Positions 1 to 64,000 of a stretch of 64,000 nucleotides of DNA are shown here, piece after piece. A program made the position numbers and the translations under genes. The stretch is from Schaalia hyovaginalis (GTDB lineage Bacteria; Actinomycetota; Actinomycetes; Actinomycetales; Actinomycetaceae), in NCBI RefSeq assembly GCF_014208035.1, contig NZ_JACHMK010000001.1, positions 2,046,001-2,110,000 of the forward strand. The letters run 5' to 3'. The number at the start of each line of letters is the position of its first letter. Position 1 is the stretch's first letter. The notes beneath the pieces were generated by a model. The model did not search any database and was not told the origin of the DNA. It saw nothing but the letters and a program-made list of their open reading frames with translations.

Positions 1-443
1 TACTCGGACAGGCTCGTCGAGGCCCCGGAGTGCTCGTCGCACGAGGCCGTGGCCGCGATTCCCGTGTCGATGATGACCTCCTGTGCGGAAGCGCCCGGGC
101 ACTCGGGATCGGCGCGGATCGCGTCGATGCGCGCGATAAGGGCATCGAGGTCGAAGGAGTCTGCGGGACGCGGCTGCGCGAGGAGGCCGGCGACGCTCGT
201 CGTGCCCTCGTCGATCTCTCCCTGGGAGAGGCCGTACCAGCGGATCCCCTCGCCCTCTTTCTTGCCGATCGTCACGAGCGGCCCCGAATCGTTGATCGAG
301 TTGACGCGCAGGGCGATGAGTTCGTCGCCGAGCTCCTCGACGAGGGCGTCGAGCTGCCCGCGGGCGTCGGGGCCCGAGGAGCATGCCGCCAGGCCGAGTG
401 CGGACGCGGCGAGGGCGGTTGCGAGGAAGGGTTTGAGGGGCAT
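1..443 (-). CDS. Putative secreted lipoprotein, C-terminus cut by window edge
   Basis: Reading the minus strand from an ATG at 443 gives an open frame of 147 codons that runs off the left edge. Residues 1-20 are a lipoprotein signal peptide (MPLKP, then a hydrophobic Ala/Leu stretch) ending in the lipobox LAAC, with the lipidated Cys near residue 21. The mature part is acidic and soluble and starts SSGPDARGQLDALVEELGDE; two further Cys residues (PECPG and ASCDE) lie near residues 120 and 137. I recognise no family. It probably sits on the outer face of the membrane. Its 3' end and downstream neighbour are outside the window. Confidence 0.6.
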   Translation of the reverse strand, partial: MPLKPFLATALAASALGLAACSSGPDARGQLDALVEELGDELIALRVNSINDSGPLVTIGKKEGEGIRWYGLSQGEIDEGTTSVAGLLAQPRPADSFDLDALIARIDAIRADPECPGASAQEVIIDTGIAATASCDEHSGASTSLSE

Positions 444-1038
444 CGTGCTCTCGATTCGCGCTGGGTGCAGACCTGGTGGTCCGCTCGCTGACTGCCACAC
501 TATCGGAACCCGCCGGCATTTCGGGCACACACCCGCACCCGTTTGCGCCCGCGCACTCGGCCTTCGATCCCCATCCCTTCGAAACCCGGATCGGTGACGC
601 GGCGCGGGGAGGCGTTGAACGAGGACGAGGGACCCCTCATGGGACCGGCCCTGCGACGCGCGGGCGCCGCCGGGCCGGGCTCGTGCTCAGAGGAAGCCGG
701 ACTCCTTGACGGGCTGCTCGATCCACGTGTCCGTGGTCCTCTTCGCGGCCCAGTTCGGATCTCGGCGGGATTCTGCACCCGGTGGTGACCGGGCGGAACC
801 ACCGACGCCTCCCTCAGACACGATGTCGCATCGTGGACTGATGATGGAACCAGGGGCTGAATGCACCGCGCCGCGGGCGCCAGGATCCGGACGCGCCGCC
901 ACCGCCCTCGGCGATGTCGGAGGCTCGCGCCATCGCACGATCTCCCATCCTCGCGCGGCACCGGCATCACCCCGCGGTGCACTGAGAGACGATCCGCGGG
1001 AGAGGACAACAGGCGCGGCAGGAGCCGAGGAGAATGGC
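444..1038. other. Region without a convincing gene
   Basis: About 600 bases between the lipoprotein start and the 3' end of the ltrA remnant. The open frames here are GC-rich with no consistent codon pattern. A minus-strand reading ending near 690 (PNWAAKRTTDTWIEQPVKES, then Gly-Phe-Leu and a stop) has plausible protein character over about 25 residues but no start and no conserved upstream part, so it may be a gene relic. I see no promoter, RNA or repeat that I could defend. Confidence 0.4.
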
Positions 1039-2102
1039 CTATCGCGCCTCGATGCACGCGAGTTTCGCCGGGGCGACGCGCATGTACCAGGCCGCTGTGA
1101 AGGCCATGACCGCTGACAGAACAAGGGGCGCCTCCATGCCCGTCCACGCGAAGAGGTCCGCCAGCGCGCCGGCGAGCACGAGGAGCCCCACACAGGCGAT
1201 CAACGGCGTCCAGCCGCGCCGACCGGTGAGACGGGCGAGGTAGATCGCAAAGGCGATGATGCACACGAGCATTCCCCCGAAGAGGAGCGTGACGTTCGCT
1301 CGGCCGAGCACCGCCTCCGGGTCGGCGACCGCCGCCTGGGTGCCGACCGCGTAGGCGACGAAGGCGATGACGAGCGCCTGCTGCCCGAAGGTCGCGAGCT
1401 CGCCGAGGTGGAGCTCCTCAGAGGGCCCGTGTCTGTCGAACCAGGCGTCGACCCTCCCCTGGGTGCGGCCGAAGAAGATCAACCACACGCAGATGACTGC
1501 GCCCATCGTCGCCAAGGCCGCGACGACGTGGCCGGGGCCCTGGGGCGACTGCGCGAGTCCCGTTCCCGTGCGGACGATCGCCTCTCCGAGGCAGATGAGG
1601 AGGAACATCCGGCAGCGCTCGACCATGTGGGCGACGTCGAAGCGAACGACATGATCATCGCGTAGCAGTGGAGCCTCAGGACGGGCACGACGTCGACGCG
1701 GCTCGTCGCGAAGGATCGCCCCACCTGGATCATGAGCATCGGGATGACGAAGCTCCACGGACTGCCCGTGAAAGCCCCGGTGATCGAGGAGTTCATGACG
1801 AGGCCGAGGACCATCACCGCGAGGATCACCCACTGGGAGCGCTGGGTGCGCGCGAGGATCATCGTCGATTCGATGGTGGTGAAGGACCAGATCGTGAAGA
1901 CCGCGATGAGGAGCAGGAGGGTCTGCGCGGCGCCCTCCCATCCGAGGTGGGCGGAGAGGTGCTCGGCGAGCTGGGAGATCGCGAAGACGTAGACGAGGTC
2001 GAAGAAGGTCTCGACGGCCGTGGCCTCTCGAGGCCCCCAGAGGTCGTCTCCGGTCCCGGCGGGCGTCGCCGGATCGGGCGCCGGCCATCGGCGTCTCCTC
2101 AC
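1039..2102 (-). pseudogene. ltrA: Low-temperature-requirement A (LtrA) family, frameshifted
   Basis: LtrA proteins are polytopic membrane proteins of unclear function, about 380-400 residues long. The N-terminal half is read from a GTG at 2102 (VETFFDLVYVFAISQLAEHL, then several membrane segments, to about MLMIQVGRSFATSR). The C-terminal half is in another frame and begins around HMVERCRMFLLICLGEAIV, continuing through four more hydrophobic segments to the stop at 1039. The frame change falls between about 1640 and 1710. Intact LtrA proteins have roughly 60 residues between these two blocks; here there are about 25. So I infer both a deletion and a frameshift. A sequencing error could explain the frameshift but not the missing residues. 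Confidence 0.7.
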
Positions 2103-2119
2103 CGTCGGTCGCCCCCAGT

Positions 2120-2510
2120 CTACGGATCCCCTGCTACCTCCGAGTCCGCCGAACGGCGCGCGGAGGCGAGGTCCTTGAGCATGACGCCATCCTTCTCGCG
2201 GCCGAGGACGGCGACGAAGCCCTCGCTCCGGTAGAGCGCCAGGGCGCGGCCGTTCCCCGCCTCGCAAGACAGTGCGACGCGCTGGGCTCCGGCCTCGGCG
2301 AGGGCGACGAGGGCGGAGCGCAGGAGCTCCCGACTGATACCGCGTCCGCGGAAGTCCACCGCGACCCACAGGGAGATCTCCGGCGTCGCCTCATCGACGA
2401 AGCCGTAGCCCGAGTCGTCCGTGGGCAGGTAGAGCGCCCATGCGACTCCGATCGGCCGGCCGCCTTCTTCGGCGACGACCCCGAGATCGCCTCGGATGGT
2501 CGCGGCGACT
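2120..2510 (-). pseudogene. GNAT acetyltransferase, 5'-truncated
   Basis: The C-terminal part of a GNAT-fold acetyltransferase is clear: GGRPIGVAWALYLPT (beta strands 2-3), ISLWVAVDFRGRGISRELL with the acetyl-CoA-binding R/Q-x-x-G-x-G/A loop (FRGRGIS), and NGRALALYRSEGFV near the end. The usual first 50-60 residues are absent: upstream of IRGDLGVVAEEGG the frame has no ATG, GTG or TTG in a sensible place and soon overlaps the oppositely oriented aminotransferase gene that starts at 2522. I infer a truncated relic, or a gene using a start I cannot identify. The 5' boundary given is approximate. Confidence 0.5.
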
Positions 2511-2521
2511 ACCGTTGCCCC

Positions 2522-3697
2522 GTGCGCTTCTCCAGTCGCGTCGACGTCTCCGGCCCCAATCCGATCAGCGGCGCGGAGTCCGCCGCCAGAGCCCAGGGGC
2601 GTCCCCCCGTCGCGCTCAGCGATTCGAACCCCACGCGCCACGGCCTCGCCCCCCGCCTCCTCCCCTCGAGCTACGATCCCGATCCCCGGGGCGAGCGCCG
2701 AGCGCGGGCGCAGTTGGCGGACTTCCTCTCGGTCACTCAGAACCGGGTCGTCGACCCCGACGACCTCTACCTCCTGAGCTCGACCTCGCAGGCCTACTCG
2801 TGGCTGATCAAGCTGCTGTGCGATCCGGGCGACGCGGTCCTCTCCCCCGCCCCCGGCTACCCGCTCGTCGAGTCGATCGCGCGCCTCGAGGCCGTGCGGG
2901 CGCTCGCCTACCCGCTCCACCGCTACGGGCACTGGGAGGTCGACGCCGCCGCCGTGGCCGAGATCCTCGACGGACCCGAGGGAGGCGCCGTCCGCGCCCT
3001 CGTCCTCATCAGCCCGAACAACCCGACGGGCTCGTACGTCTCGGCCGACGAGTACTCCCGACTCGTCGAGGTCTGCCGGCGCCACGACCTCCCCCTCATC
3101 GCCGATGAGGTCTTCTTCGACTACCGCCTCGCCGACGGCGTCGACCGCGTCCGCATCGCCGGGCGCGACGAGGTCCTCACCTTCGCCCTCGACGGCCTGT
3201 CCAAGCGCCTCGCCGCGCCCCACGCGAAGCTCGCGTGGATCGAGGTCTCGGGCCCAGCCGATCTGGTGGCCGAAGCGAAGATGCGGATGGACGCCATCGC
3301 CGACGACTTCCTGCCGCTCGGAGCGCTCATCACCGAGCGGATGCCCGAGTTCTGCGAGCAGATTCCCGAGCAGACGCGTTCGGTGCGAGCCCGGTGCCTG
3401 AGGAATCTCGCCGCGCTGCGCGGGCTCGTGAGCGCTGAACCCTCGGGGACCCTCGAGCTGCTCGAACCCGAGGGCGGGTGGAATGCGCTCGTGCGCTTCC
3501 CCTCGGCCATCGACGAGGACGACCTCATCACCCGCCTCATCGTCGAGGACGCCCTCACCGTCCAACCCGGATACTTCTTCGACATGCCCGATGCCGGCTA
3601 CGTCTCGGTGTCGCTGCTTCTCGAAGCCGAGCGATTCCGCGATGCGGCCTCGATGCTCATCGGGCGCCTCGGACACGAGGCGACCGCGCTCGCCTAA
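2522..3697 (+). CDS. PLP-dependent class I/II aminotransferase
   Basis: A 391-residue fold-type I PLP enzyme. Visible motifs are SPNNPTG near residue 162 (substrate/PLP loop), IADEVFFDY (PLP ring-stacking Asp and Tyr) and DGLSKRLAAPHAKLAW, which carries the Schiff-base Lys. The N-terminal segment DSNPTRHGLAPRLLPSSYDP resembles the substrate-binding loop of aspartate/alanine-type aminotransferases. The start is a GTG inside the region where the opposing acetyltransferase relic ends. The substrate cannot be assigned from sequence; no biosynthetic neighbours help. It converges on ychF across a shared hairpin terminator. Confidence 0.88.
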   Translation: MRFSSRVDVSGPNPISGAESAARAQGRPPVALSDSNPTRHGLAPRLLPSSYDPDPRGERRARAQLADFLSVTQNRVVDPDDLYLLSSTSQAYSWLIKLLCDPGDAVLSPAPGYPLVESIARLEAVRALAYPLHRYGHWEVDAAAVAEILDGPEGGAVRALVLISPNNPTGSYVSADEYSRLVEVCRRHDLPLIADEVFFDYRLADGVDRVRIAGRDEVLTFALDGLSKRLAAPHAKLAWIEVSGPADLVAEAKMRMDAIADDFLPLGALITERMPEFCEQIPEQTRSVRARCLRNLAALRGLVSAEPSGTLELLEPEGGWNALVRFPSAIDEDDLITRLIVEDALTVQPGYFFDMPDAGYVSVSLLLEAERFRDAASMLIGRLGHEATALA

Positions 3698-3732
3698 ACC
3701 GCTGAGGGATCGGGGCTCCCGCGAAAGCGATG

Positions 3733-3766
3733 CGCCCCGCCCTCGTCGATGAACGAGGACGGGGCG
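3733..3766. terminator. Bidirectional hairpin between aminotransferase and ychF
   Basis: A 14-base stem with one mismatch (CGCCCCGCCCTCGT at 3733-3746 against ACGAGGACGGGGCG at 3753-3766) and a 6-base loop lies between two convergent stop codons. The position and symmetry fit a shared terminator. Confidence 0.6.
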
Positions 3767-3785
3767 GTCGCCGCGCAGAATCGGC

Positions 3786-4877
3786 TCAGACGTTGAACTT
3801 GAACTCGACGATGTCGCCGTCGGCCATGACGTAGTCCTTGCCCTCCATGCGGACCCGACCGGCCGCGCGGGCTTCCTGGACGCCGCCGTACTCGACGAGG
3901 TCGTTGAAGGAGACGATCTCCGCCTTGATGAAGCCGCGCTGGAAGTCCGTGTGAATGACGCCCGCGGCCTGCGGCGCGGTGTCGCCCTTGCGGATCGTCC
4001 ATGCGCGCGACTCCTTGGGCCCCGCGGTCAAGTAGGTCTGCAGGCCGAGGGTTTCGAATCCGACGCGGGCCAACTTGTCCAGGCCCGCCTCCTCCTGACC
4101 GGATTCGGCGAGCATCTCGCGCGCATCCTCCTCATCGAGTTCGACGAGCTCGGACTCGAACTGGGCGTCGAGGAAGATCGCCTCGGCAGGCGCGACGAGG
4201 CCGCGCAGCTCGGCCTGAAGGGCTTCATCCTCCATGCCCTTCGCATCCATGTTGAACACGAAGATGAAGGGCTTCGTCGTCATGAGCTGGAAGGACTTGA
4301 GCGCCGCCTGATCGAGCTTCGCCCCCTCCGGGCCCGAAAGCAGCTCCCCGCGCTCCAGGAGCGACAGCGCCTCCTTCGCGGTCTCCAGGAACACCGGCTC
4401 GGTCTTCTTGCCGCGGACCTCCTTCTCGAGGCGCGGGATCTGCTTCTCGAGGGTCTGCATGTCGGCGAGGATGAGCTCGGTCTGGATCGTCTCGATATCG
4501 GAGGCCGGATCGACTTTGCCATCGACGTGCACGACATCAGGGTCTGCGAAGGCCCTGGTCACCTGACAGATCGCGTCGGCCTCGCGGATATTCGCGAGGA
4601 ACTGGTTGCCCAGGCCCTCGCCCTCGGATGCGCCACGGACGATGCCGGCGATGTCGACGAAGGACACGGTCGCCGGGATGATCTTCTCCGAGTGGAACAT
4701 CTCGGCGAGGACCTTGAGCCGCGGGTCGGGCAGCGGCACGACGCCGACATTCGGCTCGATCGTCGCGAAGGGGTAGTTCGCGGCGAGCACGGTCGCGCGG
4801 GTCAGGGCATTGAACAGGGTCGACTTGCCGACATTGGGCAGTCCGGCGATTCCGATGGTGAGAGACACGCTCGTCAT
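3786..4877 (-). CDS. ychF: Redox-regulated ATPase YchF
   Basis: A 363-residue Obg/YchF-family P-loop NTPase that prefers ATP and associates with ribosomes. The P-loop GLPNVGKST is at residues 12-20, the switch/G3 region reads VDIAGIV, and NMDA near residue 203 replaces the NKxD guanine-specificity motif, the known reason for ATP preference. A helical hairpin follows the G domain and a TGS domain occupies about the last 85 residues, ending IVEFKFNV. Length matches the family exactly when started at the ATG at 4877. Confidence 0.96.
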
Positions 4878-5000
4878 TCTAGGCGAGCGCCCCAGCATCC
4901 GCCCCACCCGCCCGCAGCCCCGCCCTCGTCCCCCGGCCGTTTTCCACAGACGAGGGCGGACGCCCTGACGCATCGGAGCGAAGAGCGCCAGACTCCGATC

Positions 5001-6050
5001 ATGATGCTCCCCCACTCCAAGCTCATCCGCACGCACAGGAAGACGCCGCCCCGGCGCTCCGAAGGCTCCGTGCTCATCAAACGCGGCTTCAGTCTGAGCC
5101 TCACGGGAGAGGAGGCCGGGCTCAAAATTTGGGACATCCGCGGGCTCGTCGCGGGCGCGCGCATCCTCGCGGTTCACGGCGCATGCAGCCGTCCGCCCGT
5201 ATTCACCGATGAATCCGCGATGATCCTCCACGGCCTCACCCCGTGGGCGCCGAACCCCGATGTCTTCCTGCGGGCCAGCTGGCGCTATTCCACTACGGCC
5301 CTCCCCGAGGTCGCCATCGGCTCCTGCACCGTACCGGGCGTGCGGATCCGGCAAATCACCTCCGCACTCTTCGAAGATGAGCGACTCGAGATCGACGGCG
5401 TCCTCGCCGACCCCCTTGAAACGGTCTCTTTGCACATGGCATGCACACGACCGGTTCTCGACGCGCTCACCTGCGTCTGCGAGTCGCTGCGCGCGCTCAG
5501 CGCCTTCGATCGCTTCCGTATCGAGGAATCGCGGGTCCGGGAGCATCAGGTGAAGAGGCGCATGCTGGAGAAGCTCCGGCGCATGAACGAACCGCGGAGC
5601 CTTCGCGGTCTCCATCGCGCTGAGCTCATCGTCCGCTACTCCCACGCCGCCTGTGAAAGCATCGGGGAGATCGGACTGCTCGGGGTGCTCCTCACGCTGT
5701 TCCCGGACGAACTCGTCAGCCAGTACGAGATCTTCACGGGAGGCAGGAGGTACTTCGCAGATTTCGCCCTGGTGAGATGGCGCATTCTCATCGAATTCGA
5801 CGGCGTCGGGAAGATGGGGGCTGACGAGGCGTCCTTCCACCGGGCGAAGCGGGACTTCCTCGCACGTCAACGCTCATTGGAGGACGCGGGATGGACGGTC
5901 ATCCGCGTCGGGTGGGCCGATGTACTCGATCCGCAGGGGCTGCGGGCCAAGCTCATTGAAAGGATCCTGCGGGTGCAGGCGCAGAAAGGGGATGTCGAGC
6001 TGCCGGGTGAGACCGCGCAGGCATTCCTCGAGATGCTCATCAGGGCGTGA
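5001..6050 (+). CDS. AbiEi/DUF559-like protein with endonuclease-type C-terminus
   Basis: A 349-residue protein of a type widespread in actinobacteria. The C-terminal part (about 240-330) looks like a DUF559/Vsr-like PD-(D/E)xK nuclease fold: RRYFADFALVRWRILIEFDG supplies the Asp and the Glu-phi-Asp acidic pair, followed by KRDFLARQRSLEDAGW and VIRVGWADV. The N-terminal half resembles AbiEi-type transcriptional regulators associated with such proteins, but no abortive-infection partner is adjacent. It starts at tandem ATGs (5001/5004). Its cellular role is unknown; the nuclease assignment is family-level inference. Confidence 0.7.
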   Translation: MMLPHSKLIRTHRKTPPRRSEGSVLIKRGFSLSLTGEEAGLKIWDIRGLVAGARILAVHGACSRPPVFTDESAMILHGLTPWAPNPDVFLRASWRYSTTALPEVAIGSCTVPGVRIRQITSALFEDERLEIDGVLADPLETVSLHMACTRPVLDALTCVCESLRALSAFDRFRIEESRVREHQVKRRMLEKLRRMNEPRSLRGLHRAELIVRYSHAACESIGEIGLLGVLLTLFPDELVSQYEIFTGGRRYFADFALVRWRILIEFDGVGKMGADEASFHRAKRDFLARQRSLEDAGWTVIRVGWADVLDPQGLRAKLIERILRVQAQKGDVELPGETAQAFLEMLIRA

Positions 6051-6085
6051 GGCGACGCGACGCGTGCTCCTTGCGTGCACGAGTT

Positions 6086-6323
6086 GCCAAGCCCGCACAC
6101 AAAGGGCCAACCCCGCACACAAGAAACACACTGCGGACTTAACCCCTCCAATGAGCCCGCCAACCCCGCACACAAAGGGCCAACCCCGCACACAAAGGGC
6201 CAACCCCGCATTCAAGGGGCCAATCCCGCACACAAGAAACACACTGCGGACTTAGCCCCTCCGGTGAGCCCGCCAAGCCCGCACACAAAGGGCCAACCCC
6301 ACATACGAGAACCACACTGCGGG
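6086..6323. repeat. Interspersed 20-bp / 53-bp direct repeat tract
   Basis: Unit A is 20 bp (GCCAACCCCGCACACAAAGG with minor variants). Unit B is 53 bp, begins with the same 14 bases and continues into a stretch containing ACACACTGCGGACTTA. The order I read is A B A A A B A B', the last copy being truncated and diverged. The tract fills the gap between the DUF559-type gene and the 3' end of ispH. On the minus strand the units can be read as open frames, but base changes do not follow codon positions. There are no unique spacers, so it is not a CRISPR array. Confidence 0.85.
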
Positions 6324-6379
6324 ATCGGCAGGGCTGGAACCCGCCGAATCAGCCGAGAGGCACCCTCGCGCCCGGCTTT

Positions 6380-7486
6380 TCAGCTCGTGTGATCCGGCCC
6401 GGCCTTGCGCGGGGCGTGAGGCCTGCCGTCGGCGAGGCCGTGCGCGGCGAGTTCCGAGCGCAGGTTCCTCGGCAGGGCGAAGGTCGTCGTCTCCGTCTCA
6501 GTCCGGACCTCTTCAACCGTCGGGAAGCCGCGCGCCTGCAACCATTGGACGACCTCGCGGACGAGGATCTCCGGCACGGACGCACCCGAGGTCAGACCGA
6601 CGACACTGGCCCCGTCGAACCAGGATTCTTGCAGCTCGGATGCCATATCGACCCGGTATGCCGAACCCGCGCCCGCCTCCAGGGCGACCTCCACCAGCCG
6701 CACCGAGTTCGACGAGTTCGCCGAACCCACGACGATCATCACATCGACGCCGGGGGCGATGGTCTTCACCGCGACCTGGCGGTTCTGCGTCGCATAGCAG
6801 ATGTCATCCGAGGGCGGATCGATGAGCTCGGGGAAGCGGCGGCGCAGGCGCTCAACGGTCTCACGGGTCTCATCGACGGACAGGGTCGTCTGAGAGATCC
6901 ACACGACCCGGGACGGATCCCGGACCTCGACCCGGTCCACCTCATCGGGAGTGCCGACCACCTGGATATGCGCGGGCGCCTCGCCGAAGGTCCCCTCGAC
7001 CTCCTCGTGCCCCTGATGGCCCACGAGGATGATGTCGTAATCCTCCTTCGCGAAGCGCACGGCCTCACGGTGGACCTTCGTCACCAGCGGGCACGTCGCA
7101 TCGATCGAGGCGAGACCGCGGGCCTCGGCCCTCTCATGCACTTGAGGCGACACGCCGTGGGCCGAGAAGACGACACGCGCGCCCTCGGGAACCTCGTCGA
7201 CTTCCTGAACGAAAACGGCGCCGCGCTTGCTCAGCGACTCCACGACGTACTTGTTGTGGACGATCTCCTTGCGGACGTACACGGGGGCTCCGTACAGGTC
7301 GAGCGCCTTCTCCACGACATCGACCGCGCGATCGACGCCCGCGCAATACCCCCGCGGGGCCGCCAGGAGGATCCGCCCGCTTCCGTCGAGGGCCGCGGAG
7401 TCGAGGGCAGGGCTCCCCGATGAGACGGGCACGCCCGAGGGCGCAGGAGTCGAGCCGCCGATGCGGTCGGTGATCGTGTCATTCAT
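6380..7486 (-). CDS. ispH: 4-hydroxy-3-methylbut-2-enyl diphosphate reductase
   Basis: Last enzyme of the MEP isoprenoid pathway: a [4Fe-4S] cytosolic enzyme that reduces HMBPP to IPP and DMAPP. All three cluster cysteines are visible: [12 protein letters not shown] (C48), [12 protein letters not shown] (C132) and [11 protein letters not shown] (C230). The catalytic Glu lies in the block [12 protein letters not shown]. About 35 residues rich in Ser/Pro/Ala precede the conserved core. I chose the ATG at 7486; an in-frame TTG at 7495 is possible but lacks a ribosome-binding site. It diverges from xseA, a common actinobacterial neighbour pairing. Confidence 0.95.
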
Positions 7487-7698
7487 GGGCTCCAATCTAG
7501 CCGGAGGCCCCGGATGCCGCCCGTCCTCGCCTGCGCGCCCGGACCGCGGATGCTCAAGGCCATCGCCTTCCGGGGGCTCCCGCCCGTCGCCGCGCTCCGC
7601 CCGCAGGTCCGCCCGCGGGTCGGCTCACGGGGTTCACGGGCGGGCCCTCGAGGCTGAGGAGGAGCGGAGATGGCGGCGCCCTGTGGCATGCTTGACGG

Positions 7699-8967
7699 GT
7701 GCACAACCAGCCCCCCGCCGCGAAGGCCGCCGATACGACGCGCGACAACCCGTGGCCCTTGCGCAGGCTCACCGAGAACATCAAGATCTACGTCGACAGG
7801 ATGTCGACCCTGTGGGTGGAGGGCCAGGTCGTCGAATACAAGCCGCGGCCCGGGACGAAGATGGCCTTCTTCGTGCTCCGCGACGTCGAGACCGACACCT
7901 CGATGACCGTGACCGCCTGGCCGTCGATGCTCGACGCCTCGGGCCCAGCCTTCACCGAGGGCGCGCGCGTCGTGACCCGCGTGAAGCCCGTGTTCTGGGA
8001 GCGCCGCGGCACGCTGAACCTGCGCGCTGAAGAGGTTCATGTCGCGGGACTCGGCGATCTGCTCGCCCGCATCGAGCAGACTCGGCGCCGCCTCGCCGAG
8101 GAGGGCCTGTTCGACGCGGAGCGCAAGAAGCCCCTCCCCTTCCTGCCGCGCACGATCGGTCTGATCTGCGGTCGCAATGCGAAGGCGAAGGATGACGTAC
8201 TGGTGAACGCGAGTGCGCGCTGGCCCGGCGCCCGTTTCGAGATCCGCGAGGTCGCCGTCCAGGGCGACCGGGCGGTGCCCGAGGTGACCCGCGCGCTCGG
8301 AGAGCTCGACGCCATCGAGAGCATCGACGTCATCATCATCGCCCGCGGCGGCGGTTCGGTCGAAGACCTCCTGCCCTTCTCCGAAGAGGCGCTGGTGCGC
8401 GCGGCGGCTTCGGCCTCGACGCCGATCGTCTCGGCCATCGGTCACGAGGGCGATGCTCCCCTCCTCGATCTGGTGGCCGACTACCGCGCGTCGACTCCGA
8501 CCGACGCGGCGCGTCGCATCGTCCCGGATTTCGCGGTGGAGAGCGAGGGGATCTCCCAGTGCCGATCCCGGATGCGGGCCGCGCTCGGCGCGCGGCTGAC
8601 ACGGGAGGCTCAGGAGCTGGCCCTCGTCACGAGCAGACCCGTCCTGCTCAGTCCCGACGCCGTTCTCGATTCGTACGGGGATCAGCTCTCCCGCGGCACG
8701 GAGGCCATGCGCAGGGCCGTTGAGCGGCGCCTCGCGAGCGAGTCCCAGGAGCTCGTCCGCGCCCGCGCTTCGCTCGCCGCCCTGTCCCCGCAGGGCACCC
8801 TCGATCGCGGATACGCGATGCTCAAGCTTCCCAACGGCGCCCTGATCAGGGACGCGGCCGAAGTGGGCAAGGGCGCTCTGATCGAGGGCGTCCTCGCCCG
8901 AGGGCGCCTCGTCGCCCAAGTCGTCGGGACGACTCGGCCCGTCGCGCCCTCGTCAATTGACGAATAA
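7699..8967 (+). CDS. xseA: Exodeoxyribonuclease VII large subunit
   Basis: Catalytic large subunit of ExoVII, which degrades single-stranded DNA from both ends together with XseB. The N-terminal OB fold is about residues 15-115 (ENIKIYVDRMSTLWVEGQV). The nuclease core carries GLICGRNAKAKDDVLVNA and IIIARGGGSVEDLLPFSEE, followed by the family's SAIGHEGDAPLLDLVADYRA. The helical arm and a short C-terminal domain (TLDRGYAMLK) complete it. It begins at a GTG. The stop overlaps the spacer to xseB, so the two are probably co-transcribed. Confidence 0.95.
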   Translation: MHNQPPAAKAADTTRDNPWPLRRLTENIKIYVDRMSTLWVEGQVVEYKPRPGTKMAFFVLRDVETDTSMTVTAWPSMLDASGPAFTEGARVVTRVKPVFWERRGTLNLRAEEVHVAGLGDLLARIEQTRRRLAEEGLFDAERKKPLPFLPRTIGLICGRNAKAKDDVLVNASARWPGARFEIREVAVQGDRAVPEVTRALGELDAIESIDVIIIARGGGSVEDLLPFSEEALVRAAASASTPIVSAIGHEGDAPLLDLVADYRASTPTDAARRIVPDFAVESEGISQCRSRMRAALGARLTREAQELALVTSRPVLLSPDAVLDSYGDQLSRGTEAMRRAVERRLASESQELVRARASLAALSPQGTLDRGYAMLKLPNGALIRDAAEVGKGALIEGVLARGRLVAQVVGTTRPVAPSSIDE

Positions 8968-9017
8968 TGCAGACCGCTTCCCCTTCCGGGGGAGCACCCC
9001 AACACCTAGGAGGACAT

Positions 9018-9245
9018 GTGGCCAGCGACAACCCCGAAATCTCCGCCCTCGGGTATGAGCAGGCGCGCGACGAACTCGTCGGGATCGTGCGGGCCCTCGA
9101 ATCCGGGCAGGCCCCCCTCGAGGACACCCTCGCCCTCTGGGAGCGCGGTGAGGCTCTGGCGGCGCACTGCCGTTCGATCCTCGATTCCGCCCAGCAGCGC
9201 CTTGTCCGGGTCCAGTCGTCCGAAACGGGCCCCCGGGAGGACTGA
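9018..9245 (+). CDS. xseB: Exodeoxyribonuclease VII small subunit
   Basis: A 75-residue helical-hairpin protein that binds the arm of XseA. It has the family pattern LGYEQARDELVGIVRALESG, then QAPLEDTLALWERGEALA and CRSILDSAQQRLVRV. I place the start at the GTG at 9018 because an excellent AGGAGG lies 6 bases upstream; the longer frame from the ATG at 8967 adds 17 residues unlike the family and has no ribosome-binding site. The 50-base gap from xseA suggests one transcript. Confidence 0.93.
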   Translation: MASDNPEISALGYEQARDELVGIVRALESGQAPLEDTLALWERGEALAAHCRSILDSAQQRLVRVQSSETGPRED

Positions 9246-9381
9246 GGCCCTTCGCGATCCCGGGGCGCCCGGATCCGAGATGCCCCGGGCCGTTTTCGCC
9301 CTCTCAGCGCCTCACGGGGGCGGGTTCGCCGATTAGACTGAACGCATTGCGGCGCCTCCGCCGCCCAAGGAAGGACGCGAC

Positions 9382-10317
9382 ATGGACCTCGCCACCGAGC
9401 CGCACATCCTCGCCATCGGCGAGGCCCTCATCGATATCGTCACCCCCGCCTCGCACCCCGAGGACGCGAAGGAGATCCCCGGCGGCTCGCCGGCGAACGT
9501 GGCGATGACCCTCGGACGACTCGGGCGCCCGGTCGCCCTGTCCACCTGGTACGCGGATGACCCGAGGGGCCGCGTCATCGAAGAGCATTTCTCCGCCTCG
9601 AAGGTCGTCATCACGCCCGAGTCGAAGGGCGCCACCCGGACGACGACCGCGAACGCCCTCATCGACGAGAACGGCGCGGCCTCCTACACCTTCGATTTCG
9701 ACTGGAATCCGACTCCGCCGATCCCCATCGCCGAAACCGCCCTCATCGTGCATGCGGGCTCGATCTCCGCAGCCGTCGAGCCCGGTGCCACGGCCGTGTA
9801 CGAGGCCATGCTCGCCGCTCGTCCGCACGCGCTCGTGACCTTCGACCCCAATGCGCGGCCCGCCGTCATGGGAACGCCCGAAGCCGCTCTGCCCCTGGTC
9901 GAGAAGTTCGTCGCCGCAGCCGATGTCGTCAAGGTGTCCGACGAGGACATCGAATGGCTCACCCGGGGCGAAGACGTCGAATCCGTGATCGCCCGTTGGC
10001 TCGCACTCGGCCCGCGCCTCATCATCGTCACGCGCGGCAAGAAGGGCGGCCTCGCGGTCTCGGCCTCGGGCGTCCGCTACGAGGTGACCCCGGAGAAGGT
10101 GAAGGTCGTCGACACGGTGGGCGCGGGGGACTCCTTCATGGGCGGGATCCTCGACGCCATGTGGGGGCTCGGCCTGCGCGGCGCCCCCGCCCGGGACGCC
10201 CTGGCCGCGATCGACCGTGAATCGGTGAAGACCATCCTCGACCGCGCTTCGCGCGTCTCCGACGTCACGGTCTCCCGCGCGGGTGCCAACCCGCCGTGGG
10301 CCGACGAACTCGACTGA
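9382..10317 (+). CDS. PfkB-family sugar kinase, probable fructokinase
   Basis: A 311-residue ribokinase-fold kinase. The N-terminal PfkB signature is GGSPANVAMTLGRLGRPVAL (about 33-52), and the C-terminal signature DTVGAGDSFMGGIL holds the catalytic Asp (GAGD) near residue 250. The strong similarity in layout to bacterial fructokinases makes fructose the best guess, but PfkB enzymes cannot be separated reliably by eye. A good AAGGA site precedes the ATG. The gene stands alone with a terminator right after it. Confidence 0.87.
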   Translation: MDLATEPHILAIGEALIDIVTPASHPEDAKEIPGGSPANVAMTLGRLGRPVALSTWYADDPRGRVIEEHFSASKVVITPESKGATRTTTANALIDENGAASYTFDFDWNPTPPIPIAETALIVHAGSISAAVEPGATAVYEAMLAARPHALVTFDPNARPAVMGTPEAALPLVEKFVAAADVVKVSDEDIEWLTRGEDVESVIARWLALGPRLIIVTRGKKGGLAVSASGVRYEVTPEKVKVVDTVGAGDSFMGGILDAMWGLGLRGAPARDALAAIDRESVKTILDRASRVSDVTVSRAGANPPWADELD

Positions 10318-10336
10318 GCGCCTCGACCAGTGCCAA

Positions 10337-10363
10337 GGGCCGCCCCGGATTCCGGGGCGGCCC
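10337..10363 (+). terminator. Rho-independent-type hairpin after the PfkB kinase
   Basis: GGGCCGCCCCGGA, a 1-base centre region and its mirror form a near-perfect GC stem directly downstream of the kinase stop, followed by CTCTTG. Confidence 0.65.
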
Positions 10364-10495
10364 TCTTGCGTGCGGACCCGCGCCGCTTCGCGGCGCTTCC
10401 CGGCTTCCCCCGCGCGGGCCCCGCCCTCGTCATCCGGATCGCCGGGAGGAGGACCGCCGCGATGGGCAGGAGCGATGGGCAGGAGCGATGGGCGC

Positions 10496-11257
10496 TCAGC
10501 GTCCGAGGCGGCGTTCGCGCTGGCCGTACGACCTCAGCGCGCGCAGGAAGTCGACGCGGCGGAAGTCGGGCCAGTAGGCCTCGCAGAAGTAGTACTCCGA
10601 ATGCACGGACTGCCAGATCATGAAGCCCGAGAGGCGCTGCTCCCCGGAGGTCCGGATCACCAGGTCGGGATCGGGCTGGTCCTTCGTGTAGAGGTGCGCG
10701 GTGATGTCCGCATCCGACAGCTCCGCCTCGAGATCCTCCAGGCTTCGGCCCGAGGCGATCGCGTCGGACAGGATGGCGCGGACGGCCTCGGTGATCTCAT
10801 GGCGACCGCCGTAGCCGACGGCGATGTTCACGCACAGCCCCTGAATGCTCGAGGTCGCCCGCACCGAAGCGCGGATCCTCTCGGCGATCGGGCCGGGCAG
10901 CAGACCGAGATCGCCCACGACGGCCAAGCGCCAACGGCCGCGCCTGGCGAGCCGATCCACCGCATCCGCGATGATTCCGAGGAGTTCGTCGAGCTCAGCG
11001 GAAGAGCGCGAGAGATTGTCGGTCGACAGCATCCAGAGGGTGACGATCTCGACTCCGAGTTCTTCGGCCCAGCCGAGCACCTCGCTGATCTTGTCGGCCC
11101 CCGCGCGGTGCCCCTGCGAGGGCTGCACGCCGAGCGACTTCGCCCAACGGCGGTTCCCGTCGAGGATGACGCCGATATGGCGGGGGATAGACTCGGGCGG
11201 CAACTGACGCCGCAGCCGCTTCTCGTAGAGATCGTAGGCGAGATTCCAAGCGGCCAC
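10496..11257 (-). CDS. uppS: Isoprenyl (undecaprenyl-type) diphosphate synthase
   Basis: A cis-prenyltransferase that extends short prenyl diphosphates with IPP to make the lipid carrier for peptidoglycan. HIGVILDGNRRWAKSLG gives the catalytic Asp (D33) and the pyrophosphate-binding Arg/Asn; GHRAGADKISEVLGWAEELG and VIRTSGEQRLSGFMIWQS are the other conserved blocks. The GTG at 11257 with GGGAGG just upstream gives 253 residues, the usual length; the longer frame to 11344 adds atypical sequence. Actinobacteria often carry two such synthases making different chain lengths; I cannot tell which this is. Confidence 0.94.
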   Translation of the reverse strand: MAAWNLAYDLYEKRLRRQLPPESIPRHIGVILDGNRRWAKSLGVQPSQGHRAGADKISEVLGWAEELGVEIVTLWMLSTDNLSRSSAELDELLGIIADAVDRLARRGRWRLAVVGDLGLLPGPIAERIRASVRATSSIQGLCVNIAVGYGGRHEITEAVRAILSDAIASGRSLEDLEAELSDADITAHLYTKDQPDPDLVIRTSGEQRLSGFMIWQSVHSEYYFCEAYWPDFRRVDFLRALRSYGQRERRLGR

Positions 11258-11392
11258 GGCCCCTCCCTTCCGCTCGGCCTTGCCACGCTCGGGCCGAGTC
11301 GATTGTCGAGCACGAACGGGCTCGCGCACACAGAGTACCCGCACGGCCCCTCCCGCGGGAGCTCCATCATCGCCCGGATCCCTCGCACACGA

Positions 11393-11422
11393 ACCTACGG
11401 TGTAGTAACCTACGGAAACGTA
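11393..11422. promoter_or_regulatory. Direct repeat and palindrome upstream of the hemolysin III gene
   Basis: ACCTACGG occurs at 11393-11400 and again at 11408-11415; the second copy runs into the inverted repeat TACG-GAAA-CGTA (11411-11422). The block lies 28 bases before the start at 11450. The arrangement looks like the operator of a TetR-like repressor, but no regulator gene is adjacent. Confidence 0.45.
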
Positions 11423-11449
11423 AGTAGCGTTCTCGCCAGGGAGATGAAC

Positions 11450-12130
11450 ATGAAGGTCGCTTCACTCCGCCCCATGAAATGGCTCCCCGACCAGCTCATC
11501 GCGATCAAGCCGCACCTGCGCGGATGGCTCCACCTCGTCGCCGCCCCGCTCTCGCTCGCCGCATCGATCGTCCTCGTCTGCCTGGCGCCCACGGTCGCCG
11601 AGAAATGGGCCTCAGCGGTCTACCTCGCATCCTCGCTCATCCTCTTCGGAGTGTCCGCGACCTACCACCGCTTCTATTGGAAGCCCAACTGGGAGCTCCT
11701 CTGGAAGCGCCTCGACCACTCGAACATCTTCCTCCTCATCGCCGGCACCTACACCCCCCTGTCCGTCGCCCTCATCCACGGCCGCGACCAGCTCACCATC
11801 CTCCTCACAGTCTGGATCGGAGCCGCCGCCGGCATCCTCATCAACATCTTCTGGCCCGGCGCCCCGCGATGGCTCGCAACCCTCATCTACGTAGCGCTCG
11901 GATGGGTGGCCATCGCCTACCTCCCCCAGCTCTGGACCGCGGGCGGGCCCGCCGTCGTCTGGCTCCTCGTCTCCGGCGGCCTCCTCTACACGCTCGGCGC
12001 CATCGTCTACGCGACGAAGCGGCCCGACCCCTCACCGACCTGGTTCGGATTCCACGAGCTCTTCCACTCCTTCACAGTCCTCGCATGGGCCTGTCACTGC
12101 GTCGCCGTCTACATCGCCGTGCTTGGCTGA
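11450..12130 (+). CDS. Hemolysin III / PAQR-family membrane protein
   Basis: A 226-residue seven-helix membrane protein of the HlyIII family. The signature SATYHRFYWKPNWELLWKRLDHSNIFLLIAGTYTP contains the conserved Tyr-His and Asp-His pairs, and the C-terminal helix has the family HELFHSFTVLAW His residues thought to bind a metal. 'Hemolysin' is historical; the natural role is uncertain. I prefer the ATG at 11450 because AGGGAG is 6 bases upstream; the ATG at 11444 directly abuts that site. Confidence 0.88.
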   Translation: MKVASLRPMKWLPDQLIAIKPHLRGWLHLVAAPLSLAASIVLVCLAPTVAEKWASAVYLASSLILFGVSATYHRFYWKPNWELLWKRLDHSNIFLLIAGTYTPLSVALIHGRDQLTILLTVWIGAAAGILINIFWPGAPRWLATLIYVALGWVAIAYLPQLWTAGGPAVVWLLVSGGLLYTLGAIVYATKRPDPSPTWFGFHELFHSFTVLAWACHCVAVYIAVLG

Positions 12131-12135
12131 GCGCC

Positions 12136-12162
12136 TTGATACGCTGACCGCCTTGATACACT
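12136..12162 (+). promoter_or_regulatory. Candidate greA promoter
   Basis: TTGATA at 12136 and TACACT at 12157 could be -35 and -10 boxes (15-base spacing). The stretch GCCTTGATAC-CTG occurs twice in tandem about 17 bases apart, so the -35-like element appears to be a duplicate of the sequence containing the -10. Position relative to greA is right. Confidence 0.35.
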
Positions 12163-12217
12163 GCCCCATGCACGCCGGCACCCCTCGGAGCCGGCCCTTT
12201 TCTATCGGAGGTACCCC

Positions 12218-12697
12218 ATGGCCGACACCCAGTGGCTCACTCAGGCTCAGTACGACCTGCTCAAGAGCGAACTCGCCGAGCGCATCGAAGTGAAGCGCGC
12301 CGAGATCGCCAAGCTCATCGATGCTGCGCGCCAGGAAGGCGACCTCCGCGAGAACGGCGGCTATCACGCCGCGCGCAACGAGCAGTCGATGAACGAGACC
12401 CGCATCCAGGCCCTCCAGGCCCTGCTCGAGAACGCCCAGGTGGGCGAGACCCCCGAAGACGACGGGATCGTCGAACCCGGCATGGTCGTGACCGCGCTCG
12501 TCGCCGGGCGCGAGCAGACCTTCCTCCTGGGCTCGCGCGACGCGGGCGGAGACCTCGGGGTCCAGGTCTTCTCCTCGACGGCCCCCCTCGGCGCGGCGGT
12601 CCTCGGGCACAAGACCGGTGACACGATCACCTACGAAGCCCCCAACGGCCGCGAGATCAAGGTCGAGATCCTCGAGGCCAAGCCCTTCGTCGGCTGA
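12218..12697 (+). CDS. greA: Transcription elongation factor GreA
   Basis: Rescues backtracked RNA polymerase by stimulating its RNA cleavage activity. The N-terminal coiled coil (about 1-80) contains the tip motif with acidic residues DLRENGGYHAARNEQ, where the Asp and Glu project into the polymerase active site. The C-terminal FKBP-like domain ends EIKVEILEAKPF. Length of 159 residues fits actinobacterial GreA. The start ATG follows GGAGG by 7 bases. Confidence 0.96.
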   Translation: MADTQWLTQAQYDLLKSELAERIEVKRAEIAKLIDAARQEGDLRENGGYHAARNEQSMNETRIQALQALLENAQVGETPEDDGIVEPGMVVTALVAGREQTFLLGSRDAGGDLGVQVFSSTAPLGAAVLGHKTGDTITYEAPNGREIKVEILEAKPFVG

Positions 12698-12770
12698 GGT
12701 CGAGGCGCCGCAGGCGCCCCCTCGAGCCGCAGCTCCGGCGCGGGCCAGGCGGGACCGGGATGAGCCCGGA

Positions 12771-14207
12771 CTACCGCTCCTTGTCCCCGTCCTCGCCGAC
12801 CGCCCCGGCACCGTCCTCGGCACGCGGCGAATCAGAAGAAGACGATGCGGACGCCGACTCGCCCTTCGCCGGGCTGCCCGCCCCCTCAGCGGCACCGCCG
12901 TCAGGCGAACCCGGGAGGGCCTTGCCCGCGTACGACGCCTTCACGAGGTCATCCAGCATCTCGGGCGGGCCCCCGGGCCGCTGGCGATCCTTCGCCAGTT
13001 CGGGCATCGGATCATATCCGTGCAGGTAGAGGAAGGTCGCGTTCAAGAAGGCAGCGATCGGCACGCCGAAGACCGCACCCGGAATGCCCGCAACCGAACC
13101 CGCGGCGGCGACGACCAGGAGCACCGCCATCGGATGCAGCGACACCGCATGGGACATGAGGAACGGCTGCAGGATGTTCGACTCGAGCTGCTGAACGGCG
13201 AGGATCACGACCAGCATGATGACGCCCGCGGTGACGCCCTGATCGACGAGGGCGACCAGCACGGCGATCGCGCCGGACACCAGGGCGCCCACGATCGGAA
13301 CGAAGGACGCGAAGAACACGACGACGCTGATCGGCACGACCATCGGCAGTCCCAGGAAGAACGCGCCCAAACCGATACCGGCAGCGTCGATCGCCGCGAC
13401 CTGGATCTGCGTGCGCACGTACGAGCCCAGGGTCACCCAGCCGCGGATCGCCGATTCGTGCAGGGGCCTGCGCGCAGGCGCGGGGAAGAGACGAACCACC
13501 CACAGCCAGATCGTCCTGCCCTCCTTGAGGAAGAAGAAGAGGCAGAAGAGCATGATCAAGGTGGACGACAGGATCGACACGACCGAAGAGGTCACTGAGA
13601 GGGCCGAAGTCGCCAGCACCGAGGAGTTCGCCTGGGCCCACTGCGTGATCTCCGCCTGAACAGTCGACAGGCCCTGATTGACCACCGTCATGTCGAGCTT
13701 GAGCGGCCCCTTCTCGATCCACTTCATCAGCTCGTCCACACCGGCGCTCGCCTTCGTGAACAGTCGGGGGAGCTGCTGGAAGATCTCATTGCCCGCCTGC
13801 GACAGGGCGACGACGACGACCGCGATCATGATGAGCAGGCCGAGAGCGGCCGACAGTGTCCGCGGGAAGCGCCAGCGGCTCGACAGCCATCCGACCAGGG
13901 GCTCGAGCAGCACAGCGAGGAGGAGCGCGATCGCCACCGGCATGACGATGACCGACAGGCGCATCGCCCCCCAGATCACGCCGGCCGCCGCCGCCGCGAC
14001 GACGATCGCGCGCCACGAGAGCGCCGCCGCCACGCGCAGCGACCACGGCACCGCGCCTGCGGCGTCCCGGTCCTGGTCCAGAGGATCGCCCGGCCGGAAC
14101 TCCATCGGATCCTCCGCGGACTCAGCGGGCCTCTCGCCCACTTGCATCGCAAGGCGCTCGAAGATCTCCGCGAAGCGCCACTTCATGCGGGTGTTGTCGT
14201 CACTCAT
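12771..14207 (-). CDS. AI-2E family transporter (PerM-like permease)
   Basis: A 478-residue membrane protein with about eight hydrophobic segments arranged as in the AI-2E/YdiK/PerM family. A pair of helices near residues 60-105 is followed by a soluble insert, then the core (LFCLFFFLKEGRTIW, GLPMVVPISVVVFFASFVPIVGALVSG, IMLVVILAVQQLESNILQP). The segment QQLESNILQPFLMSHAVSLH is typical of the family. An acidic Ser-rich tail of about 70 residues is predicted to be cytosolic. The substrate is unknown; family names refer to autoinducer export or ion antiport in a few members. Confidence 0.88.
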   Translation of the reverse strand: MSDDNTRMKWRFAEIFERLAMQVGERPAESAEDPMEFRPGDPLDQDRDAAGAVPWSLRVAAALSWRAIVVAAAAAGVIWGAMRLSVIVMPVAIALLLAVLLEPLVGWLSSRWRFPRTLSAALGLLIMIAVVVVALSQAGNEIFQQLPRLFTKASAGVDELMKWIEKGPLKLDMTVVNQGLSTVQAEITQWAQANSSVLATSALSVTSSVVSILSSTLIMLFCLFFFLKEGRTIWLWVVRLFPAPARRPLHESAIRGWVTLGSYVRTQIQVAAIDAAGIGLGAFFLGLPMVVPISVVVFFASFVPIVGALVSGAIAVLVALVDQGVTAGVIMLVVILAVQQLESNILQPFLMSHAVSLHPMAVLLVVAAAGSVAGIPGAVFGVPIAAFLNATFLYLHGYDPMPELAKDRQRPGGPPEMLDDLVKASYAGKALPGSPDGGAAEGAGSPAKGESASASSSSDSPRAEDGAGAVGEDGDKER

Positions 14208-14421
14208 CGGTCATCCTCTTTCCTCATCTCCCATCAAGGCTACCCGAGGCTCGCAGGATCGCCGCGATGAGCGGCCCTCACCCCGCATCGCGCGGCACCG
14301 CTGCCCGCGATGCGCGCCCAGAACCGGACGATGCCCGGCTTCGGCAGCGCCGATGATCAGCCTCGGGCGCGCCGATGGGCCAGCCCGTGCGCGCTCAACG
14401 GATGAGTGCTTCGATGGGCTC

Positions 14422-15033
14422 ATGGATTCACGCATCTTCGGACTCGGCGGCTCCGCCTCCTTCCTGCCCGCTCCCCCGGCGCTCACGGCCCCGATCGACC
14501 ATGAACCCGGCGAGGGCGAAGAGGTCCTGTACCTCGCCGCGGGCTGCTTCTGGGGAGTCGATAAGGCCTTCTGGAATGCTCCCGGCGTCGTCGCAACCGC
14601 GACCGGCTACATGGGGGGTCACCTCGACAACCCGAGCTACGAGCAGGTCTGCACCTCCACGACCGGCCACGCCGAAACGGTCCGGGTCGTCTATTCGACC
14701 GCGCAGACCTCCGCCGCGCAGCTCATCGCGCGCTTCTTCGAGATCCACGACCCGACTCAGGTCGATCGTCAGGGCAACGACCTCGGCCCCCAGTACCGCG
14801 GCGCGATCTGGACTTCGACGCCCGAGCAGCTCGACGTGGCCCTTCGCGCCCGCGAGGCCTACCAGGGCGCCCTCGACGCGAAGGGCTTCGGCGCGATCGC
14901 GACGCAGGTCGCTCCCGCTGATGAGGCGGGCCCCTTCTGGTACGCCGAGGAGTACCACCAGAAGTACCTCCACAAGAACCCCAACGGCTACGAGTGCCAC
15001 GCCAGGACCGGAGTGCCCTGCCCGATCGTCTGA
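14422..15033 (+). CDS. msrA: Peptide methionine sulfoxide reductase A
   Basis: Reduces the S-epimer of methionine sulfoxide in damaged proteins. The catalytic motif AAGCFWGVDKAFW places the nucleophile at C42, and a resolving cysteine lies in the tail YECHARTGVPCPIV. The family segments YMGGHLDNPSYEQVCTSTTG, ETVRVVYS, FFEIHDPTQVDRQGNDLGPQ and AEEYHQKYL are all present. At 203 residues with a 30-residue leader before the catalytic Cys it resembles the E. coli-type long form. The start ATG has only a weak ribosome-binding site, so a nearby alternative is possible. Confidence 0.95.
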   Translation: MDSRIFGLGGSASFLPAPPALTAPIDHEPGEGEEVLYLAAGCFWGVDKAFWNAPGVVATATGYMGGHLDNPSYEQVCTSTTGHAETVRVVYSTAQTSAAQLIARFFEIHDPTQVDRQGNDLGPQYRGAIWTSTPEQLDVALRAREAYQGALDAKGFGAIATQVAPADEAGPFWYAEEYHQKYLHKNPNGYECHARTGVPCPIV

Positions 15034-15051
15034 GCGCAAGGGCGCGTGCGG

Positions 15052-15091
15052 GGGGGGCGGGGTCCGACCGATCGGTCGGACCCCGCCCCCC
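15052..15091. terminator. Bidirectional terminator between msrA and the FKBP gene
   Basis: A perfect 40-base inverted repeat centred on CCGATCGG at 15068-15075, with arms of mostly G/C, sits between two convergent genes and is followed by CTCTTG. Confidence 0.8.
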
Positions 15092-15137
15092 TCTTGTTCA
15101 GTCCAGCGGTTCAGCCCTCGTCCCGAGGGCCGCGCGC

Positions 15138-15533
15138 TCAGGCGACGCCGAGGATGTCGGTGACGAAGACCAGGGTGTCGCCGCCGCCGATCCCCGCCTG
15201 GGGGACGCCGCGGGCGCCGTACCCGTACTCCGGCGGGATCGACAGGAGGACGCGCGAACCGACGCGCTGTCCGACCAGACCGTCATCCCACCCCCGGATC
15301 ACCATGCCGACACCGATCTGGAAGGACAGCGCCTGGCGGCGGTCGTAGGAGTTGTCGAAGACCCCTCCGCCGAAGACCTGACCGAGGTAGTGGCAGTGAA
15401 TGGTGTCGCCCGGCTCGACGACCTGGCCGTCGCCCTCCTTGAGGATCTCGATGAGGAGCTCGTCGGAGGGCGTGTTCTCAAATGCGAGAGCCGGCTTATC
15501 GCCGAATTCTCCTGTGACCGTGATGTTCTCCAT
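15138..15533 (-). CDS. FKBP-type peptidyl-prolyl cis-trans isomerase
   Basis: A 131-residue single-domain FKBP that accelerates proline isomerisation during folding. The domain shows GDTIHCHYLGQVFGGGVFDN (near residue 45), ALSFQIGVGMVIRGWDDGLV and SRVLLSIPPEYGYGARGV, including the Trp at the floor of the active site and the Tyr of the flap. There is no signal peptide, so it acts in the cytosol. The ATG at 15533 is preceded by GGAGA. It is a lone gene between two terminators and the Bax-inhibitor-like gene. Confidence 0.92.
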   Translation of the reverse strand: MENITVTGEFGDKPALAFENTPSDELLIEILKEGDGQVVEPGDTIHCHYLGQVFGGGVFDNSYDRRQALSFQIGVGMVIRGWDDGLVGQRVGSRVLLSIPPEYGYGARGVPQAGIGGGDTLVFVTDILGVA

Positions 15534-15571
15534 GGGTCTCCTCAATGGGTCGATGGGTCGAGGGCTCGGAT

Positions 15572-16543
15572 TCAGTTGTCGCGGAGGATGGCGAGGAGTC
15601 GCAGGATCTCGAGGTACATCCACACGACGGTCACGAGGATCCCGAAGGTGCACACCCACGCGTACTTCGCGGGAACGCCCCGCTGCACGCCGACCTTCAC
15701 CTGGTCGAAGTCCTGAATGAGGCTGAAGGCCCCGATGAGGACGGCGAGCAGGCCGACGGCCAGTCCCAGCGGGACGCCCATGATCGTCATCGAATCGAAG
15801 CCGGAGGAGATCACGCCCGTGAAGGTGAGGATCATCGAGAGGATCCTGTACACGAGGATGCCGACGAGGCCGATGAGCGTGAACTTCATGAGCTTCGAGG
15901 AATTGCGGACCTTCCCGGACGCGAACAGCGCGAGGGTCACGGTGAACACGGCCGCGGTCGCCAGGAGCGCCTGGATGACGATGCCCGGATAGGTGTTCTC
16001 GAAGACGGCGCTCAAACCGCCCAGTGCGAGGCCTTCGAATGCCGCGTAGGCGAGGACGAGGGCAGGGCGGATCGTCTTCGAGAAGGAATTCACCATCGCG
16101 AGGACGAATCCGCCGATGACCCCGGCCAGGACGAGCATGAAGCCGACGCCGGGGGCGGTGACGACGGCCGTCCAGGAGACCAGCGCGCCGACCAGGAGGA
16201 CGGCGAGCGAGATCCCGGACTTCACGATGACGTCGTCATAGGTCATCCGACCGCGATCGACGGCGTCGGCCGCCGGGGAGGCGAAGGTCTGCTCCATGTG
16301 GGGGAAGGCGTCGTCGGCCGTCGACTGGCCCTGGTAGCCACCCGTCGCACCCGGGTAAGAGCCCGGGGCGTTCCAAGTCTGTGCGGGCGCCGAGGATGAT
16401 CCGGCCTGATCCGGATACGTCGAAGCGGGGGCGGACGCGGAATGCCCTCCCGGCGTGTAGCCGGGCATGGTCGGGTATCCGTTGGGCGTGAAACGCTGCG
16501 TCGCCCATTCTTTTTCAAGCTTGCTGAAGACGGGGTTGGACAC
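15572..16543 (-). CDS. Bax inhibitor-1 / YccA family membrane protein
   Basis: A 323-residue protein with a soluble N-terminal region of about 100 residues, rich in Pro, Ser, Ala and Tyr, then seven membrane helices. The helical core fits the actinobacterial Bax1-I/YccA family: SGISLAVLLVGALVSWTAVV, AGVIGGFVLAMVNSF, AAFEGLALGGLSAVFENTYPG and an acidic IQDFDQVK near the last helix. Homologues are proton-sensitive calcium leak channels or FtsH-associated proteins; the role here is not known. The start is a GTG with a GGAG site upstream. Confidence 0.88.
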   Translation of the reverse strand: MSNPVFSKLEKEWATQRFTPNGYPTMPGYTPGGHSASAPASTYPDQAGSSSAPAQTWNAPGSYPGATGGYQGQSTADDAFPHMEQTFASPAADAVDRGRMTYDDVIVKSGISLAVLLVGALVSWTAVVTAPGVGFMLVLAGVIGGFVLAMVNSFSKTIRPALVLAYAAFEGLALGGLSAVFENTYPGIVIQALLATAAVFTVTLALFASGKVRNSSKLMKFTLIGLVGILVYRILSMILTFTGVISSGFDSMTIMGVPLGLAVGLLAVLIGAFSLIQDFDQVKVGVQRGVPAKYAWVCTFGILVTVVWMYLEILRLLAILRDN

Positions 16544-16614
16544 GGGGTCTCCTCATTTCGTTGTCGATACCTGATCTATTGTCCCATGCGCCATCGGCCT
16601 CGGCTCGGCGAGAA

Positions 16615-17940
16615 TCAGCCGCGCGCCGCGCCCCGGCGCCTGCTGCGCCGCAGGATCCTCTTCGGGTGCGAAGCCGCATCGCCGCGCGCCTTGACCCGCA
16701 GGCGGGCCTTCAGTGCGAGGGCCGCCAGGATCGCCGAGGCGAAGGTCCCCAGGATGACGCCGAAACGGGCGTGGAAGACCGCGACCTCGTCGGTGAAGGC
16801 CAAGCCGCCGATGAGCATCGCCACGGTGAAACCGATGCCCGCGAGCAGTGCCATCGCCGCAACGTCCGGCAGATCCACTCCGTGACCGAGTCGCAGCTTC
16901 GTCAAGCGCGTGAGGATCGCGACCGAGCCCCAGATGCCCGCCAGTTTGCCCAGGGGCAGTGCGATCGCGATGCCGAAGGTCACCGGATCCGACAGGGCTC
17001 CGAGAACACCGCCCTCGGCCCCCAGCACCGGAACGCCGGCGGCGAAGAAAGCGAAGACCGGCAGGGCGAGGCCCGCCGACCAGGGCCCCACCGCATGGGC
17101 GAAGTCGTGGGTCATCTGCCCTGCGCGCGTGCGCTTGGCCGGGACCACCAGGCCCAGGGCGACGCCCGCGATCGTCGCGTGCACCCCCGAGTTCGCCATG
17201 AGCGCCCACGCCGCGACGCCGAGCGGGATGAGCAGCCAGGGGCTGCGCACGCTCCGTCGGGTCGCGAGGGCGAAAACGGCGATGACCAGGAGGGACGCGC
17301 CGAGGGCGAGGAAGTTCAAGCCGGACGAGAAGAACACGGCGATGACGATGATCGCCAACAGGTCATCGACCACCGCGAGCGTCAACAAGAAGGTGCGGGC
17401 CGCCGGCGGCAGCCCTTTGCCGAAGATCGACAGGATCGCGACCGCGAAAGCGATGTCGGTGGCCGTCGGAACGGCCCAGCCGCTCCACGCCGAGGAGCCG
17501 AAGGCGGCCTGAATGGCCGTGTAGACGAGCGCAGGCCCGACCATGCCGAAGGCCGCGGCGATCATCGGCAGCGCGGCTTCCTTCATGTCCCGCAGGGCTC
17601 CCGTCACGAACTCCGTCTTCAGTTCCAGACCGACGACGAAGAAGAAGATCGTGAGCAGCCCGTCGGCGGCCCACTCGTGCACCGACAGGTCCAGGCCGAT
17701 CGCGGAAGGCCCGAAATGGGCGTGAGAGAGGGTCTCGTAGGCGTGAGCCAGGGGCGAATTCGAGACCAGGAGGGCGATCATCGCGATCGCGATGACGAGG
17801 AGTCCCGCCCGCGTCTCATCGGCGAGGAAGGCGAGAAGATGATCCCGAGCCCTTCCGATCGAGGATGCCGCAGCCCCCCTCTTCCGCGGGGCGGGTGATG
17901 AGGCGTGCACGGGCTTCCCGTGGTCGTTCGCGGGGCTCAT
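16615..17940 (-). CDS. nhaA: Na+/H+ antiporter NhaA
   Basis: Electrogenic Na+(Li+)/H+ exchanger in the inner membrane. The two adjacent transport Asp residues are in LAVVDDLLAIIVIAVF (near residue 185), the crossed-helix region has PTATDIAFAVAILSIFGKG, and IFFFVVGLELKTEF and GVHATIAGVALGLVVP are further family blocks. Twelve hydrophobic segments fit. An N-terminal extension of about 30 residues is charged and non-conserved, as is the basic tail (RRSRRRGAARG). The ATG at 17940 follows AAGGA. Confidence 0.95.
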   Translation of the reverse strand: MSPANDHGKPVHASSPAPRKRGAAASSIGRARDHLLAFLADETRAGLLVIAIAMIALLVSNSPLAHAYETLSHAHFGPSAIGLDLSVHEWAADGLLTIFFFVVGLELKTEFVTGALRDMKEAALPMIAAAFGMVGPALVYTAIQAAFGSSAWSGWAVPTATDIAFAVAILSIFGKGLPPAARTFLLTLAVVDDLLAIIVIAVFFSSGLNFLALGASLLVIAVFALATRRSVRSPWLLIPLGVAAWALMANSGVHATIAGVALGLVVPAKRTRAGQMTHDFAHAVGPWSAGLALPVFAFFAAGVPVLGAEGGVLGALSDPVTFGIAIALPLGKLAGIWGSVAILTRLTKLRLGHGVDLPDVAAMALLAGIGFTVAMLIGGLAFTDEVAVFHARFGVILGTFASAILAALALKARLRVKARGDAASHPKRILRRSRRRGAARG

Positions 17941-18192
17941 ATCGAAGAGATCCTTCCGTTCGCGGCTCGGACCAGTCTAACGGGAAGGGGCGGGAGGGGC
18001 CCGGGAGGCCCTCGAGAGGAGGCGCCCCGGGCCGAGGCGAACGCCTCTCGAACGGCGGGAGCGACGAGGGGGCAGTCGGGCCGGCAGGACCGCTGAGGCC
18101 GGCACTGCCGACGAGACAGGCGATGCCGGCGATGCCGGCGGGAGCGGCGAAGGGCTACAGTGGGGGCCCGTGCGCGGTCGATCCGGCCCGCC

Positions 18193-18265
18193 GCCCCCGT
18201 AGCCCAACGGCAGAGGCATCCGACTTAAAATCGGCTCAGTGTCGGTTCGAATCCGACCGGGGGCA
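18193..18265 (+). tRNA. tRNA with anticodon UAA (Leu), short variable loop
   Basis: Folded by hand. Acceptor GCCCCCG/CGGGGGC is perfect (18193-18199 with 18258-18264), discriminator A at 18265, CCA not encoded. The D stem is GCC/GGC. The anticodon stem is 18219-18223 with 18231-18235 and has one mismatch at the base (U-C). Loop CTTAAAA gives anticodon UAA at 18226-18228, reading UUA leucine codons. The T stem GTCGG/CCGAC with loop TTCGAAT is perfect. The variable loop is only 5 bases (18236-18240), whereas leucine tRNAs normally have a long variable arm. It sits between the nhaA start and the 3' end of ppx. Confidence 0.9.
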
Positions 18266-18387
18266 CTTGAGGACGCGACCGGACGATCGGCGCGCGCCCG
18301 AACGGGCTCCGAGCGAGCCTCGGGCAGCGGTTACCGCCGGCATCGGGCGCCGTGCGGACCCGATGAGCCCCGCCCGGCCCGCCCGGG

Positions 18388-19368
18388 TCAGACGCGATCG
18401 GCGGCGATCGACATGGCGATGCCGTCGAGGATGTCGTGCTCCGAGGTGCAGGCGCTCGTGATCCGCGTGCCGCGCGTCGCGGCGCGCTCGACCACGCGGT
18501 GCACGATCCTCGACCAGATCAGGGCCCCGGCGGCGATGACGTCTTGACGGCCGTCGGGCATGAATCCGAGGGCGGCCTTCACCGCGACCGGCTGATCGAT
18601 CATGAAGCGCACGGCCTCGTCGATCTGGGCCAGGTCGAGACGCGCCCCGTGGATCTTCTCGGGCTGGTACGTCGACAATCCGAGGGCCTGCGCCGTCAGG
18701 GTCGTCACCGTACCGGCGACGCCGACGAGGGTCGCCACACGGTCCAGATCGACCACCCTTTCGGCGTTGTCGAGCTGCTCATCGATCCAGGCGGCGGCTC
18801 GCTCCTCCTCTTCGGCGGGGATCCCCTGCTCGGGGGGGCACCGGGCGAAGAATTTCTCGGTCACGCGCACGGCCCCCATGTCGACCGAGATCGCCTGACG
18901 CACCTTCGAGTCGCCGAGGACCAGCTCCGTCGAACCGCCGCCGATGTCCACGACGAGCATCGGGACGGGCTCGCCCGCCCCCAGCGCCGACACGGCGCCG
19001 GAGAAGGACAGCGCGGCCTCCTCGGTGCCCTCGACGACCTCGGGCTCGATGCCGAGCACGGCGCGAACGGCATCGACGAACTCCTGGCGGTTCTTAGCGT
19101 CCCTCGTCGCCGAGGTCGCCACGAAACGCACCGCGGTGGCGCCCAGACGATGGATCATGCGCTCGTACTCGACGACGGCATCGATCGTCCGATCGATCGC
19201 GGCCGGGTCGAGGCGCCCGCTCCGATCGACCCCCTGCCCGAGGCGGACGATGCGCATCTGGCGGGTGAGGTCCGTGAGCCCGAGGGACCCGTCCTCCCGC
19301 CTATGCGCGTCCGCGACGAGGAGTCGGATGGAGTTCGTTCCGCAATCGATGCCAGCTACACGAGTCAC
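18388..19368 (-). CDS. ppx: Ppx/GppA family exopolyphosphatase
   Basis: Hydrolyses the terminal phosphate of polyphosphate or pppGpp; family members of this short type (about 326 residues, lacking the C-terminal HD domain) are the usual actinobacterial form. The ASKHA ATPase fold shows GIDCGTNSIRLLVAD (phosphate 1) and VVDIGGGSTELVLG (phosphate 2), with the catalytic Glu in EGTEEAALSF. The GTG at 19368 is about 9 bases after GGGAGA; an in-frame start at 19386 is possible. It is the last gene of the eno-ftsB-DUF501-ppx run. A PPK2 kinase is encoded at 56.8 kb. Confidence 0.93.
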   Translation of the reverse strand: MTRVAGIDCGTNSIRLLVADAHRREDGSLGLTDLTRQMRIVRLGQGVDRSGRLDPAAIDRTIDAVVEYERMIHRLGATAVRFVATSATRDAKNRQEFVDAVRAVLGIEPEVVEGTEEAALSFSGAVSALGAGEPVPMLVVDIGGGSTELVLGDSKVRQAISVDMGAVRVTEKFFARCPPEQGIPAEEEERAAAWIDEQLDNAERVVDLDRVATLVGVAGTVTTLTAQALGLSTYQPEKIHGARLDLAQIDEAVRFMIDQPVAVKAALGFMPDGRQDVIAAGALIWSRIVHRVVERAATRGTRITSACTSEHDILDGIAMSIAADRV

Positions 19369-19402
19369 CGGAAGATTCTCCCACACGCCGGCAGTCGGCA
19401 GT

Positions 19403-19912
19403 TCAGCACGAACAGCGCGCCCTGCTCCACATTCCGCGTTCCTCCATCACTTCCAGGGCCCGATCCGCGATGGGATTCACTCCGGGGCCCGCCGCAAGCG
19501 CGTGACCGACGAGGGCGTGCAGGCACTTCACGCGCTCAGGCATTCCGCCCGCGGACACCCCCGCGATCTCTTCGACCTCGCCGAGGAGATCCCGGCGCGC
19601 GATGTAGTCGTGATGCGCCTGCGCATACCGCGCCCGCACCCCCTCGTCCTCGGCGAGCAGGGCGTTGTACTCCTCCATGACGTGCTCGGCCTCCAGCGTC
19701 GAACACGCCTTCACGATCGGGGGGCAGGTCAGGTAGAAGGTCGTCGGGAAGGGGCTGCCGTCCTCCAGGCGCGGAGCCGTCATCACGACGGTCGGACGAC
19801 CGCAGACGCAGCGCGCGGCGATCCCCACGACGCCCCTCGGCACTCGGCCGAGCTGTTCGCGCAGGACCTCGAGGTCCTCTTCCGTTGCCGGATCGACGGG
19901 AGCGGTGCTCAC
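19403..19912 (-). CDS. DUF501 domain protein
   Basis: A 169-residue actinobacterial protein of unknown function that is nearly always found between ftsB/divIC and ppx. Characteristic blocks are LGRVPRGVVGIAARCVCGRP, FPTTFYLTCPPIVKACSTLEA and GGMPERVKCLHALVGHALAAG. Cys and His residues in these blocks (CVCG, CP, CLHALVGH) look like metal ligands, but that is inference. The GTG start has AGGAGG 6 bases upstream. There is a 68-base gap from the ftsB-like gene. Confidence 0.92.
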   Translation of the reverse strand: MSTAPVDPATEEDLEVLREQLGRVPRGVVGIAARCVCGRPTVVMTAPRLEDGSPFPTTFYLTCPPIVKACSTLEAEHVMEEYNALLAEDEGVRARYAQAHHDYIARRDLLGEVEEIAGVSAGGMPERVKCLHALVGHALAAGPGVNPIADRALEVMEERGMWSRARCSC

Positions 19913-19980
19913 TGGAGCCTCCTTCGCTTCGAGCAGCCCGGTTCAACGAGGCCTGACCCTTGCTGCGACGTGAGTGCGGA

Positions 19981-20787
19981 CTACCCCGATCCGTCCGACT
20001 GACCCGCATCCGCACCCGGAACGGGGGTCGACTCGCGCGGCGAATCGGCTTCTTTGAGGAGGATACCGACCACCTGCACCCACGGGCGAGTCGGCCCCTG
20101 CGCCTGCGCCGCCGCGATCTGGGCCTCGTCCTGATAGTCCTCGCCCGGATCGACGACTGTGAACTGGGTTTCGCCCGGCTTCACGTACCCCAGCCGTTCA
20201 CGGGCCTGGGAGGCGATGTAGTCCGGGTTCTGCCACAGGTCGAGCTCCTGCTTCATCTCGTCATTGCGCTCCTGGGCCGCCTGCACGCGCGCCGTGATGT
20301 CGCGCAGTTCTTGCTCCTGGCGCCACCATGCGTACAGGTTCGGAACGAGGAGGACGGCGAGGACGCCCGCGAGGAGTATCACCGACAGGAGGCGCGTCGA
20401 GATCTCCAGGCCGCCGACCACGAAGGTGCGCCCATCGCGGACCCGCGACGCGCGCCCCTGCTCACGCGCCGAGTCCCGGCGCTCCCTCTGATCCCGATTC
20501 TTCGGCTGGCGCGGCCCGGTCGTCGCACGCGCGCGCGTCTGGCGGGCACGGCGATTCGAGGCGAAGGAACGGCTGGACGAGGGCGTGCGGCCCGAAGCGG
20601 CCGAGCGCTTCGACGATGACGACTCCGCATTTCCCGCGGGCTCCCCGCCCGAGGCACGAGCGCCGCCGGACAAGCCCCCGCGCCGCGACGAAGCGGTGCG
20701 CCCGGCCGCAGCGGGTCGAGCATTGTCGCTCTGACCCGCGGGTCGTCTCGGGGCGTGCGGACGCCCGTTGCGCGGTGAAGAAGCCAT
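19981..20787 (-). CDS. FtsB/DivIC septum formation initiator-like protein
   Basis: A bitopic division protein of 268 residues. The first 110 residues are basic and Ser/Arg/Ala-rich, predicted cytosolic and disordered. One membrane helix (STRLLSVILLAGVLAVLLVP, near 130) is followed by an extracellular coiled coil (ELRDITARVQAAQERNDEMK) and the family motif LGYVKPGETQFTVV. FtsB/DivIC bridges FtsL and FtsQ in the divisome. The tail is acidic and Gly/Ser-rich. Position after eno is conserved in actinobacteria. The start at 20787 is chosen for its ATG; the basic N-terminus makes the exact start uncertain. Confidence 0.88.
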   Translation of the reverse strand: MASSPRNGRPHAPRRPAGQSDNARPAAAGRTASSRRGGLSGGARASGGEPAGNAESSSSKRSAASGRTPSSSRSFASNRRARQTRARATTGPRQPKNRDQRERRDSAREQGRASRVRDGRTFVVGGLEISTRLLSVILLAGVLAVLLVPNLYAWWRQEQELRDITARVQAAQERNDEMKQELDLWQNPDYIASQARERLGYVKPGETQFTVVDPGEDYQDEAQIAAAQAQGPTRPWVQVVGILLKEADSPRESTPVPGADAGQSDGSG

Positions 20788-20949
20788 GGGACCATGGTGC
20801 CCCACGCGCGCCCTCGCGTCGCATCGGAGCCCCGGCGCGCCCCGAGCAGTCGCGAGGCGCACACGCACGGGCCCGGGGTCCGGGCCGCTCCCGCTTCACC
20901 GGGTCGGGCGGTCGGCGCGCGGCCCCGCCGCGCCCCCGGGCGGAAAGGG

Positions 20950-20984
20950 CCGGAGCCCCGGACCGTGATGGTCCGGGGCTCCGG
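20950..20984 (-). terminator. Hairpin downstream of eno
   Basis: CCGGAGCCCCGGACC at 20950-20964 pairs perfectly with 20970-20984 around a 5-base loop, 33 bases past the eno stop. It separates highly expressed eno from the ftsB-like gene. Confidence 0.75.
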
Positions 20985-21017
20985 GTTGCGTCAGGCGGAG
21001 GCGTCCCGCCCCGCGTC

Positions 21018-22397
<1,380 letters not shown>

Positions 22398-22547
22398 TCA
22401 GCCGAGGGGCGCACAGGGATCCGCTCAGGCGCGACATTGGTCCCGGATGGGCCCCGGGCCGGTGGAGTGATGCATCACAGCCGCCCGATCGTCCTCGTCG
22501 ACGAGGGCGGGGCGGATCCTTCGAACCCGGCGCCCGCCGGGCCACGC

Positions 22548-23126
22548 CTACTGGGGGAGGACGCCCTCGGCGCCTTCGGCGGCCGCGAGGTCCGACAGTT
22601 CGACGACATCGCCGAACCTGGGCGGAACAGCGGTCCCATCGGGCAGGGCGCTCCCGTAGCGCGGATTGATCTCGACCTGCTGGGAGGCGGCGATCTCCTG
22701 GAACTTCTGCTGAGCCTCCGCGACGGTCTGCTCATCGAGGGCGCCGATCTGCGAATTGATGACCGTGTAGCGCAGGATCTCGGTCAGCACCTTGCCGATC
22801 CCGTCCTCGGGGGCCACGACCTTGCCGGAGGCCACGAGGCCGTCGAGGTGGGCCTGGACCTCTTCATCTCCCGCTGCGAGATCGAGCTCGTCGGCGAGCT
22901 CGGTGAGCTTGAGGGCATTGGGGACCATACGGACCACCGTCGAGCGGTCGAGGGTCTTACCGGTGAGCGCCGCGTAGTCCTCGACTCCGCGGGTGATGTC
23001 CGCTTCCGAGTAGGCGACCCCGTTGACACTGACTGCGGTGCCGGGCTGGGCGGTGCAGGCCCCCAGTCCGAGCACGCCGATCGACGCGGCGGCGATCAAT
23101 GCCGCGGTCTTGACTCTCACAACCAT
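22548..23126 (-). CDS. SurA-N-like secreted lipoprotein
   Basis: A 192-residue lipoprotein with signal peptide and lipobox LGAC at about 21-24. The mature part (AVSVNGVAYSEADITRGVED, then helical segments) resembles the N-terminal chaperone domain of SurA/PrsA/trigger-factor-type proteins without a rotamase domain. Such a lipoprotein (LpqU-region equivalents) lies upstream of eno in other actinobacteria. It probably assists secreted protein folding at the outer face of the membrane; that role is inference. It is co-directional with eno, 250 bases away. Confidence 0.8.
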   Translation of the reverse strand: MVVRVKTAALIAAASIGVLGLGACTAQPGTAVSVNGVAYSEADITRGVEDYAALTGKTLDRSTVVRMVPNALKLTELADELDLAAGDEEVQAHLDGLVASGKVVAPEDGIGKVLTEILRYTVINSQIGALDEQTVAEAQQKFQEIAASQQVEINPRYGSALPDGTAVPPRFGDVVELSDLAAAEGAEGVLPQ

Positions 23127-23273
23127 GTCCTTCCTGACGGTGGCCCCGCTTGACCGCGGCCAGTGTAGACCAGACGGCTGTGAATCCTCGAAGACCTCAC
23201 CGACACCCGCTCAACACTCGTCTCCCCTCACGCCCCGCCAGCGGCATCCGCACCTCGACCATCCGAATTGAGA

Positions 23274-23285
23274 GGTTTCGAAACC
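23274..23285. promoter_or_regulatory. 12-bp perfect palindrome upstream of the export operon
   Basis: GGTTTCGAAACC is followed closely by the related half AAATCGAAACCG. It lies between the divergent SurA-like lipoprotein and export operon and is the best operator candidate in that 368-base intergenic stretch. No dedicated regulator gene is adjacent. Confidence 0.4.
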
Positions 23286-23391
23286 AAATCGAAACCGAGG
23301 AAGGTGTCGACCGTCACAAGCGAAGACGATAGCCTCTCCTCCGTCGGAGACACCGACGCATCCGCCACGTACTTAAACGGGAGGTTCAGCA

Positions 23392-23445
23392 ATGAGGACA
23401 CTGAAGTCCCGCTCGCAAGGGCTTCGCGCCTGGTGGGAAGGGTGA
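23392..23445 (+). CDS. Possible 17-codon leader peptide
   Basis: A short frame, MRTLKSRSQGLRAWWEG, begins at an ATG 8 bases after GGGAGG and stops 49 bases before the lipoprotein start. It is basic and ends with two adjacent Trp codons. The good ribosome-binding site in otherwise non-coding DNA is the only support. It could be an upstream regulatory ORF, or chance. Confidence 0.3.
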   Translation: MRTLKSRSQGLRAWWEG

Positions 23446-23494
23446 TCCTTCAATTCCCGGTGGATGCGGGCGGAGTCGGAGGAGGGACTGACTC

Positions 23495-24142
23495 GTGAAA
23501 CAACCGTTTGCAGTCGCGGTCTCAGCACTCTGCTTGGCGACGGTCCTCGGGGCGTGTTCTTCACCGGAGACCCACTCGCCTCCCCTCACCCGCTACAGCC
23601 CCGAATCATCAGAATCAAGCGGGGCTTCAGCCTCAATGGGCGAGGCAGAAGATGTCGATTTGTCCGTTTTCGACTCGGCGGGAAGCCTTCCGCCCGCCGC
23701 GAACGACAATGAATTCAATCGGCAGGTGACGGAGTGGAACACCGCATTCGCCTCCTGCCTCAACGACCGCGGGTGGACCGAGATCGCAGTCACCGCCCCC
23801 GACACGCCGAATGTCGCCCTCGACCTCGCCGGGATCGACGGCCAATTCTCCGCCTTCAACGCTGATGCCAGAGAATGCGCGCATGCCGTGGGGCCCAGCC
23901 CGACGAGCCCGCCGCTGACAGCGGAATACGCAGCGGCGAAGTACGCCGACCGATTGCGGCTGAAGACCTGCTTGGAAGCCGAGGACTACGCGATCTCGGA
24001 CCCGCCGACGCAGGAATCCTTCACTGATGACCTTCTCAACGGGCGCCCGACCTGGGACCCCCTCCGGGATGTCGGCGAAGGACATTCGGGCGGCGAATAC
24101 CGGTCCTTCGAAGAGCTGTACGGCATCTGCCCGTGGGAGTGA
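23495..24142 (+). CDS. Lipoprotein of the export operon
   Basis: A 215-residue lipoprotein: signal peptide KQPFAVAVSALCLATVLGAC with the lipidated Cys near residue 21. The mature part is acidic with six or so Cys residues (ASCLNDRGW, RECAHAV, LKTCLEAEDY, YGICPWE) likely paired in disulfides. Proteins of this kind accompany peptidoglycan-binding efflux adaptors in Gram-positives, but no named domain is evident. The GTG start follows GAGGAGGG. Its stop overlaps the adaptor start region, so translation is probably coupled. Confidence 0.78.
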   Translation: MKQPFAVAVSALCLATVLGACSSPETHSPPLTRYSPESSESSGASASMGEAEDVDLSVFDSAGSLPPAANDNEFNRQVTEWNTAFASCLNDRGWTEIAVTAPDTPNVALDLAGIDGQFSAFNADARECAHAVGPSPTSPPLTAEYAAAKYADRLRLKTCLEAEDYAISDPPTQESFTDDLLNGRPTWDPLRDVGEGHSGGEYRSFEELYGICPWE

Positions 24143-24144
24143 GC

Positions 24145-25266
24145 ATGTCCGCCGTCCGCCGTCTCCCCCGTTTTCTCGCCGCCGGGCTCGCCCTCCTGTG
24201 CTTCGGAGCGCTCGGCGGGTGGTCGCTGCACGTCCTCCTCGCTCCCCCGACTCCGAGCGAAACGCCCTCCCCCTATGCGATCGTCACCGCAGAGACGGGG
24301 ACACTCGGCCGCATGCTCACCCTCAACGCCTCGGCTGAGCGAACAAGCGGGACGACCCTGCCGACCCAGCTCGAAGGCACGCTGACCTCGCTCGACGCAG
24401 CCGAGGGGGAGCCCAAGCAGATCGGCGACCTCCTCTACACGGTCGACATGAACCCCGTCGTCCTCGCTCACGGCGAGGTCCCCGCCTACAGGGAACTCGC
24501 CGAGGGGATGAGGGGCCCCGACGTCGCTCAGCTCCAAGGATTCCTCAATACGATCGGCGGCTACGGCCTCGCCGAGGACGGGAACTTCGGAGCGCAGACG
24601 AGGAATGCCGTTCTCGACTGGAACATGGGGCTCGGCTTCGCAAACGAGGCGAGCGTCCCCCTCGGGCGCCTCCTCTTCACCTCGCATGTGCCGACGGCCC
24701 TGACTTGGGCGGAAGGCGTCGATATCGGAATGCCCGTCCGCGTCGGAGACGCGATCGCGAAGACGCTCCAATCCGAGCCGCGCTTCACGATGACGATCCC
24801 GAGCGGGCAGCTCTCCATCATCTCCGCGGGAATGCCCGCCTCAATCGCGATGGGATCGAGCATCTGGGCCGCACGCATCGGTCCGATCACGATCGACGAG
24901 GAAACCTCAGAGGCGAAAGCCCAGCTCGTCCCCGTCGAAGGCGCGGATTCGATCTGCGGCGACGAATGCGCACTCATCGGGGTCGAAGGCGCGAAAGGAC
25001 TCCCGACGTCGATCACCGTCGTCCCCGAGATCACCGGCGTGATCGTGCCGACTGCGGCTCTTCGCGTCGACGCCGACGCGAAGACGGTGCTCATCTCCGA
25101 GGACGGGACCCTGCTCCCCGTCGAGGTCCTCACAAGCACGCAGGGCCGATCCGTCGTCTCCGGGATCGACGAGGGCACTCGCGTGAGGGTTCTCGCCGAC
25201 GAAGGAGGCGCGGCTTCGCCCGGCGACGAACCCGCGTCTGACGATTCCTCCTCATCGGCGCGGTGA
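24145..25266 (+). CDS. Membrane-anchored adaptor with peptidoglycan-binding domain
   Basis: A 373-residue protein with an N-terminal membrane anchor (about 8-30), a biotinyl-lipoyl-like stretch (TLPTQLEGTLTSLDAAEGEP, cf. periplasmic adaptors) and an inserted PG_binding_1 domain (LAEGMRGPDVAQLQGFLNTI ... GNFGAQTRNAVLDWN, about 112-155). The C-terminal half has beta-barrel segments like HlyD/MacA proteins (VPTAALRVDADAKTVLI). Such adaptors pair with MacB/FtsX-type ABC systems in Gram-positives. It lies directly between the lipoprotein and the ATPase (overlap of 4 bases with the next start). The cargo is unknown. Confidence 0.85.
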   Translation: MSAVRRLPRFLAAGLALLCFGALGGWSLHVLLAPPTPSETPSPYAIVTAETGTLGRMLTLNASAERTSGTTLPTQLEGTLTSLDAAEGEPKQIGDLLYTVDMNPVVLAHGEVPAYRELAEGMRGPDVAQLQGFLNTIGGYGLAEDGNFGAQTRNAVLDWNMGLGFANEASVPLGRLLFTSHVPTALTWAEGVDIGMPVRVGDAIAKTLQSEPRFTMTIPSGQLSIISAGMPASIAMGSSIWAARIGPITIDEETSEAKAQLVPVEGADSICGDECALIGVEGAKGLPTSITVVPEITGVIVPTAALRVDADAKTVLISEDGTLLPVEVLTSTQGRSVVSGIDEGTRVRVLADEGGAASPGDEPASDDSSSSAR

Positions 25267-25925
25267 GAACGATGCCGCTCCTTGAAGCGCGGAGGGTCGC
25301 CTTCGCCTACCCGCGCACCCCGGCTCCCGTCGTCGACGCGTGGTCCGATTCCTTCGAATCCGGCTCGCTCACCGCGATCACAGGAGGCTCCGGGACGGGC
25401 AAGTCGACGAGGCTCTTCCTCCTCGCGACCCTCCTGCGCCCGGATTCCGGCGAGATCGTCTTCGAGGGGACGAGGATCGACGCGCTCACAGACTCCGCCC
25501 GTTCGCGCTTCCGCGCGGAGAGATGCGGATTCATCTTCCAGGACGCCGCGCTCGACCCGACGCGTTCCGTCCTCGACAACATCACGGAATCCGCTCTCTA
25601 CCGCGGACAGTCCCGTCGCGAGGCCGAAACACGCGCCCGAGAACTCCTTGACGCCGTCGGACTCGATCTTCCGGCGCATCGGCGCCCCGGAGAGCTTTCG
25701 GGCGGGCAGGCGCAGAGGATCGCACTGTGCCGCGCACTCGTGAGTGATCCGACTGTGATCTTCGCCGACGAGCCGACGGGCAACCTCGACTCCCGCACGG
25801 GCGGACTCGTCATGGAGATCCTCGCCGAGAGGGCCCGCGAAGGAGCGCTCGTCATCGTCGTCACCCACGATGCGCCGATCGCCGCCCTCGCCGATCGGCG
25901 CATCGATATCGGGGAGGGCGAATGA
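25263..25925 (+). CDS. ABC transporter ATPase (MacB/LolD type)
   Basis: A 220-residue ATPase with Walker A GGSGTGKSTR (about 40-49), Q-loop FIFQDAALD, signature LSGGQAQRIALCRAL, Walker B VIFADEPTGNLDS and the H-loop VTHD. The EPTGNLDS wording is characteristic of the LolD/MacB/FtsE subgroup that drives FtsX-fold permeases. It begins at a GTG overlapping the adaptor stop, or at the ATG 9 bases later, and overlaps the permease start by 4 bases: a tightly coupled operon. Confidence 0.92.
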   Translation: MRTMPLLEARRVAFAYPRTPAPVVDAWSDSFESGSLTAITGGSGTGKSTRLFLLATLLRPDSGEIVFEGTRIDALTDSARSRFRAERCGFIFQDAALDPTRSVLDNITESALYRGQSRREAETRARELLDAVGLDLPAHRRPGELSGGQAQRIALCRALVSDPTVIFADEPTGNLDSRTGGLVMEILAERAREGALVIVVTHDAPIAALADRRIDIGEGE

Positions 25926-27031
25926 CCTCCCCGCTCCCCCTGCTGAGAGAGATCCGCGCGAGTGCGCTCGCCCAGCGCCTTGCCTCCCTCGTCGTCGGAC
26001 TCATCATGGCGATCGCCACGGCTTCAGTCATCGCGACCGCCGGCTACGCCGCGGGACGCCAGCAGCAGATCCTCTCGACGATCGACGACATGGGCACGCG
26101 ATCCCTCACCATCCGCACCGCCCAATCCGACTCCCCGCTCACGTTAGGACTCGCAAACGCACTCGCCGGATACGACATCGTCGCTCAGACCACGGCCTTC
26201 TCCGAGGTCTTCGACGTGTCGGCCCGCACCGACTCCGGGGCGCCTCGTGTCAGCGCACGGCGCGTCTACGGGCGTTGGGCGACCGAACGAGAGGATCGGC
26301 TCGACAAGTCCCATCCGCCCGTCCCCGTCAGGGCGATCGCCTCTCCCGGCGTCCTCGACCGACTCGGACTCGCACCCTCGGGCGGAGCGGTGCGCACCAT
26401 CGATGACGGCCCGGAATTCCAAGTCGTCGCAGAAGAAGCACTCCCGGAGTTCCTCGACGACTACGTCCCGACGATCCTCATCCCGACTCGCGCCGATCCC
26501 ACCACACCGGTCGCATCGATCCTCATCGTCGCGGACTCCGCAGCGAATCTCCCCTTCGTTGAACGACTCGTCATCGATCATCTGTCGGGGATCCCCTCCT
26601 CGACCTACACCCTCGCTTCTTCGCAGCAGTTCGCCGCGCTTCGCACCGCCCTCGACGGTTCGCTCACTTCTTCGAACCGGACTCTCATCCTCGCGACGCT
26701 CACGATCGCAGCAGTCTCAGCGATGATCGTCGTCTGGGGGACGGTCCTCATGCGCCGCAAGGACTTCGGGCGCCGACGAGCCCTCGGGGCGACACGGACG
26801 ACCATCCTCGTCCTCACCATCGGCCAGGTCGCACTCGCCTCCATCGTCGGAGCATTCCTCGGCACGGGAGCAGGGCTCGTCCTGCTCCTCGCACGCGGCG
26901 CGCCCCTTCCCGGAGGAGCCTTCGTCTGCGCAGGCGCCTCGGCCCTCGTCCTCAGCTCCTGCACCTTGGCGGTCCTCCCTGCGGCGTGGGCGTCTGCCCG
27001 CGATCCCCTCCACGAACTGCGAGTGCCCTAG
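25922..27031 (+). CDS. FtsX/MacB-fold ABC permease
   Basis: A 369-residue permease. Helix 1 (about 20-45) is followed by a large extracytoplasmic domain of about 190 residues, then three C-terminal helices with GTVLMRRKDFGRRRALGATRTTILVLT between them: the FtsX-domain coupling loop. It forms a mechanotransmission-type exporter with the ATPase and adaptor rather than a classical pore. The codon at 26144-26146 is TTA (Leu), the only in-frame TTA I found in any gene of the window. Substrate unknown. Confidence 0.88.
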   Translation: MTSPLPLLREIRASALAQRLASLVVGLIMAIATASVIATAGYAAGRQQQILSTIDDMGTRSLTIRTAQSDSPLTLGLANALAGYDIVAQTTAFSEVFDVSARTDSGAPRVSARRVYGRWATEREDRLDKSHPPVPVRAIASPGVLDRLGLAPSGGAVRTIDDGPEFQVVAEEALPEFLDDYVPTILIPTRADPTTPVASILIVADSAANLPFVERLVIDHLSGIPSSTYTLASSQQFAALRTALDGSLTSSNRTLILATLTIAAVSAMIVVWGTVLMRRKDFGRRRALGATRTTILVLTIGQVALASIVGAFLGTGAGLVLLLARGAPLPGGAFVCAGASALVLSSCTLAVLPAAWASARDPLHELRVP

Positions 27032-27074
27032 CACGAAGCAGAACCGGGAATCGAGCTCCCGGCACGCAGCCGCG

Positions 27075-30000
27075 CTACCGCTCAAAAGGCGTGAGCACCT
27101 TGGTGACGAGGACCTCGAGCCATTCGAGGAAGGACTCGTCCGTGAGCGGATCGCCGCCCATGCGCTTGGTCATCGGCACGGGCACGAGGAGCTGACGGAC
27201 CGCCGCCTTGATGACGGTGCCGGGATGCAGCCGTTTGAGCCGCAGGACCTGCGATTCGCGCAGTTCGATCGGATTCACGCGCAGGTACTTCCCCTGGAGG
27301 ACCGCTTCCTCCAGTCCGCGCGACCGCAGGAGCTCCCTCATCCTCGCGACCGCGAAGAGCAACTCGACCTGACGCGGGATCGGACCGTAACGGTCGGCGA
27401 GCTCGTCGCGCAGATCAGCCTCCTGCTCGGCGGTGGCCACGGCCGCGATCTTCCCGTACACCTCCAGGCGCAGACGCTCCCCCGGCACGTAGGACTCGGG
27501 GATATGGGCGTCGACCGGGATGTCCAGCCTCAGGGCGGGCTTGACCTCGGGGACCTCGCCCTTGAACATGGCGACCGCGTCGGCGACCATCCGCACGTAC
27601 AGGTCGAAGCCCACGCCCTCGATGTGCCCCGACTGGGCGCCGCCCAGCAGGTTGCCCGCACCCCGGATCTCCAAGTCCTTCTGCGCGACCGCGAGCCCCG
27701 CGCCCAGATCCGTATTCGCCGCGATCGTCTTCAAGCGCTCGTGCGCGGTCTCCGTGAGCGTCTTATCGCCCGGGTAGAAGAAGTAGGCGTAGGCGCGCTC
27801 GCGCCCTCGGCCCACGCGGCCCCGCAACTGGTGGAGCTGGGAGAGGCCGAAGACGTCCGCCCGGTCCACGATCAGCGTGTTCGCGTTCGAGATGTCCAGG
27901 CCCGTCTCCACGATCGTCGTGCAGACGAGGACGTCGAACTCGTGATTCCAGAAATCGACGATCACCTCCTCGAGCTGGTGCTCGGAGAGCTTGCCGTGCG
28001 CGACGCGGATCCTCGCCTCGGGGACGAGCTCCTGAACATGGGCGGCCACCGAAGTGATCGAATCGACCCGGTTGTGAACGAAGAAGACCTGGCCGTCTCG
28101 CAGGAGCTCGCGCCGGATCGCAGCGCTCACCTGCTGATCCGTATAGGAGCCGACGAAAGTGAGGACGGGCTGGCGCTCCTCCGGCGGCGTCTGGAGGATC
28201 GACATCTCGCGGATGCCCGACACCGCCATCTCCAGCGTGCGCGGGATCGGCGTCGCCGACATCGACAAGACGTCGACGTCCGTGCGCAGCGCCTTGAGGG
28301 TCTCCTTGTGCTCGACGCCGAAGCGCTGCTCCTCGTCGATGACGACGAGCCCGAGGTTCTTGAAGGACACGGTCCCGGTGAGCAGGGAGTGCGTGCCGAT
28401 GACGAGGTCGATCTTGCCCGAAGCCAGGCCCGCCTTCACCTCCTCGGCCTCCTTCGCGCTCGAGAAGCGCGACAGGGACGCGATCGAAACGGGGAACCCG
28501 GCGTAGCGCTCCGTGAAGGTCTCGACATGCTGCTGGACGAGCAGGGTCGTCGGCACGAGGAGCGCCACCTGCGCCCCGTCCTGGATCGCCTTGAAAGCCG
28601 CCCGGACCGCGATCTCCGTCTTGCCGTAGCCCACATCGCCGGTGAGAAGACGATCCATCGGGACCGACTTCTCCATATCCGCCTTGACCTCATCGATCGT
28701 CACCAACTGGTCCGGTGTCTCCACGTAGGGGAAGGCGTCCTCGAGCTCGCGCTGCCAGGGCGTGTCCGGCCCGAATGCGCGGCCCTTGGTCGCCTGCCGG
28801 GCGGCGTAGAGGCGGATGAGCTCCTTGGCGACCTCGTTCACCGCCTTCTTCGCGCGCGCCTTCGTCTTCGCCCACTCGGCGCCGCCCATCTTCGTCAGCG
28901 CCGGCTGATCCGAACCCGTGTACTTCGAGATCTGGTCGAGGGAATCGGTCGGCACGTAGAGGCGGTCGCCCGGCTGCCCGCGCTTCGAGGGCGCGTACTC
29001 CAAGACGAGGTAGTCGCGGGTCACGGCCGAGTCGGCGCGCCCCACGGTCCGGGACACGAGCTCGACGAAACGGCCGATGCCGTGCTGATCGTGAACGATG
29101 TAGTCGCCCGGGTGCAGGGCCAGCGGGTCGATGCCCTTCTTGCGGCGCGAGGGCATCTTGCGCATGTCGCGCGTCGAGGCCCCCGCACGCCCGGTGAGAT
29201 CGGACTCCGTGAGGATCGCGAGCTTGAGCTCGGGGGCGACGAAACCCGCTTCGGCCTGCGCAGTCGTGACGAGGATCGATCCCGCTTCGGGCGTTTGCCC
29301 GAGGTCTTCGACGAAGGCGGCGTGCAGGCCCGATTCGGCGAGGATCGTCCGAATGCGCTTCGCGGGCCCGGGCCCCTCCGTCGCGACGACGATCGTCCAG
29401 CGCGCATCCGCGAGGGCCTTGAGGTCGTGGCACGCCGCGGCGAAATCACCCCGGTAGGGGCGCACCTCGCGCATCCCCATGCGCATGAGCGTCGGCGATA
29501 CGACGCTCGCCCGGGGCCCCGAGGGCGAAGCCCCGTCCTCGACGGACTCGTGCGCGTCCTCATCGATTCCGGCCAGTTCGGCCGGGGGCAGTTCCGTGAG
29601 CTCCCACCAGGGGCGGCCGCCCTCGGCGATCAGATCGTCGAGGTGGAGGAAGGAGGCGGCCGAGGCCTGAAGCGGGGTCGCTCCCCCGCCCGCGGCGACG
29701 GACCACGCCGCGGCGAGGAACTCCTCGGTCGTGGCCACGAGGTCGGCGGCGCGCGCACGGATGCGCTCCGGATCCGCGGCGAGGATCGGCGAATCCTTCG
29801 GAACGAGGTCGACGAGCCGCTCCATGCCCGAAGCGAGCAGCGGCGCGAGGGACTCGATTCCGGGCGCCGCGATGCCCTCGCTCGCCAGGGACAGCATCTC
29901 CGCCGCCCCGGGCAGGTCATCGGTGAGGTCGCGGGCGCGGGCGCGCACGGCGTCGGTGAGGAGCAGTTCGCGGCAGGCCGGGGCCCACAGCCCCTCCTCG

Positions 30001-30671
30001 AGGAGGCTGAGCGTGCGCTGGTCCTGCACGGAGAAGGCGCGGATCTCATCCACCTCGTCGTCCCACAGCTCCACGCGCACCGGGTGGGCCTCCTGCGGCG
30101 GGAAGACGTCGAGGATCCCTCCGCGCACGGACAGCTGCCCCCTCGATTCGACCATGTCGACCCGCTCATAGCCGAGGGCGGCCAGCCGGTGCGCGAGATC
30201 CTCGAGGTCGACGCGGTCCCCGGGATGCACACGCACGGGTTCGAGCTCTCCGAGCCCGCAGATCACCGGCTGGAGGAAGGCCCTGATCGGAACGACCAGG
30301 ACCGAGATCGGACCCGCATGCTTGTCGCCTTCAACGGGGTGCGCCAGCCTGCGCAGGACCGCGATCCTGCGGGCCATGGTGTCGACCTGGGGCGAAAGGC
30401 GCTCGTGCGGCAGGGTCTCCCAGGCGGGCATCATCTCGACGCCGTCGATCCACGAGCGCAGGGCGTTCGTCAGACGCTCCGCATCGCGCCCCGTCGCCGT
30501 GAGGACGAGCGCGGGCCTCGCCTGCGCGCTGCGCGCGAGCGCGGCGATCGCGGGCGGGCGCGCCCCCTTGGGCATGACGAGGACCCCGGAGCGCCCCGAG
30601 GCGAGCGAGCCCGTCGCCCGGTCCAAGGCGGTGTCGGATTCGATGAGGCGGGCGAGTCCCGTGAGGATCAT
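27075..30671 (-). CDS. mfd: Transcription-repair coupling factor Mfd
   Basis: A 1198-residue ATP-driven DNA translocase that removes stalled RNA polymerase and recruits UvrA. Blocks in order: UvrB-like N-terminal domains (SARGMLPAW-type LPHERLSPQVDTMARRIAVL), the polymerase-interacting domain (HPGDYIVHDQHGIGRFVELV), Walker A in RLLTGDVGYGKTEIAVRAAF, Walker B VVIDEEQRFG, RecG-like motifs (MSATPIPRTLEMAVSG) and the C-terminal TRCF domain. Length is typical. It starts 3 bases after the pth stop, so the two share a transcript. Confidence 0.97.
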   Translation of the reverse strand: MILTGLARLIESDTALDRATGSLASGRSGVLVMPKGARPPAIAALARSAQARPALVLTATGRDAERLTNALRSWIDGVEMMPAWETLPHERLSPQVDTMARRIAVLRRLAHPVEGDKHAGPISVLVVPIRAFLQPVICGLGELEPVRVHPGDRVDLEDLAHRLAALGYERVDMVESRGQLSVRGGILDVFPPQEAHPVRVELWDDEVDEIRAFSVQDQRTLSLLEEGLWAPACRELLLTDAVRARARDLTDDLPGAAEMLSLASEGIAAPGIESLAPLLASGMERLVDLVPKDSPILAADPERIRARAADLVATTEEFLAAAWSVAAGGGATPLQASAASFLHLDDLIAEGGRPWWELTELPPAELAGIDEDAHESVEDGASPSGPRASVVSPTLMRMGMREVRPYRGDFAAACHDLKALADARWTIVVATEGPGPAKRIRTILAESGLHAAFVEDLGQTPEAGSILVTTAQAEAGFVAPELKLAILTESDLTGRAGASTRDMRKMPSRRKKGIDPLALHPGDYIVHDQHGIGRFVELVSRTVGRADSAVTRDYLVLEYAPSKRGQPGDRLYVPTDSLDQISKYTGSDQPALTKMGGAEWAKTKARAKKAVNEVAKELIRLYAARQATKGRAFGPDTPWQRELEDAFPYVETPDQLVTIDEVKADMEKSVPMDRLLTGDVGYGKTEIAVRAAFKAIQDGAQVALLVPTTLLVQQHVETFTERYAGFPVSIASLSRFSSAKEAEEVKAGLASGKIDLVIGTHSLLTGTVSFKNLGLVVIDEEQRFGVEHKETLKALRTDVDVLSMSATPIPRTLEMAVSGIREMSILQTPPEERQPVLTFVGSYTDQQVSAAIRRELLRDGQVFFVHNRVDSITSVAAHVQELVPEARIRVAHGKLSEHQLEEVIVDFWNHEFDVLVCTTIVETGLDISNANTLIVDRADVFGLSQLHQLRGRVGRGRERAYAYFFYPGDKTLTETAHERLKTIAANTDLGAGLAVAQKDLEIRGAGNLLGGAQSGHIEGVGFDLYVRMVADAVAMFKGEVPEVKPALRLDIPVDAHIPESYVPGERLRLEVYGKIAAVATAEQEADLRDELADRYGPIPRQVELLFAVARMRELLRSRGLEEAVLQGKYLRVNPIELRESQVLRLKRLHPGTVIKAAVRQLLVPVPMTKRMGGDPLTDESFLEWLEVLVTKVLTPFER

Positions 30672-30674
30672 GAT

Positions 30675-31286
30675 TCAGCGCCCCGAGTTCTTCGAGTGCA
30701 GGGCCTGCTGGGTCTGCGGGAAACCGCGGATGAGGACGTCCTCGACGACGTCGGCGGCCTCCTCGAAGGTCACGTCCCATTCGGGGCGCTCCTTCGCGGA
30801 GATCCTCGCCAGGACGTAGTCGGCCGGGTCCTGGCGGCCCGGCGGGCGCCCAATGCCGATACGCAGCCTGTGGTAGTCCTTCGTCCCGAGGACCTGCGAG
30901 ATCGACTTGAGGCCGTTGTGGCCGCCCTCGCCGCCGCCGCGCTTGAGACGCAGTTCGTGCGCCGGCAGGTCGAGGTCGTCATGGACGACGAGGAGGTTCT
31001 CCGGGCCGATCTTGAGGAAGCTCATGAGGCGCCCCACCGGCCCGCCGCTCGTGTTCATGTACGACTCGCAGATCGCGAGGACCGCCCTCGGGCCCGGGAG
31101 GCCGCCGGGGAGCATCCCGAGGCGGACGTCGGCCGTTCGCGTGCCCGTGCGGTGGCGTGTGAACTGCGCCGAGGCGCGCCCGAGCAGCACATCGAGGGTG
31201 AGGTGACCGACGTTGTGCCGGGTCTGAGCGTATTCGGCGCCCGGGTTTCCGAGGCCCACGACGAGCCAGGGGGTCTGCGCATTCAT
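30675..31286 (-). CDS. pth: Peptidyl-tRNA hydrolase
   Basis: Recycles tRNA from prematurely released peptidyl-tRNA. The catalytic His is in GLGNPGAEYAQTRHNVGH, with LAICESYMNTSGGPVG, VVHDDLDLPAHELRLKRGGG and GGHNGLKSISQVLGTKDYHR as the remaining active-site blocks; all key Asn, Asp and His residues are present. The ATG at 31286 gives 203 residues. It lies just upstream of mfd, matching the pth-mfd linkage known in other actinobacteria although the usual intervening genes are missing. Confidence 0.96.
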   Translation of the reverse strand: MNAQTPWLVVGLGNPGAEYAQTRHNVGHLTLDVLLGRASAQFTRHRTGTRTADVRLGMLPGGLPGPRAVLAICESYMNTSGGPVGRLMSFLKIGPENLLVVHDDLDLPAHELRLKRGGGEGGHNGLKSISQVLGTKDYHRLRIGIGRPPGRQDPADYVLARISAKERPEWDVTFEEAADVVEDVLIRGFPQTQQALHSKNSGR

Positions 31287-31424
31287 ACGCCCGATTCTGC
31301 CACCCGCATCGCCCTCGTTCCCCATCGGAGCGGGCGGGAAAGGTCACGCCCGCATCCCCTCGACGCGCATAAGTGATGCTTTCGACGGGGGCGGGCAGTG
31401 CTCCCGGCGGAGGGAGGCAGCGCC

Positions 31425-32663
31425 TCAGGCCTCCCGGCCCGCGGGGCCCTCGGGCACGGCGATCATGAAATGGGGCTCGGTGAAGCCCGCCCGCTCGAAG
31501 GCCCCGGCAACCGCTTCGGCGACCCGCGTTCCGCTCCCCGCATCGACGAGGGCGATCGCGCTCCCGCCGAAACCGCCGCCCGTCATCCGGGCGCCATGAG
31601 CCCCGGCCGCGAGCGCCGCTTCGACCGCGACGTCGAGTTCCGGACAGGTCACCTCGTAGTCATCGCGCAGCGACTCGTGGGAGTCCGTGAGCAGGGCTCC
31701 GGCCACGCCGAGGCGCTCGCCCTCGAGCGGCCCCTCCTTGAGGATCTCGACGAAGGCGCCCGTCCTCGCGATCTCGGAGACGACGTGGCGCACCCGCATC
31801 CGCAGGCGCTCCTCCTCCAAGGAGCCGAGGGCCGAATCGAGGTCGGAAACCTCGACGAGCAGGTCCACCCCGAGGATCCGCGCCGCCTCCTCGCAGTCGG
31901 CCCGCCGGGCCGCGTACTGGCCGTCGTTGAGGGAGTGCTTCGCCCGCGTGTCGATGACGAGGAGTTCCAGATCCTGCGCGGCCAGGTCGAAGGGGATGAG
32001 CGCGGTCGACATGTCGCGGCAGTCGAGCTCGAGGGCGTGCCCTCCCGCGCAGCGCAGCGAAGCCGTCTGATCGAGCCCGCCGGTGTTCGCGCCCGCGATC
32101 TCGTTCTCGGCGCGCCTGCACGCGTCGACGAGGATCTTGCGCCCCTCCTCGTTCGGCGCATCGGCGCCGCCGGCGAGTCCGAGCCCCGCGAGTTCGTCGA
32201 GGGCGACGGCCATCGAGCATTCGAGCGCGGCCGAGGAGGAGAGCCCCCCTCCCCTGGGCACGCAGTTCCACAGGGCGACGTCGAATCCGGGCAGGGGCCC
32301 GTATCCGGCCTGTTCGAGGGCCCAAGCGACCCCGACGAGGTAGGCCGCCCAATTCCTCACCTCGCCCTCGGACCCCCGGGGGGCGACACGATCGAGGTCG
32401 AGGACGTCGACCGCGTCGGCCGTCTGCGGCGAGACGAGGCGGACGAGCCGATCATCGCGAAGAGCGACGGCGACGTAGGCGCGGTGCGGGAGCGCGATCG
32501 GGAGGCAGGGCCCGCCGTTGTAGTCGACGTGCTCGCCGATGACGTTCACGCGGCCCGGAGCCGACCAGACCCCCGCGGGCTCGGCCCCGAAGGTCTGAAC
32601 GAACAGTGCCCGCGCCTGAGCGGCGCCTTCCTCACGGGAAGCGGCCTCATTCCAGGTCACCAC
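31425..32663 (-). CDS. galK: Galactokinase
   Basis: First enzyme of the Leloir pathway, a GHMP kinase making galactose-1-phosphate. Visible are the galactokinase signature GRVNVIGEHVDYNGG, the GHMP ATP loop VPRGGGLSSSAALECS, the catalytic-base region GANTGGLDQTASL and MTGGGFGGSAIALV. I chose the GTG at 32663 with AAGGAGG nine bases upstream, giving 412 residues. galT and galE are not in the window. It diverges from the 2'-5' RNA ligase gene. Confidence 0.94.
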   Translation of the reverse strand: MVTWNEAASREEGAAQARALFVQTFGAEPAGVWSAPGRVNVIGEHVDYNGGPCLPIALPHRAYVAVALRDDRLVRLVSPQTADAVDVLDLDRVAPRGSEGEVRNWAAYLVGVAWALEQAGYGPLPGFDVALWNCVPRGGGLSSSAALECSMAVALDELAGLGLAGGADAPNEEGRKILVDACRRAENEIAGANTGGLDQTASLRCAGGHALELDCRDMSTALIPFDLAAQDLELLVIDTRAKHSLNDGQYAARRADCEEAARILGVDLLVEVSDLDSALGSLEEERLRMRVRHVVSEIARTGAFVEILKEGPLEGERLGVAGALLTDSHESLRDDYEVTCPELDVAVEAALAAGAHGARMTGGGFGGSAIALVDAGSGTRVAEAVAGAFERAGFTEPHFMIAVPEGPAGREA

Positions 32664-32805
32664 TTCACCACACCTCCTTCGGTCGAGCGGCGCCGCGAAG
32701 CTTCGCACTCGCCATTCCGGCTCATGAGCGCGGACGCCGCCTACGATAGTAGTGCAGGCCCGCCGCAGCGCGGGCCGGACCCAACCGGCCGACCCGAAGG
32801 CGAGT

Positions 32806-33354
32806 ATGTTCCTCCCGCAGCGTTCCCCCGATCAGGACTGGCTCGGAGTCGTCATCGCCATCCCCGAACCCTGGGTCACCCAGCTCACCGATCTGCGACT
32901 CGGCCTCGGCGACCTTCAAGGATCCCGGGTCCCCGCGCACATCACGATCCTGCCGCCGACGCCCTTCCCGACCGAGAAGCGCGCAGAAGTGATCCGTCAC
33001 CTCCGCGAGGTCGCGAAGCACCACCGCCCCTTCCGCATCACCCTCAGGGGGAGCGACTCCTTCCGCCCCCTCTCCCAGGTCGCCTTCCTCACGCTCGCCG
33101 AGGGCGGCCCCGAATGCACGGATCTCGCCGAGGACATCCGCACGGGCCCCCTCGACGTGCCCCAGCGCTTCCCCTATCACCCGCACGTCACCCTCGCCCA
33201 GGACGTCGACGACCCCGCCCTCGACCTCGCCCTCGACGTCGGCGACACCTTCGAGGCGACCTGGCTCGTCCCCGGGTTCCGCCTCGACCGGGTCGACGCG
33301 AACGAGATGTATTCGACGATGGCGCTCTTCGACTTCGAAGCCGCGTCGGTATGA
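32806..33354 (+). CDS. 2'-5' RNA ligase superfamily (2H phosphoesterase)
   Basis: A 182-residue protein with the two HxT/S motifs that define the 2H superfamily: AHITILPPTPF near residue 46 and HPHVTLAQ near residue 127, at the spacing expected for LigT/CPDase folds. These enzymes act on 2',3'-cyclic or 2'-5' RNA ends; the physiological substrate of bacterial members is poorly known. It begins with an ATG (MFLPQRSPDQDW). It is followed by the YihY-type gene in the same direction, 79 bases away. Confidence 0.85.
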   Translation: MFLPQRSPDQDWLGVVIAIPEPWVTQLTDLRLGLGDLQGSRVPAHITILPPTPFPTEKRAEVIRHLREVAKHHRPFRITLRGSDSFRPLSQVAFLTLAEGGPECTDLAEDIRTGPLDVPQRFPYHPHVTLAQDVDDPALDLALDVGDTFEATWLVPGFRLDRVDANEMYSTMALFDFEAASV

Positions 33355-33433
33355 GCCCGCGCCAACGGCCCCGCAGCGCCGCTCCCCCGGCGTTGAACGG
33401 GCGCGCGCAGGCGAGCGCCGATACCGTGGAACC

Positions 33434-34540
33434 ATGAACGCCGCTCATTCCCCTCGACCCTCCCCCTCGCTGAAGGCCGCCCTTCAGGCGCCGGGCCTCG
33501 CGGCGAAGGGCGCGGCGCTCGGCGAATGGTGGAACCGGACGCGGATCGCCAGGGCCCTCGCGCGCTACAACGGCGCCAACGGCCCGCTCCTGTCCTCGGG
33601 GATGGCGCTCACCTCGCTCCTGTCACTGACCGCGGCCCTCACCGTGGCCGTGACGGCCTTCATGGCCGTGCTCGGCGGGAACGAGACGATGCGGGAGGCC
33701 CTCTTCTCGGGAATCGCCCAGACGATCCCGAACCTCTTGAAGACGGACGAGGACCCCTCGGGCCTCATCGATCCCGAGTCGCTCGTCATGAGCGGGGCCG
33801 TGTCCGCAACCGGCATGATCGCCCTGGCGGTCATGGCGTGGAGCGCGGTGAGCGTGGTCGGCCAGTTCGGCGCATCGATCCGCGCGATGTTCGCCATCCG
33901 GGTCGTCCCCTCCCATCCGCTCGTCCTGATCGCGCGCAACGCCCTCGGCGCCCTCGCCCTCGGCCTCTCCCTCGTTCTCGGCGCGGGGCTCGGCGTCGCC
34001 GTGGACATGACGGGCGAGGCCCTCCCGGGCCTTCTCGGCCTCGATTCCTCCGGGGTCCCCCTCGCACTCCTCGACGCCCTGAGCACCCTCCTGGCGCTCC
34101 TCGTGTACGCGCTCGTCTCCTGGGTGCTCATCGGCGTCGTCGCCCAGGTCCGGGTGCCGATGCGGCGACTCATGCCGGGAGTCGTCCTCATCGCGCTCGC
34201 CTCGGTCGTCCTCCGCATCGCGGGAACGAGCGTCGTCGGCGCCGCGAAGGGCCCTTTGCTCGCCACGGCGGCGACGCTCATCACCCTCGTCCTGTGGATC
34301 AACCTGCAAGTCCGCGCAGTCCTCCTCATCTGCGCGTGGATCGCCGATCCCCCGGCGCCCGAGAAACCGGCCTCGGCGCGCGCGACCCACTTCCTCGAAA
34401 CCCCGAACTACGTCACGCGATCCGTCCCCGCGACGCTCGCCTGGCAGTACGACCCCGTGAGCGGCGAGGTCCGTCCCGACCCGCCCGATGACGCCGACGT
34501 TCCCGATGACGCCGAGGGGCGGGCGCCCTCGCAGCCCTGA
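33434..34540 (+). CDS. YihY/RbN family (BrkB-like) membrane protein
   Basis: A 368-residue protein with six hydrophobic helices. The N-terminal block RYNGANGPLLSSGMALTSLLSLTAALTVAV and the later WINLQVRAVLLICAWIADPP match the YihY/virulence-factor-BrkB family, which was once mis-called ribonuclease BN. The C-terminal tail (about 50 residues) is acidic and Pro-rich. The function is not established for the family. The ATG is just downstream of the RNA ligase gene. Confidence 0.85.
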   Translation: MNAAHSPRPSPSLKAALQAPGLAAKGAALGEWWNRTRIARALARYNGANGPLLSSGMALTSLLSLTAALTVAVTAFMAVLGGNETMREALFSGIAQTIPNLLKTDEDPSGLIDPESLVMSGAVSATGMIALAVMAWSAVSVVGQFGASIRAMFAIRVVPSHPLVLIARNALGALALGLSLVLGAGLGVAVDMTGEALPGLLGLDSSGVPLALLDALSTLLALLVYALVSWVLIGVVAQVRVPMRRLMPGVVLIALASVVLRIAGTSVVGAAKGPLLATAATLITLVLWINLQVRAVLLICAWIADPPAPEKPASARATHFLETPNYVTRSVPATLAWQYDPVSGEVRPDPPDDADVPDDAEGRAPSQP

Positions 34541-34544
34541 GGCC

Positions 34545-35342
34545 TCAGGCGTAGACGACGCTCACGGGAGCATGATCGGAGAATCGCGCGTCGTAGGACA
34601 CCGCCCTCGCGATCGAGAACCCCCGCGCGCGCTCGGCGAGCCCGGGCGTCGCGAACTGGTAGTCGATCCGCCAGCCCGTGTCGTTGTCGAAGGCCTTGCC
34701 CCGCTGCGACCACCACGAATACGGGCCCTGGACCTCGCCCGCGAGATCGCGGACGACATCGCGCCACCCGGAGGCGATCCACTCGTCGAGGAAGGCGATC
34801 TCCTCGTCGAGGACGCCCGCCCGCTTGTTGTGATTCGGCGTCCAGTTCTTGATGTCGATCCGTGAGCGCACGATGTTGAAATCACCGGCCACGACGACGT
34901 CCTCGCCGCTCGCCAGGAGCTCGGACAGGCGCGCCCCGATCCTCGGCAGGTGCGCCATCTTCGCCTCCTGCTTCGGCGTGTCCTTCTCACCCGAATGGAA
35001 GTAGGCGGAGACCACCCGCATGCGCCCGCCCTCGGCCTCGACGACGGCCTCCACCCAGCGCCCCGAATCCGCATCCGTCTCGATGCCGTCGAGGACCTCA
35101 CGGGTTTCGAGGACGAGGGCGCGCCCCCTGCGGACGGCGACGAGGACGCCCGCACGGCCCTTGATGCGGCACGGGACCGATACGGTCTGCCACTCCTCGC
35201 CGAGCAGATCGGAGGCGATCCCGGCATCGGCCCGCACCTCCTGCATGAGGACCACATCGGGGTCCTCCGAGCTCAGCCACTCGTGCATGCCCTTGCGGGC
35301 CGCGGCTCGGATGCCGTTGACGTTGACGGTCGAGATCTTCAC
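34545..35342 (-). CDS. xth: Exodeoxyribonuclease III family endonuclease
   Basis: AP endonuclease and 3'-phosphatase of base-excision repair. The EEP fold shows KISTVNVNGIRAAARKGMHEW, the metal Glu in VVLMQEVRAD, VVAGDFNIVRSRIDIKN with catalytic Asp and Asn, and the terminal YDARFSDHAPVSVVY with the catalytic Asp-His pair. The 265-residue length is standard. It starts at a GTG that overlaps the argB stop by 4 bases, so it is translationally coupled to argB, an unusual pairing. Confidence 0.94.
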   Translation of the reverse strand: MKISTVNVNGIRAAARKGMHEWLSSEDPDVVLMQEVRADAGIASDLLGEEWQTVSVPCRIKGRAGVLVAVRRGRALVLETREVLDGIETDADSGRWVEAVVEAEGGRMRVVSAYFHSGEKDTPKQEAKMAHLPRIGARLSELLASGEDVVVAGDFNIVRSRIDIKNWTPNHNKRAGVLDEEIAFLDEWIASGWRDVVRDLAGEVQGPYSWWSQRGKAFDNDTGWRIDYQFATPGLAERARGFSIARAVSYDARFSDHAPVSVVYA

Positions 35343-36256
35343 TCCGCCTCCTCCTTCTCATCGGGAACGACCATCGTGCCCGTGCCCTCGTCGGTCATCA
35401 CCTCGATGAGGACCGAATGCGGGGCGCGGCCGTCGACGACGTGGACCGCCCCGACCCCGCCCTCGATGGCCTCGAGGCACGCCCGCACCTTCGGGATCAT
35501 CCCCGAGGAGACCGCCTCCCCTAGGGCGCGCAGCCGCGAGGCGGTCGTCAGCCGGATGAGGGAATCCGGATCCGGGTAGTCCGCGTAGACGCCCTCGACA
35601 TCGGTGAGCATGAGGAGCTTCGAGGCCTTGAGGGCGACCGCCATCGCCGATGCCGCGGCGTCGGCGTTGATGTTGAGGACGCGGCTCGGTTCGTCCTCGT
35701 CGATCGCGATCGAGGAGACCACGGGGATGCGCCCCGCCTCGAGGAGCTCGAGGACCGCGCCCGGATCGACGCCCGAAATGTCCCCGACCAGCCCGAAATC
35801 GACCTCGTCGCCCGCAGCGTCGACCCCGCGGCGCCTCTTCGCCTTGAAGAGCGCGCCGTCCTCGCCGGAGATGCCCACCGCGAGATTGTCCCGGCTGTTG
35901 AGGCGCGAGACGAGGCGCCGCTGCACCTGCCCGGTGAGGACCATGCGGACGATCTCCATCGCCTCCGGAGTCGTCACGCGCACGCCCTCCCTGAAGGGGG
36001 TCTCGATCCCGAGTCTCGACAGCATCGCGCTCACCTGCGGCCCGCCGCCGTGGACGACGACGGGGAACAATCCGACGTGCTGGAGGAACTGGACGTCCGA
36101 GGCGAAGGCCTCCTGCGCATCCGGATCCGTCATCGCGTGACCGCCGTACTTGATGACGATGATCTGCCCGCGGAACTCCCGCATCCACGTGAGGGCCTCG
36201 CCGAGGACGTGCGCACGCTGCGCATCGGTGAGGTCCGGGCCGTCGTGCTCGGTCAT
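35339..36256 (-). CDS. argB: Acetylglutamate kinase
   Basis: Phosphorylates N-acetylglutamate, the controlled step of arginine synthesis. IVIKYGGHAMTD, VVVHGGGPQVSAML, LNINADAAASAMAVAL, LMLTDVEGVYADYPD and SSGMIPKVRACLEA are diagnostic for NAGK and differ from carbamate kinase. I selected the ATG at 36256 because AAGGAG is 9 bases upstream; an earlier ATG exists at 36274. The gene lies between argF and xth on the same strand; argC, argJ and argD are not in this window. Confidence 0.94.
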   Translation of the reverse strand: MTEHDGPDLTDAQRAHVLGEALTWMREFRGQIIVIKYGGHAMTDPDAQEAFASDVQFLQHVGLFPVVVHGGGPQVSAMLSRLGIETPFREGVRVTTPEAMEIVRMVLTGQVQRRLVSRLNSRDNLAVGISGEDGALFKAKRRRGVDAAGDEVDFGLVGDISGVDPGAVLELLEAGRIPVVSSIAIDEDEPSRVLNINADAAASAMAVALKASKLLMLTDVEGVYADYPDPDSLIRLTTASRLRALGEAVSSGMIPKVRACLEAIEGGVGAVHVVDGRAPHSVLIEVMTDEGTGTMVVPDEKEEAE

Positions 36257-36297
36257 GACGTGACTCTCCTTCATCTGCCCGGAGGGCGGTGTTCAAC

Positions 36298-36328
36298 GGC
36301 CGGCCCCGCCCCCTCGGGAGGGCCGGCC
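36298..36328 (-). terminator. Hairpin between argF and argB
   Basis: GGCCGGCCC (36298-36306) pairs with GGGCCGGCC (36320-36328) around a 13-base loop. It lies in the 90-base argF-argB gap and could reduce read-through from arcA-argF into argB-xth. Confidence 0.45.
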
Positions 36329-36345
36329 CCGCCCTCGTGCGCGGT

Positions 36346-37344
36346 TCAGTCGCCGAGGGTGGCGACCATGACCGCCTTGATCGTGTGCATCCGGTTCTCC
36401 GCCTGGTCGAAGACGATCGACGCCGGGCCTTCGAAGACCTCGTCCGTCACCTCGAGCTCGGCAAGACCGGTCGCTTGGAAGATCTGCTCGCCGACCGTCG
36501 TGTTGCGGTCGTGGAAGGCGGGCAGGCAGTGCATGAACTTCGCGCCCGGAGCGGCCTTGGCCATGAGGGCGGCGTTCACCTGATAGGGCTTGAGCAGGGC
36601 GATCCGCTCGTCCCACACCTCCTTCGGCTCTCCCATCGACACCCAGATGTCGGTGTGGACGAAGTCCACGCCGGCCACGCCCTCGTCGATCGACTCGGTG
36701 AGGGCGATCCGGGCGCCGGTCTCCTTCGCGATCGCCTCGGCAGCCTCGACGACCTCGCCGGAGGGCCACAGCTGCTTCGGGGCGACGATGCGGACGTCCG
36801 CGCCGATGAGGGCGCCGTTGACGAGGAGCGAGCGCCCGGTGTTGAAGCGCGCATCGCCCACGTAGGCGAAGGAGACCTCGCTCAGGGGCTTGCCCGCGTG
36901 CTCGCGCATCGTGAGCGCATCGCAGAGCATCTGAGTGGGGTGCCAGTCATCGGTGAGGCCGTTCCACACGGGCACTCCCGACAGCTCCGCCAAGAGCTCG
37001 ACCTTCGACTGGTCGTCGCCGCGGTATTCAATGCCGTCGAAGAAACGCCCGAGGACGCGCGCGGTGTCCGCGACGGACTCCTTGTGCCCGATCTGGGAGC
37101 CGGAGGGGTCCAGGTACGTCGTGTGCGCGCCCTGGTCGAAGGCTGCCACCTCGAAGGAGCAGCGGGTCCTCGTCGAGGTCTTCTCGAAGACGAGGGCGAT
37201 GTTCTTGCCCTTGAGGCGCTGCACCTCGGTGCCGTTCCGCTTCGCGGCCTTGAGCTCGGCGGCGAGGTCGATGAGGGAGAGCCACTCCGCGGGGGTGAAG
37301 TCGATCTCGCGGAGGAGGTGGCGTCCGTGCAGGGGGTGCGTCAT
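36346..37344 (-). CDS. argF: Ornithine carbamoyltransferase
   Basis: Joins carbamoyl phosphate and ornithine, or runs backwards in arginine fermentation. The carbamoyl-phosphate loop [20 protein letters not shown] is near residue 52, [12 protein letters not shown] and [13 protein letters not shown] follow, and [10 protein letters not shown] gives the catalytic Cys in the ornithine loop. 332 residues is closer to the catabolic ArcB-type length and wording than to many anabolic ArgF enzymes. Its position beside arcA favours a role in the arginine deiminase pathway, but the name is left as argF because sequence alone does not decide it. Confidence 0.93.
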
Positions 37345-37426
37345 GAGCGGGTGTCTCCTATCGGGGCCCGGGAAGGGCCCGTCGGCTTTCGGATGCGGTG
37401 GCTTCGAGGATCAGTCTGCGCGGTCC

Positions 37427-38656
37427 TCAGTGCCGGGACAAGCTATCGCGGTTGATCGGGCAGGTCATGCAGTGCGCGCCGCCGCGCCCCCGCCCGAGCT
37501 CATTACCCGGAATGGTCACGACCTCGAAGCCCTGGGCGGCGAAGAAGTCGTTCGAGGCCGCATTGCGCTCGTACGCCATGACGACCCCGGGTTCGAGGGC
37601 GAGCAGGTTCGAACCGTCGTTCCACTGCTCGCGCTCGGCGGTGAGCGAATCCGCGGGCACGGTGAGGATTCGGATCTCATCGACGCCGAGCGCCGCGGCG
37701 AAGACCGACTCCATCTCCTCCGCCTCATGGACCGTGATCTCGAGGGCGCCTCCCGAGCCCGGGCGGATCACCTGCGTGCGCACGCGTCCGAGCCTCGCGT
37801 AAGCGGTGAAGGTGCGCTCATCGAGCATCGTGAGAATCGTGTCGAGATGCATCTGGGCGCGCTTCTTCGCGATCTGGAGGACGATGATCTCCCTGGCCGC
37901 CCCCTGCGCGAAGAGCCGCTGGGCGAGTCTTTCGACGCCCTGAGGGGTCGTGCGCTCCGAGGCGCCGACGATGAGCGCGCCATTGCCGACATTGAGGATG
38001 TCGCCGCCCTCGATCGTCGCCGAACCGTCGAGGGTCCCGTGCTTCCAGAAGGGGATCTCCTTCGAGGCGAAGCGCGGGTGGAGGCGGTAGACGATCTCCT
38101 GATTGATAGTCTCGCGGCGACGGGCGGCCTTGCGCATCGACGAGACGGCGACGCCGCCGGCGATCCACGAGGAGGTGTCCCGCGTGAACAGATGGTTCGG
38201 AAGGGGCGCGAGGATGAAGTCGTCGAGGTCCATGCCCGAGATCCACGTCGAGGCCGGTTCGGGCGCGCGCTCGAGGAGCTCGCGCTTCGTCAGCCCGGCG
38301 ATGAGAACCTCGGCGAGGTCGCGGGGGGCGAGGGAGGCGCCGAAGTCCCGAAGGGCGTCGAGGGCGGCGGGGCCGACGGTCCGCTCGGTGAAGACCAGCT
38401 CGAGGGATTCCTCACGGCCTCCCGGTTGGGCGAGCGCCTCGGCGAGGAGATCGGCGAAATACAGCACCTCGATGCCGCGGGCGCGCATGAGCGAGGTCAT
38501 CGCATCGTGCTCCGCCTGGGCGCGCTCCAACCAGATGAGGTCGTCGAAGAGCAGCTCGCCCATATTCGAGGGCGTGAGCCTGTTCATCTCCTTGCCCGGC
38601 CTGTGGGTGAGCACGGAGACGAGGCGCCCGACCTCGGAATCGACGTGCGGCAGCAT
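37427..38656 (-). CDS. arcA: Arginine deiminase
   Basis: Hydrolyses arginine to citrulline and ammonia, the entry of the ADI pathway that yields ATP and raises pH. The guanidino-modifying fold shows VLTHRPGKEMNRLTP, TRDTSSWIAGGVAVSSM, IEGGDILNVGNGALIVG (Asp), LDTILTMLDERTF (His-x-Asp region) and the C-terminal nucleophile in GRGRGGAHCMTCPI. The ATG at 38656 gives 409 residues; upstream in-frame sequence is Pro/Ala-rich and non-homologous. It is followed by argF. A carbamate kinase (arcC) and an arginine/ornithine antiporter are not nearby. Confidence 0.96.
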   Translation of the reverse strand: MLPHVDSEVGRLVSVLTHRPGKEMNRLTPSNMGELLFDDLIWLERAQAEHDAMTSLMRARGIEVLYFADLLAEALAQPGGREESLELVFTERTVGPAALDALRDFGASLAPRDLAEVLIAGLTKRELLERAPEPASTWISGMDLDDFILAPLPNHLFTRDTSSWIAGGVAVSSMRKAARRRETINQEIVYRLHPRFASKEIPFWKHGTLDGSATIEGGDILNVGNGALIVGASERTTPQGVERLAQRLFAQGAAREIIVLQIAKKRAQMHLDTILTMLDERTFTAYARLGRVRTQVIRPGSGGALEITVHEAEEMESVFAAALGVDEIRILTVPADSLTAEREQWNDGSNLLALEPGVVMAYERNAASNDFFAAQGFEVVTIPGNELGRGRGGAHCMTCPINRDSLSRH

Positions 38657-38723
38657 GAATGGACTTCCCTTCTCATCGGCGCGAGCGGGCGCGGGGGCGG
38701 GCCCTGGGCCCGCCCCCGCAGCA

Positions 38724-39620
38724 CTACTCGGCGGCGCGTTCTGCGGCCTCGACGACATTCATGACGAGCAGGGCGCGCGTCATCGGCCCCACGCCCTTCG
38801 GATTGGGCGAGAGCCAGGAGGCGACCTCGTCGACTCCGTCGGCGACGTCCCCGAAGAGGCGCGACTTGCCCTCCTCGGCGAGGACCCGGGAGACGCCGAC
38901 GTCGAGGACGACGGCTCCGGGCTTGACCATGTCCCTAGTGATGAGGCCGACCGATCCCGCGGCCGCCACGACGACGTCCGCACGGGACACGTGATCGGCG
39001 AGGTCGGCGGTGCCCGTGTGGCAGATGGTGACCGTCGCGTTGATCTCACGGCGCATGAGCAGCAGTCCGATGGATCGGCCGACGGTGACGCCGCGGCCGA
39101 CGACGCACACGTCCTTGCCTGCGAGGTCGATCCCGTGACGGGTCATGAGTTCGATGACGGCCCGGGGCGTGCAGGGCAGCGGCGAGTCGATCGGTCCGGA
39201 GGCGCGCAGGACGAGGCGGCCGAGGTTCGTCGGGTGGAGGCCGTCGGCGTCCTTGGCCGGATCGATCCGCTCGAGCACCGCGTTCTGATCGATCCCCTTG
39301 GGCAGGGGGAGCTGCACGATGTAGCCCGTGCAGGCCGGGTCGGCGTTGAGCCTGTCGACGGCGGCCTCGATCTCCTCCTGGGTCGCCGTCTCGGGCAGGT
39401 CGACGCGGATCGAGGCGATGCCGACCTCGGCGCAATCCCGGTGCTTGCCCGCCACGTAGGCGACCGAGCCCGGGTCCTGGCCGACGAGGATCGTCCCCAG
39501 ACCGGGAACGATACCGCGTTCGCGCAGGACGGCCACCCGTTCGGCGAGCTCGGCCTTGATCGCGGCCGCGGTCGCCGAACCGTCGAGGACCTTCGCGGGC
39601 CCCTCCCAAGGCGCCCTCAT
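38724..39620 (-). CDS. folD: Methylenetetrahydrofolate dehydrogenase/cyclohydrolase
   Basis: Bifunctional one-carbon enzyme that interconverts methylene-, methenyl- and formyl-THF. The catalytic Lys is in [16 protein letters not shown] (Tyr and Lys), then [14 protein letters not shown], the NADP loop [16 protein letters not shown] and the C-terminal [15 protein letters not shown]. Its ATG overlaps the glyA stop by 4 bases (ATGA), so it is translationally coupled to serine hydroxymethyltransferase, a functionally sensible pair: SHMT makes the methylene-THF that FolD uses. Confidence 0.96.
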
Positions 39621-40909
39621 TCGCCGATTCCCGCGTAGAGCGGATGGGCGTCGGTGAGGGCCTTCACGCGGGCGCGCAGCCCCTCGACGTCGACGGACGC
39701 GCCGGAGGCGCCCTGGACGAGGGTCGTGCCGATGATGTCGGCGACCTCGGCGAAGTCCTTCGCGTCGAAACCGCGCGTGGCCAGCGCAGGGGTACCGATC
39801 CGCAGGCCCGAGGTGATCTTCGGGGGGCGCGGGTCGAAGGGCACCGCGTTCCGGTTGACGGTGATTCCGACCTCGTGGAGGAGGTCCTCGGCCTGCTGGC
39901 CGTCGAGGACGGAATCCACGAGATCGACCAGGACGAGGTGGACATCGGTTCCGCCGGTGACGAGCTTGACGCCCGCGGCCTTCGCGTCGTCCGCTCCGAG
40001 GCGCTCGGCGAGGATCTGCGCGCCCTCGAGGGTACGGCGCTGGCGGTCCTTGAACTCCTCGGTCTGCGCGACCTTCATCGCGATTGCCTTGGCGGCGATC
40101 GCGTGCATGAGAGGACCGCCCTGCTGGCCGGGGAAGACCGCGGAGTTGATCTTCTTGCCCCACTGCTCGCCGCGCGAAGACAGGATCATGCCCGAACGCG
40201 GCCCCCCGAGGGTCTTGTGAACGGTCGTGGTGACCACATCGGCGTGGGGGACGGGGCTCGGATGGAGGCCGGCTGCCACCAGGCCCGCGAAATGGGCCAT
40301 GTCGACCCACAGGGCGGCTCCGACCTCGTCGGCGATCTCGCGGAAGGCCGAGAAGTCGAGGTGGCGCGGGTAGGCGGACCAGCCCGCGATGATGACCTTC
40401 GGACGTTCTCGCAGCGCCGCTTCGCGGACCTGCTCGGGCTCGATCCGCATCGTCTCGCGGTCGACCTCGTAGGCGACGGCCCTGTAGTTCTTCCCCGAGA
40501 AGTTGATCTTCATGCCGTGGGTGAGGTGACCGCCGTGGGCGAGCGAGAGGCCGAGGATCGCGTCACCGACGTTCGCCATCGCCATGAGCGCCGCGGCGTT
40601 CGCCTGCGCGCCGGCGTGGGGCTGGACGTTCACGTAGTCCGCGCCTTCGAAGACCTTCTTCGCGCGCTCGATCGCGAGGGACTCGGCGACGTCGACGAAC
40701 TCGCAGCCGCCGTAGTAGCGGTGGCCGGGGTAGCCCTCCGCGTACTTGTTCGTCAGCACCGATCCTTGCGCCTCGAGCACCGCGCGGGGGACGAAGTTCT
40801 CCGAGGCGATCATCTCGAGCGTCGTCCGCTGACGCTCGAGCTCCTGATCGAGGACCGCCCTGATCTCCGGATCGAGCTCGGCAAGGGTCATGTCATTGAG
40901 GGAATCCAT
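39617..40909 (-). CDS. glyA: Serine hydroxymethyltransferase
   Basis: PLP enzyme converting serine and THF to glycine and methylene-THF. Conserved parts: [49 protein letters not shown], the PLP Asp/His in [15 protein letters not shown], and the Schiff-base Lys in [18 protein letters not shown]. The ATG at 40909 with AGGAG upstream gives 430 residues. It is the first gene of a glyA-folD operon. Confidence 0.97.
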
Positions 40910-41264
40910 TGGTTCTCCTGTTTCTCCGAACCGCCGATTTCTCGGTCGACATCTGGGCCCAGGCGGGCGGCCTCGATGCCAGTTCATCGCTCCCCGGTGG
41001 TTTCCCACCTGTTCGCCAGTCACGACTCCCCCACCCTAGCGCGCCGGATCGCCCGCGCGCATCGGGGACCACGCCCCTTCGGGCGCCTCATGTCCCGCAA
41101 CGGGGCCCGACTGCTTGCTCCACAGGCGTTTTCGAAGGGATTTCTCCGAAAGATCAGCGTGAAGCAAGCACCGGGACGCGAAGAGGTCTGGACTGCACGT
41201 GAGCGGAGGGGTATACATGGATGAAGGAAATACCCCCCAGGGGTACAAGGAGGATGATTCTCAG
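40910..41264. other. Divergent promoter region between glyA and the cation exporter
   Basis: The left part carries the leader of glyA. I see no structured RNA motif I can name, although a folate- or glycine-linked leader is conceivable. The right 75 bases hold a clear promoter and operator for the exporter, annotated separately. Confidence 0.4.
41190..41245 (+). promoter_or_regulatory. Promoter and CsoR/RcnR-type operator of the cation exporter
   Basis: TATACAT at about 41212 is a good -10 box with a TGGACT-like -35 17 bases upstream. Immediately downstream TACCCC-CCA-GGGGTA (41231-41245) is the G/C-tract inverted repeat typical of CsoR/RcnR/DmeR-family metal-sensing repressors, in a position that would block transcription. 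The strong AAGGAGG at 41247-41253 follows, which supports the start at 41265. No such regulator is encoded in the window. Confidence 0.6.
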
Positions 41265-42191
41265 ATGCACGCGCACGACCACGGCCGCACCCGCCCCCTG
41301 CCCGACTCGGCGTCGATTCGCCTGCGCCTGAACATCGCCGTCGCCGTTACGGGCACCGTTCTCGTCGCCGAACTCATCGCCGCGCTCATCTCAGGCTCCC
41401 TCTCACTCGCAGCGGACGCCGGACACATGGCCGTCGACTCGACCGGATTGGCGGTCGCCCTCATCGCCTCGCGCCTCGCGACGAAGCCGCGCACCGACGA
41501 ACGATCATGGGGATTCGCAAGGGCGGAGGTCCTCGCAGGCGGACTGCAGGCCGGAATGCTCATGGTGCTCACCGCCGTGATCGTCGTCGAAGCCCTCTCG
41601 CGCCTCGCCGCGCCGCCCTCGATGGAGCCCCTGCCGGTACTCGTCGTCGGCATCATCGGCCTGGTCGCGAACGCCGCGTCATTCGCCGTCCTCGCAGGAG
41701 GCCGCAACGACAACCTCAATATCCGCGCGGCCTTCCTCGAGGTCACCGCCGACGCACTCGGATCCTTCGCAGTCATCCTCGCCGCCATCGTCACTCTCAC
41801 GACCGGATGGGGCGGAGCCGACGCCCTCGCCTCACTCGCGATCGCGGCATTCATGGCGCCGCGCGCCCTCAGCCTCCTGCGCGCCTCGGCGAGGATCCTC
41901 CTCGAAACCGCACCGGAAGGGCTCGACACCACGCGGCTGCGCGCGCACCTCGAAGCGATGCCGGGCGTCGAGGACGTCCACGACCTTCACGTCTCGACGA
42001 TCTCAACCGGAATCGTCACGCTCACCGCGCACCTGAAAGTCTCCGCCGAGCTCGATGCGCGCGGCCGGGACGCCCTGGTCGCCCTCGTCCGCGAATGCGC
42101 GGCGACGCACTTCCCGGTCGCCATCGGGCACACGACGATCGAAGTCGACTCCGCGTCCGAGAACTGCGCGGATGCGCTCGTTCACCCGTGA
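41265..42191 (+). CDS. Cation diffusion facilitator (CDF) family exporter
   Basis: A 308-residue inner-membrane metal/proton antiporter. It starts with a His-rich MHAHDHGR, has six helices, and carries CDF metal-site residues in SLAADAGHMAVDSTGLAVAL (HxxxD) and RAAFLEVTADALGSFAVILA (the ExxxD-like second half), followed by a cytosolic domain with GVEDVHDLHVSTISTG. The frame is open back to 41199 and has an ATG at 41217, but that would translate through the operator, so I prefer 41265. Operator type suggests cobalt, nickel or copper rather than zinc; this is inference. Confidence 0.9.
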   Translation: MHAHDHGRTRPLPDSASIRLRLNIAVAVTGTVLVAELIAALISGSLSLAADAGHMAVDSTGLAVALIASRLATKPRTDERSWGFARAEVLAGGLQAGMLMVLTAVIVVEALSRLAAPPSMEPLPVLVVGIIGLVANAASFAVLAGGRNDNLNIRAAFLEVTADALGSFAVILAAIVTLTTGWGGADALASLAIAAFMAPRALSLLRASARILLETAPEGLDTTRLRAHLEAMPGVEDVHDLHVSTISTGIVTLTAHLKVSAELDARGRDALVALVRECAATHFPVAIGHTTIEVDSASENCADALVHP

Positions 42192-42267
42192 ACGACGCCG
42201 CAGGGGCCGCCACTCGCCTCCCGACGGGGCGAAGCTGAGGCTTCTTCGCGGGAGCGGGGCCGGGGCG

Positions 42268-43134
42268 TCAGCGGGAGAAGACGACGGTCCTGGAGCCGTC
42301 CATGAGGACGCGGCGCTCGACGTGCCAGCGGACCGCCTGGGCGAGGACCCGGCGCTCGACGTCCTGGCCCAGGGCCACCATGTCCGGCGTCGAATCGGCG
42401 TGCGTCACCCGGGTGACGTCCTGCTCGATGATCGGCCCCTCATCGAGATCGGCCGTCACGTAGTGTGCGGTCGCGCCGATGAGCTTCACGCCGCGATCGT
42501 GGGCCTGCGCATAGGGGCGCGCGCCCTTGAACGACGGAAGGAAGGAGTGGTGGATGTTGATGATCCGACCCGACATCTCCTCGCACACCTTGTCCGAAAG
42601 GATCTGCATGTAACGGGCGAGGACGACGAGCTCGACCTTCTCGGAGCGGATGAGGGCGAGCAGCTCCTCCTCCGCCTTCGCCTTCGTCTCCTTCGTCACC
42701 GGGATGTTGAGGAAGGGCACGCCGTAGAACTGCGCGACGGGCGCCAGATCCGGATGGTTGCCGACCACGGCGACGACCTCGATCGGCAGGCCCTGCGAGC
42801 GCTGACGGTACAGGAGATCAGTGAGGCAGTGGCCCTCGCGCGACACCATGATGATCGTCCGCAGCGGACGCCCCAGGGCATCGAGGGACCACGTCGCCCC
42901 GAAACGCTCCGCAACCCGCTTCAGCCCGTCCTCGACCGGGCCCCGCCCGACCGGAGAATCCACCTCGACGCGCATGAAGAAGAGGCCCGAATCGGGATCC
43001 CCGAACTGCTGCGACTGGATGATGTTGCCCTCGACCTCGCCGATGACGCCGGACACGGCATGCACGATGCCCGGCTGGTCGGGGCACGACAGGGTGAGGA
43101 TGAACTTCGAATCGCGAGGAGCTGCGTCAATCAT
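42268..43134 (-). CDS. purU: Formyltetrahydrofolate deformylase
   Basis: Releases formate and THF from 10-formyl-THF, balancing the one-carbon pool. An N-terminal ACT domain (about 1-85: LTLSCPDQPGIVHAVSGVIG) is followed by a formyltransferase-fold domain with NHPDLAPVAQFYGVPFLNIP, RYMQILSD and the catalytic block INIHHSFLPSFKGARPY (Asn-x-His) plus GATAHYVTADLDEGPII (Asp). The ATG at 43134 gives 288 residues. It stands near glyA-folD but on its own transcript. Confidence 0.95.
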   Translation of the reverse strand: MIDAAPRDSKFILTLSCPDQPGIVHAVSGVIGEVEGNIIQSQQFGDPDSGLFFMRVEVDSPVGRGPVEDGLKRVAERFGATWSLDALGRPLRTIIMVSREGHCLTDLLYRQRSQGLPIEVVAVVGNHPDLAPVAQFYGVPFLNIPVTKETKAKAEEELLALIRSEKVELVVLARYMQILSDKVCEEMSGRIINIHHSFLPSFKGARPYAQAHDRGVKLIGATAHYVTADLDEGPIIEQDVTRVTHADSTPDMVALGQDVERRVLAQAVRWHVERRVLMDGSRTVVFSR

Positions 43135-43388
43135 GGGGACAGAGTAGCGCACCCGGGAACCCCCGCATTTTCCCCTTAGGGAACATCACTGAGAGCCCCA
43201 GAAGCGCGCGATTCCGCCGCTTTCATCGTCCAGGGAACATTCAGGAAGCATTGAGAGCGTGAGCCCATCGGCGCCCGGGGCGCACACCCCGCCCCTTCCC
43301 GGCCCGCGCCCTCGGCGATCCGCCGAAGGCAAGCCCTGACCGCATCACGTGATCAACGGACACGATCACACAGCAAGGAGATCCCTCA

Positions 43389-45077
43389 GTGACCCGACCG
43401 ACCACCGGCCGCTCCACCTGGCGCCGACCTCTCGCTCTCACCAGCGCAGCCCTCGCGGCCCTCGCCCTGACCGCGTGCTCGCCCTCGACCGTCTTCAAGG
43501 GGGCCGGCGAGAATCCGGGGCCCCGCGTCGCCTCGGACGTCTCCCTCACCTCGGCATGGCAGCAATCCACCTACACCGACCTCTACAAGCAGAAGATCGC
43601 ATGGCGCCCCTGCACCGAAGAAGACGGACTCACCGCCACGGGCCTCGAGGCCGCCAAGGAGCAGGGCATCACCGCCGAGAACTTCGACTGCGCCCGAGTG
43701 CAGGCCCCGATGAACTGGGCCGATCCCGAAGATGAACGGACCACCGAACTGGCCGTCATGAGGCTGCGTTCCAAGGCCTCGGATGCGGCAGCGGGCTCGG
43801 AGAACGGCAAGGGCGGCAAGCCCCTCTTCATCAACCCCGGCGGCCCCGGCCTCACCGCGTCCTCGCTCGCCCTCGACCTGGCGAAGCAGGCCACCTTCGG
43901 CACCGTCCTCAAGGAGTACGACGTCTACGCCGTCGACCCGCGCGGCGTCGGAGCCTCGAGCCCCCTGGGCTGCCAGTCCTCCTCGACAATCCCCGCGCGC
44001 CGCCTCTCCGAATGCATCGCGAAGAACCCCCTCACCCGCTACATGGGCACCTCCCAAGTCGCCCGCGACATGGAGATGATGCGCTCCCTCACCGGCGCCG
44101 AGCGCTTCGACTACCTCGGCTACTCCTACGGAACGGTCCTCGGCTCGACCTACGCCACGCTCTTCCCCGGCAACGCCGGGCGCATGGTCCTCGACTCCGC
44201 CCTCGCGGGCGACTGGGCGCACCTGACCACGGGCTTCGACCAGCAGGTCGCCCTCTCCGCAGAGATCGACGCCATGATCGCGACCACCTGCGCTGACGGG
44301 ACCACCTGCCCCTTCACCGACACCGAGGGCCTGCTCGCCCTGCGCGATTCCCTCGACGCCTCCCCCTGGAAGGGGAGCGACGGCGCCGAGCTCTCCGGCG
44401 GCATGCTCGTCCAGTTCCTCGTCGACACGCTCTACAAGTCCCCGGCCGAACGCGCCCAGCGCCTCTCCGTCGTGAAGAAGGCAGCCGGAGGGGCCCAGGC
44501 GGACATCGACGAACTCCTCATCCTCGCCGGTATCAGCTCCTCCCCCGCCGACAAGCCGGCGGACGGCGGCCAGTCCGGTGCCGACGGCGCCCAGTCGGGC
44601 GCCCCGGAAGCCCCCTCCGGTCCCCTCTTCGACCCCACCGGTGAGGTCATCACCTGCCACTCCGCAATGAAGACCCCCGACGTCGCCGGCCTCGTCGAAC
44701 ACATGAAGAAGACCGGCGTGCCCGCGCTCATCGGCGGCCCCGAAGTCAACGACAAGACCATCGGCGACTTCGTCGACCTGCGCTGCGCGGTCCTCCCCGA
44801 GGTCGGAACCGACATCAACACGAGCTTCCACGCGCCCAACACGAAGACCCCGATCCTCGTCATCGGGACGAAGGGCGACCACGCGACGCCCTACGCCTTC
44901 TCGGAGCGCCTCGTCGAACAGCTCGGCAACGCCCGTCTGCTCACCTTCGACGCGCACGGGCACGGACTCTCCTTCGGCGGACGCTCCCCGCTCCTCGACC
45001 GGACGGTCGCCGACTACCTGGTGAACGGCACTCTTCCCGCCGAAGGCACCACCATCGCCGACGGAGCCGATCAGTGA
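43389..45077 (+). CDS. Tripeptidyl aminopeptidase-like secreted lipoprotein (paralogue 1)
   Basis: A 562-residue alpha/beta hydrolase with a lipoprotein signal (WRRPLALTSAALAALALTAC, Cys near residue 30). PLFINPGGPGLTASS is the oxyanion region, DYLGYSYGTVLGSTYA carries the nucleophile Ser, the catalytic Asp is in TKGDHATP and the His is in DAHGHGLSF. A cap insertion with a Gly/Ala/Asp/Ser-rich loop (about 385-415) is unique to this copy. This family trims tripeptides or other short peptides outside the cell in Streptomyces and relatives. The start is a GTG after AAGGAG. Four bases overlap the extended frame of its twin. Confidence 0.9.
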   Translation: MTRPTTGRSTWRRPLALTSAALAALALTACSPSTVFKGAGENPGPRVASDVSLTSAWQQSTYTDLYKQKIAWRPCTEEDGLTATGLEAAKEQGITAENFDCARVQAPMNWADPEDERTTELAVMRLRSKASDAAAGSENGKGGKPLFINPGGPGLTASSLALDLAKQATFGTVLKEYDVYAVDPRGVGASSPLGCQSSSTIPARRLSECIAKNPLTRYMGTSQVARDMEMMRSLTGAERFDYLGYSYGTVLGSTYATLFPGNAGRMVLDSALAGDWAHLTTGFDQQVALSAEIDAMIATTCADGTTCPFTDTEGLLALRDSLDASPWKGSDGAELSGGMLVQFLVDTLYKSPAERAQRLSVVKKAAGGAQADIDELLILAGISSSPADKPADGGQSGADGAQSGAPEAPSGPLFDPTGEVITCHSAMKTPDVAGLVEHMKKTGVPALIGGPEVNDKTIGDFVDLRCAVLPEVGTDINTSFHAPNTKTPILVIGTKGDHATPYAFSERLVEQLGNARLLTFDAHGHGLSFGGRSPLLDRTVADYLVNGTLPAEGTTIADGADQ

Positions 45078-45145
45078 CCCCGGGCAGGACCTCCGGCAAA
45101 CGCACCCCGCTTCATCTCGACCTCAGCGAAAAGGAGACCCCTTCC

Positions 45146-46738
45146 GTGACCGCAATGACGACCGGCCGCGCCTCCTGGCGCAAGCCCCTCGCCCTCACCA
45201 GTGCGATGCTCGCCGTGATCGGCCTCGCCGCCTGCTCGCCTGCCGCCCCGACCCGGGACTCGAGCGCTCAATCCGGAGCGCCCCTCGCCTCGGACACCAC
45301 CCTGGACGGCGCATGGCAGCAGCGGACCTACAAGAGCATCTACGAGCAGAAGATCGACTGGCACCCCTGCGCGTCCGAGGACGGACTGGACGACCAGGTC
45401 TCCCCGGTCCTCGAAGAGGCCAAGGTCGACGTCTCGGCTTACGAATGCGGCACCGTGAAGGCGCCGATGGACTGGACGAACCCCTCCGACACGAGGACGA
45501 TCGACCTCGCCGTCGTGAGGATCCCCTCCACCGGCGATCCCGATAAGGCGATCCCGCTCTTCATGAATCCGGGCGGCCCCGGCGCCAGCGGCGTCCAGCA
45601 GGCGATGGCCATGCCTGCGACCCCGGCCTACGCCAAGGTCATGGAGACCCATGAGACCTGGGGCTTCGACCCCCGGGGCGTCGGACGCTCGACCCCGGTC
45701 TCCTGCCCCTCCGAGTCCGAGCTCGGCGCCGTGCAGCTCGCTGAATGCGCCAAGGCGAACCCGGTCGCCCACTACATGGGCACCTCCTACGTCGCCCGCG
45801 ACATGGAGCTCCTCCGAGTCCTCTCGGGCGCGCCGCGCCTCGACTACCTCGGCTACTCCTACGGGACGATGCTCGGCGCGACCTACGCGACCCTCTTCCC
45901 CTCGACCGCCGGACGCATGATCCTCGACTCCGCCGAGAACGCGAAGTGGGGAAGCATCGAGCACAACTACGACCAGCAGGTCGCCGTCGCAAAGGCGGCC
46001 GGCGCCCTGGCCGACTCCTGCACGAAGATGACCACCCTGGAGGGCGCGCCCGTCACCTGTCCCTTCACCTCCGAACGGGAGATGCTCGACTACAAGAAGT
46101 CCCTCGACGAGACGCCGCTCAAGGCGAGCGACGGCACGGAGATCACCGGCTCGGTGCTCCGCGACTTCCTCACGAGCGCCCTCTACAACTTCCCCGAGGC
46201 CCAGGCCTCCTCCCTCGATCTCCTCGGCAAGGCCAAGTCCGGCGACCAGCAGGCGATCGACGAGCTCTCCGCGCAGATCGCGAGCGGCGGCGCCGAGATC
46301 GACACCGCCGGCCAGCTCACCGTCTGCCCCTCCACGCCGAAGACGCCCGACGTCGCCGGCCTCATCGAGCACATCAAGAAGGTGGGCGTCCCCGAGTTCA
46401 TCGGCGGCCCCGAGCTCACCGACGAGGTGATCTCCGAGTACACGAAGTTCGAGTGCGCGTCGCTGCCCGAGACCGGCACGGACTTCACGGACACCTTCGA
46501 CGCCTCCAAGGTGAAGAACCCGCTCCTCGTCATCGGCATCACCGGCGACCACGCCACCCCCTTCCAGCACGGCAAGGAACTCGCCGAGCAGCTCGGCAAA
46601 GCCTCCTTCCTCACCCTCGAGGGGACCGGCCACGGAGCCTCCTTCTCCGACCGTTCGAGCTGCGTCGACGCGGCAGCCGTCGACTACCTCAACACCGGCG
46701 CCCTGCCGGAGGAGGGCACCGTCTGCCAGGCCGGATGA
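45146..46738 (+). CDS. Tripeptidyl aminopeptidase-like secreted lipoprotein (paralogue 2)
   Basis: A 530-residue tandem paralogue of the preceding gene with the same order of motifs: lipobox LAAC, LFMNPGGPGASG, ETWGFDPRGVGRS, DYLGYSYGTMLGATYA with the nucleophile Ser, ITGDHATP (Asp) and GTGHGASF (His). It lacks the low-complexity loop of copy 1. I place the start at the GTG at 45146, 8 bases after AAGGAG; the frame is open to 45074. A perfect hairpin follows at 46761. Divergence in the cap suggests different peptide preferences. Confidence 0.9.
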   Translation: MTAMTTGRASWRKPLALTSAMLAVIGLAACSPAAPTRDSSAQSGAPLASDTTLDGAWQQRTYKSIYEQKIDWHPCASEDGLDDQVSPVLEEAKVDVSAYECGTVKAPMDWTNPSDTRTIDLAVVRIPSTGDPDKAIPLFMNPGGPGASGVQQAMAMPATPAYAKVMETHETWGFDPRGVGRSTPVSCPSESELGAVQLAECAKANPVAHYMGTSYVARDMELLRVLSGAPRLDYLGYSYGTMLGATYATLFPSTAGRMILDSAENAKWGSIEHNYDQQVAVAKAAGALADSCTKMTTLEGAPVTCPFTSEREMLDYKKSLDETPLKASDGTEITGSVLRDFLTSALYNFPEAQASSLDLLGKAKSGDQQAIDELSAQIASGGAEIDTAGQLTVCPSTPKTPDVAGLIEHIKKVGVPEFIGGPELTDEVISEYTKFECASLPETGTDFTDTFDASKVKNPLLVIGITGDHATPFQHGKELAEQLGKASFLTLEGTGHGASFSDRSSCVDAAAVDYLNTGALPEEGTVCQAG

Positions 46739-46760
46739 CGCCCGCAACGGCCTGACACCA

Positions 46761-46796
46761 GAGGCGGCCGCGAACCTTTCGGTTCGCGGCCGCCTC
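46761..46796 (+). terminator. Terminator after the peptidase pair
   Basis: A perfect 16-bp stem (GAGGCGGCCGCGAACC and its complement) with loop TTTC, 22 bases after the stop. From base 46764 onward this hairpin is part of the 83-bp direct repeat also found beside mdh, where the stem is 3 bp shorter at its base. Confidence 0.85.
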
Positions 46797-46846
46797 GTCA
46801 TTCGCGCTCCCGGCGGTGACCGGGGGCGCGCTCAGTGCGAGCGCGC
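46764..46846 (+). repeat. 83-bp direct repeat, left copy
   Basis: Identical, as far as I can read, to 55314-55396 (offset 8550). It covers most of the peptidase terminator plus a GC-rich stretch ending GTGCGAGCGCGC. The two copies exactly bracket the seven-gene sugar cluster. The left flank completes the terminator stem; the cluster's regulatory palindromes begin just past the right end. Confidence 0.92.
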
Positions 46847-46854
46847 ACATGCGT

Positions 46855-46911
46855 CACGAACATGATGCGCGCAACATTCGTGCACCCAGACGCCCCTCGC
46901 ACCTGGGTGCA
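46855..46911. promoter_or_regulatory. Nested inverted repeats, candidate operators of the sugar cluster
   Basis: CACGAA-N16-TTCGTG (46855-46882) overlaps a second perfect repeat TGCACCCAG-N13-CTGGGTGCA (46881-46911). They lie 100-150 bases before the first gene of the cluster. Long, spaced palindromes suit SorC-family regulators, which bind as tetramers; such a regulator is the last gene of this cluster. Confidence 0.55.
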
Positions 46912-46941
46912 TTTTCAGCGGCGGACTCCCCGGCCTCGGCA

Positions 46942-46955
46942 CGATGACGTCATCG
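46942..46955. promoter_or_regulatory. 14-bp perfect palindrome upstream of the isomerase gene
   Basis: CGATGACGTCATCG is fully self-complementary and 54 bases before the GTG start. It is a plausible operator for a global or local sugar regulator (LacI-like or SorC), distinct from the longer spaced repeats upstream. Confidence 0.45.
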
Positions 46956-47008
46956 AAATCATCGGAGCCCGATCGAGAAAGGCCCCGATTCGGAGCAAGG
47001 AGGCAGCA

Positions 47009-47485
47009 GTGGGACTGAGAATCGTCGTCGCCGCGGATTCCGCCGGAATCGAGTACAAGGAAGTCCTCAAGAAGGACCTCGAAGCCGATCCCCGAGTCGA
47101 TGAGGTCATCGACGCCGGCCTCGCCCCGGGCGAGGAGGTCGACTACCCCCACGTCGCCGTCAAGGCCGCGCGCCTCATCGCCAACGGAAGGGCCGACCGC
47201 GGGCTCTTCGTCTGCGGCACCGGTATGGGCGTCGCGATGGCGGCGAACAAGGTCCCCGGCATCCGCGCCTCCGTCGCGCACGACTCCTTCTCCGTCGAAC
47301 GCCTCATCAAATCGAACAACGCTCAGGTCCTCACCTTCGGCGAACGCGTGATCGGCCTCGAACTCGCGCGCCGGCTCGCGAAGGAATGGCTCGGCCACAC
47401 CTTCGACGAGACCTCGGCCTCCGCACCGAAGGTCGCCGCCCTCGAAGCCTACGATGCCGATCCGGCGTACGAACCGGCGATCTGA
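47009..47485 (+). CDS. RpiB/LacAB-type sugar-phosphate isomerase
   Basis: A 158-residue isomerase. AADSAGIEYKEVLKKDL is the substrate-phosphate region, YPHVAVKAARLIANG follows, and FVCGTGMGVAMAANKVPGI has the Cys base and anion hole; HDSFSVERLIKSNNAQVLTF supplies the ring-opening His. Members convert ribose-5-P, allose-6-P, galactose-6-P or, in erythritol operons (EryI/DerI), erythrulose-4-P. I start at the GTG at 47009 because AAGGAGG is 5 bases upstream; the frame is open to 46835 but overlaps the operators. It is the first gene of the cluster. Confidence 0.9.
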   Translation: MGLRIVVAADSAGIEYKEVLKKDLEADPRVDEVIDAGLAPGEEVDYPHVAVKAARLIANGRADRGLFVCGTGMGVAMAANKVPGIRASVAHDSFSVERLIKSNNAQVLTFGERVIGLELARRLAKEWLGHTFDETSASAPKVAALEAYDADPAYEPAI

Positions 47486-47616
47486 CCCAGAACACGGGGT
47501 CGCCCGTTTGCGAGCGCGGGCGGCCCCAGCGCCCCTCCGGGGGCGAGGCTCGCACGATCCCCTCCGGCCCCAACTCACCGTCGAGACGGGCCCCGTTTCT
47601 CTTCAAGGACGAAGAC

Positions 47617-48579
47617 ATGACACCTGATGCAGTTGCGACCTTCGCGTCCAATTTCGACCTCTTCTGGCTCATTCTCGCCGCCGCCGGCGGAGTGTTCGGC
47701 ACAATGATCGGCGCGAACTACGCATTCTCCTTCACAGGCGTGACGATCCTCCTCGGATTCGGCGTCGCCGCAGCCACCGGCAATACGATGGTCCTCGATT
47801 ACATCTCCTTCGGCCCGGCCTTCGGCCCGCACATCGCCTTCGCCGGCGGCGTCGCGGCCGCCGCCTACGCGGCGAAGAAGGGCTACCTTACGTCGGGCGG
47901 CAAGGACGTCAACAGCCCGCTCGCCGGCCTCGGCAGAGCGGATGTCCTCCTCATCGGCGCGCTCTTCGGCGTCGGGGGCTACCTCTTCCAGCGGCTCGTC
48001 ACCCACATCCCGTGGTTCGGCTCCCACACCGACTCAATCGCCTTCACCGTCGTCTGCTCCGGCGTCCTCGTCCGCATCCTCTTCGGACGCACCGGCGTGC
48101 TCCACTCGATCACCAAGCCCGAGGGCACCACCCGCTGGCTCGACTGGCAGGAGACCCCCGGCCAGCTCCTCACCGTGTCCGCCTCCTCCGGCCTCTTCGC
48201 CGCCGGCATCGCGACCATGCTCGTCGGCTACATCGCACCCCTCTCAGCGAATCCCGAGGCCATCATCGCGAACGCTCAGGTGATCCCCTTCGCGATCTCG
48301 GCCCTGTGCATCTTCTTCGTCGCAGGCGGCCTGAAGTTCCCGGTCACCCACCACATGACGATCTCCGCGGGCCTCGCCGCCGTCCTCTTCTTCAACGCGA
48401 CCGGCTCCGGCTTCCTCGCAATCAGCGTCGGCACCGCGTTCGGCATCCTCGCGGGCTTCGCGGGCGAGTACTTCGCGCGGCTCGCCTACGCCCACGGCGA
48501 CACGCACATCGACCCACCGGCCGGCGTCATCTGGCTCATGAATACCCTCGCGGTCTCCAGCGCGGCGCTCATCGCCTGA
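47617..48579 (+). CDS. Polytopic membrane protein of the sugar cluster
   Basis: A 320-residue protein with about nine hydrophobic segments (LFWLILAAAGGVFGTMIG, VTILLGFGVAAATGN, AFAGGVAAAAYAAKKGYL, ADVLLIGALFGVGGYLFQR and others). A conserved-looking polar motif KFPVTHHMTISAG lies in the penultimate segments, and a short acidic-aromatic loop TRWLDWQETPGQ in the middle. There is no ATP-binding partner or PTS domain. I do not recognise the family. Its place between isomerase and phosphatase genes, with no other transporter present, makes it the best candidate for sugar or polyol uptake. ATG at 47617 follows AAGGAC. Confidence 0.72.
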   Translation: MTPDAVATFASNFDLFWLILAAAGGVFGTMIGANYAFSFTGVTILLGFGVAAATGNTMVLDYISFGPAFGPHIAFAGGVAAAAYAAKKGYLTSGGKDVNSPLAGLGRADVLLIGALFGVGGYLFQRLVTHIPWFGSHTDSIAFTVVCSGVLVRILFGRTGVLHSITKPEGTTRWLDWQETPGQLLTVSASSGLFAAGIATMLVGYIAPLSANPEAIIANAQVIPFAISALCIFFVAGGLKFPVTHHMTISAGLAAVLFFNATGSGFLAISVGTAFGILAGFAGEYFARLAYAHGDTHIDPPAGVIWLMNTLAVSSAALIA

Positions 48580-48622
48580 CGCGGAATCCGCGGCACCGCA
48601 CGGCACGAGAAAGGAACGGACG

Positions 48623-49495
48623 GTGGAAACAGCAGCCGAACTCACTGCATGGCCCGAACGCCTGTACGAAGCCTACGTTTTCGACATGGACGGCACGATC
48701 TACTTGGGGGACCGCCTCCTCCCAGGAGCGAAGAGGCTCATCGAGGAGCTCCGCCGCCGCGGCATCCCCGTCCGTTTCCTCTCGAACAATCCGACGAAGG
48801 ACCCCGAGCAGTACGTCGCCAAACTCGCCGGGCTCGGCCTGCCGACCCCGGTCGAGGAAATCGCGAACACCGTCGTCACGACGACCCGCTGGCTCCTCGA
48901 GAACAAGCCGGGCCTCACCGTCTTCCCGATCTCTGAAGAACCCCTCAAGCGGACCTTCGCGAAGGCGGGGATCCGGATGAGCGAGAACCCCGAGGAGATC
49001 GACGTCGTCGTCGCCTCCTACGACCGGACCTTCGACTACCGCAAACTCCAGATCGCCTTCGACGCCATCTGGTTCCACAAGCGGGCCGTCCTCATCGCGA
49101 CGAACCCCGACCGTTTCTGCCCCTTCCCCGGGGGCCGCGGCGAACCCGACTGCGCCTCGATCATCGCCGCGATCGAGGCCTGCACGAACACGAAGTGCGA
49201 AATGGTCGTCGGCAAGCCCGACCCCGTCATGCTCTCCGCCGCACTCGGCGACCTCGACGTCGATCCGGCGAACTGCGTGATGGTCGGCGACCGCATCATG
49301 ACCGACATCCAAATGGCGGTGAACACGGGCATGCACTCCGCAATGCCCCTCACCGGCGAATCCACCCTCGCCGAGGCGCTCGACCTCGACGACGAGCACC
49401 GCCCCGACCACGTCCTCGACCGAATCGACCGGCTCATCCCGCGCGCCATGTGGGACGAGATCGGCTGGAGCGAGGACAACGACCCCATCGTCTGA
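48623..49495 (+). CDS. HAD-IIA (NagD/AraL-like) phosphatase
   Basis: A 290-residue HAD phosphatase. Motif I is FDMDGTIYLGD, motif II FLSNNPTKD, motif III/IV VVGKPDPVML and VGDRIMTDIQMAVNTGM; the C2 cap lies between motifs II and III and contains an unusual Cys pair (EACTNTKCEM). In Bacillus subtilis the relative AraL lies beside AraM in the arabinose operon and dephosphorylates sugar phosphates. Here it also precedes an AraM-like gene, which suggests a similar detoxifying or housekeeping role. It begins at a GTG after AAGGA. Confidence 0.88.
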   Translation: METAAELTAWPERLYEAYVFDMDGTIYLGDRLLPGAKRLIEELRRRGIPVRFLSNNPTKDPEQYVAKLAGLGLPTPVEEIANTVVTTTRWLLENKPGLTVFPISEEPLKRTFAKAGIRMSENPEEIDVVVASYDRTFDYRKLQIAFDAIWFHKRAVLIATNPDRFCPFPGGRGEPDCASIIAAIEACTNTKCEMVVGKPDPVMLSAALGDLDVDPANCVMVGDRIMTDIQMAVNTGMHSAMPLTGESTLAEALDLDDEHRPDHVLDRIDRLIPRAMWDEIGWSEDNDPIV

Positions 49496-49580
49496 CCCGC
49501 GGGGACGGCGCCGACCCATGACGCTCGGCCGCCCGCACCGCCAGTACCGCCCCTGAGCGGCCAGAAAGGAAGAGACCGAA

Positions 49581-51143
49581 ATGGTTGCACCCGGATACGA
49601 AGGCCCCTTCGTCATCGGCTTCGATTACGGCACCGAGTCGTGCCGCGCGGCGATCTTCGACCTCGCCGGCCACCCGATCGCCTTCGCCGCGACCCCCTAC
49701 AAGACCTACCACCCGCGCCCCGGCCAAGCGGAGCAGAACCCGAGCGACTGGTGGAACGCCCTCGTCGCCTCGACCCGCAAGGTCCTCGACGAGACCGGCA
49801 TCCCCGCCCGTCACATCGCCGGCATCTCCTACGACGCGACGACGATGACCGTCGTCGCGATGGACGAGAACGGGCGCGAGCTGCGCAACGCGATCATGTG
49901 GATGGACGTCCGCGCGACAGAGCAATCGTCCCGCGCCGAAACCATCGCCCACTGGGCGCGCCTGTACAACGGCGGCGGCACGATGCCTGCCACCGCCGAG
50001 TGGTACCCCTTCAAGGCCGCCTGGCTCAAGGAGAACGAGCCGGAGACCTACAAGCGGGCCCACCGCCTCGTCGACGCCCCCGAATGGCTCACCTACAAGC
50101 TCACCGGCGAGTGGACCCTCAACATCAACTCCGCCGCACTGCGCATGTACTACAACCGCGACAAGGGCGGCTGGCCCGTCGAGTTCTACGAGCACATCGG
50201 CTGCGGCGACGTCTTCGAGAAGATCCCCGAGAAGGTCTGCGACCTCGGCGTCCCGATCGGCGGCCTCTCCGTCTCCGCCGCCCAGGAGCTCGGGCTGCTC
50301 CCCGGCACCCCGGTCGCCCAGGGCTGCGCGGACGCGTGGGCCGGCCAGATCGGCCTCGGCGTCGTTTCCCCGGGCAAGACCGCCGTCATCACCGGCTCCT
50401 CCCACGTCATCACCGGCCAGTCCGGCAGCCCCCTCCACGGCGAGGGCTTCTTCGGCGGCTACACCGACGGAGTCATCCCCGGTCAGTACACCTGCGAGGG
50501 CGGCCTCGTCTCCTCCGGCTCAGTCCTCAAATGGTTCAAGGACAATTTCTGCAGAGACATCACCGGCGCCGCCGAGCGCCTCGGCATGAACCCCTACAAG
50601 ATCCTCGACGAACGCGTCGCCGACATTCCCGTCGGCTCGAACGGCCTCATCATCAACGAGTACTTCCAGGGCAACCGGACGCCCTACACCGATTCCAAGG
50701 CGCGCGGCATCATGTGGGGCCTCACCCTCGGCACAACACCCGAGCAGGTCTACCACGCGATCGAGGAGGCGGTCTGCTACGGCACCGCGCACGTCCTCAA
50801 GGCCTTCAAGGACGCCGGATTCGCCTCGACCGAGCTCGTCGCCTGCGGCGGCGCCACGAAGTCGCGGGACTGGATGCAGATGCACGCCGACGTCACCGGC
50901 CTGCCCGTCACCCTCACTGAGGTCGGCGACGCGGTCGTCCTCGGCTCGTGCATGCTCGCCGCCGTCGGCTCGGGCCAGTACCAGTCGATCCAGGACGCGG
51001 CCCGCAACATGGTCCGCGAGACCGCTCGCATCGAGCCCCGGCCCGAGGTTCACGAGGAATACCAGTTCTACCTCGAAAAGTACATGGAGACCTACCCGCG
51101 GATGCAGGAGCTCTCCCACCAGATGGTCGATCACCTCGCGTGA
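49581..51143 (+). CDS. FGGY-family carbohydrate kinase
   Basis: A 520-residue sugar/polyol kinase. The N-terminal ASKHA loop is GFDYGTESCRAAIFD (about 12-26), NAIMWMDVRATEQ is the substrate-binding region near 110, GCADAWAGQIGLG carries the catalytic Asp near 255, and the C-terminal ATP site is LVACGGATKSRDWMQMHADV. This is the FGGY subgroup that includes ribulo- and erythrito-kinases, but the substrate cannot be fixed from sequence. The ATG follows GAAAGGAAGAG. It is 22 bases upstream of the AraM-like gene. Confidence 0.9.
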   Translation: MVAPGYEGPFVIGFDYGTESCRAAIFDLAGHPIAFAATPYKTYHPRPGQAEQNPSDWWNALVASTRKVLDETGIPARHIAGISYDATTMTVVAMDENGRELRNAIMWMDVRATEQSSRAETIAHWARLYNGGGTMPATAEWYPFKAAWLKENEPETYKRAHRLVDAPEWLTYKLTGEWTLNINSAALRMYYNRDKGGWPVEFYEHIGCGDVFEKIPEKVCDLGVPIGGLSVSAAQELGLLPGTPVAQGCADAWAGQIGLGVVSPGKTAVITGSSHVITGQSGSPLHGEGFFGGYTDGVIPGQYTCEGGLVSSGSVLKWFKDNFCRDITGAAERLGMNPYKILDERVADIPVGSNGLIINEYFQGNRTPYTDSKARGIMWGLTLGTTPEQVYHAIEEAVCYGTAHVLKAFKDAGFASTELVACGGATKSRDWMQMHADVTGLPVTLTEVGDAVVLGSCMLAAVGSGQYQSIQDAARNMVRETARIEPRPEVHEEYQFYLEKYMETYPRMQELSHQMVDHLA

Positions 51144-51164
51144 CCGACCGGAAAGAGTAACGAC

Positions 51165-52526
51165 ATGTCTCAGGAATTGATCGAGCAGGCGCTGAAGACG
51201 GCGACGGACACGAAGGACATCCTCTTCGGCGCCGACGTCCTCGGCCGCACCGGTGAGCTCTTCGCCCGCGTCTTCCCCGGCGCCCGCGTGCTCGTCGTCG
51301 CCGACGGCAACACCTTCGCCGCCGCCGGGGAGGAGGTCGTCGCCTCCCTCGCGGCGGCCGGAGTCGAAGCGGCGGAGGAGCCCTACGTCTTCCCCGGCAC
51401 CCCGACCCTCTACGCCGGATACGAGAACGTCGAGATCCTCCGCGAGCACATCCGCCCCCTCGAGAACACCGTCGTGTGCTCGATCGCCTCGGGAACGCTC
51501 AACGACATCGCGAAGCTCGCCTCGGGCGAACTCGGACGCGAGTACATGAACGTGTGCACCGCCCCCTCCGTCGACGGCTACGCGTCCTTCGGAGCCTCGA
51601 TCTCGCGCGACGGCTTCAAGATCACCCGCGACTGCCCGGCACCGGCCGCCCTCGTCGCCGATCTCCGCGTCATCGCCGCCTCTCCGAAGCGCCTCATCGC
51701 GACCGGCTACGGCGACCTCATCGAGAAAATCCCCGCCGGCGCGGACTGGATCCTCGCCGACGAGCTCGGCATCGAAGCGATCGACGACTACGTGTGGTCC
51801 CTCGTCCAGGGCCCGCTCCGCGACGCACTCGCAGACCCCGAGCGGATCGGCGAGGGCGATGTCGAAGCGATCACCGGGCTCGCCGAGGGCAACATCATGT
51901 CGGGACTCGCAATGCAGGCCGCCCAATCCTCGCGCCCCGCCTCGGGCGCCGGGCACCAGTTCTCCCACGTGTGGGAGATGGAGGGCCACGGCCTCGACTG
52001 GGAGCCCCCGCTCTCTCACGGCATGAAGGTCGGCGTCGGCACGGTCGCCTCCTGCGCGATCTGGGAGGAGGCCCTGAAGATCGACGTCGGGGCGATCGAC
52101 GTCGAAGCGGTCGTCGTCGCGGCCCCGAGCGACGAGGAGGTCGAGGCGAAGGTCCGCTCGCTCATGATCCCGCGGATCGCGGACGAGGCCGTCAAGCACA
52201 CCGTGTTCAAGAACCTTCAGGGCGATGAGCTGCGCGCCCGCCTCGCCGATCTCAAACGCGTGTGGCCGCGTCTTGTCGAGCGGGTCCGCCCGCAGCTCAT
52301 TGCGCCGGAGAAAGCCGCCGAACGCCTCGAGAAGGTGGGCGCCCCCTCCCACCCGGAGATGATCGGCATCGATATGGATCGCTTCCGCGAGACCCACGTC
52401 AAGGCCCAGATGATCCGGTCGCGCTACACGATCCTCGACGCCCTCGTCGACATGGGCCTGTTCGACGAGGTCATCGCCAGGCTCTTCTCCCCGGACGGCT
52501 ACTGGGGCCGTCACCCCGGCGTCTGA
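51165..52526 (+). CDS. AraM-type sn-glycerol-1-phosphate dehydrogenase family
   Basis: A 453-residue iron-alcohol-dehydrogenase-fold enzyme. The NAD loop SGTLNDIAKLASGELGREY is near 107, TAPSVDGYASFGASI near 128, and metal ligands lie in GYGDLIEK (Asp), GAGHQFSHVW (His) and LSHGMKVGVGT (His). B. subtilis AraM makes glycerol-1-phosphate; catabolic relatives may instead oxidise a polyol phosphate. In this cluster it sits between two kinases, so a polyol-phosphate oxidation step is my inference. No archaeal-type lipid genes are present to suggest a membrane role. Confidence 0.88.
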   Translation: MSQELIEQALKTATDTKDILFGADVLGRTGELFARVFPGARVLVVADGNTFAAAGEEVVASLAAAGVEAAEEPYVFPGTPTLYAGYENVEILREHIRPLENTVVCSIASGTLNDIAKLASGELGREYMNVCTAPSVDGYASFGASISRDGFKITRDCPAPAALVADLRVIAASPKRLIATGYGDLIEKIPAGADWILADELGIEAIDDYVWSLVQGPLRDALADPERIGEGDVEAITGLAEGNIMSGLAMQAAQSSRPASGAGHQFSHVWEMEGHGLDWEPPLSHGMKVGVGTVASCAIWEEALKIDVGAIDVEAVVVAAPSDEEVEAKVRSLMIPRIADEAVKHTVFKNLQGDELRARLADLKRVWPRLVERVRPQLIAPEKAAERLEKVGAPSHPEMIGIDMDRFRETHVKAQMIRSRYTILDALVDMGLFDEVIARLFSPDGYWGRHPGV

Positions 52527-52630
52527 CCCCGCAGCTCTCGTGATTCCCGGCCCCGTCTCATCGAGGCGGGGCCGGATCCCCGTAGGGCCCTCCGCCCTGC
52601 ACGCATTCCCCCACTCGAAGAGGACGACAC

Positions 52631-54313
52631 ATGGTCAACGACGACCCCACGAACACCTACACCATCGGACTCGACTTCGGCACGCTCTCCGTGAGGGCTG
52701 CGGTCGTGCGCGTGAGCGACGGCGAGGTCCTCGCCGACGCCGTGCGCGAGTACGCGACTCCGATCATGGATCGGGCGCTCACCGTCGCGGGCGGGGCTCC
52801 CCTTCCGCCCGGCTACGCCCTCCAAGTCCCCGGCGACTACCTCACCGCGATGCGCGAGGCGGTGCCCGATGCGATCCGGGCCTCCGGCATCGATGGCTCC
52901 CGCGTCGTCGGCATCGGCCTTGATTGCACCTCGGCCTCGGTCCTCACGACCGACGCAGTGGGGAGGCCAATGTGCGAACGCCCCGAGTTCACCGCCGAAC
53001 CTCAGGCGTACCTCAAGCTGTGGAAGCACCACGGCGCTCAGCAGCAGGCCGACCGCATCGTCGCCCTCGCGAAGGAGCGCGGCGAGGAATGGCTCCCCCG
53101 CTACGGCGGGATCCTCTCCTCCGAGATGCTCCTCCCGAAGTCCCTCGAGCTCTTCGAACGCGCTCCCGAGCTCTACGCCCGCACCGCCGAGATCCTCGAT
53201 CTCGTTGATTGGCTGACATGGGTGCTCTCGGGCACCCTCGCCTACGCCGCGGGCGACTCCGGATACAAGCGCATGTACCAGAACGGGAAATACCCCGATC
53301 CTGATTTCCTTGAGGCGCTCGCTCCCGGGTTCGGGAAGGTCTTCACCGAGAAGATGAGCCACCCGATCGTCCCCCTCGGCTCCTGCGTCGACGGTCTGCG
53401 CGAGGAGTGGGCGATCGCCTTCGGCGTCCCCGCAGGGATCGCCGTCGCCGCCGGCAATATCGACGCGCACGTCCAGTGCGTATCCGTCGGTGCGATCGCC
53501 CCCGGTCAGCTCACCGGTATTCTCGGCACGTCCTCGTGCTGGATCCTCCCCTCGGCGGCTCTCGAGGAGGTCCCCGGAGTTTTCGGGGTCGTTGATGGTG
53601 GCGTGAGCGAGGGCGCATGGGCCTACGAGGCCGGGCAGTCGGCCGTCGGCGACATCTTCGCCTGGTTCGTCGACTCCTCGGTGCCCGCCTCCTACCTCGA
53701 GGAGGCCCGCGTTCGCGACGTGTCGGTCCACGAGGTTCTCACCGAGCGTGCGGCGAAGCAGAAGGTCGGGGAGCACGGCCTCATCGCCCTCGACTGGTGG
53801 AACGGGAACCGGTCGACCCTCGTCGACTCGCAGCTCTCCGGCCTCATGATCGGGCAGACGCTCCGGACGACCCCGGAGGAGCAGTACCGTGCGCTCCTCG
53901 AGTCGACGGCCTTCGGCGCCCGCGTCATCATCGAGAATTTCGAGGCGTGCGGAGTGCCGGTCGAGGAGATCTTCATCGCCGGCGGCCTGCTGCGGAATTC
54001 ATTCCTCATGCAGATGTACGCCGATGTCACACGGCGCCCGCTCAGGACCGCCCGCACCCTCCAGGCGGGCGCTCACGGTTCAGCGATCTTCGCGGCCGTC
54101 GCCGCCGGAGCCTACGAGGACGTGGCCGAGGCCGCGAAGGCGATGGCGGGCGTCTCCGAGGTTTCCTACGAACCGAACGAGTCCTCCGCGGTGGCTTACG
54201 ATGCGCTTTACACGCAGTACAGGAGGCTGTACGACCTGTTCGGACGGGAACTCGAAATGATGCACGACCTTCACGGAGTGCGCGTGGAGGCGCTCAGCGC
54301 GAGCGCCCGCTAA
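52631..54313 (+). CDS. araB: L-ribulokinase
   Basis: A 560-residue FGGY kinase with the AraB-specific wording: TIGLDFGTLSVRAAVV near 10-25, FTAEPQAYLKLWKHHGAQQQ, GGILSSEMLLPKSLELFE, the catalytic Asp in AAGNIDAHVQCVSVG and LTGILGTSSCW. AraB phosphorylates L-ribulose and several other 2-ketopentoses. In most bacteria it sits with araA (isomerase) and araD (epimerase); neither is present here, so the natural substrate may differ from arabinose-derived L-ribulose. The ATG has AGAGG upstream; the stop is 17 bases from the regulator start. Confidence 0.88.
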   Translation: MVNDDPTNTYTIGLDFGTLSVRAAVVRVSDGEVLADAVREYATPIMDRALTVAGGAPLPPGYALQVPGDYLTAMREAVPDAIRASGIDGSRVVGIGLDCTSASVLTTDAVGRPMCERPEFTAEPQAYLKLWKHHGAQQQADRIVALAKERGEEWLPRYGGILSSEMLLPKSLELFERAPELYARTAEILDLVDWLTWVLSGTLAYAAGDSGYKRMYQNGKYPDPDFLEALAPGFGKVFTEKMSHPIVPLGSCVDGLREEWAIAFGVPAGIAVAAGNIDAHVQCVSVGAIAPGQLTGILGTSSCWILPSAALEEVPGVFGVVDGGVSEGAWAYEAGQSAVGDIFAWFVDSSVPASYLEEARVRDVSVHEVLTERAAKQKVGEHGLIALDWWNGNRSTLVDSQLSGLMIGQTLRTTPEEQYRALLESTAFGARVIIENFEACGVPVEEIFIAGGLLRNSFLMQMYADVTRRPLRTARTLQAGAHGSAIFAAVAAGAYEDVAEAAKAMAGVSEVSYEPNESSAVAYDALYTQYRRLYDLFGRELEMMHDLHGVRVEALSASAR

Positions 54314-54330
54314 GGGGGATGAAAGGCATC

Positions 54331-55278
54331 ATGGACGGCGATCGCGAACTGCTCGTGCTCCGAGCAGCGCAGCTCTACTACTACGAGAACATGACGCAGG
54401 ACGCGATCGCCGACCGCATGAACTGCACGCGGTGGACAGTCGGTCGTCTCCTCGAGGAGGCCCGCCAATCGGGAATCGTTTCGATCACGATCAATCACCC
54501 GAGGGCGCGCGTGCGCGACCTCGAGAAGGAGATCATCTCCGGGTTCGGGATCGTGGAGGCGATCGTCGTCCGCGCGCAGGAGTCCCTCGCGGCGACGGGC
54601 GCGCTCGTCGCCTCCGCAACTGCGGACTACATCACCGCGATCCGCCCGACTCCGCGTTCGCTCGGCATCGCCTGGGGGCGTTCGCTCACCGCGGTCGCAC
54701 GGGCGATGCCCGACGAGTGGACCTCTGGTCTCGACGTCTACCAGATGTACGGGGGGCTCGTCCGTTCGAACGACGATGAGGTCGCCGATTCGATCGGCCT
54801 CATGGCCAGGCGCGGTCACGGTGTCGGTCACATGATCCCCGCTCCGGCGATCGTCACGGACCCGGATCTGGGGATCCGTTTGCGGCGGGAGCCATCGGTT
54901 GCGACGACTCTCGAGGCGGGACCCGATTCCGATCTCGTCGTCTTCTCCCCCGGGATCCTCGAACCCGAATCGGTCCTCGTGCGTTCAGGTTTCCTCACGG
55001 CGCGCGGCATGGACAGGCTCCGCGACCTCGGCGCGGTCACCGATCTCTTCTCGCATTTCGTCGACGCCGAGGGCAGACCGGTGTCGGCGGAGCTCGAGCA
55101 TCGGACGATCGCCGTCACTCTCGACGCCGTGAAGCGGGCGAAGCGCACGCTCGCGATCGGTTGGGGCCCGAACAAGGCCCGCCCCCTCGTCGTGTGCATG
55201 CGCTCCGGTCTCGCGAAATCCATCATCATCGATGAGGACACGGCCCGGCTCATCCTCGAGGTCGGCGCCTCCGCGTGA
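54331..55278 (+). CDS. SorC/EryD-family transcriptional regulator
   Basis: A 315-residue regulator. An N-terminal HTH (LYYYENMTQDAIADRMNCTR, then WTVGRLLEEARQSGIVSI, about 15-55) is joined to a sugar-phosphate-binding SorC domain with SLGIAWGRSLTAVARAMP, DLVVFSPGILEPES and GWGPNKARPLVV. Family members (SorC, DeoR of B. subtilis, CggR, EryD) respond to phosphorylated sugars. It ends the operon, so the system is probably autoregulated through the operators at 46.86-46.96 kb. I prefer the ATG at 54331 with AAAGG 4 bases upstream over 54319. Confidence 0.9.
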   Translation: MDGDRELLVLRAAQLYYYENMTQDAIADRMNCTRWTVGRLLEEARQSGIVSITINHPRARVRDLEKEIISGFGIVEAIVVRAQESLAATGALVASATADYITAIRPTPRSLGIAWGRSLTAVARAMPDEWTSGLDVYQMYGGLVRSNDDEVADSIGLMARRGHGVGHMIPAPAIVTDPDLGIRLRREPSVATTLEAGPDSDLVVFSPGILEPESVLVRSGFLTARGMDRLRDLGAVTDLFSHFVDAEGRPVSAELEHRTIAVTLDAVKRAKRTLAIGWGPNKARPLVVCMRSGLAKSIIIDEDTARLILEVGASA

Positions 55279-55313
55279 TGCTTCGGACCGGTCTTCCGCC
55301 GAGAACGGTGAAA

Positions 55314-55396
55314 GCGGCCGCGAACCTTTCGGTTCGCGGCCGCCTCGTCATTCGCGCTCCCGGCGGTGACCGGGGGCGCGCTCAGTGCGAGCGCGC
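55314..55396 (+). repeat. 83-bp direct repeat, right copy
   Basis: Second copy of 46764-46846. It begins 35 bases after the regulator stop and ends 5 bases before the mdh stop codon (minus strand). Its hairpin (13-bp stem) can still terminate transcription from both sides. Confidence 0.92.
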
Positions 55397-55401
55397 CTGG
55401 A

Positions 55402-56478
<1,077 letters not shown>

Positions 56479-56765
56479 CTAAGCGGAGCGGCCCTCGTCG
56501 GTAAGGGTATGCAGTCCCAGGATCCAAGAAGGAGGATCTTCTCAACGCGTGATCTCAGTCATTCCGCCTCCCCATCGCTCAGCGGCCGGAGGATCCGGCG
56601 GGGAGCGCCCCTCCCCCGGCTGGGCGCGACTCGTCCCTTCCGCTCCCCCGTCCGAGGATCCCCGGTCCCGCAGCCCGGTCCCGCACCCCGGCGGACGCAC
56701 GGGACGAGGCCCCCGAGTGACTACAGTGGAAAGGGGATCGAAGCCGACAGCGGGGAGGACCGGCG

Positions 56766-57917
56766 ATGGGCGCCAAGAAGGACGCGAAGAGGGCGAAGGC
56801 CGAGGCGAAGGCGCGCGCGAAGGCGGTCTCACGCGCGAAGGCGATCGCCGAGGACGCGCGGGCGAAGAAGCGGAAGAAGAACAAGAAGGGGACGGGGGCG
56901 CAGACCCCTCCCGAGCCTCGTCTTCACGGTCCCGCCCGCGATTGGGACGTCGATCCGCGAAGCGCCCTCGCCGTGGGGCCCGACTTCGATCTGGAATCCC
57001 TCGCGCGCGACGCCACCCCCGGCTGGTCCGGCGGGCGCAAGGCCGCCGAGAAGGCCCTCGCGTCCCGCGCCGAGGACTTCTCGGAACTTCAAGAACGCCT
57101 CTACGCCTCGTCGAAGGGCGAGGCCCGCGACTCGGTCCTCCTCATCATTCAGGGGCTCGACACCGCGGGGAAGGGCGGCATCGTCCGTCATGTCGTGGGT
57201 CAAGTCGACCCGCAGGGCGTCGCCCTGACCGCTTTCAAGGCCCCGACGGAGGAGGAACGCGCCCACGACTTCCTCTGGCGGATCCGCCCCCGTCTCCCGC
57301 GACCGGGCATGATCGGGGTCTTCGACCGTTCGCACTACGAGGACCTCCTCGTGCCGACGGCCGCCGCGCTCACCGGCGAGTCCTCGCGATTCTGCGCTGA
57401 TGAGGACGAGCTCAACCGCCGGTATCACGACATCTACGACATGGAAGTCGAGGCGATCCGCTCAGGCACCCGCGTGATCAAGATCTGCCTGGTCATCTCC
57501 TACGCAGAGCAGGGCGCGCGCCTGCTCGAACGTCTCGAGCGGCCCGATAAGCACTGGAAGTTCTCCATGGGGGACCTCGATACCCGGGACCGGTGGAGCG
57601 CATACCAGCGCGCCTACTCCGAGGTCATCTCGCGGACCTCAACCCGGATCGCGCCCTGGTACGTCGTTCCCGCCGATCACAAGTGGTACGCGCGCCTCGC
57701 CGTCCAGGAGATCCTCGTCCGCGCACTCGAGGAGATCGACCCGAAGTGGCCCGCGGCGGATTTCGATGTGGAGGAGGCGAAGCGGCGCCTTGAAGCGCAG
57801 ACCTCGCCGGAGGCGCTGCACCTCCACCGGAACGAACGGATCGCCGCGCAATCCGCCCCCGAACCCGCCTCCACGTCGACGATCGTTCTCGAGCCCCTTG
57901 ACCCGATCGGGGGCTGA
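56766..57917 (+). CDS. ppk2: Polyphosphate kinase 2 family protein
   Basis: A 383-residue PPK2, which moves phosphate between polyphosphate and nucleotides. Walker A is LLIIQGLDTAGKGGIVRHVV (about 120-139), the Walker B region is MIGVFDRSHYEDLLVPT, and the lid module contains RDRWSAYQRAYSEVI and VPADHKWYARLAVQEIL. The first 45 residues are almost all Lys, Ala, Arg and Glu, a basic tail that might bind polyphosphate. The last codons and the stop fall inside a tandem repeat (see 57909). The subclass, AMP- or ADP-phosphorylating, is not certain. Confidence 0.9.
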   Translation: MGAKKDAKRAKAEAKARAKAVSRAKAIAEDARAKKRKKNKKGTGAQTPPEPRLHGPARDWDVDPRSALAVGPDFDLESLARDATPGWSGGRKAAEKALASRAEDFSELQERLYASSKGEARDSVLLIIQGLDTAGKGGIVRHVVGQVDPQGVALTAFKAPTEEERAHDFLWRIRPRLPRPGMIGVFDRSHYEDLLVPTAAALTGESSRFCADEDELNRRYHDIYDMEVEAIRSGTRVIKICLVISYAEQGARLLERLERPDKHWKFSMGDLDTRDRWSAYQRAYSEVISRTSTRIAPWYVVPADHKWYARLAVQEILVRALEEIDPKWPAADFDVEEAKRRLEAQTSPEALHLHRNERIAAQSAPEPASTSTIVLEPLDPIGG

Positions 57918-57993
57918 CCACCTTCGGGGGCTGATGGCCTTCGGGGGCTGACCACCTTCGGGGGCTGATGGCCTTCGGGGGCTGAGGACCTTC
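57909..57993 (+). repeat. Five tandem 17-bp units at the end of the PPK2 gene
   Basis: GGGGGCTGACCACCTTC alternates with GGGGGCTGATGGCCTTC, then GGGGGCTGAGGACCTTC, in five contiguous copies. The PPK2 stop TGA is in the first unit; all units contain GGGGGCTGA. 17 is not a multiple of 3, so copy number does not extend the protein. Confidence 0.9.
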
Positions 57994-58220
57994 GGGGTTG
58001 TACTGCTGAAGGGCCCCGAAAGGCGCCGGAAGGCCCCGCCGCCCCCGAGCGCAGTCCCACTGCCCGCGAGCGCGGCCCCCTTCGAAGAGCGGGCACGATC
58101 GACGGCCATGCGCACGGGCGAAGAGCGGGCGCATGATCGAAGACCGGACGCGCAATGCGGGTGGCCTCCCCGCCTGGGGAAGGCCACCCGCACCTTCAGT
58201 TCGAGCCGGGCTTCGCGCGA
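57994..58220. other. Intergenic stretch between PPK2 repeats and pgi
   Basis: Contains an imperfect duplication (GAAGAGCGGGC occurs twice at about 58085-58130) and the pgi terminator. I see no gene. Confidence 0.5.
58157..58191 (-). terminator. pgi terminator hairpin
   Basis: GCGGGTGGCCT (58157 onward) pairs with AGGCCACCCGC (58181-58191), with partial pairing of the C/G tracts in between, just downstream of the pgi stop. Confidence 0.7.
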
Positions 58221-59897
58221 TCAGTCCCGATTCGCCCGGTAGTACTCGATGAGCGCCTTCGTCGACTGATCCTGTCCGGCCAGGGCATCCGCATCGCCCT
58301 CGATCGCCGGGAGGATCTGGAGCGCGAGCACCTTGCCGAGCTCGACGCCCCACTGGTCGAAGGAGTCGATCCCCCACACGGCGCCCTGGACGAAGGTGAT
58401 GTGCTCGTACAGGGCGATGAGCTCGCCGAGGACGCGCGGGGTGAGCGAGGGCGCCATGATCGAAGTCGTCGGACGGTTGCCCGTGAAGACGCGCGCCGAC
58501 ACGATGTGCTCGGGCGTCCCCTCCGCACGCACCTCCTCGGAGGTCTTGCCGAAGGCGAGGGCCTTCGTCTGCGCGAGGAAGTTCGAGAGGAACAGCTCGT
58601 GCATGTCCTTCTCACCCTCCTTGAAGGGCCACGCCGGATTCGCGAAGGCGATGAAGTCGGCCGGGACCATCCGCGTGCCCTGGTGGATGAGCTGGTAGAA
58701 GGCGTGCTGGCCGTTCGTGCCGGGCTCCCCCCAGAAGACCTCGCCCGTGTCGTAGGTCACGGGCGCGCCGTCGCGGCGCACCGACTTGCCGTTCGACTCC
58801 ATCGTGAGCTGCTGCAGGTAGGCCGGGAACCGGTGCAGGTACTGCGAGTAGGGCAGGACCGCGTGGGTGTCGGCGCCGAGGAAGTTCGAGTACCAGACGT
58901 TGAGCAGGCCCATGAGCAGCGGGACGTTATCCGAGGGCGCAGCGGTCGCGAAGTGCTCGTCCATCGCGCGGAAACCGGCGAGGAAGTCCTCGAAGCCATC
59001 CGGACCGATCGCGAGGGCGAGGGAGGTGCCGACCGCCGAATCCACGGAGTAGCGACCGCCGACCCAGCTCCAGAAGCCGAAGGCGTTGTTCGGATCGATG
59101 CCGAACTCGGCGACCTTGTCCAAAGCGGTCGAGACGGCGACGAAGTGCTTCGCGATCGCCTCCTTCTCCCCCGCCTCGTCGGTCGCCAGGCCGCGTTCGC
59201 GCAGCGCGCCGAGGAACCACTCGCGCACGACCTTCGCGTTCGTGATCGTCTCGAGGGTCGTGAAGGTCTTGGAGGCGACGATGACGAGGGTCGTCTCAGG
59301 ATCGAGGCCCTTCGTCGTCTCGCCCGCATCCGTGGGGTCGATGTTCGAGATGAAACGGCACTCGAGGCCCTCTCGGACGAAGGGCTTGAGCGCCTCGTAC
59401 GCCATGACCGGGCCGAGATCGGAACCGCCGATGCCGACGTTCACGATGGTCTCGACCGGCTTGCCGGTGATACCCGTCCATTCGCCCGAGCGCACGCGGT
59501 CGGCGAAGTCGTAGACCTTCGCGAGGACCGCGTGGACATCGGCGATCGCGTCCTGACCGTCGACTTCGAGCGAATCCTCGGCCGGGCGCCGCAGCGCCGT
59601 GTGGAGGACTGCCCGGTCCTCGGTGACGTTGATGTGCTCGCCCGCGAACATGCGGTCGCGCAGGTCCAGCACGCCCGTCTGCTCGGCGAGCGCCAGCAGC
59701 TCGGCGAGCACGTCCTCGTCGATGAGATTCTTCGAGAGGTCGACGTGCAGATCGGCCGCATCGCGCGTCCACGTGGCCGCCCGCTTCGGGTCGGCCGCGA
59801 ACCACGCCCGCAGGTCGGGGTCGAAAGCGTCGGCACGCGCGTCGAGCGCCTCCCACGCGGGCGTCGTCATCGGATCGATCGCCGGAATATCGGTCAT
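58221..59897 (-). CDS. pgi: Glucose-6-phosphate isomerase
   Basis: Interconverts glucose-6-P and fructose-6-[38 protein letters not shown], the PGI signature region [15 protein letters not shown] near residue 275, [13 protein letters not shown] block [13 protein letters not shown] and the catalytic HGTP-like region ([16 protein letters not shown]) are all present. The ATG at 59897 gives 558 residues, the standard long bacterial form. It lies 41 bases downstream of pfk on the same strand, so pfk and pgi are probably transcribed together. Confidence 0.96.
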
Positions 59898-59938
59898 GAT
59901 GCTCCTGTTCTTGGAGGTTTCCTCGAAGGTCGAGTCTA

Positions 59939-62227
59939 TTAGGCCTCGGATGAGGCGATCGTGATCGCCGACGCGGGAGTCCCGCAATCCTTCATCGACA
60001 CGATCCGCTGGACGGGGGTGAGTTCGCGCCACCACTGGTCGAAGGGCCGCCTGTTCACGATGTCGAGATCGTCGAACATGTTCTTCACGAGGCGCGCCTC
60101 GATCCTGTTGCCCACCTGGCCGATGTAGACGCCCTCGGACTCGCCGCGGGTGAACTGATTGTGCAGGTGCTCGAGCGCGCGGTTCGCGAGCCTGGTCGCC
60201 AGGAGCCTGTCGAAGGGGCTCGGAGCCCCGCCCTGCTGAAGATGCCCCAGCGCCGAGTGCCGGACGTCGTAGACGCCGCCGGATTCTGCTTCGTAGACGG
60301 AGGCCAGGAACTCCCGGTCGTAGAACTTCGACACGGCCTCATTGACGAGGACGAGGAACAGCCTGCGCCCCCCGGCGAAGGACTCGACCATGCGCTTCGA
60401 ATCCGCGGCGATCGTCCCCAGATCCACCGAGTCCTCATTGAGGTAGATGTACTCGGCCCCGGACGACAGGGAGGACATGAGCGTGAGATAGCCGCAGCGC
60501 CTGCCCATGATCTCGGCGACGAAGCAGCGCCTGGTCGCAGCCGCCGACTCCTTGATCCGGTCGAGCGCCCAAGTCGCGTTGTTGATCGCGGTGTCCGCGC
60601 CGATCGACAGCTCCGAGCCGGGCAGGTTGTTGTCGATCGACGCCGGGATGAGGACGATCGGGATGCGGAAGGCCGGGTAGCGGTCGCGCTCGTCCATCAT
60701 CGCCTTCACTGCGAGATAGGCGTTCAGGCCGCCGATGACGACGAGGGCGTCGAGGCCGTTGCGTTCGATGGCGCGGCCGAGGGCGTAGTACTGCTCGACC
60801 TCGGGGACTTCACGACGGGTGCCGAGTTCGGCGCCTCCCTTGAAGGCCCAGCCCTCGACGTCCGCCCAGGTGAGCTCTCGGACGTCGTTATCGGCCAGGC
60901 CCCTCCAGGACCCGTTGACGCCGAGCATCGTCCACCCGCGCGCGATGCCGAGACGGACGGCGGCACGGGCCGCCGTGTTCATGCCGGGGGCGAGGCCGCC
61001 CGCGTGGAGGACGCCGATGCGCCTGCGCGAACCCTCGGGAACCGGGGTGAGCTGCGGCGGGGTCGACAGGATCCGGTTGATCTCGACCATCGTTGTGAAG
61101 GAGGTGCCCCGGCTCGCCTGAGCGGCCGGGAAATCACCCGCCGCGATCAGGTCCTTGACCGCCCTCGTATCCCGGACGGCCTTCATCAGCGGGATCCGCG
61201 TCACGCGATTGTGCCGCACGCCCAGAATGCACGGCACGTCCTCGGGGCCGGTGGAGAGGATCTCCTGGACGGCCGCGTAACCGAGCAGTGTCGACATCCA
61301 GCGGTCGTAGGCCGAGGGCGATCCGCCGCGCTGGACGTGTCCGAGGATCGTGACGCGGGCGTCCTCTCCGGTCTTGACGGTGATGGTGTCGGCGATGTGC
61401 TGCGTGGTGAGCAGATTGCCCTCGCGGTCGGTCGCGCCCTCGGCGACCAGGACGATCGACTCGCGACGGCCCGCTTCGCGTCCGAGCCGCAGGTGCTCGG
61501 CGAGATCGTCCTCCCAGCCGGGCCCCACCGGGTCCTCGGGGGTGAACACGTAGTCCGCGCCGCCGGCGACCGCGGCCATGAGGGGCAGGTAGCCGCAGTG
61601 GCGCCCCATCACCTCGACGACGAAGGTCCGCTGGTGGGAGGCCGCGGTACTGGTGAGCTGGTCGATCGCGTCGACGATGCGGTGGAGGGCCGTATCCGCG
61701 CCGATCGTCATGTCGGTTCCGACCATGTCGTTGTCGATCGACCCGACGAGGCCGACGACCATCAGCGCCGGGTGCTCGTCGGCGACCTCCTGGGGGATCA
61801 CGCCCTCGTCGACGAGCTCGCGCATGTGCTGGGACCATTCGCCCCGGAACTCGTCCGTGCCTGACAGCGATCCGTCGCCGCCGATGACGACCAGGCGGTC
61901 GATGCCCCGCTCGATGAGATTGCGGGCCGCCGCATGGCGCCCCTCGTAGTCCCTGAACTCCGGGCAGCGCGCGGTTCCGATCACGGTGCCGCCCTCGGCG
62001 AGGATGCTCGACACGTCGGACCATTGGAGTTCCTTGATCGCCTCACCGCCCTTGACGGCTCCGGCCCAGCCCTCCATCACGGCGAAGGGGCGCGCACCGA
62101 CCGCGAGCGCCGTCCTCACGACGGCCCTCACGGCCGCGTTCATTCCCTGCGCGTCGCCACCGGAGGTGAGGACGCCGATGCGAGTGTTTCCAGTCGAGAC
62201 GATCGTCTGACCGAGTTCGATGCCCAT
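59939..62227 (-). CDS. pfk: 6-phosphofructokinase, eukaryote-like double-domain form
   Basis: Phosphorylates fructose-6-P in glycolysis. The 762-residue chain is two fused PFK domains. The N-terminal half (about 14-370) has [35 protein letters not shown] and the catalytic [20 protein letters not shown]. In the C-terminal half (about 400-740) the matching positions read [32 protein letters not shown] and [20 protein letters not shown]: the nucleotide Asp and the catalytic Asp are replaced, so this half should be non-catalytic and probably regulatory. I used the ATG at 62227; frames extend to 62287. Confidence 0.93.
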
Positions 62228-62634
62228 GTCGTTCCGTTCTGCCTGAGACTTCTGGCGCGATTGAGTCATGGGCAGTCTATGGCGCATCGACGCTCACGTG
62301 TGAAAACGTCCCGAGACGGGAGGGGCTTGATCCACTGCGATCACTGGAAAAGCACGCGTTCACACCCGGCGCACATATTCCCGTTCCTTCGTCGCCGTTC
62401 AGGGGCGGGAAGGGCGCGGGGCGCCCTCGTTAGCCGCTCCTTCCCCCTTGCCCGCGGAGCGTCGCCGGCAAGATCATCACCGAGGCGTCCGCCGTCCGAC
62501 GATGCTTCCTCTTGCCCGCAGGGCATGCCCTCGGCCCGCAGGGCATGCCCTCGGCCCGCGATTGCGCGCAGGCGAGGACGCGAGAATCCCCGCTTCCCGG
62601 CCGCGCACTCCATCGACCGGGAGGCGGAGAAGCA
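62228..62634. other. Intergenic region upstream of pfk with a 20-bp duplication
   Basis: GGGCATGCCCTCGGCCCGCA occurs twice in tandem at 62521-62540 and 62541-62560; each contains the palindrome GGGCATGCCC. The first 100 bases above pfk are the likely promoter region but I cannot name clear boxes. No gene is convincing on either strand. Confidence 0.5.
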
Positions 62635-63933
62635 TCAATCGAGGCTCGTCGGCAGCGGGAATTCCTTGGATTCCCCACCGACCAGCGTGAAACGGACCTT
62701 GTCCGGCACCGAGTCGAGGGGCACGTCGAAGATGAATTTACCGGTCCTGGCCTCGCCCGGCTTGAGCACGTAGTTCTCGAAAGCGAGGAGGTCATGGGGT
62801 GCCAGATTCCTCGACTGCCAGAATTCGATTTCCGTGCCGTCTTTGAGGATGTAGGTGATGTCGAGGGCGTCGTAGTAGTCCTCGCCCTCGGCGACGTCGC
62901 CCTCGTAGGCGACCTGAACCCTCACGAGGGCGCAGGTCATGCCCGACTCCGGCGAGGACTCGACGACTCCCATCGCATTCGGCGTCACGCCCTGGTACTG
63001 GATGCGCCACGGGCCCAGCCTCATCTCCTCGAAGAGGTTGAATTCGTATCCTGCGGGGAATTGCCCGGTCATCAGCTTCTCCGTCGAGTCCCCGCCATGA
63101 GCGGGTCCGGGATCGGGGGCGGGCTCAGGATCGATGATCGGGACATCGATCGGCGCTTCGGCGCTCCGTTTCACATCGGCGCACCCCTTGAGGCCGAAGA
63201 CGAGCATGAGGATGAGGAGCAGAGCGATGACGATGTAGCCCGCAATGCCCTTCTTCCCGAGGGCGCCGCCCGTGCCGCCGACCGGGGGCATCATCGGGGC
63301 GGGCGGTACGGCTCCGCCGGGAGGGAGGGGCGCGCCGGGCACCTGCTGGCCGAAGGGCTGGGTCGGGGGCTGCGAGCCCTGGAATCCCGGCTGCGGGTAG
63401 CCCTGCTGCTGGGCGTAGGGGCACGGCCCGTGGGCTGAGCGGAAGTTAGGGCCTGAGGAGGCGTGGCGGCTTGTTGGGCCGCTGCTCCGGCCTGCAGAGC
63501 CTGAGCGGGCTGACCGTAGGGCGCGTTCGGCATCGGGGGGGGGGACCGGGGGCTGCTGCGGAGCCGCCTGCTGGAGCATAGCGGGTTGCTGGGGCACGCC
63601 GGGCTGCTGCGATGGCGGAGCGGGCTGGAAGCCTCCCGGTCCCTGAGGCGGGATCCCCGCTTGCTGAGGCATCGGAGGCTGTTGGAGGTAGGGCTGTGAC
63701 TGCGACGCTCCGCCCTGGGCGGGCCGATCTCCGAAGGGCGCCTGCTGAGAGGGCTCCTGAGCTCCCGGCGCCCACTGCGCATAGGGGACGGGCGGGACCG
63801 GTTCCTGAGGAGCCGGCGCGGTACCGCCGAGTCCAGGAGGATTCTGCTGCCCGATCGGGGGCATCAATGGCTGAGCCCCCTCCCCTTCGGGCTCGCCCGA
63901 GCTGCCCGGGTTCGTCATCGGATCATCGCTCAT
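62635..63933 (-). CDS. Pro/Gln-rich membrane-anchored protein with DUF4352-like C-terminus
   Basis: A 432-residue protein. Residues 1-225 are Pro/Gln/Gly/Ala-rich and presumably cytosolic, followed by one membrane helix (GIAGYIVIALLLILMLVFGL, near 230-250) and an extracellular beta-rich domain of about 150 residues (LGPWRIQYQGVTPNAMG, CALVRVQVAYEGDV, ITYILKDGTEIEFW, GKFIFDVPLDS) resembling DUF4352. Between about 63430 and 63540 the composition changes to Arg/Ser because that stretch appears frame-shifted: another frame reads MPNAPYGQPAQALQAGAAAQ. A G10 run marks one edge. AAGGAG precedes the ATG. Function unknown. Confidence 0.78.
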   Translation of the reverse strand: MSDDPMTNPGSSGEPEGEGAQPLMPPIGQQNPPGLGGTAPAPQEPVPPVPYAQWAPGAQEPSQQAPFGDRPAQGGASQSQPYLQQPPMPQQAGIPPQGPGGFQPAPPSQQPGVPQQPAMLQQAAPQQPPVPPPDAERALRSARSGSAGRSSGPTSRHASSGPNFRSAHGPCPYAQQQGYPQPGFQGSQPPTQPFGQQVPGAPLPPGGAVPPAPMMPPVGGTGGALGKKGIAGYIVIALLLILMLVFGLKGCADVKRSAEAPIDVPIIDPEPAPDPGPAHGGDSTEKLMTGQFPAGYEFNLFEEMRLGPWRIQYQGVTPNAMGVVESSPESGMTCALVRVQVAYEGDVAEGEDYYDALDITYILKDGTEIEFWQSRNLAPHDLLAFENYVLKPGEARTGKFIFDVPLDSVPDKVRFTLVGGESKEFPLPTSLD

Positions 63934-64000
63934 GATGGGCTCCTTCGCACTCGTCGTCGAACGTACGGCAACGATCGCACAGAAGCGGCCTCGGGGGGAG

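Follow-up and report, generated by a model that had tools for sequence, protein, structure and literature searches.

The araABDLMNPQ-abfA operon of B. subtilis includes araB, araL and araM. In the erythritol operons of Brucella and Rhizobium, EryB is a GlpD-type dehydrogenase, EryD is a SorC-type regulator and EryA is an FGGY kinase. The last assignment is also made in PMC3245297, and PMC5992420 gives the roles of the genes in the pathway (EryA-EryB-EryC-EryH-EryI, with EryD/EryR). In tetritol pathways of the Mycobacterium smegmatis type (EltD, LerK, LerI, DerI), EltD oxidises the free polyol before the kinase step (PMC10733421). Finally, an 'araBML' island of P. freudenreichii, with two araB-like kinases, araM and araL, is assigned to L-arabinose in PMC4437456.

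The window, a 64,000-nucleotide stretch of Schaalia hyovaginalis DNA, contains seven co-directional + strand genes at 47009-55278 (coordinates of cassette features are + strand window positions), as delineated by ORF calling and family profiles. The initial annotation had described seven such genes with short gaps over a slightly wider span (46847-55313), and the called genes do lie 5-131 bp apart (131, 43, 85, 21, 104 and 5 bp in order). They encode an RpiB-family sugar-phosphate isomerase of the Cys type (CGTGMG; 47009..47485, PF02502), a polytopic membrane protein (47617..48579), a HAD-IIA phosphatase resembling AraL, NagD and phosphoglycolate phosphatase (48623..49495, Hydrolase_6/Hydrolase_like), a kinase of an unassigned FGGY subfamily, here FGGY2 (49581..51143, FGGY_N/C), an AraM-like Fe-ADH_2 dehydrogenase, that is, an iron-type alcohol dehydrogenase related to glycerol-1-phosphate dehydrogenase (51165..52526, PF13685), an AraB-type L-ribulokinase (52631..54313) and a SorC-type regulator with a sugar-phosphate-binding domain (54319..55278). 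A perfect inverted repeat with 14-bp arms and a 4-base loop, found by palindrome search at 46763..46794 directly after the S33-like peptidase gene that precedes the cassette, probably marks the upstream boundary of the cassette as a putative terminator; no T-run follows it, and it is unlisted by the terminator scan, which found no terminator-like sites on the + strand of 46500-55700 and a chance-level count on the - strand.

With the B. subtilis operon the cassette shares AraB, an AraL-like HAD phosphatase and AraM; it differs in lacking araA and that operon's transporter, in adding RpiB, FGGY2 and the DUF7973 membrane protein, and in having araD only in relatives. With the Brucella/Rhizobium pathway it has in common an FGGY kinase, a polyol-phosphate dehydrogenase, an RpiB-family isomerase and a SorC-type regulator (EryD there). 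The erythritol-operon analogy drawn in the initial annotation held in its logic but not in its components: AraM, of a different family, takes the place of the GlpD-type EryB, and FGGY2 shows no close kinship to the EryA-like kinase, being 24% identical (76 bits) to that of Rhizobium locus L161, which was assigned by eye from neighbouring genes, and less similar to it than to AraB or XylB-type kinases. No EryC or EryH was found among the window's neighbouring genes, and a profile scan covering MDH and the seven cassette proteins gave no GlpD-type EryB, other called neighbours being judged by eye. The likeness to the M. smegmatis-type pathways lies in the RpiB, which falls in one clade with that of a similarly built plasmid locus, and in the DAK kinase and MDR dehydrogenase genes found on either side of it at some loci of Propionibacteriaceae and Trueperella, next to the cassette; in contrast to those pathways, the FGGY kinase-AraM pair suggests kinase first and dehydrogenase second. 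The P. freudenreichii island holds the same four gene kinds as locus L142, and RpiB, DUF7973, transketolase and DAK neighbours go unmentioned in the available portion of PMC4437456.

The cassette RpiB is a candidate D-erythrulose-4-phosphate isomerase. It passes the ribose-5-phosphate isomerase model TIGR02133 (175.5 bits, cut-off 168.2), on which the separate housekeeping RpiB of the genome scores 194, and reaches 150 bits on the D-erythrulose-4-phosphate isomerase model NF051858 (DerI/EryI), below the cut-off of 240, versus 62 for the housekeeping protein. NF051858 is a rhizobial model. In a tree with long branches flagged, 34 cassette and five plasmid RpiBs form one clade (support 98/95) apart from the housekeeping GGSGNGEQ type, all 21 reference sequences lie beyond a 100/99 branch, and the Rhizobium ery-type RpiB falls outside the clade with those of L021, L023 and L030. 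Among the five plasmid loci, a full tetritol-like gene set is present in one and a DAK gene in two more, the last two being of other content; the DAK-type kinase gene is annotated in L158, together with TIM-family, DeoR, alcohol dehydrogenase and sugar ABC genes, and was recognised by eye in L182 and L183. Two of the RpiBs in the clade are from Streptomyces, and their loci differ in content.

AraB passes both L-ribulokinase equivalog models (NF003154, 657.4 bits against 428; TIGR01234, 632.6 against 583.25), is the sole TIGR01234 match over cut-off in its genome and may act as a pentulo- or pentitol kinase. FGGY2, a candidate erythritol or pentitol kinase, passes no FGGY profile cut-off; sequence comparison places it closer to ribulokinase/pentulokinase than to EryA-like kinase, and its Lys, Asp and Glu align with K170, D278 and E333 of AraB, three residues that an XylB-type kinase keeps as well. 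AraM, a putative NAD(P)-linked polyol-phosphate dehydrogenase, scores 177.8 bits on NF002022 (glycerol-1-phosphate dehydrogenase), below the cut-off of 413, and its Asp (GDL), His (GHQFSH) and His (HGMKVG) align with PDB 9h4x and are presumably metal ligands in both. A same-strand FGGY gene lies within 400 bp of 56 of the 75 AraM-like genes examined, the other 19 having no same-strand FGGY neighbour, and in many loci FGGY2 is directly upstream of araM. Paralogues resembling FGGY2 (40-48%) and AraM (44-52%) are paired in five loci. Two genomes (G055 and G076) each carry two AraM genes at separate loci, the first next to FGGY2 and near RpiB, the second next to AraB, which suggests one dehydrogenase per kinase. 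Scans against Pfam and NCBIfam assigned the membrane protein to no family; 549 of 8000 scored proteins are relatives at E <= 0.001, and the 120 listed of these 549 carry PF25928 (DUF7973). Its AlphaFold2 model is mostly helical (mean pLDDT 93.4), and it is a candidate polyol permease by position only. The HAD phosphatase scores 113.9 bits on TIGR01460 (cut-off 100.15).

The regulator scores 158.9 bits on PF04198 (cut-off 27) and 178 on NF053881, below the cut-off of 420. Its gene lies beside AraB in seven of 38 named loci, many others having a DeoR/GlpR-type gene upstream or inside instead. A candidate operator, the 32-bp motif GTGCR-N19-TGGGTGCA, is located at 46880..46911 on the + strand, about 100-130 bp upstream of rpiB, and its window copy contains the inverted repeat TGCACCCAG...CTGGGTGCA. 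The motif recurs with the same spacing and at a similar site upstream of rpiB in five of eight SorC-type loci (the window, L002, L003, L005 and L006), is absent from L004, L009 and L034, and has one exact match elsewhere (L154). Within its own genome the candidate operator is the sole zero-mismatch site; allowing one mismatch adds 16 matches, among them this very site read on the opposite strand.

The rpiB-DUF7973-HAD-FGGY2-araM-araB set recurs in Actinomycetaceae and Propionibacteriaceae. All six are present in 19 of the 38 named loci, which were found via AraM (L020 was removed by hand from this count, its AraB match being FGGY2), and 16 of the 19 keep order and strand; the remainder lack one or more, some where the contig ends. 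The common core is FGGY2-AraM with HAD, usually with DUF7973 and RpiB, and it is also found in the AraB-less L020, L021, L125 and L143. Five loci (L026, L027, L031, L032 and L033) have AraM-AraB without RpiB, DUF7973 and FGGY2, although the contig continues. Transketolase is a neighbour of the cassette in 10 of the 14 core loci of Propionibacteriaceae, spread over three genera, and a DAK-type kinase is present in nine of 74 fetched loci. At L142 the TIM gene is over the cut-off for ordinary triose-phosphate isomerase and the transketolase likewise matches its ordinary model, so either may be a housekeeping gene.

Judging from sequence, we put at about even the chance that the locus is a cassette for polyol catabolism in which the substrate is phosphorylated before it is oxidised. 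A polyol kinase, a polyol-phosphate dehydrogenase and an isomerase acting one after another to feed the pentose phosphate pathway, as first proposed in the initial annotation, is the best-supported reading because of the RpiB tree, the transketolase and DAK neighbours and the presence of the cassette in polyol-fermenting propionibacteria. DUF7973 would import the polyol, FGGY2 would phosphorylate it and AraM, using NAD(P), would oxidise the product to a ketose phosphate; RpiB would then convert D-erythrulose-4-phosphate to D-erythrose-4-phosphate, to be drawn by transketolase into the pentose phosphate pathway. For this branch erythritol is the best single candidate substrate, with ribitol (adonitol) next. 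AraB and AraM, with AraD in cis or trans where present, may form a pentitol branch, for example from L-arabitol through L-arabitol-5-P and L-ribulose-5-P to D-xylulose-5-P. Among araA-negative genomes, araD is present in 25 of 30 with AraM versus 8 of 58 without (p 2e-10, kinship ignored). The HAD phosphatase would serve as a relief valve, draining surplus sugar phosphates, and the SorC-type protein would sense an intermediate and act at the conserved site upstream of rpiB.

The type strains of P. freudenreichii (DSM 20271T), Acidipropionibacterium acidipropionici and A. virtanenii all carry DeoR-RpiB-DUF7973-HAD-FGGY2-AraM-AraB-transketolase with a DAK gene near. Growth of DSM 20271 on erythritol and adonitol is reported, and in PMC4437456 both are used by 21 of 21 surveyed P. 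freudenreichii strains, neither pathway being reconstructed there; L-arabitol use is strain-dependent (11/21) and D-arabitol use 0/21, though the locus is said to be present in all strains. P. freudenreichii uses many sugars, so the phenotype does not single out a substrate. The Acidipropionibacterium strains tabulated in PMC6920887 are positive for erythritol, adonitol and D- and L-arabitol. Erythritol, adonitol and L-arabitol are reported as not fermented by Arcanobacterium haemolyticum 11018T (PMC3035375), and the cassette is present in ET43 (L012), a strain that bears the label A. haemolyticum. For Ancrocorticia populi, tests with erythritol, adonitol, xylitol and D-arabitol are negative (PMC6612551); in that genus AraM was seen only under the label 'Ancrocorticia sp.'. 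If correct, the polyol reading would supply genes for the pathways left unreconstructed in the 21 dairy propionibacteria, reassign a locus filed under L-arabinose, give a bacterial G1PDH homologue a physiological role and make DUF7973 a testable transporter candidate.

The adonitol fermentation by all 21 strains would also suit a cassette for pentitols only, in which FGGY2 and AraB would act as kinases on ribitol, xylitol or L-arabitol, AraM would oxidise pentitol-5-phosphates, RpiB would be an ordinary ribose-5-phosphate isomerase and AraD would complete the L-ribulose-5-P route. The TIGR02133 match of RpiB, the strong ties of AraM to AraD and AraB and the three residues that FGGY2 shares with AraB and the XylB-type kinase are consistent with such a scheme. 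However, the separate housekeeping RpiB makes a dedicated isomerase unneeded for ribulose-5-P, and the cassette RpiB scores far above it on the DerI model and groups with RpiBs of DAK-kinase loci; we consider a pentitol-only role possible but rather unlikely.

Ordinary arabinose use had been doubted in the initial annotation on the absence of araA and araD. That absence is confined to the window: both genes lie together at C1 ~1975601-1977852 of the same genome, in an araA-araD-ABC locus about 115 kb from the cassette with no araB among its called genes, and 24 of the 35 relatives with full-length AraM have araD no more than 5 kb from araM. The doubt itself stands, on other grounds, because araA is found in few AraM-positive genomes and TIGR01234 AraB tracks AraM. 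Of the 35 AraM-positive genomes five have araA, versus 28 of the 86 others in the family (Fisher p 0.045, kinship ignored). Unlike in the B. subtilis-type operon, araA lies about 115 kb away here, and it is absent from 30 of the 35. In genomes hand-chosen for the test, AraB exceeds the TIGR01234 cut-off in 10 of 12 AraM-positive versus 0 of 15 araA-positive, AraM-negative genomes. An accessory role in L-arabinose use, as in the B. subtilis operon and as filed for P. freudenreichii, would fit the L-ribulokinase profile of AraB and the lack of a called araB at the ara locus. It is nevertheless improbable, given this rarity of araA, the same ara locus in same-genus G009 and G097, which lack both AraM and any AraB above the TIGR01234 cut-off, and the description of araM and araL as non-essential (PMC4437456).

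Import of free ketopentoses (D- or L-ribulose), with AraB and FGGY2 as ribulokinases, is more improbable still: EHEC uses its L-ribulokinase AraB for D-ribulose (PMC12307932) and FGGY2 resembles pentulose kinases, yet AraM, which pairs with either kinase in most loci, would be left without a role. That AraM makes glycerol-1-phosphate for archaeal-type ether lipids is barely credible despite its kinship with glycerol-1-phosphate dehydrogenases, the alignment of the three presumed ligands and the precedent of B. subtilis AraM (PMC13400652), since its gene context is one of carbohydrate genes and the PcrB family is over cut-off in none of 121 family genomes, its own included (nine gave weak partial matches; B. 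subtilis was among the positive controls detected).

GpsA-like dehydrogenases, of opposite stereochemistry, go with other FGGY kinases in these clusters. Beyond the cassette itself, the pairing of AraM with FGGY kinases raises the prospect, which we hold to be rather doubtful, that such AraM-type enzymes make up a general class of polyol-phosphate dehydrogenases, NAD-linked and with glycerol-1-phosphate-like stereochemistry, mirrored by the GpsA-like ones; they might stand in for the flavin-linked EryB in anaerobes, supply the missing propionibacterial erythritol/adonitol pathway and explain Bacillus araM/araL as an L-arabitol-5-phosphate side route.

Gene calling placed seven genes on the + strand at 47009-55278, in one direction and with small gaps: rpiB, a gene for a DUF7973 membrane protein, a HAD phosphatase gene, a second FGGY kinase gene (FGGY2), araM, araB and a SorC-type regulator gene. 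The closely spaced, co-directional cassette described in the initial annotation is therefore present, and profile searches confirmed its gene names with refinements for AraB, FGGY2 and AraM. AraB is a clear L-ribulokinase by profile, and FGGY2 scored under every FGGY equivalog cut-off. AraM, an iron-type alcohol dehydrogenase in which three presumed metal ligands are conserved in the alignment, reached 178 bits against a cut-off of 413 on the glycerol-1-phosphate dehydrogenase profile and is, judging from its sequence, a distant relative of that enzyme. The membrane protein (47617-48579) was assigned to DUF7973 through its relatives, and a profile search against PDB sequences returned nothing useful (best E 0.39). 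Gly, Pro and His are invariant at many of its positions, and AlphaFold2 models it confidently (pLDDT 93) with short half-length helices, which suggests that DUF7973 may be an unassigned transporter or channel family; we infer its role in the cassette from the position of the gene. Overall, the locus is best read as a conserved polyol-phosphate cassette for erythritol and/or pentitol catabolism, the reactions of which we infer.

Ordinary arabinose use had been argued against chiefly by the absence of araA and araD. This argument does not hold, as the own genome encodes araA, araD, a LacI-type regulator and an ABC importer at ~1975601-1983276 of contig C1 (L043:8602-16277) and araD lies near AraM in relatives. 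No araB was among the called genes of this ara locus; two genomes of the same genus (G009 and G097) have the same ara genes, likewise without araB. In 24 of 35 AraM genomes araD lies within 5 kb of AraM. Of the 121 family genomes, 35 have full-length AraM, 33 have araA and only five have both, a depletion of araA among AraM genomes (p 0.045, kinship ignored). AraD is encoded elsewhere in six of the 35 AraM genomes, next to araA in four of these including the window's genome, and no araD over the cut-off was found in five. When only araA-negative genomes are considered, araD is present in 25/30 with AraM versus 8/58 without it (kinship ignored). Similarly, in a hand-chosen set of 32 genomes, AraB exceeded the TIGR01234 cut-off in 10, every one AraM-positive (10/12 AraM-positive versus 0/20 AraM-negative genomes, the latter including 15 with araA). 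AraB and AraD thus travel with AraM, not with AraA, and therefore L-ribulose-5-phosphate seems to be reached as an intermediate without arabinose isomerase.

The dehydrogenase is commonly paired with a kinase. In many loci FGGY2 lies immediately 5' of araM, and five loci have pairs made up of more distant paralogues, one FGGY2-like and one AraM-like. A same-strand FGGY gene is found within 400 bp of 56 of 75 AraM-like genes; 10 of the remaining 19 are paralogues of 44-47% identity. Two genomes (G055 and G076) have two AraM genes each, one by FGGY2 with RpiB near and one by AraB elsewhere, so that each kinase has its own dehydrogenase, as two branches would predict. A kinase and then a dehydrogenase acting in series is the simplest reading of the FGGY-AraM pairs. 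The genome search flagged in-frame stops in some AraM paralogues; none were seen in BLAST alignments of the fetched loci, which span only part of these genes, and the flagged stops may be end effects. E. coli AraB acts on ribitol and L-arabitol, and the B. subtilis ara operon contains AraB, AraL and AraM. G1PDH-type enzymes fit erythritol-, ribitol-, xylitol- and L-arabitol-phosphates, and GpsA-type enzymes fit the opposite stereochemical series. In L012, L018, L024, L028 and other loci, a GpsA-like dehydrogenase adjoins an XylB-type FGGY kinase 3' of AraB, and the two may form a mirror-image pair of kinase and dehydrogenase.

The gene set recurs in other actinobacteria. A single AraM scan across named genomes yielded 38 loci, of which 19 have all six of RpiB, DUF7973, HAD, FGGY2, AraM and AraB (order and strand identical in 16) and 19 lack one or more; five of the named loci (L026, L027, L031, L032 and L033) retain AraM-AraB and lack RpiB, DUF7973 and FGGY2 though the contig continues. 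Of the 121 family genomes, 41 have some AraM match; the 35 counted as AraM-positive match over the full length with 568 bits or more, and six with weak or broken matches were left out. AraM was absent from all seven other genomes of the genus searched. Among 393 genomes drawn from the class, the listing of which contains no further member of the own family, AraM reached at least 500 bits only in the own genome and in one of the Propionibacteriaceae. This family, here including Propionimicrobium lymphophilum, Micropruina glycogenica and P. freudenreichii, has AraM matches in 36 of 77 genomes. Around AraM, 74 neighbourhood loci were fetched, some genomes twice (e.g. L039/L145 and L021/L122), and counts ignore kinship. 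The mdh-purU neighbourhood houses the cassette in several genera (L002, L005 and the window), but the window has it turned the other way with respect to mdh. Two tandem alpha/beta-hydrolase secreted peptidase genes (43389-46738; TAP/S33-like by eye) lie between purU and the cassette. In three genomes of the same genus neither the peptidase genes nor the cassette were matched between purU and mdh, so this stretch is variable within the genus.

A CGTGMG motif places the cassette RpiB in the Cys type, and the own genome has a second, separate actinobacterial RpiB with a GGSGNGEQ motif. The cassette protein scored over the ribose-5-phosphate isomerase cut-off and under that for D-erythrulose-4-phosphate isomerase (DerI/EryI), on which it reached 150 bits versus 62 for the housekeeping RpiB. 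In a tree, 34 cassette RpiBs, the window's included, grouped with five plasmid RpiBs (98/95), and those of L021, L023 and L030 were placed elsewhere. All 21 reference RpiBs were separated from the cassette and plasmid proteins (100/99); this reference set comprises the second RpiB of the own genome plus 20 picked matches from outside AraM cassettes, of which three (L177-L179) show CGTG and are perhaps not housekeeping proteins. In Arthrobacter, the annotated locus L158 has genes for sugar ABC proteins, dihydroxyacetone kinase, RpiB, a TIM-family protein, DeoR and an alcohol dehydrogenase, a tetritol-type set when compared with EltD/LerK/LerI/DerI (PMC10733421). L182 and L183 each have a DAK-type gene (by eye). 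Since two other Streptomyces loci of the plasmid RpiB clade differ in gene content, clade membership alone is insufficient to fix RpiB function.

In its logic the cassette resembles known erythritol pathways, but the enzymes of its first two steps are unrelated to theirs or unassigned; EryB is GlpD-type and EryD is a SorC-type regulator. L-Erythrulose-1-phosphate is reportedly linked with Propionibacterium pentosaceum, according to reference titles and a remark. A transketolase gene adjoins the cassette in 10 of 14 Propionibacteriaceae FGGY2-AraM core loci from three genera (L126, with 48% FGGY2, left out). A DAK-type kinase is found in 9 of the 74 fetched loci and a TIM gene in two only, L142, where it exceeds the ordinary triose-phosphate isomerase cut-off, and L155. 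P. freudenreichii DSM 20271T, Acidipropionibacterium acidipropionici and A. virtanenii share the order DeoR-RpiB-DUF7973-HAD-FGGY2-AraM-AraB-transketolase with a DAK gene near. Erythritol and adonitol each support growth of strain DSM 20271, and both are fermented by 21/21 P. freudenreichii strains in a survey (PMC4437456). The Acidipropionibacterium strains tabulated in PMC6920887 gave positive results with erythritol, adonitol and both arabitols. Counting against the polyol reading if the tested strains carry the cassette, Arcanobacterium haemolyticum 11018T is reported not to ferment erythritol, adonitol or L-arabitol (PMC3035375), and Ancrocorticia populi is reported as negative for erythritol, adonitol, xylitol and D-arabitol (PMC6612551). 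In P. freudenreichii, L-arabitol use varies (11/21 strains) and D-arabitol use is absent in the same survey (PMC4437456), so the locus alone cannot explain all pentitols. The evidence cuts both ways: the RpiB grouping and TIM give weaker support, and stronger support comes from two additional named organisms that use polyols and from the separate pairing of each kinase with an AraM. Literature searches, mostly outside subscription journals for the gene set, gave no title on its polyol assignment and none on Cutibacterium phenotype among the matches listed.

The window and four related loci of the SorC type share the motif GTGCR-N19-TGGGTGCA 5' of rpiB, with constant spacing; three other SorC-type loci lack it. 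The site is the single exact one in the own genome; one exact match occurs elsewhere, in fetched locus L154. Four identical 32-bp copies with one mismatch to this candidate operator motif (C1:773859, 780602, 1319195 and 1869067) are probably part of a repeated element. A SorC gene adjoins AraB in 7 of the 38 named loci, and a DeoR/GlpR-type gene is present in many others. At L152:7758-12453, adjoining a ribosomal protein operon, genes for an FGGY2-like kinase, an AraM-like dehydrogenase, a DeoC-like aldolase and a GFO/IDH-like oxidoreductase (last two by eye) may form a related pathway that acts on a different sugar alcohol. A microcompartment link of such paralogues, suspected from small ORFs, was dismissed, the ORFs in L152 and L154 being ribosomal protein genes by sequence. 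In L155, a 38% AraM paralogue clusters with an FGGY kinase, DAK, TIM and, by eye, a class II aldolase and a split transketolase.
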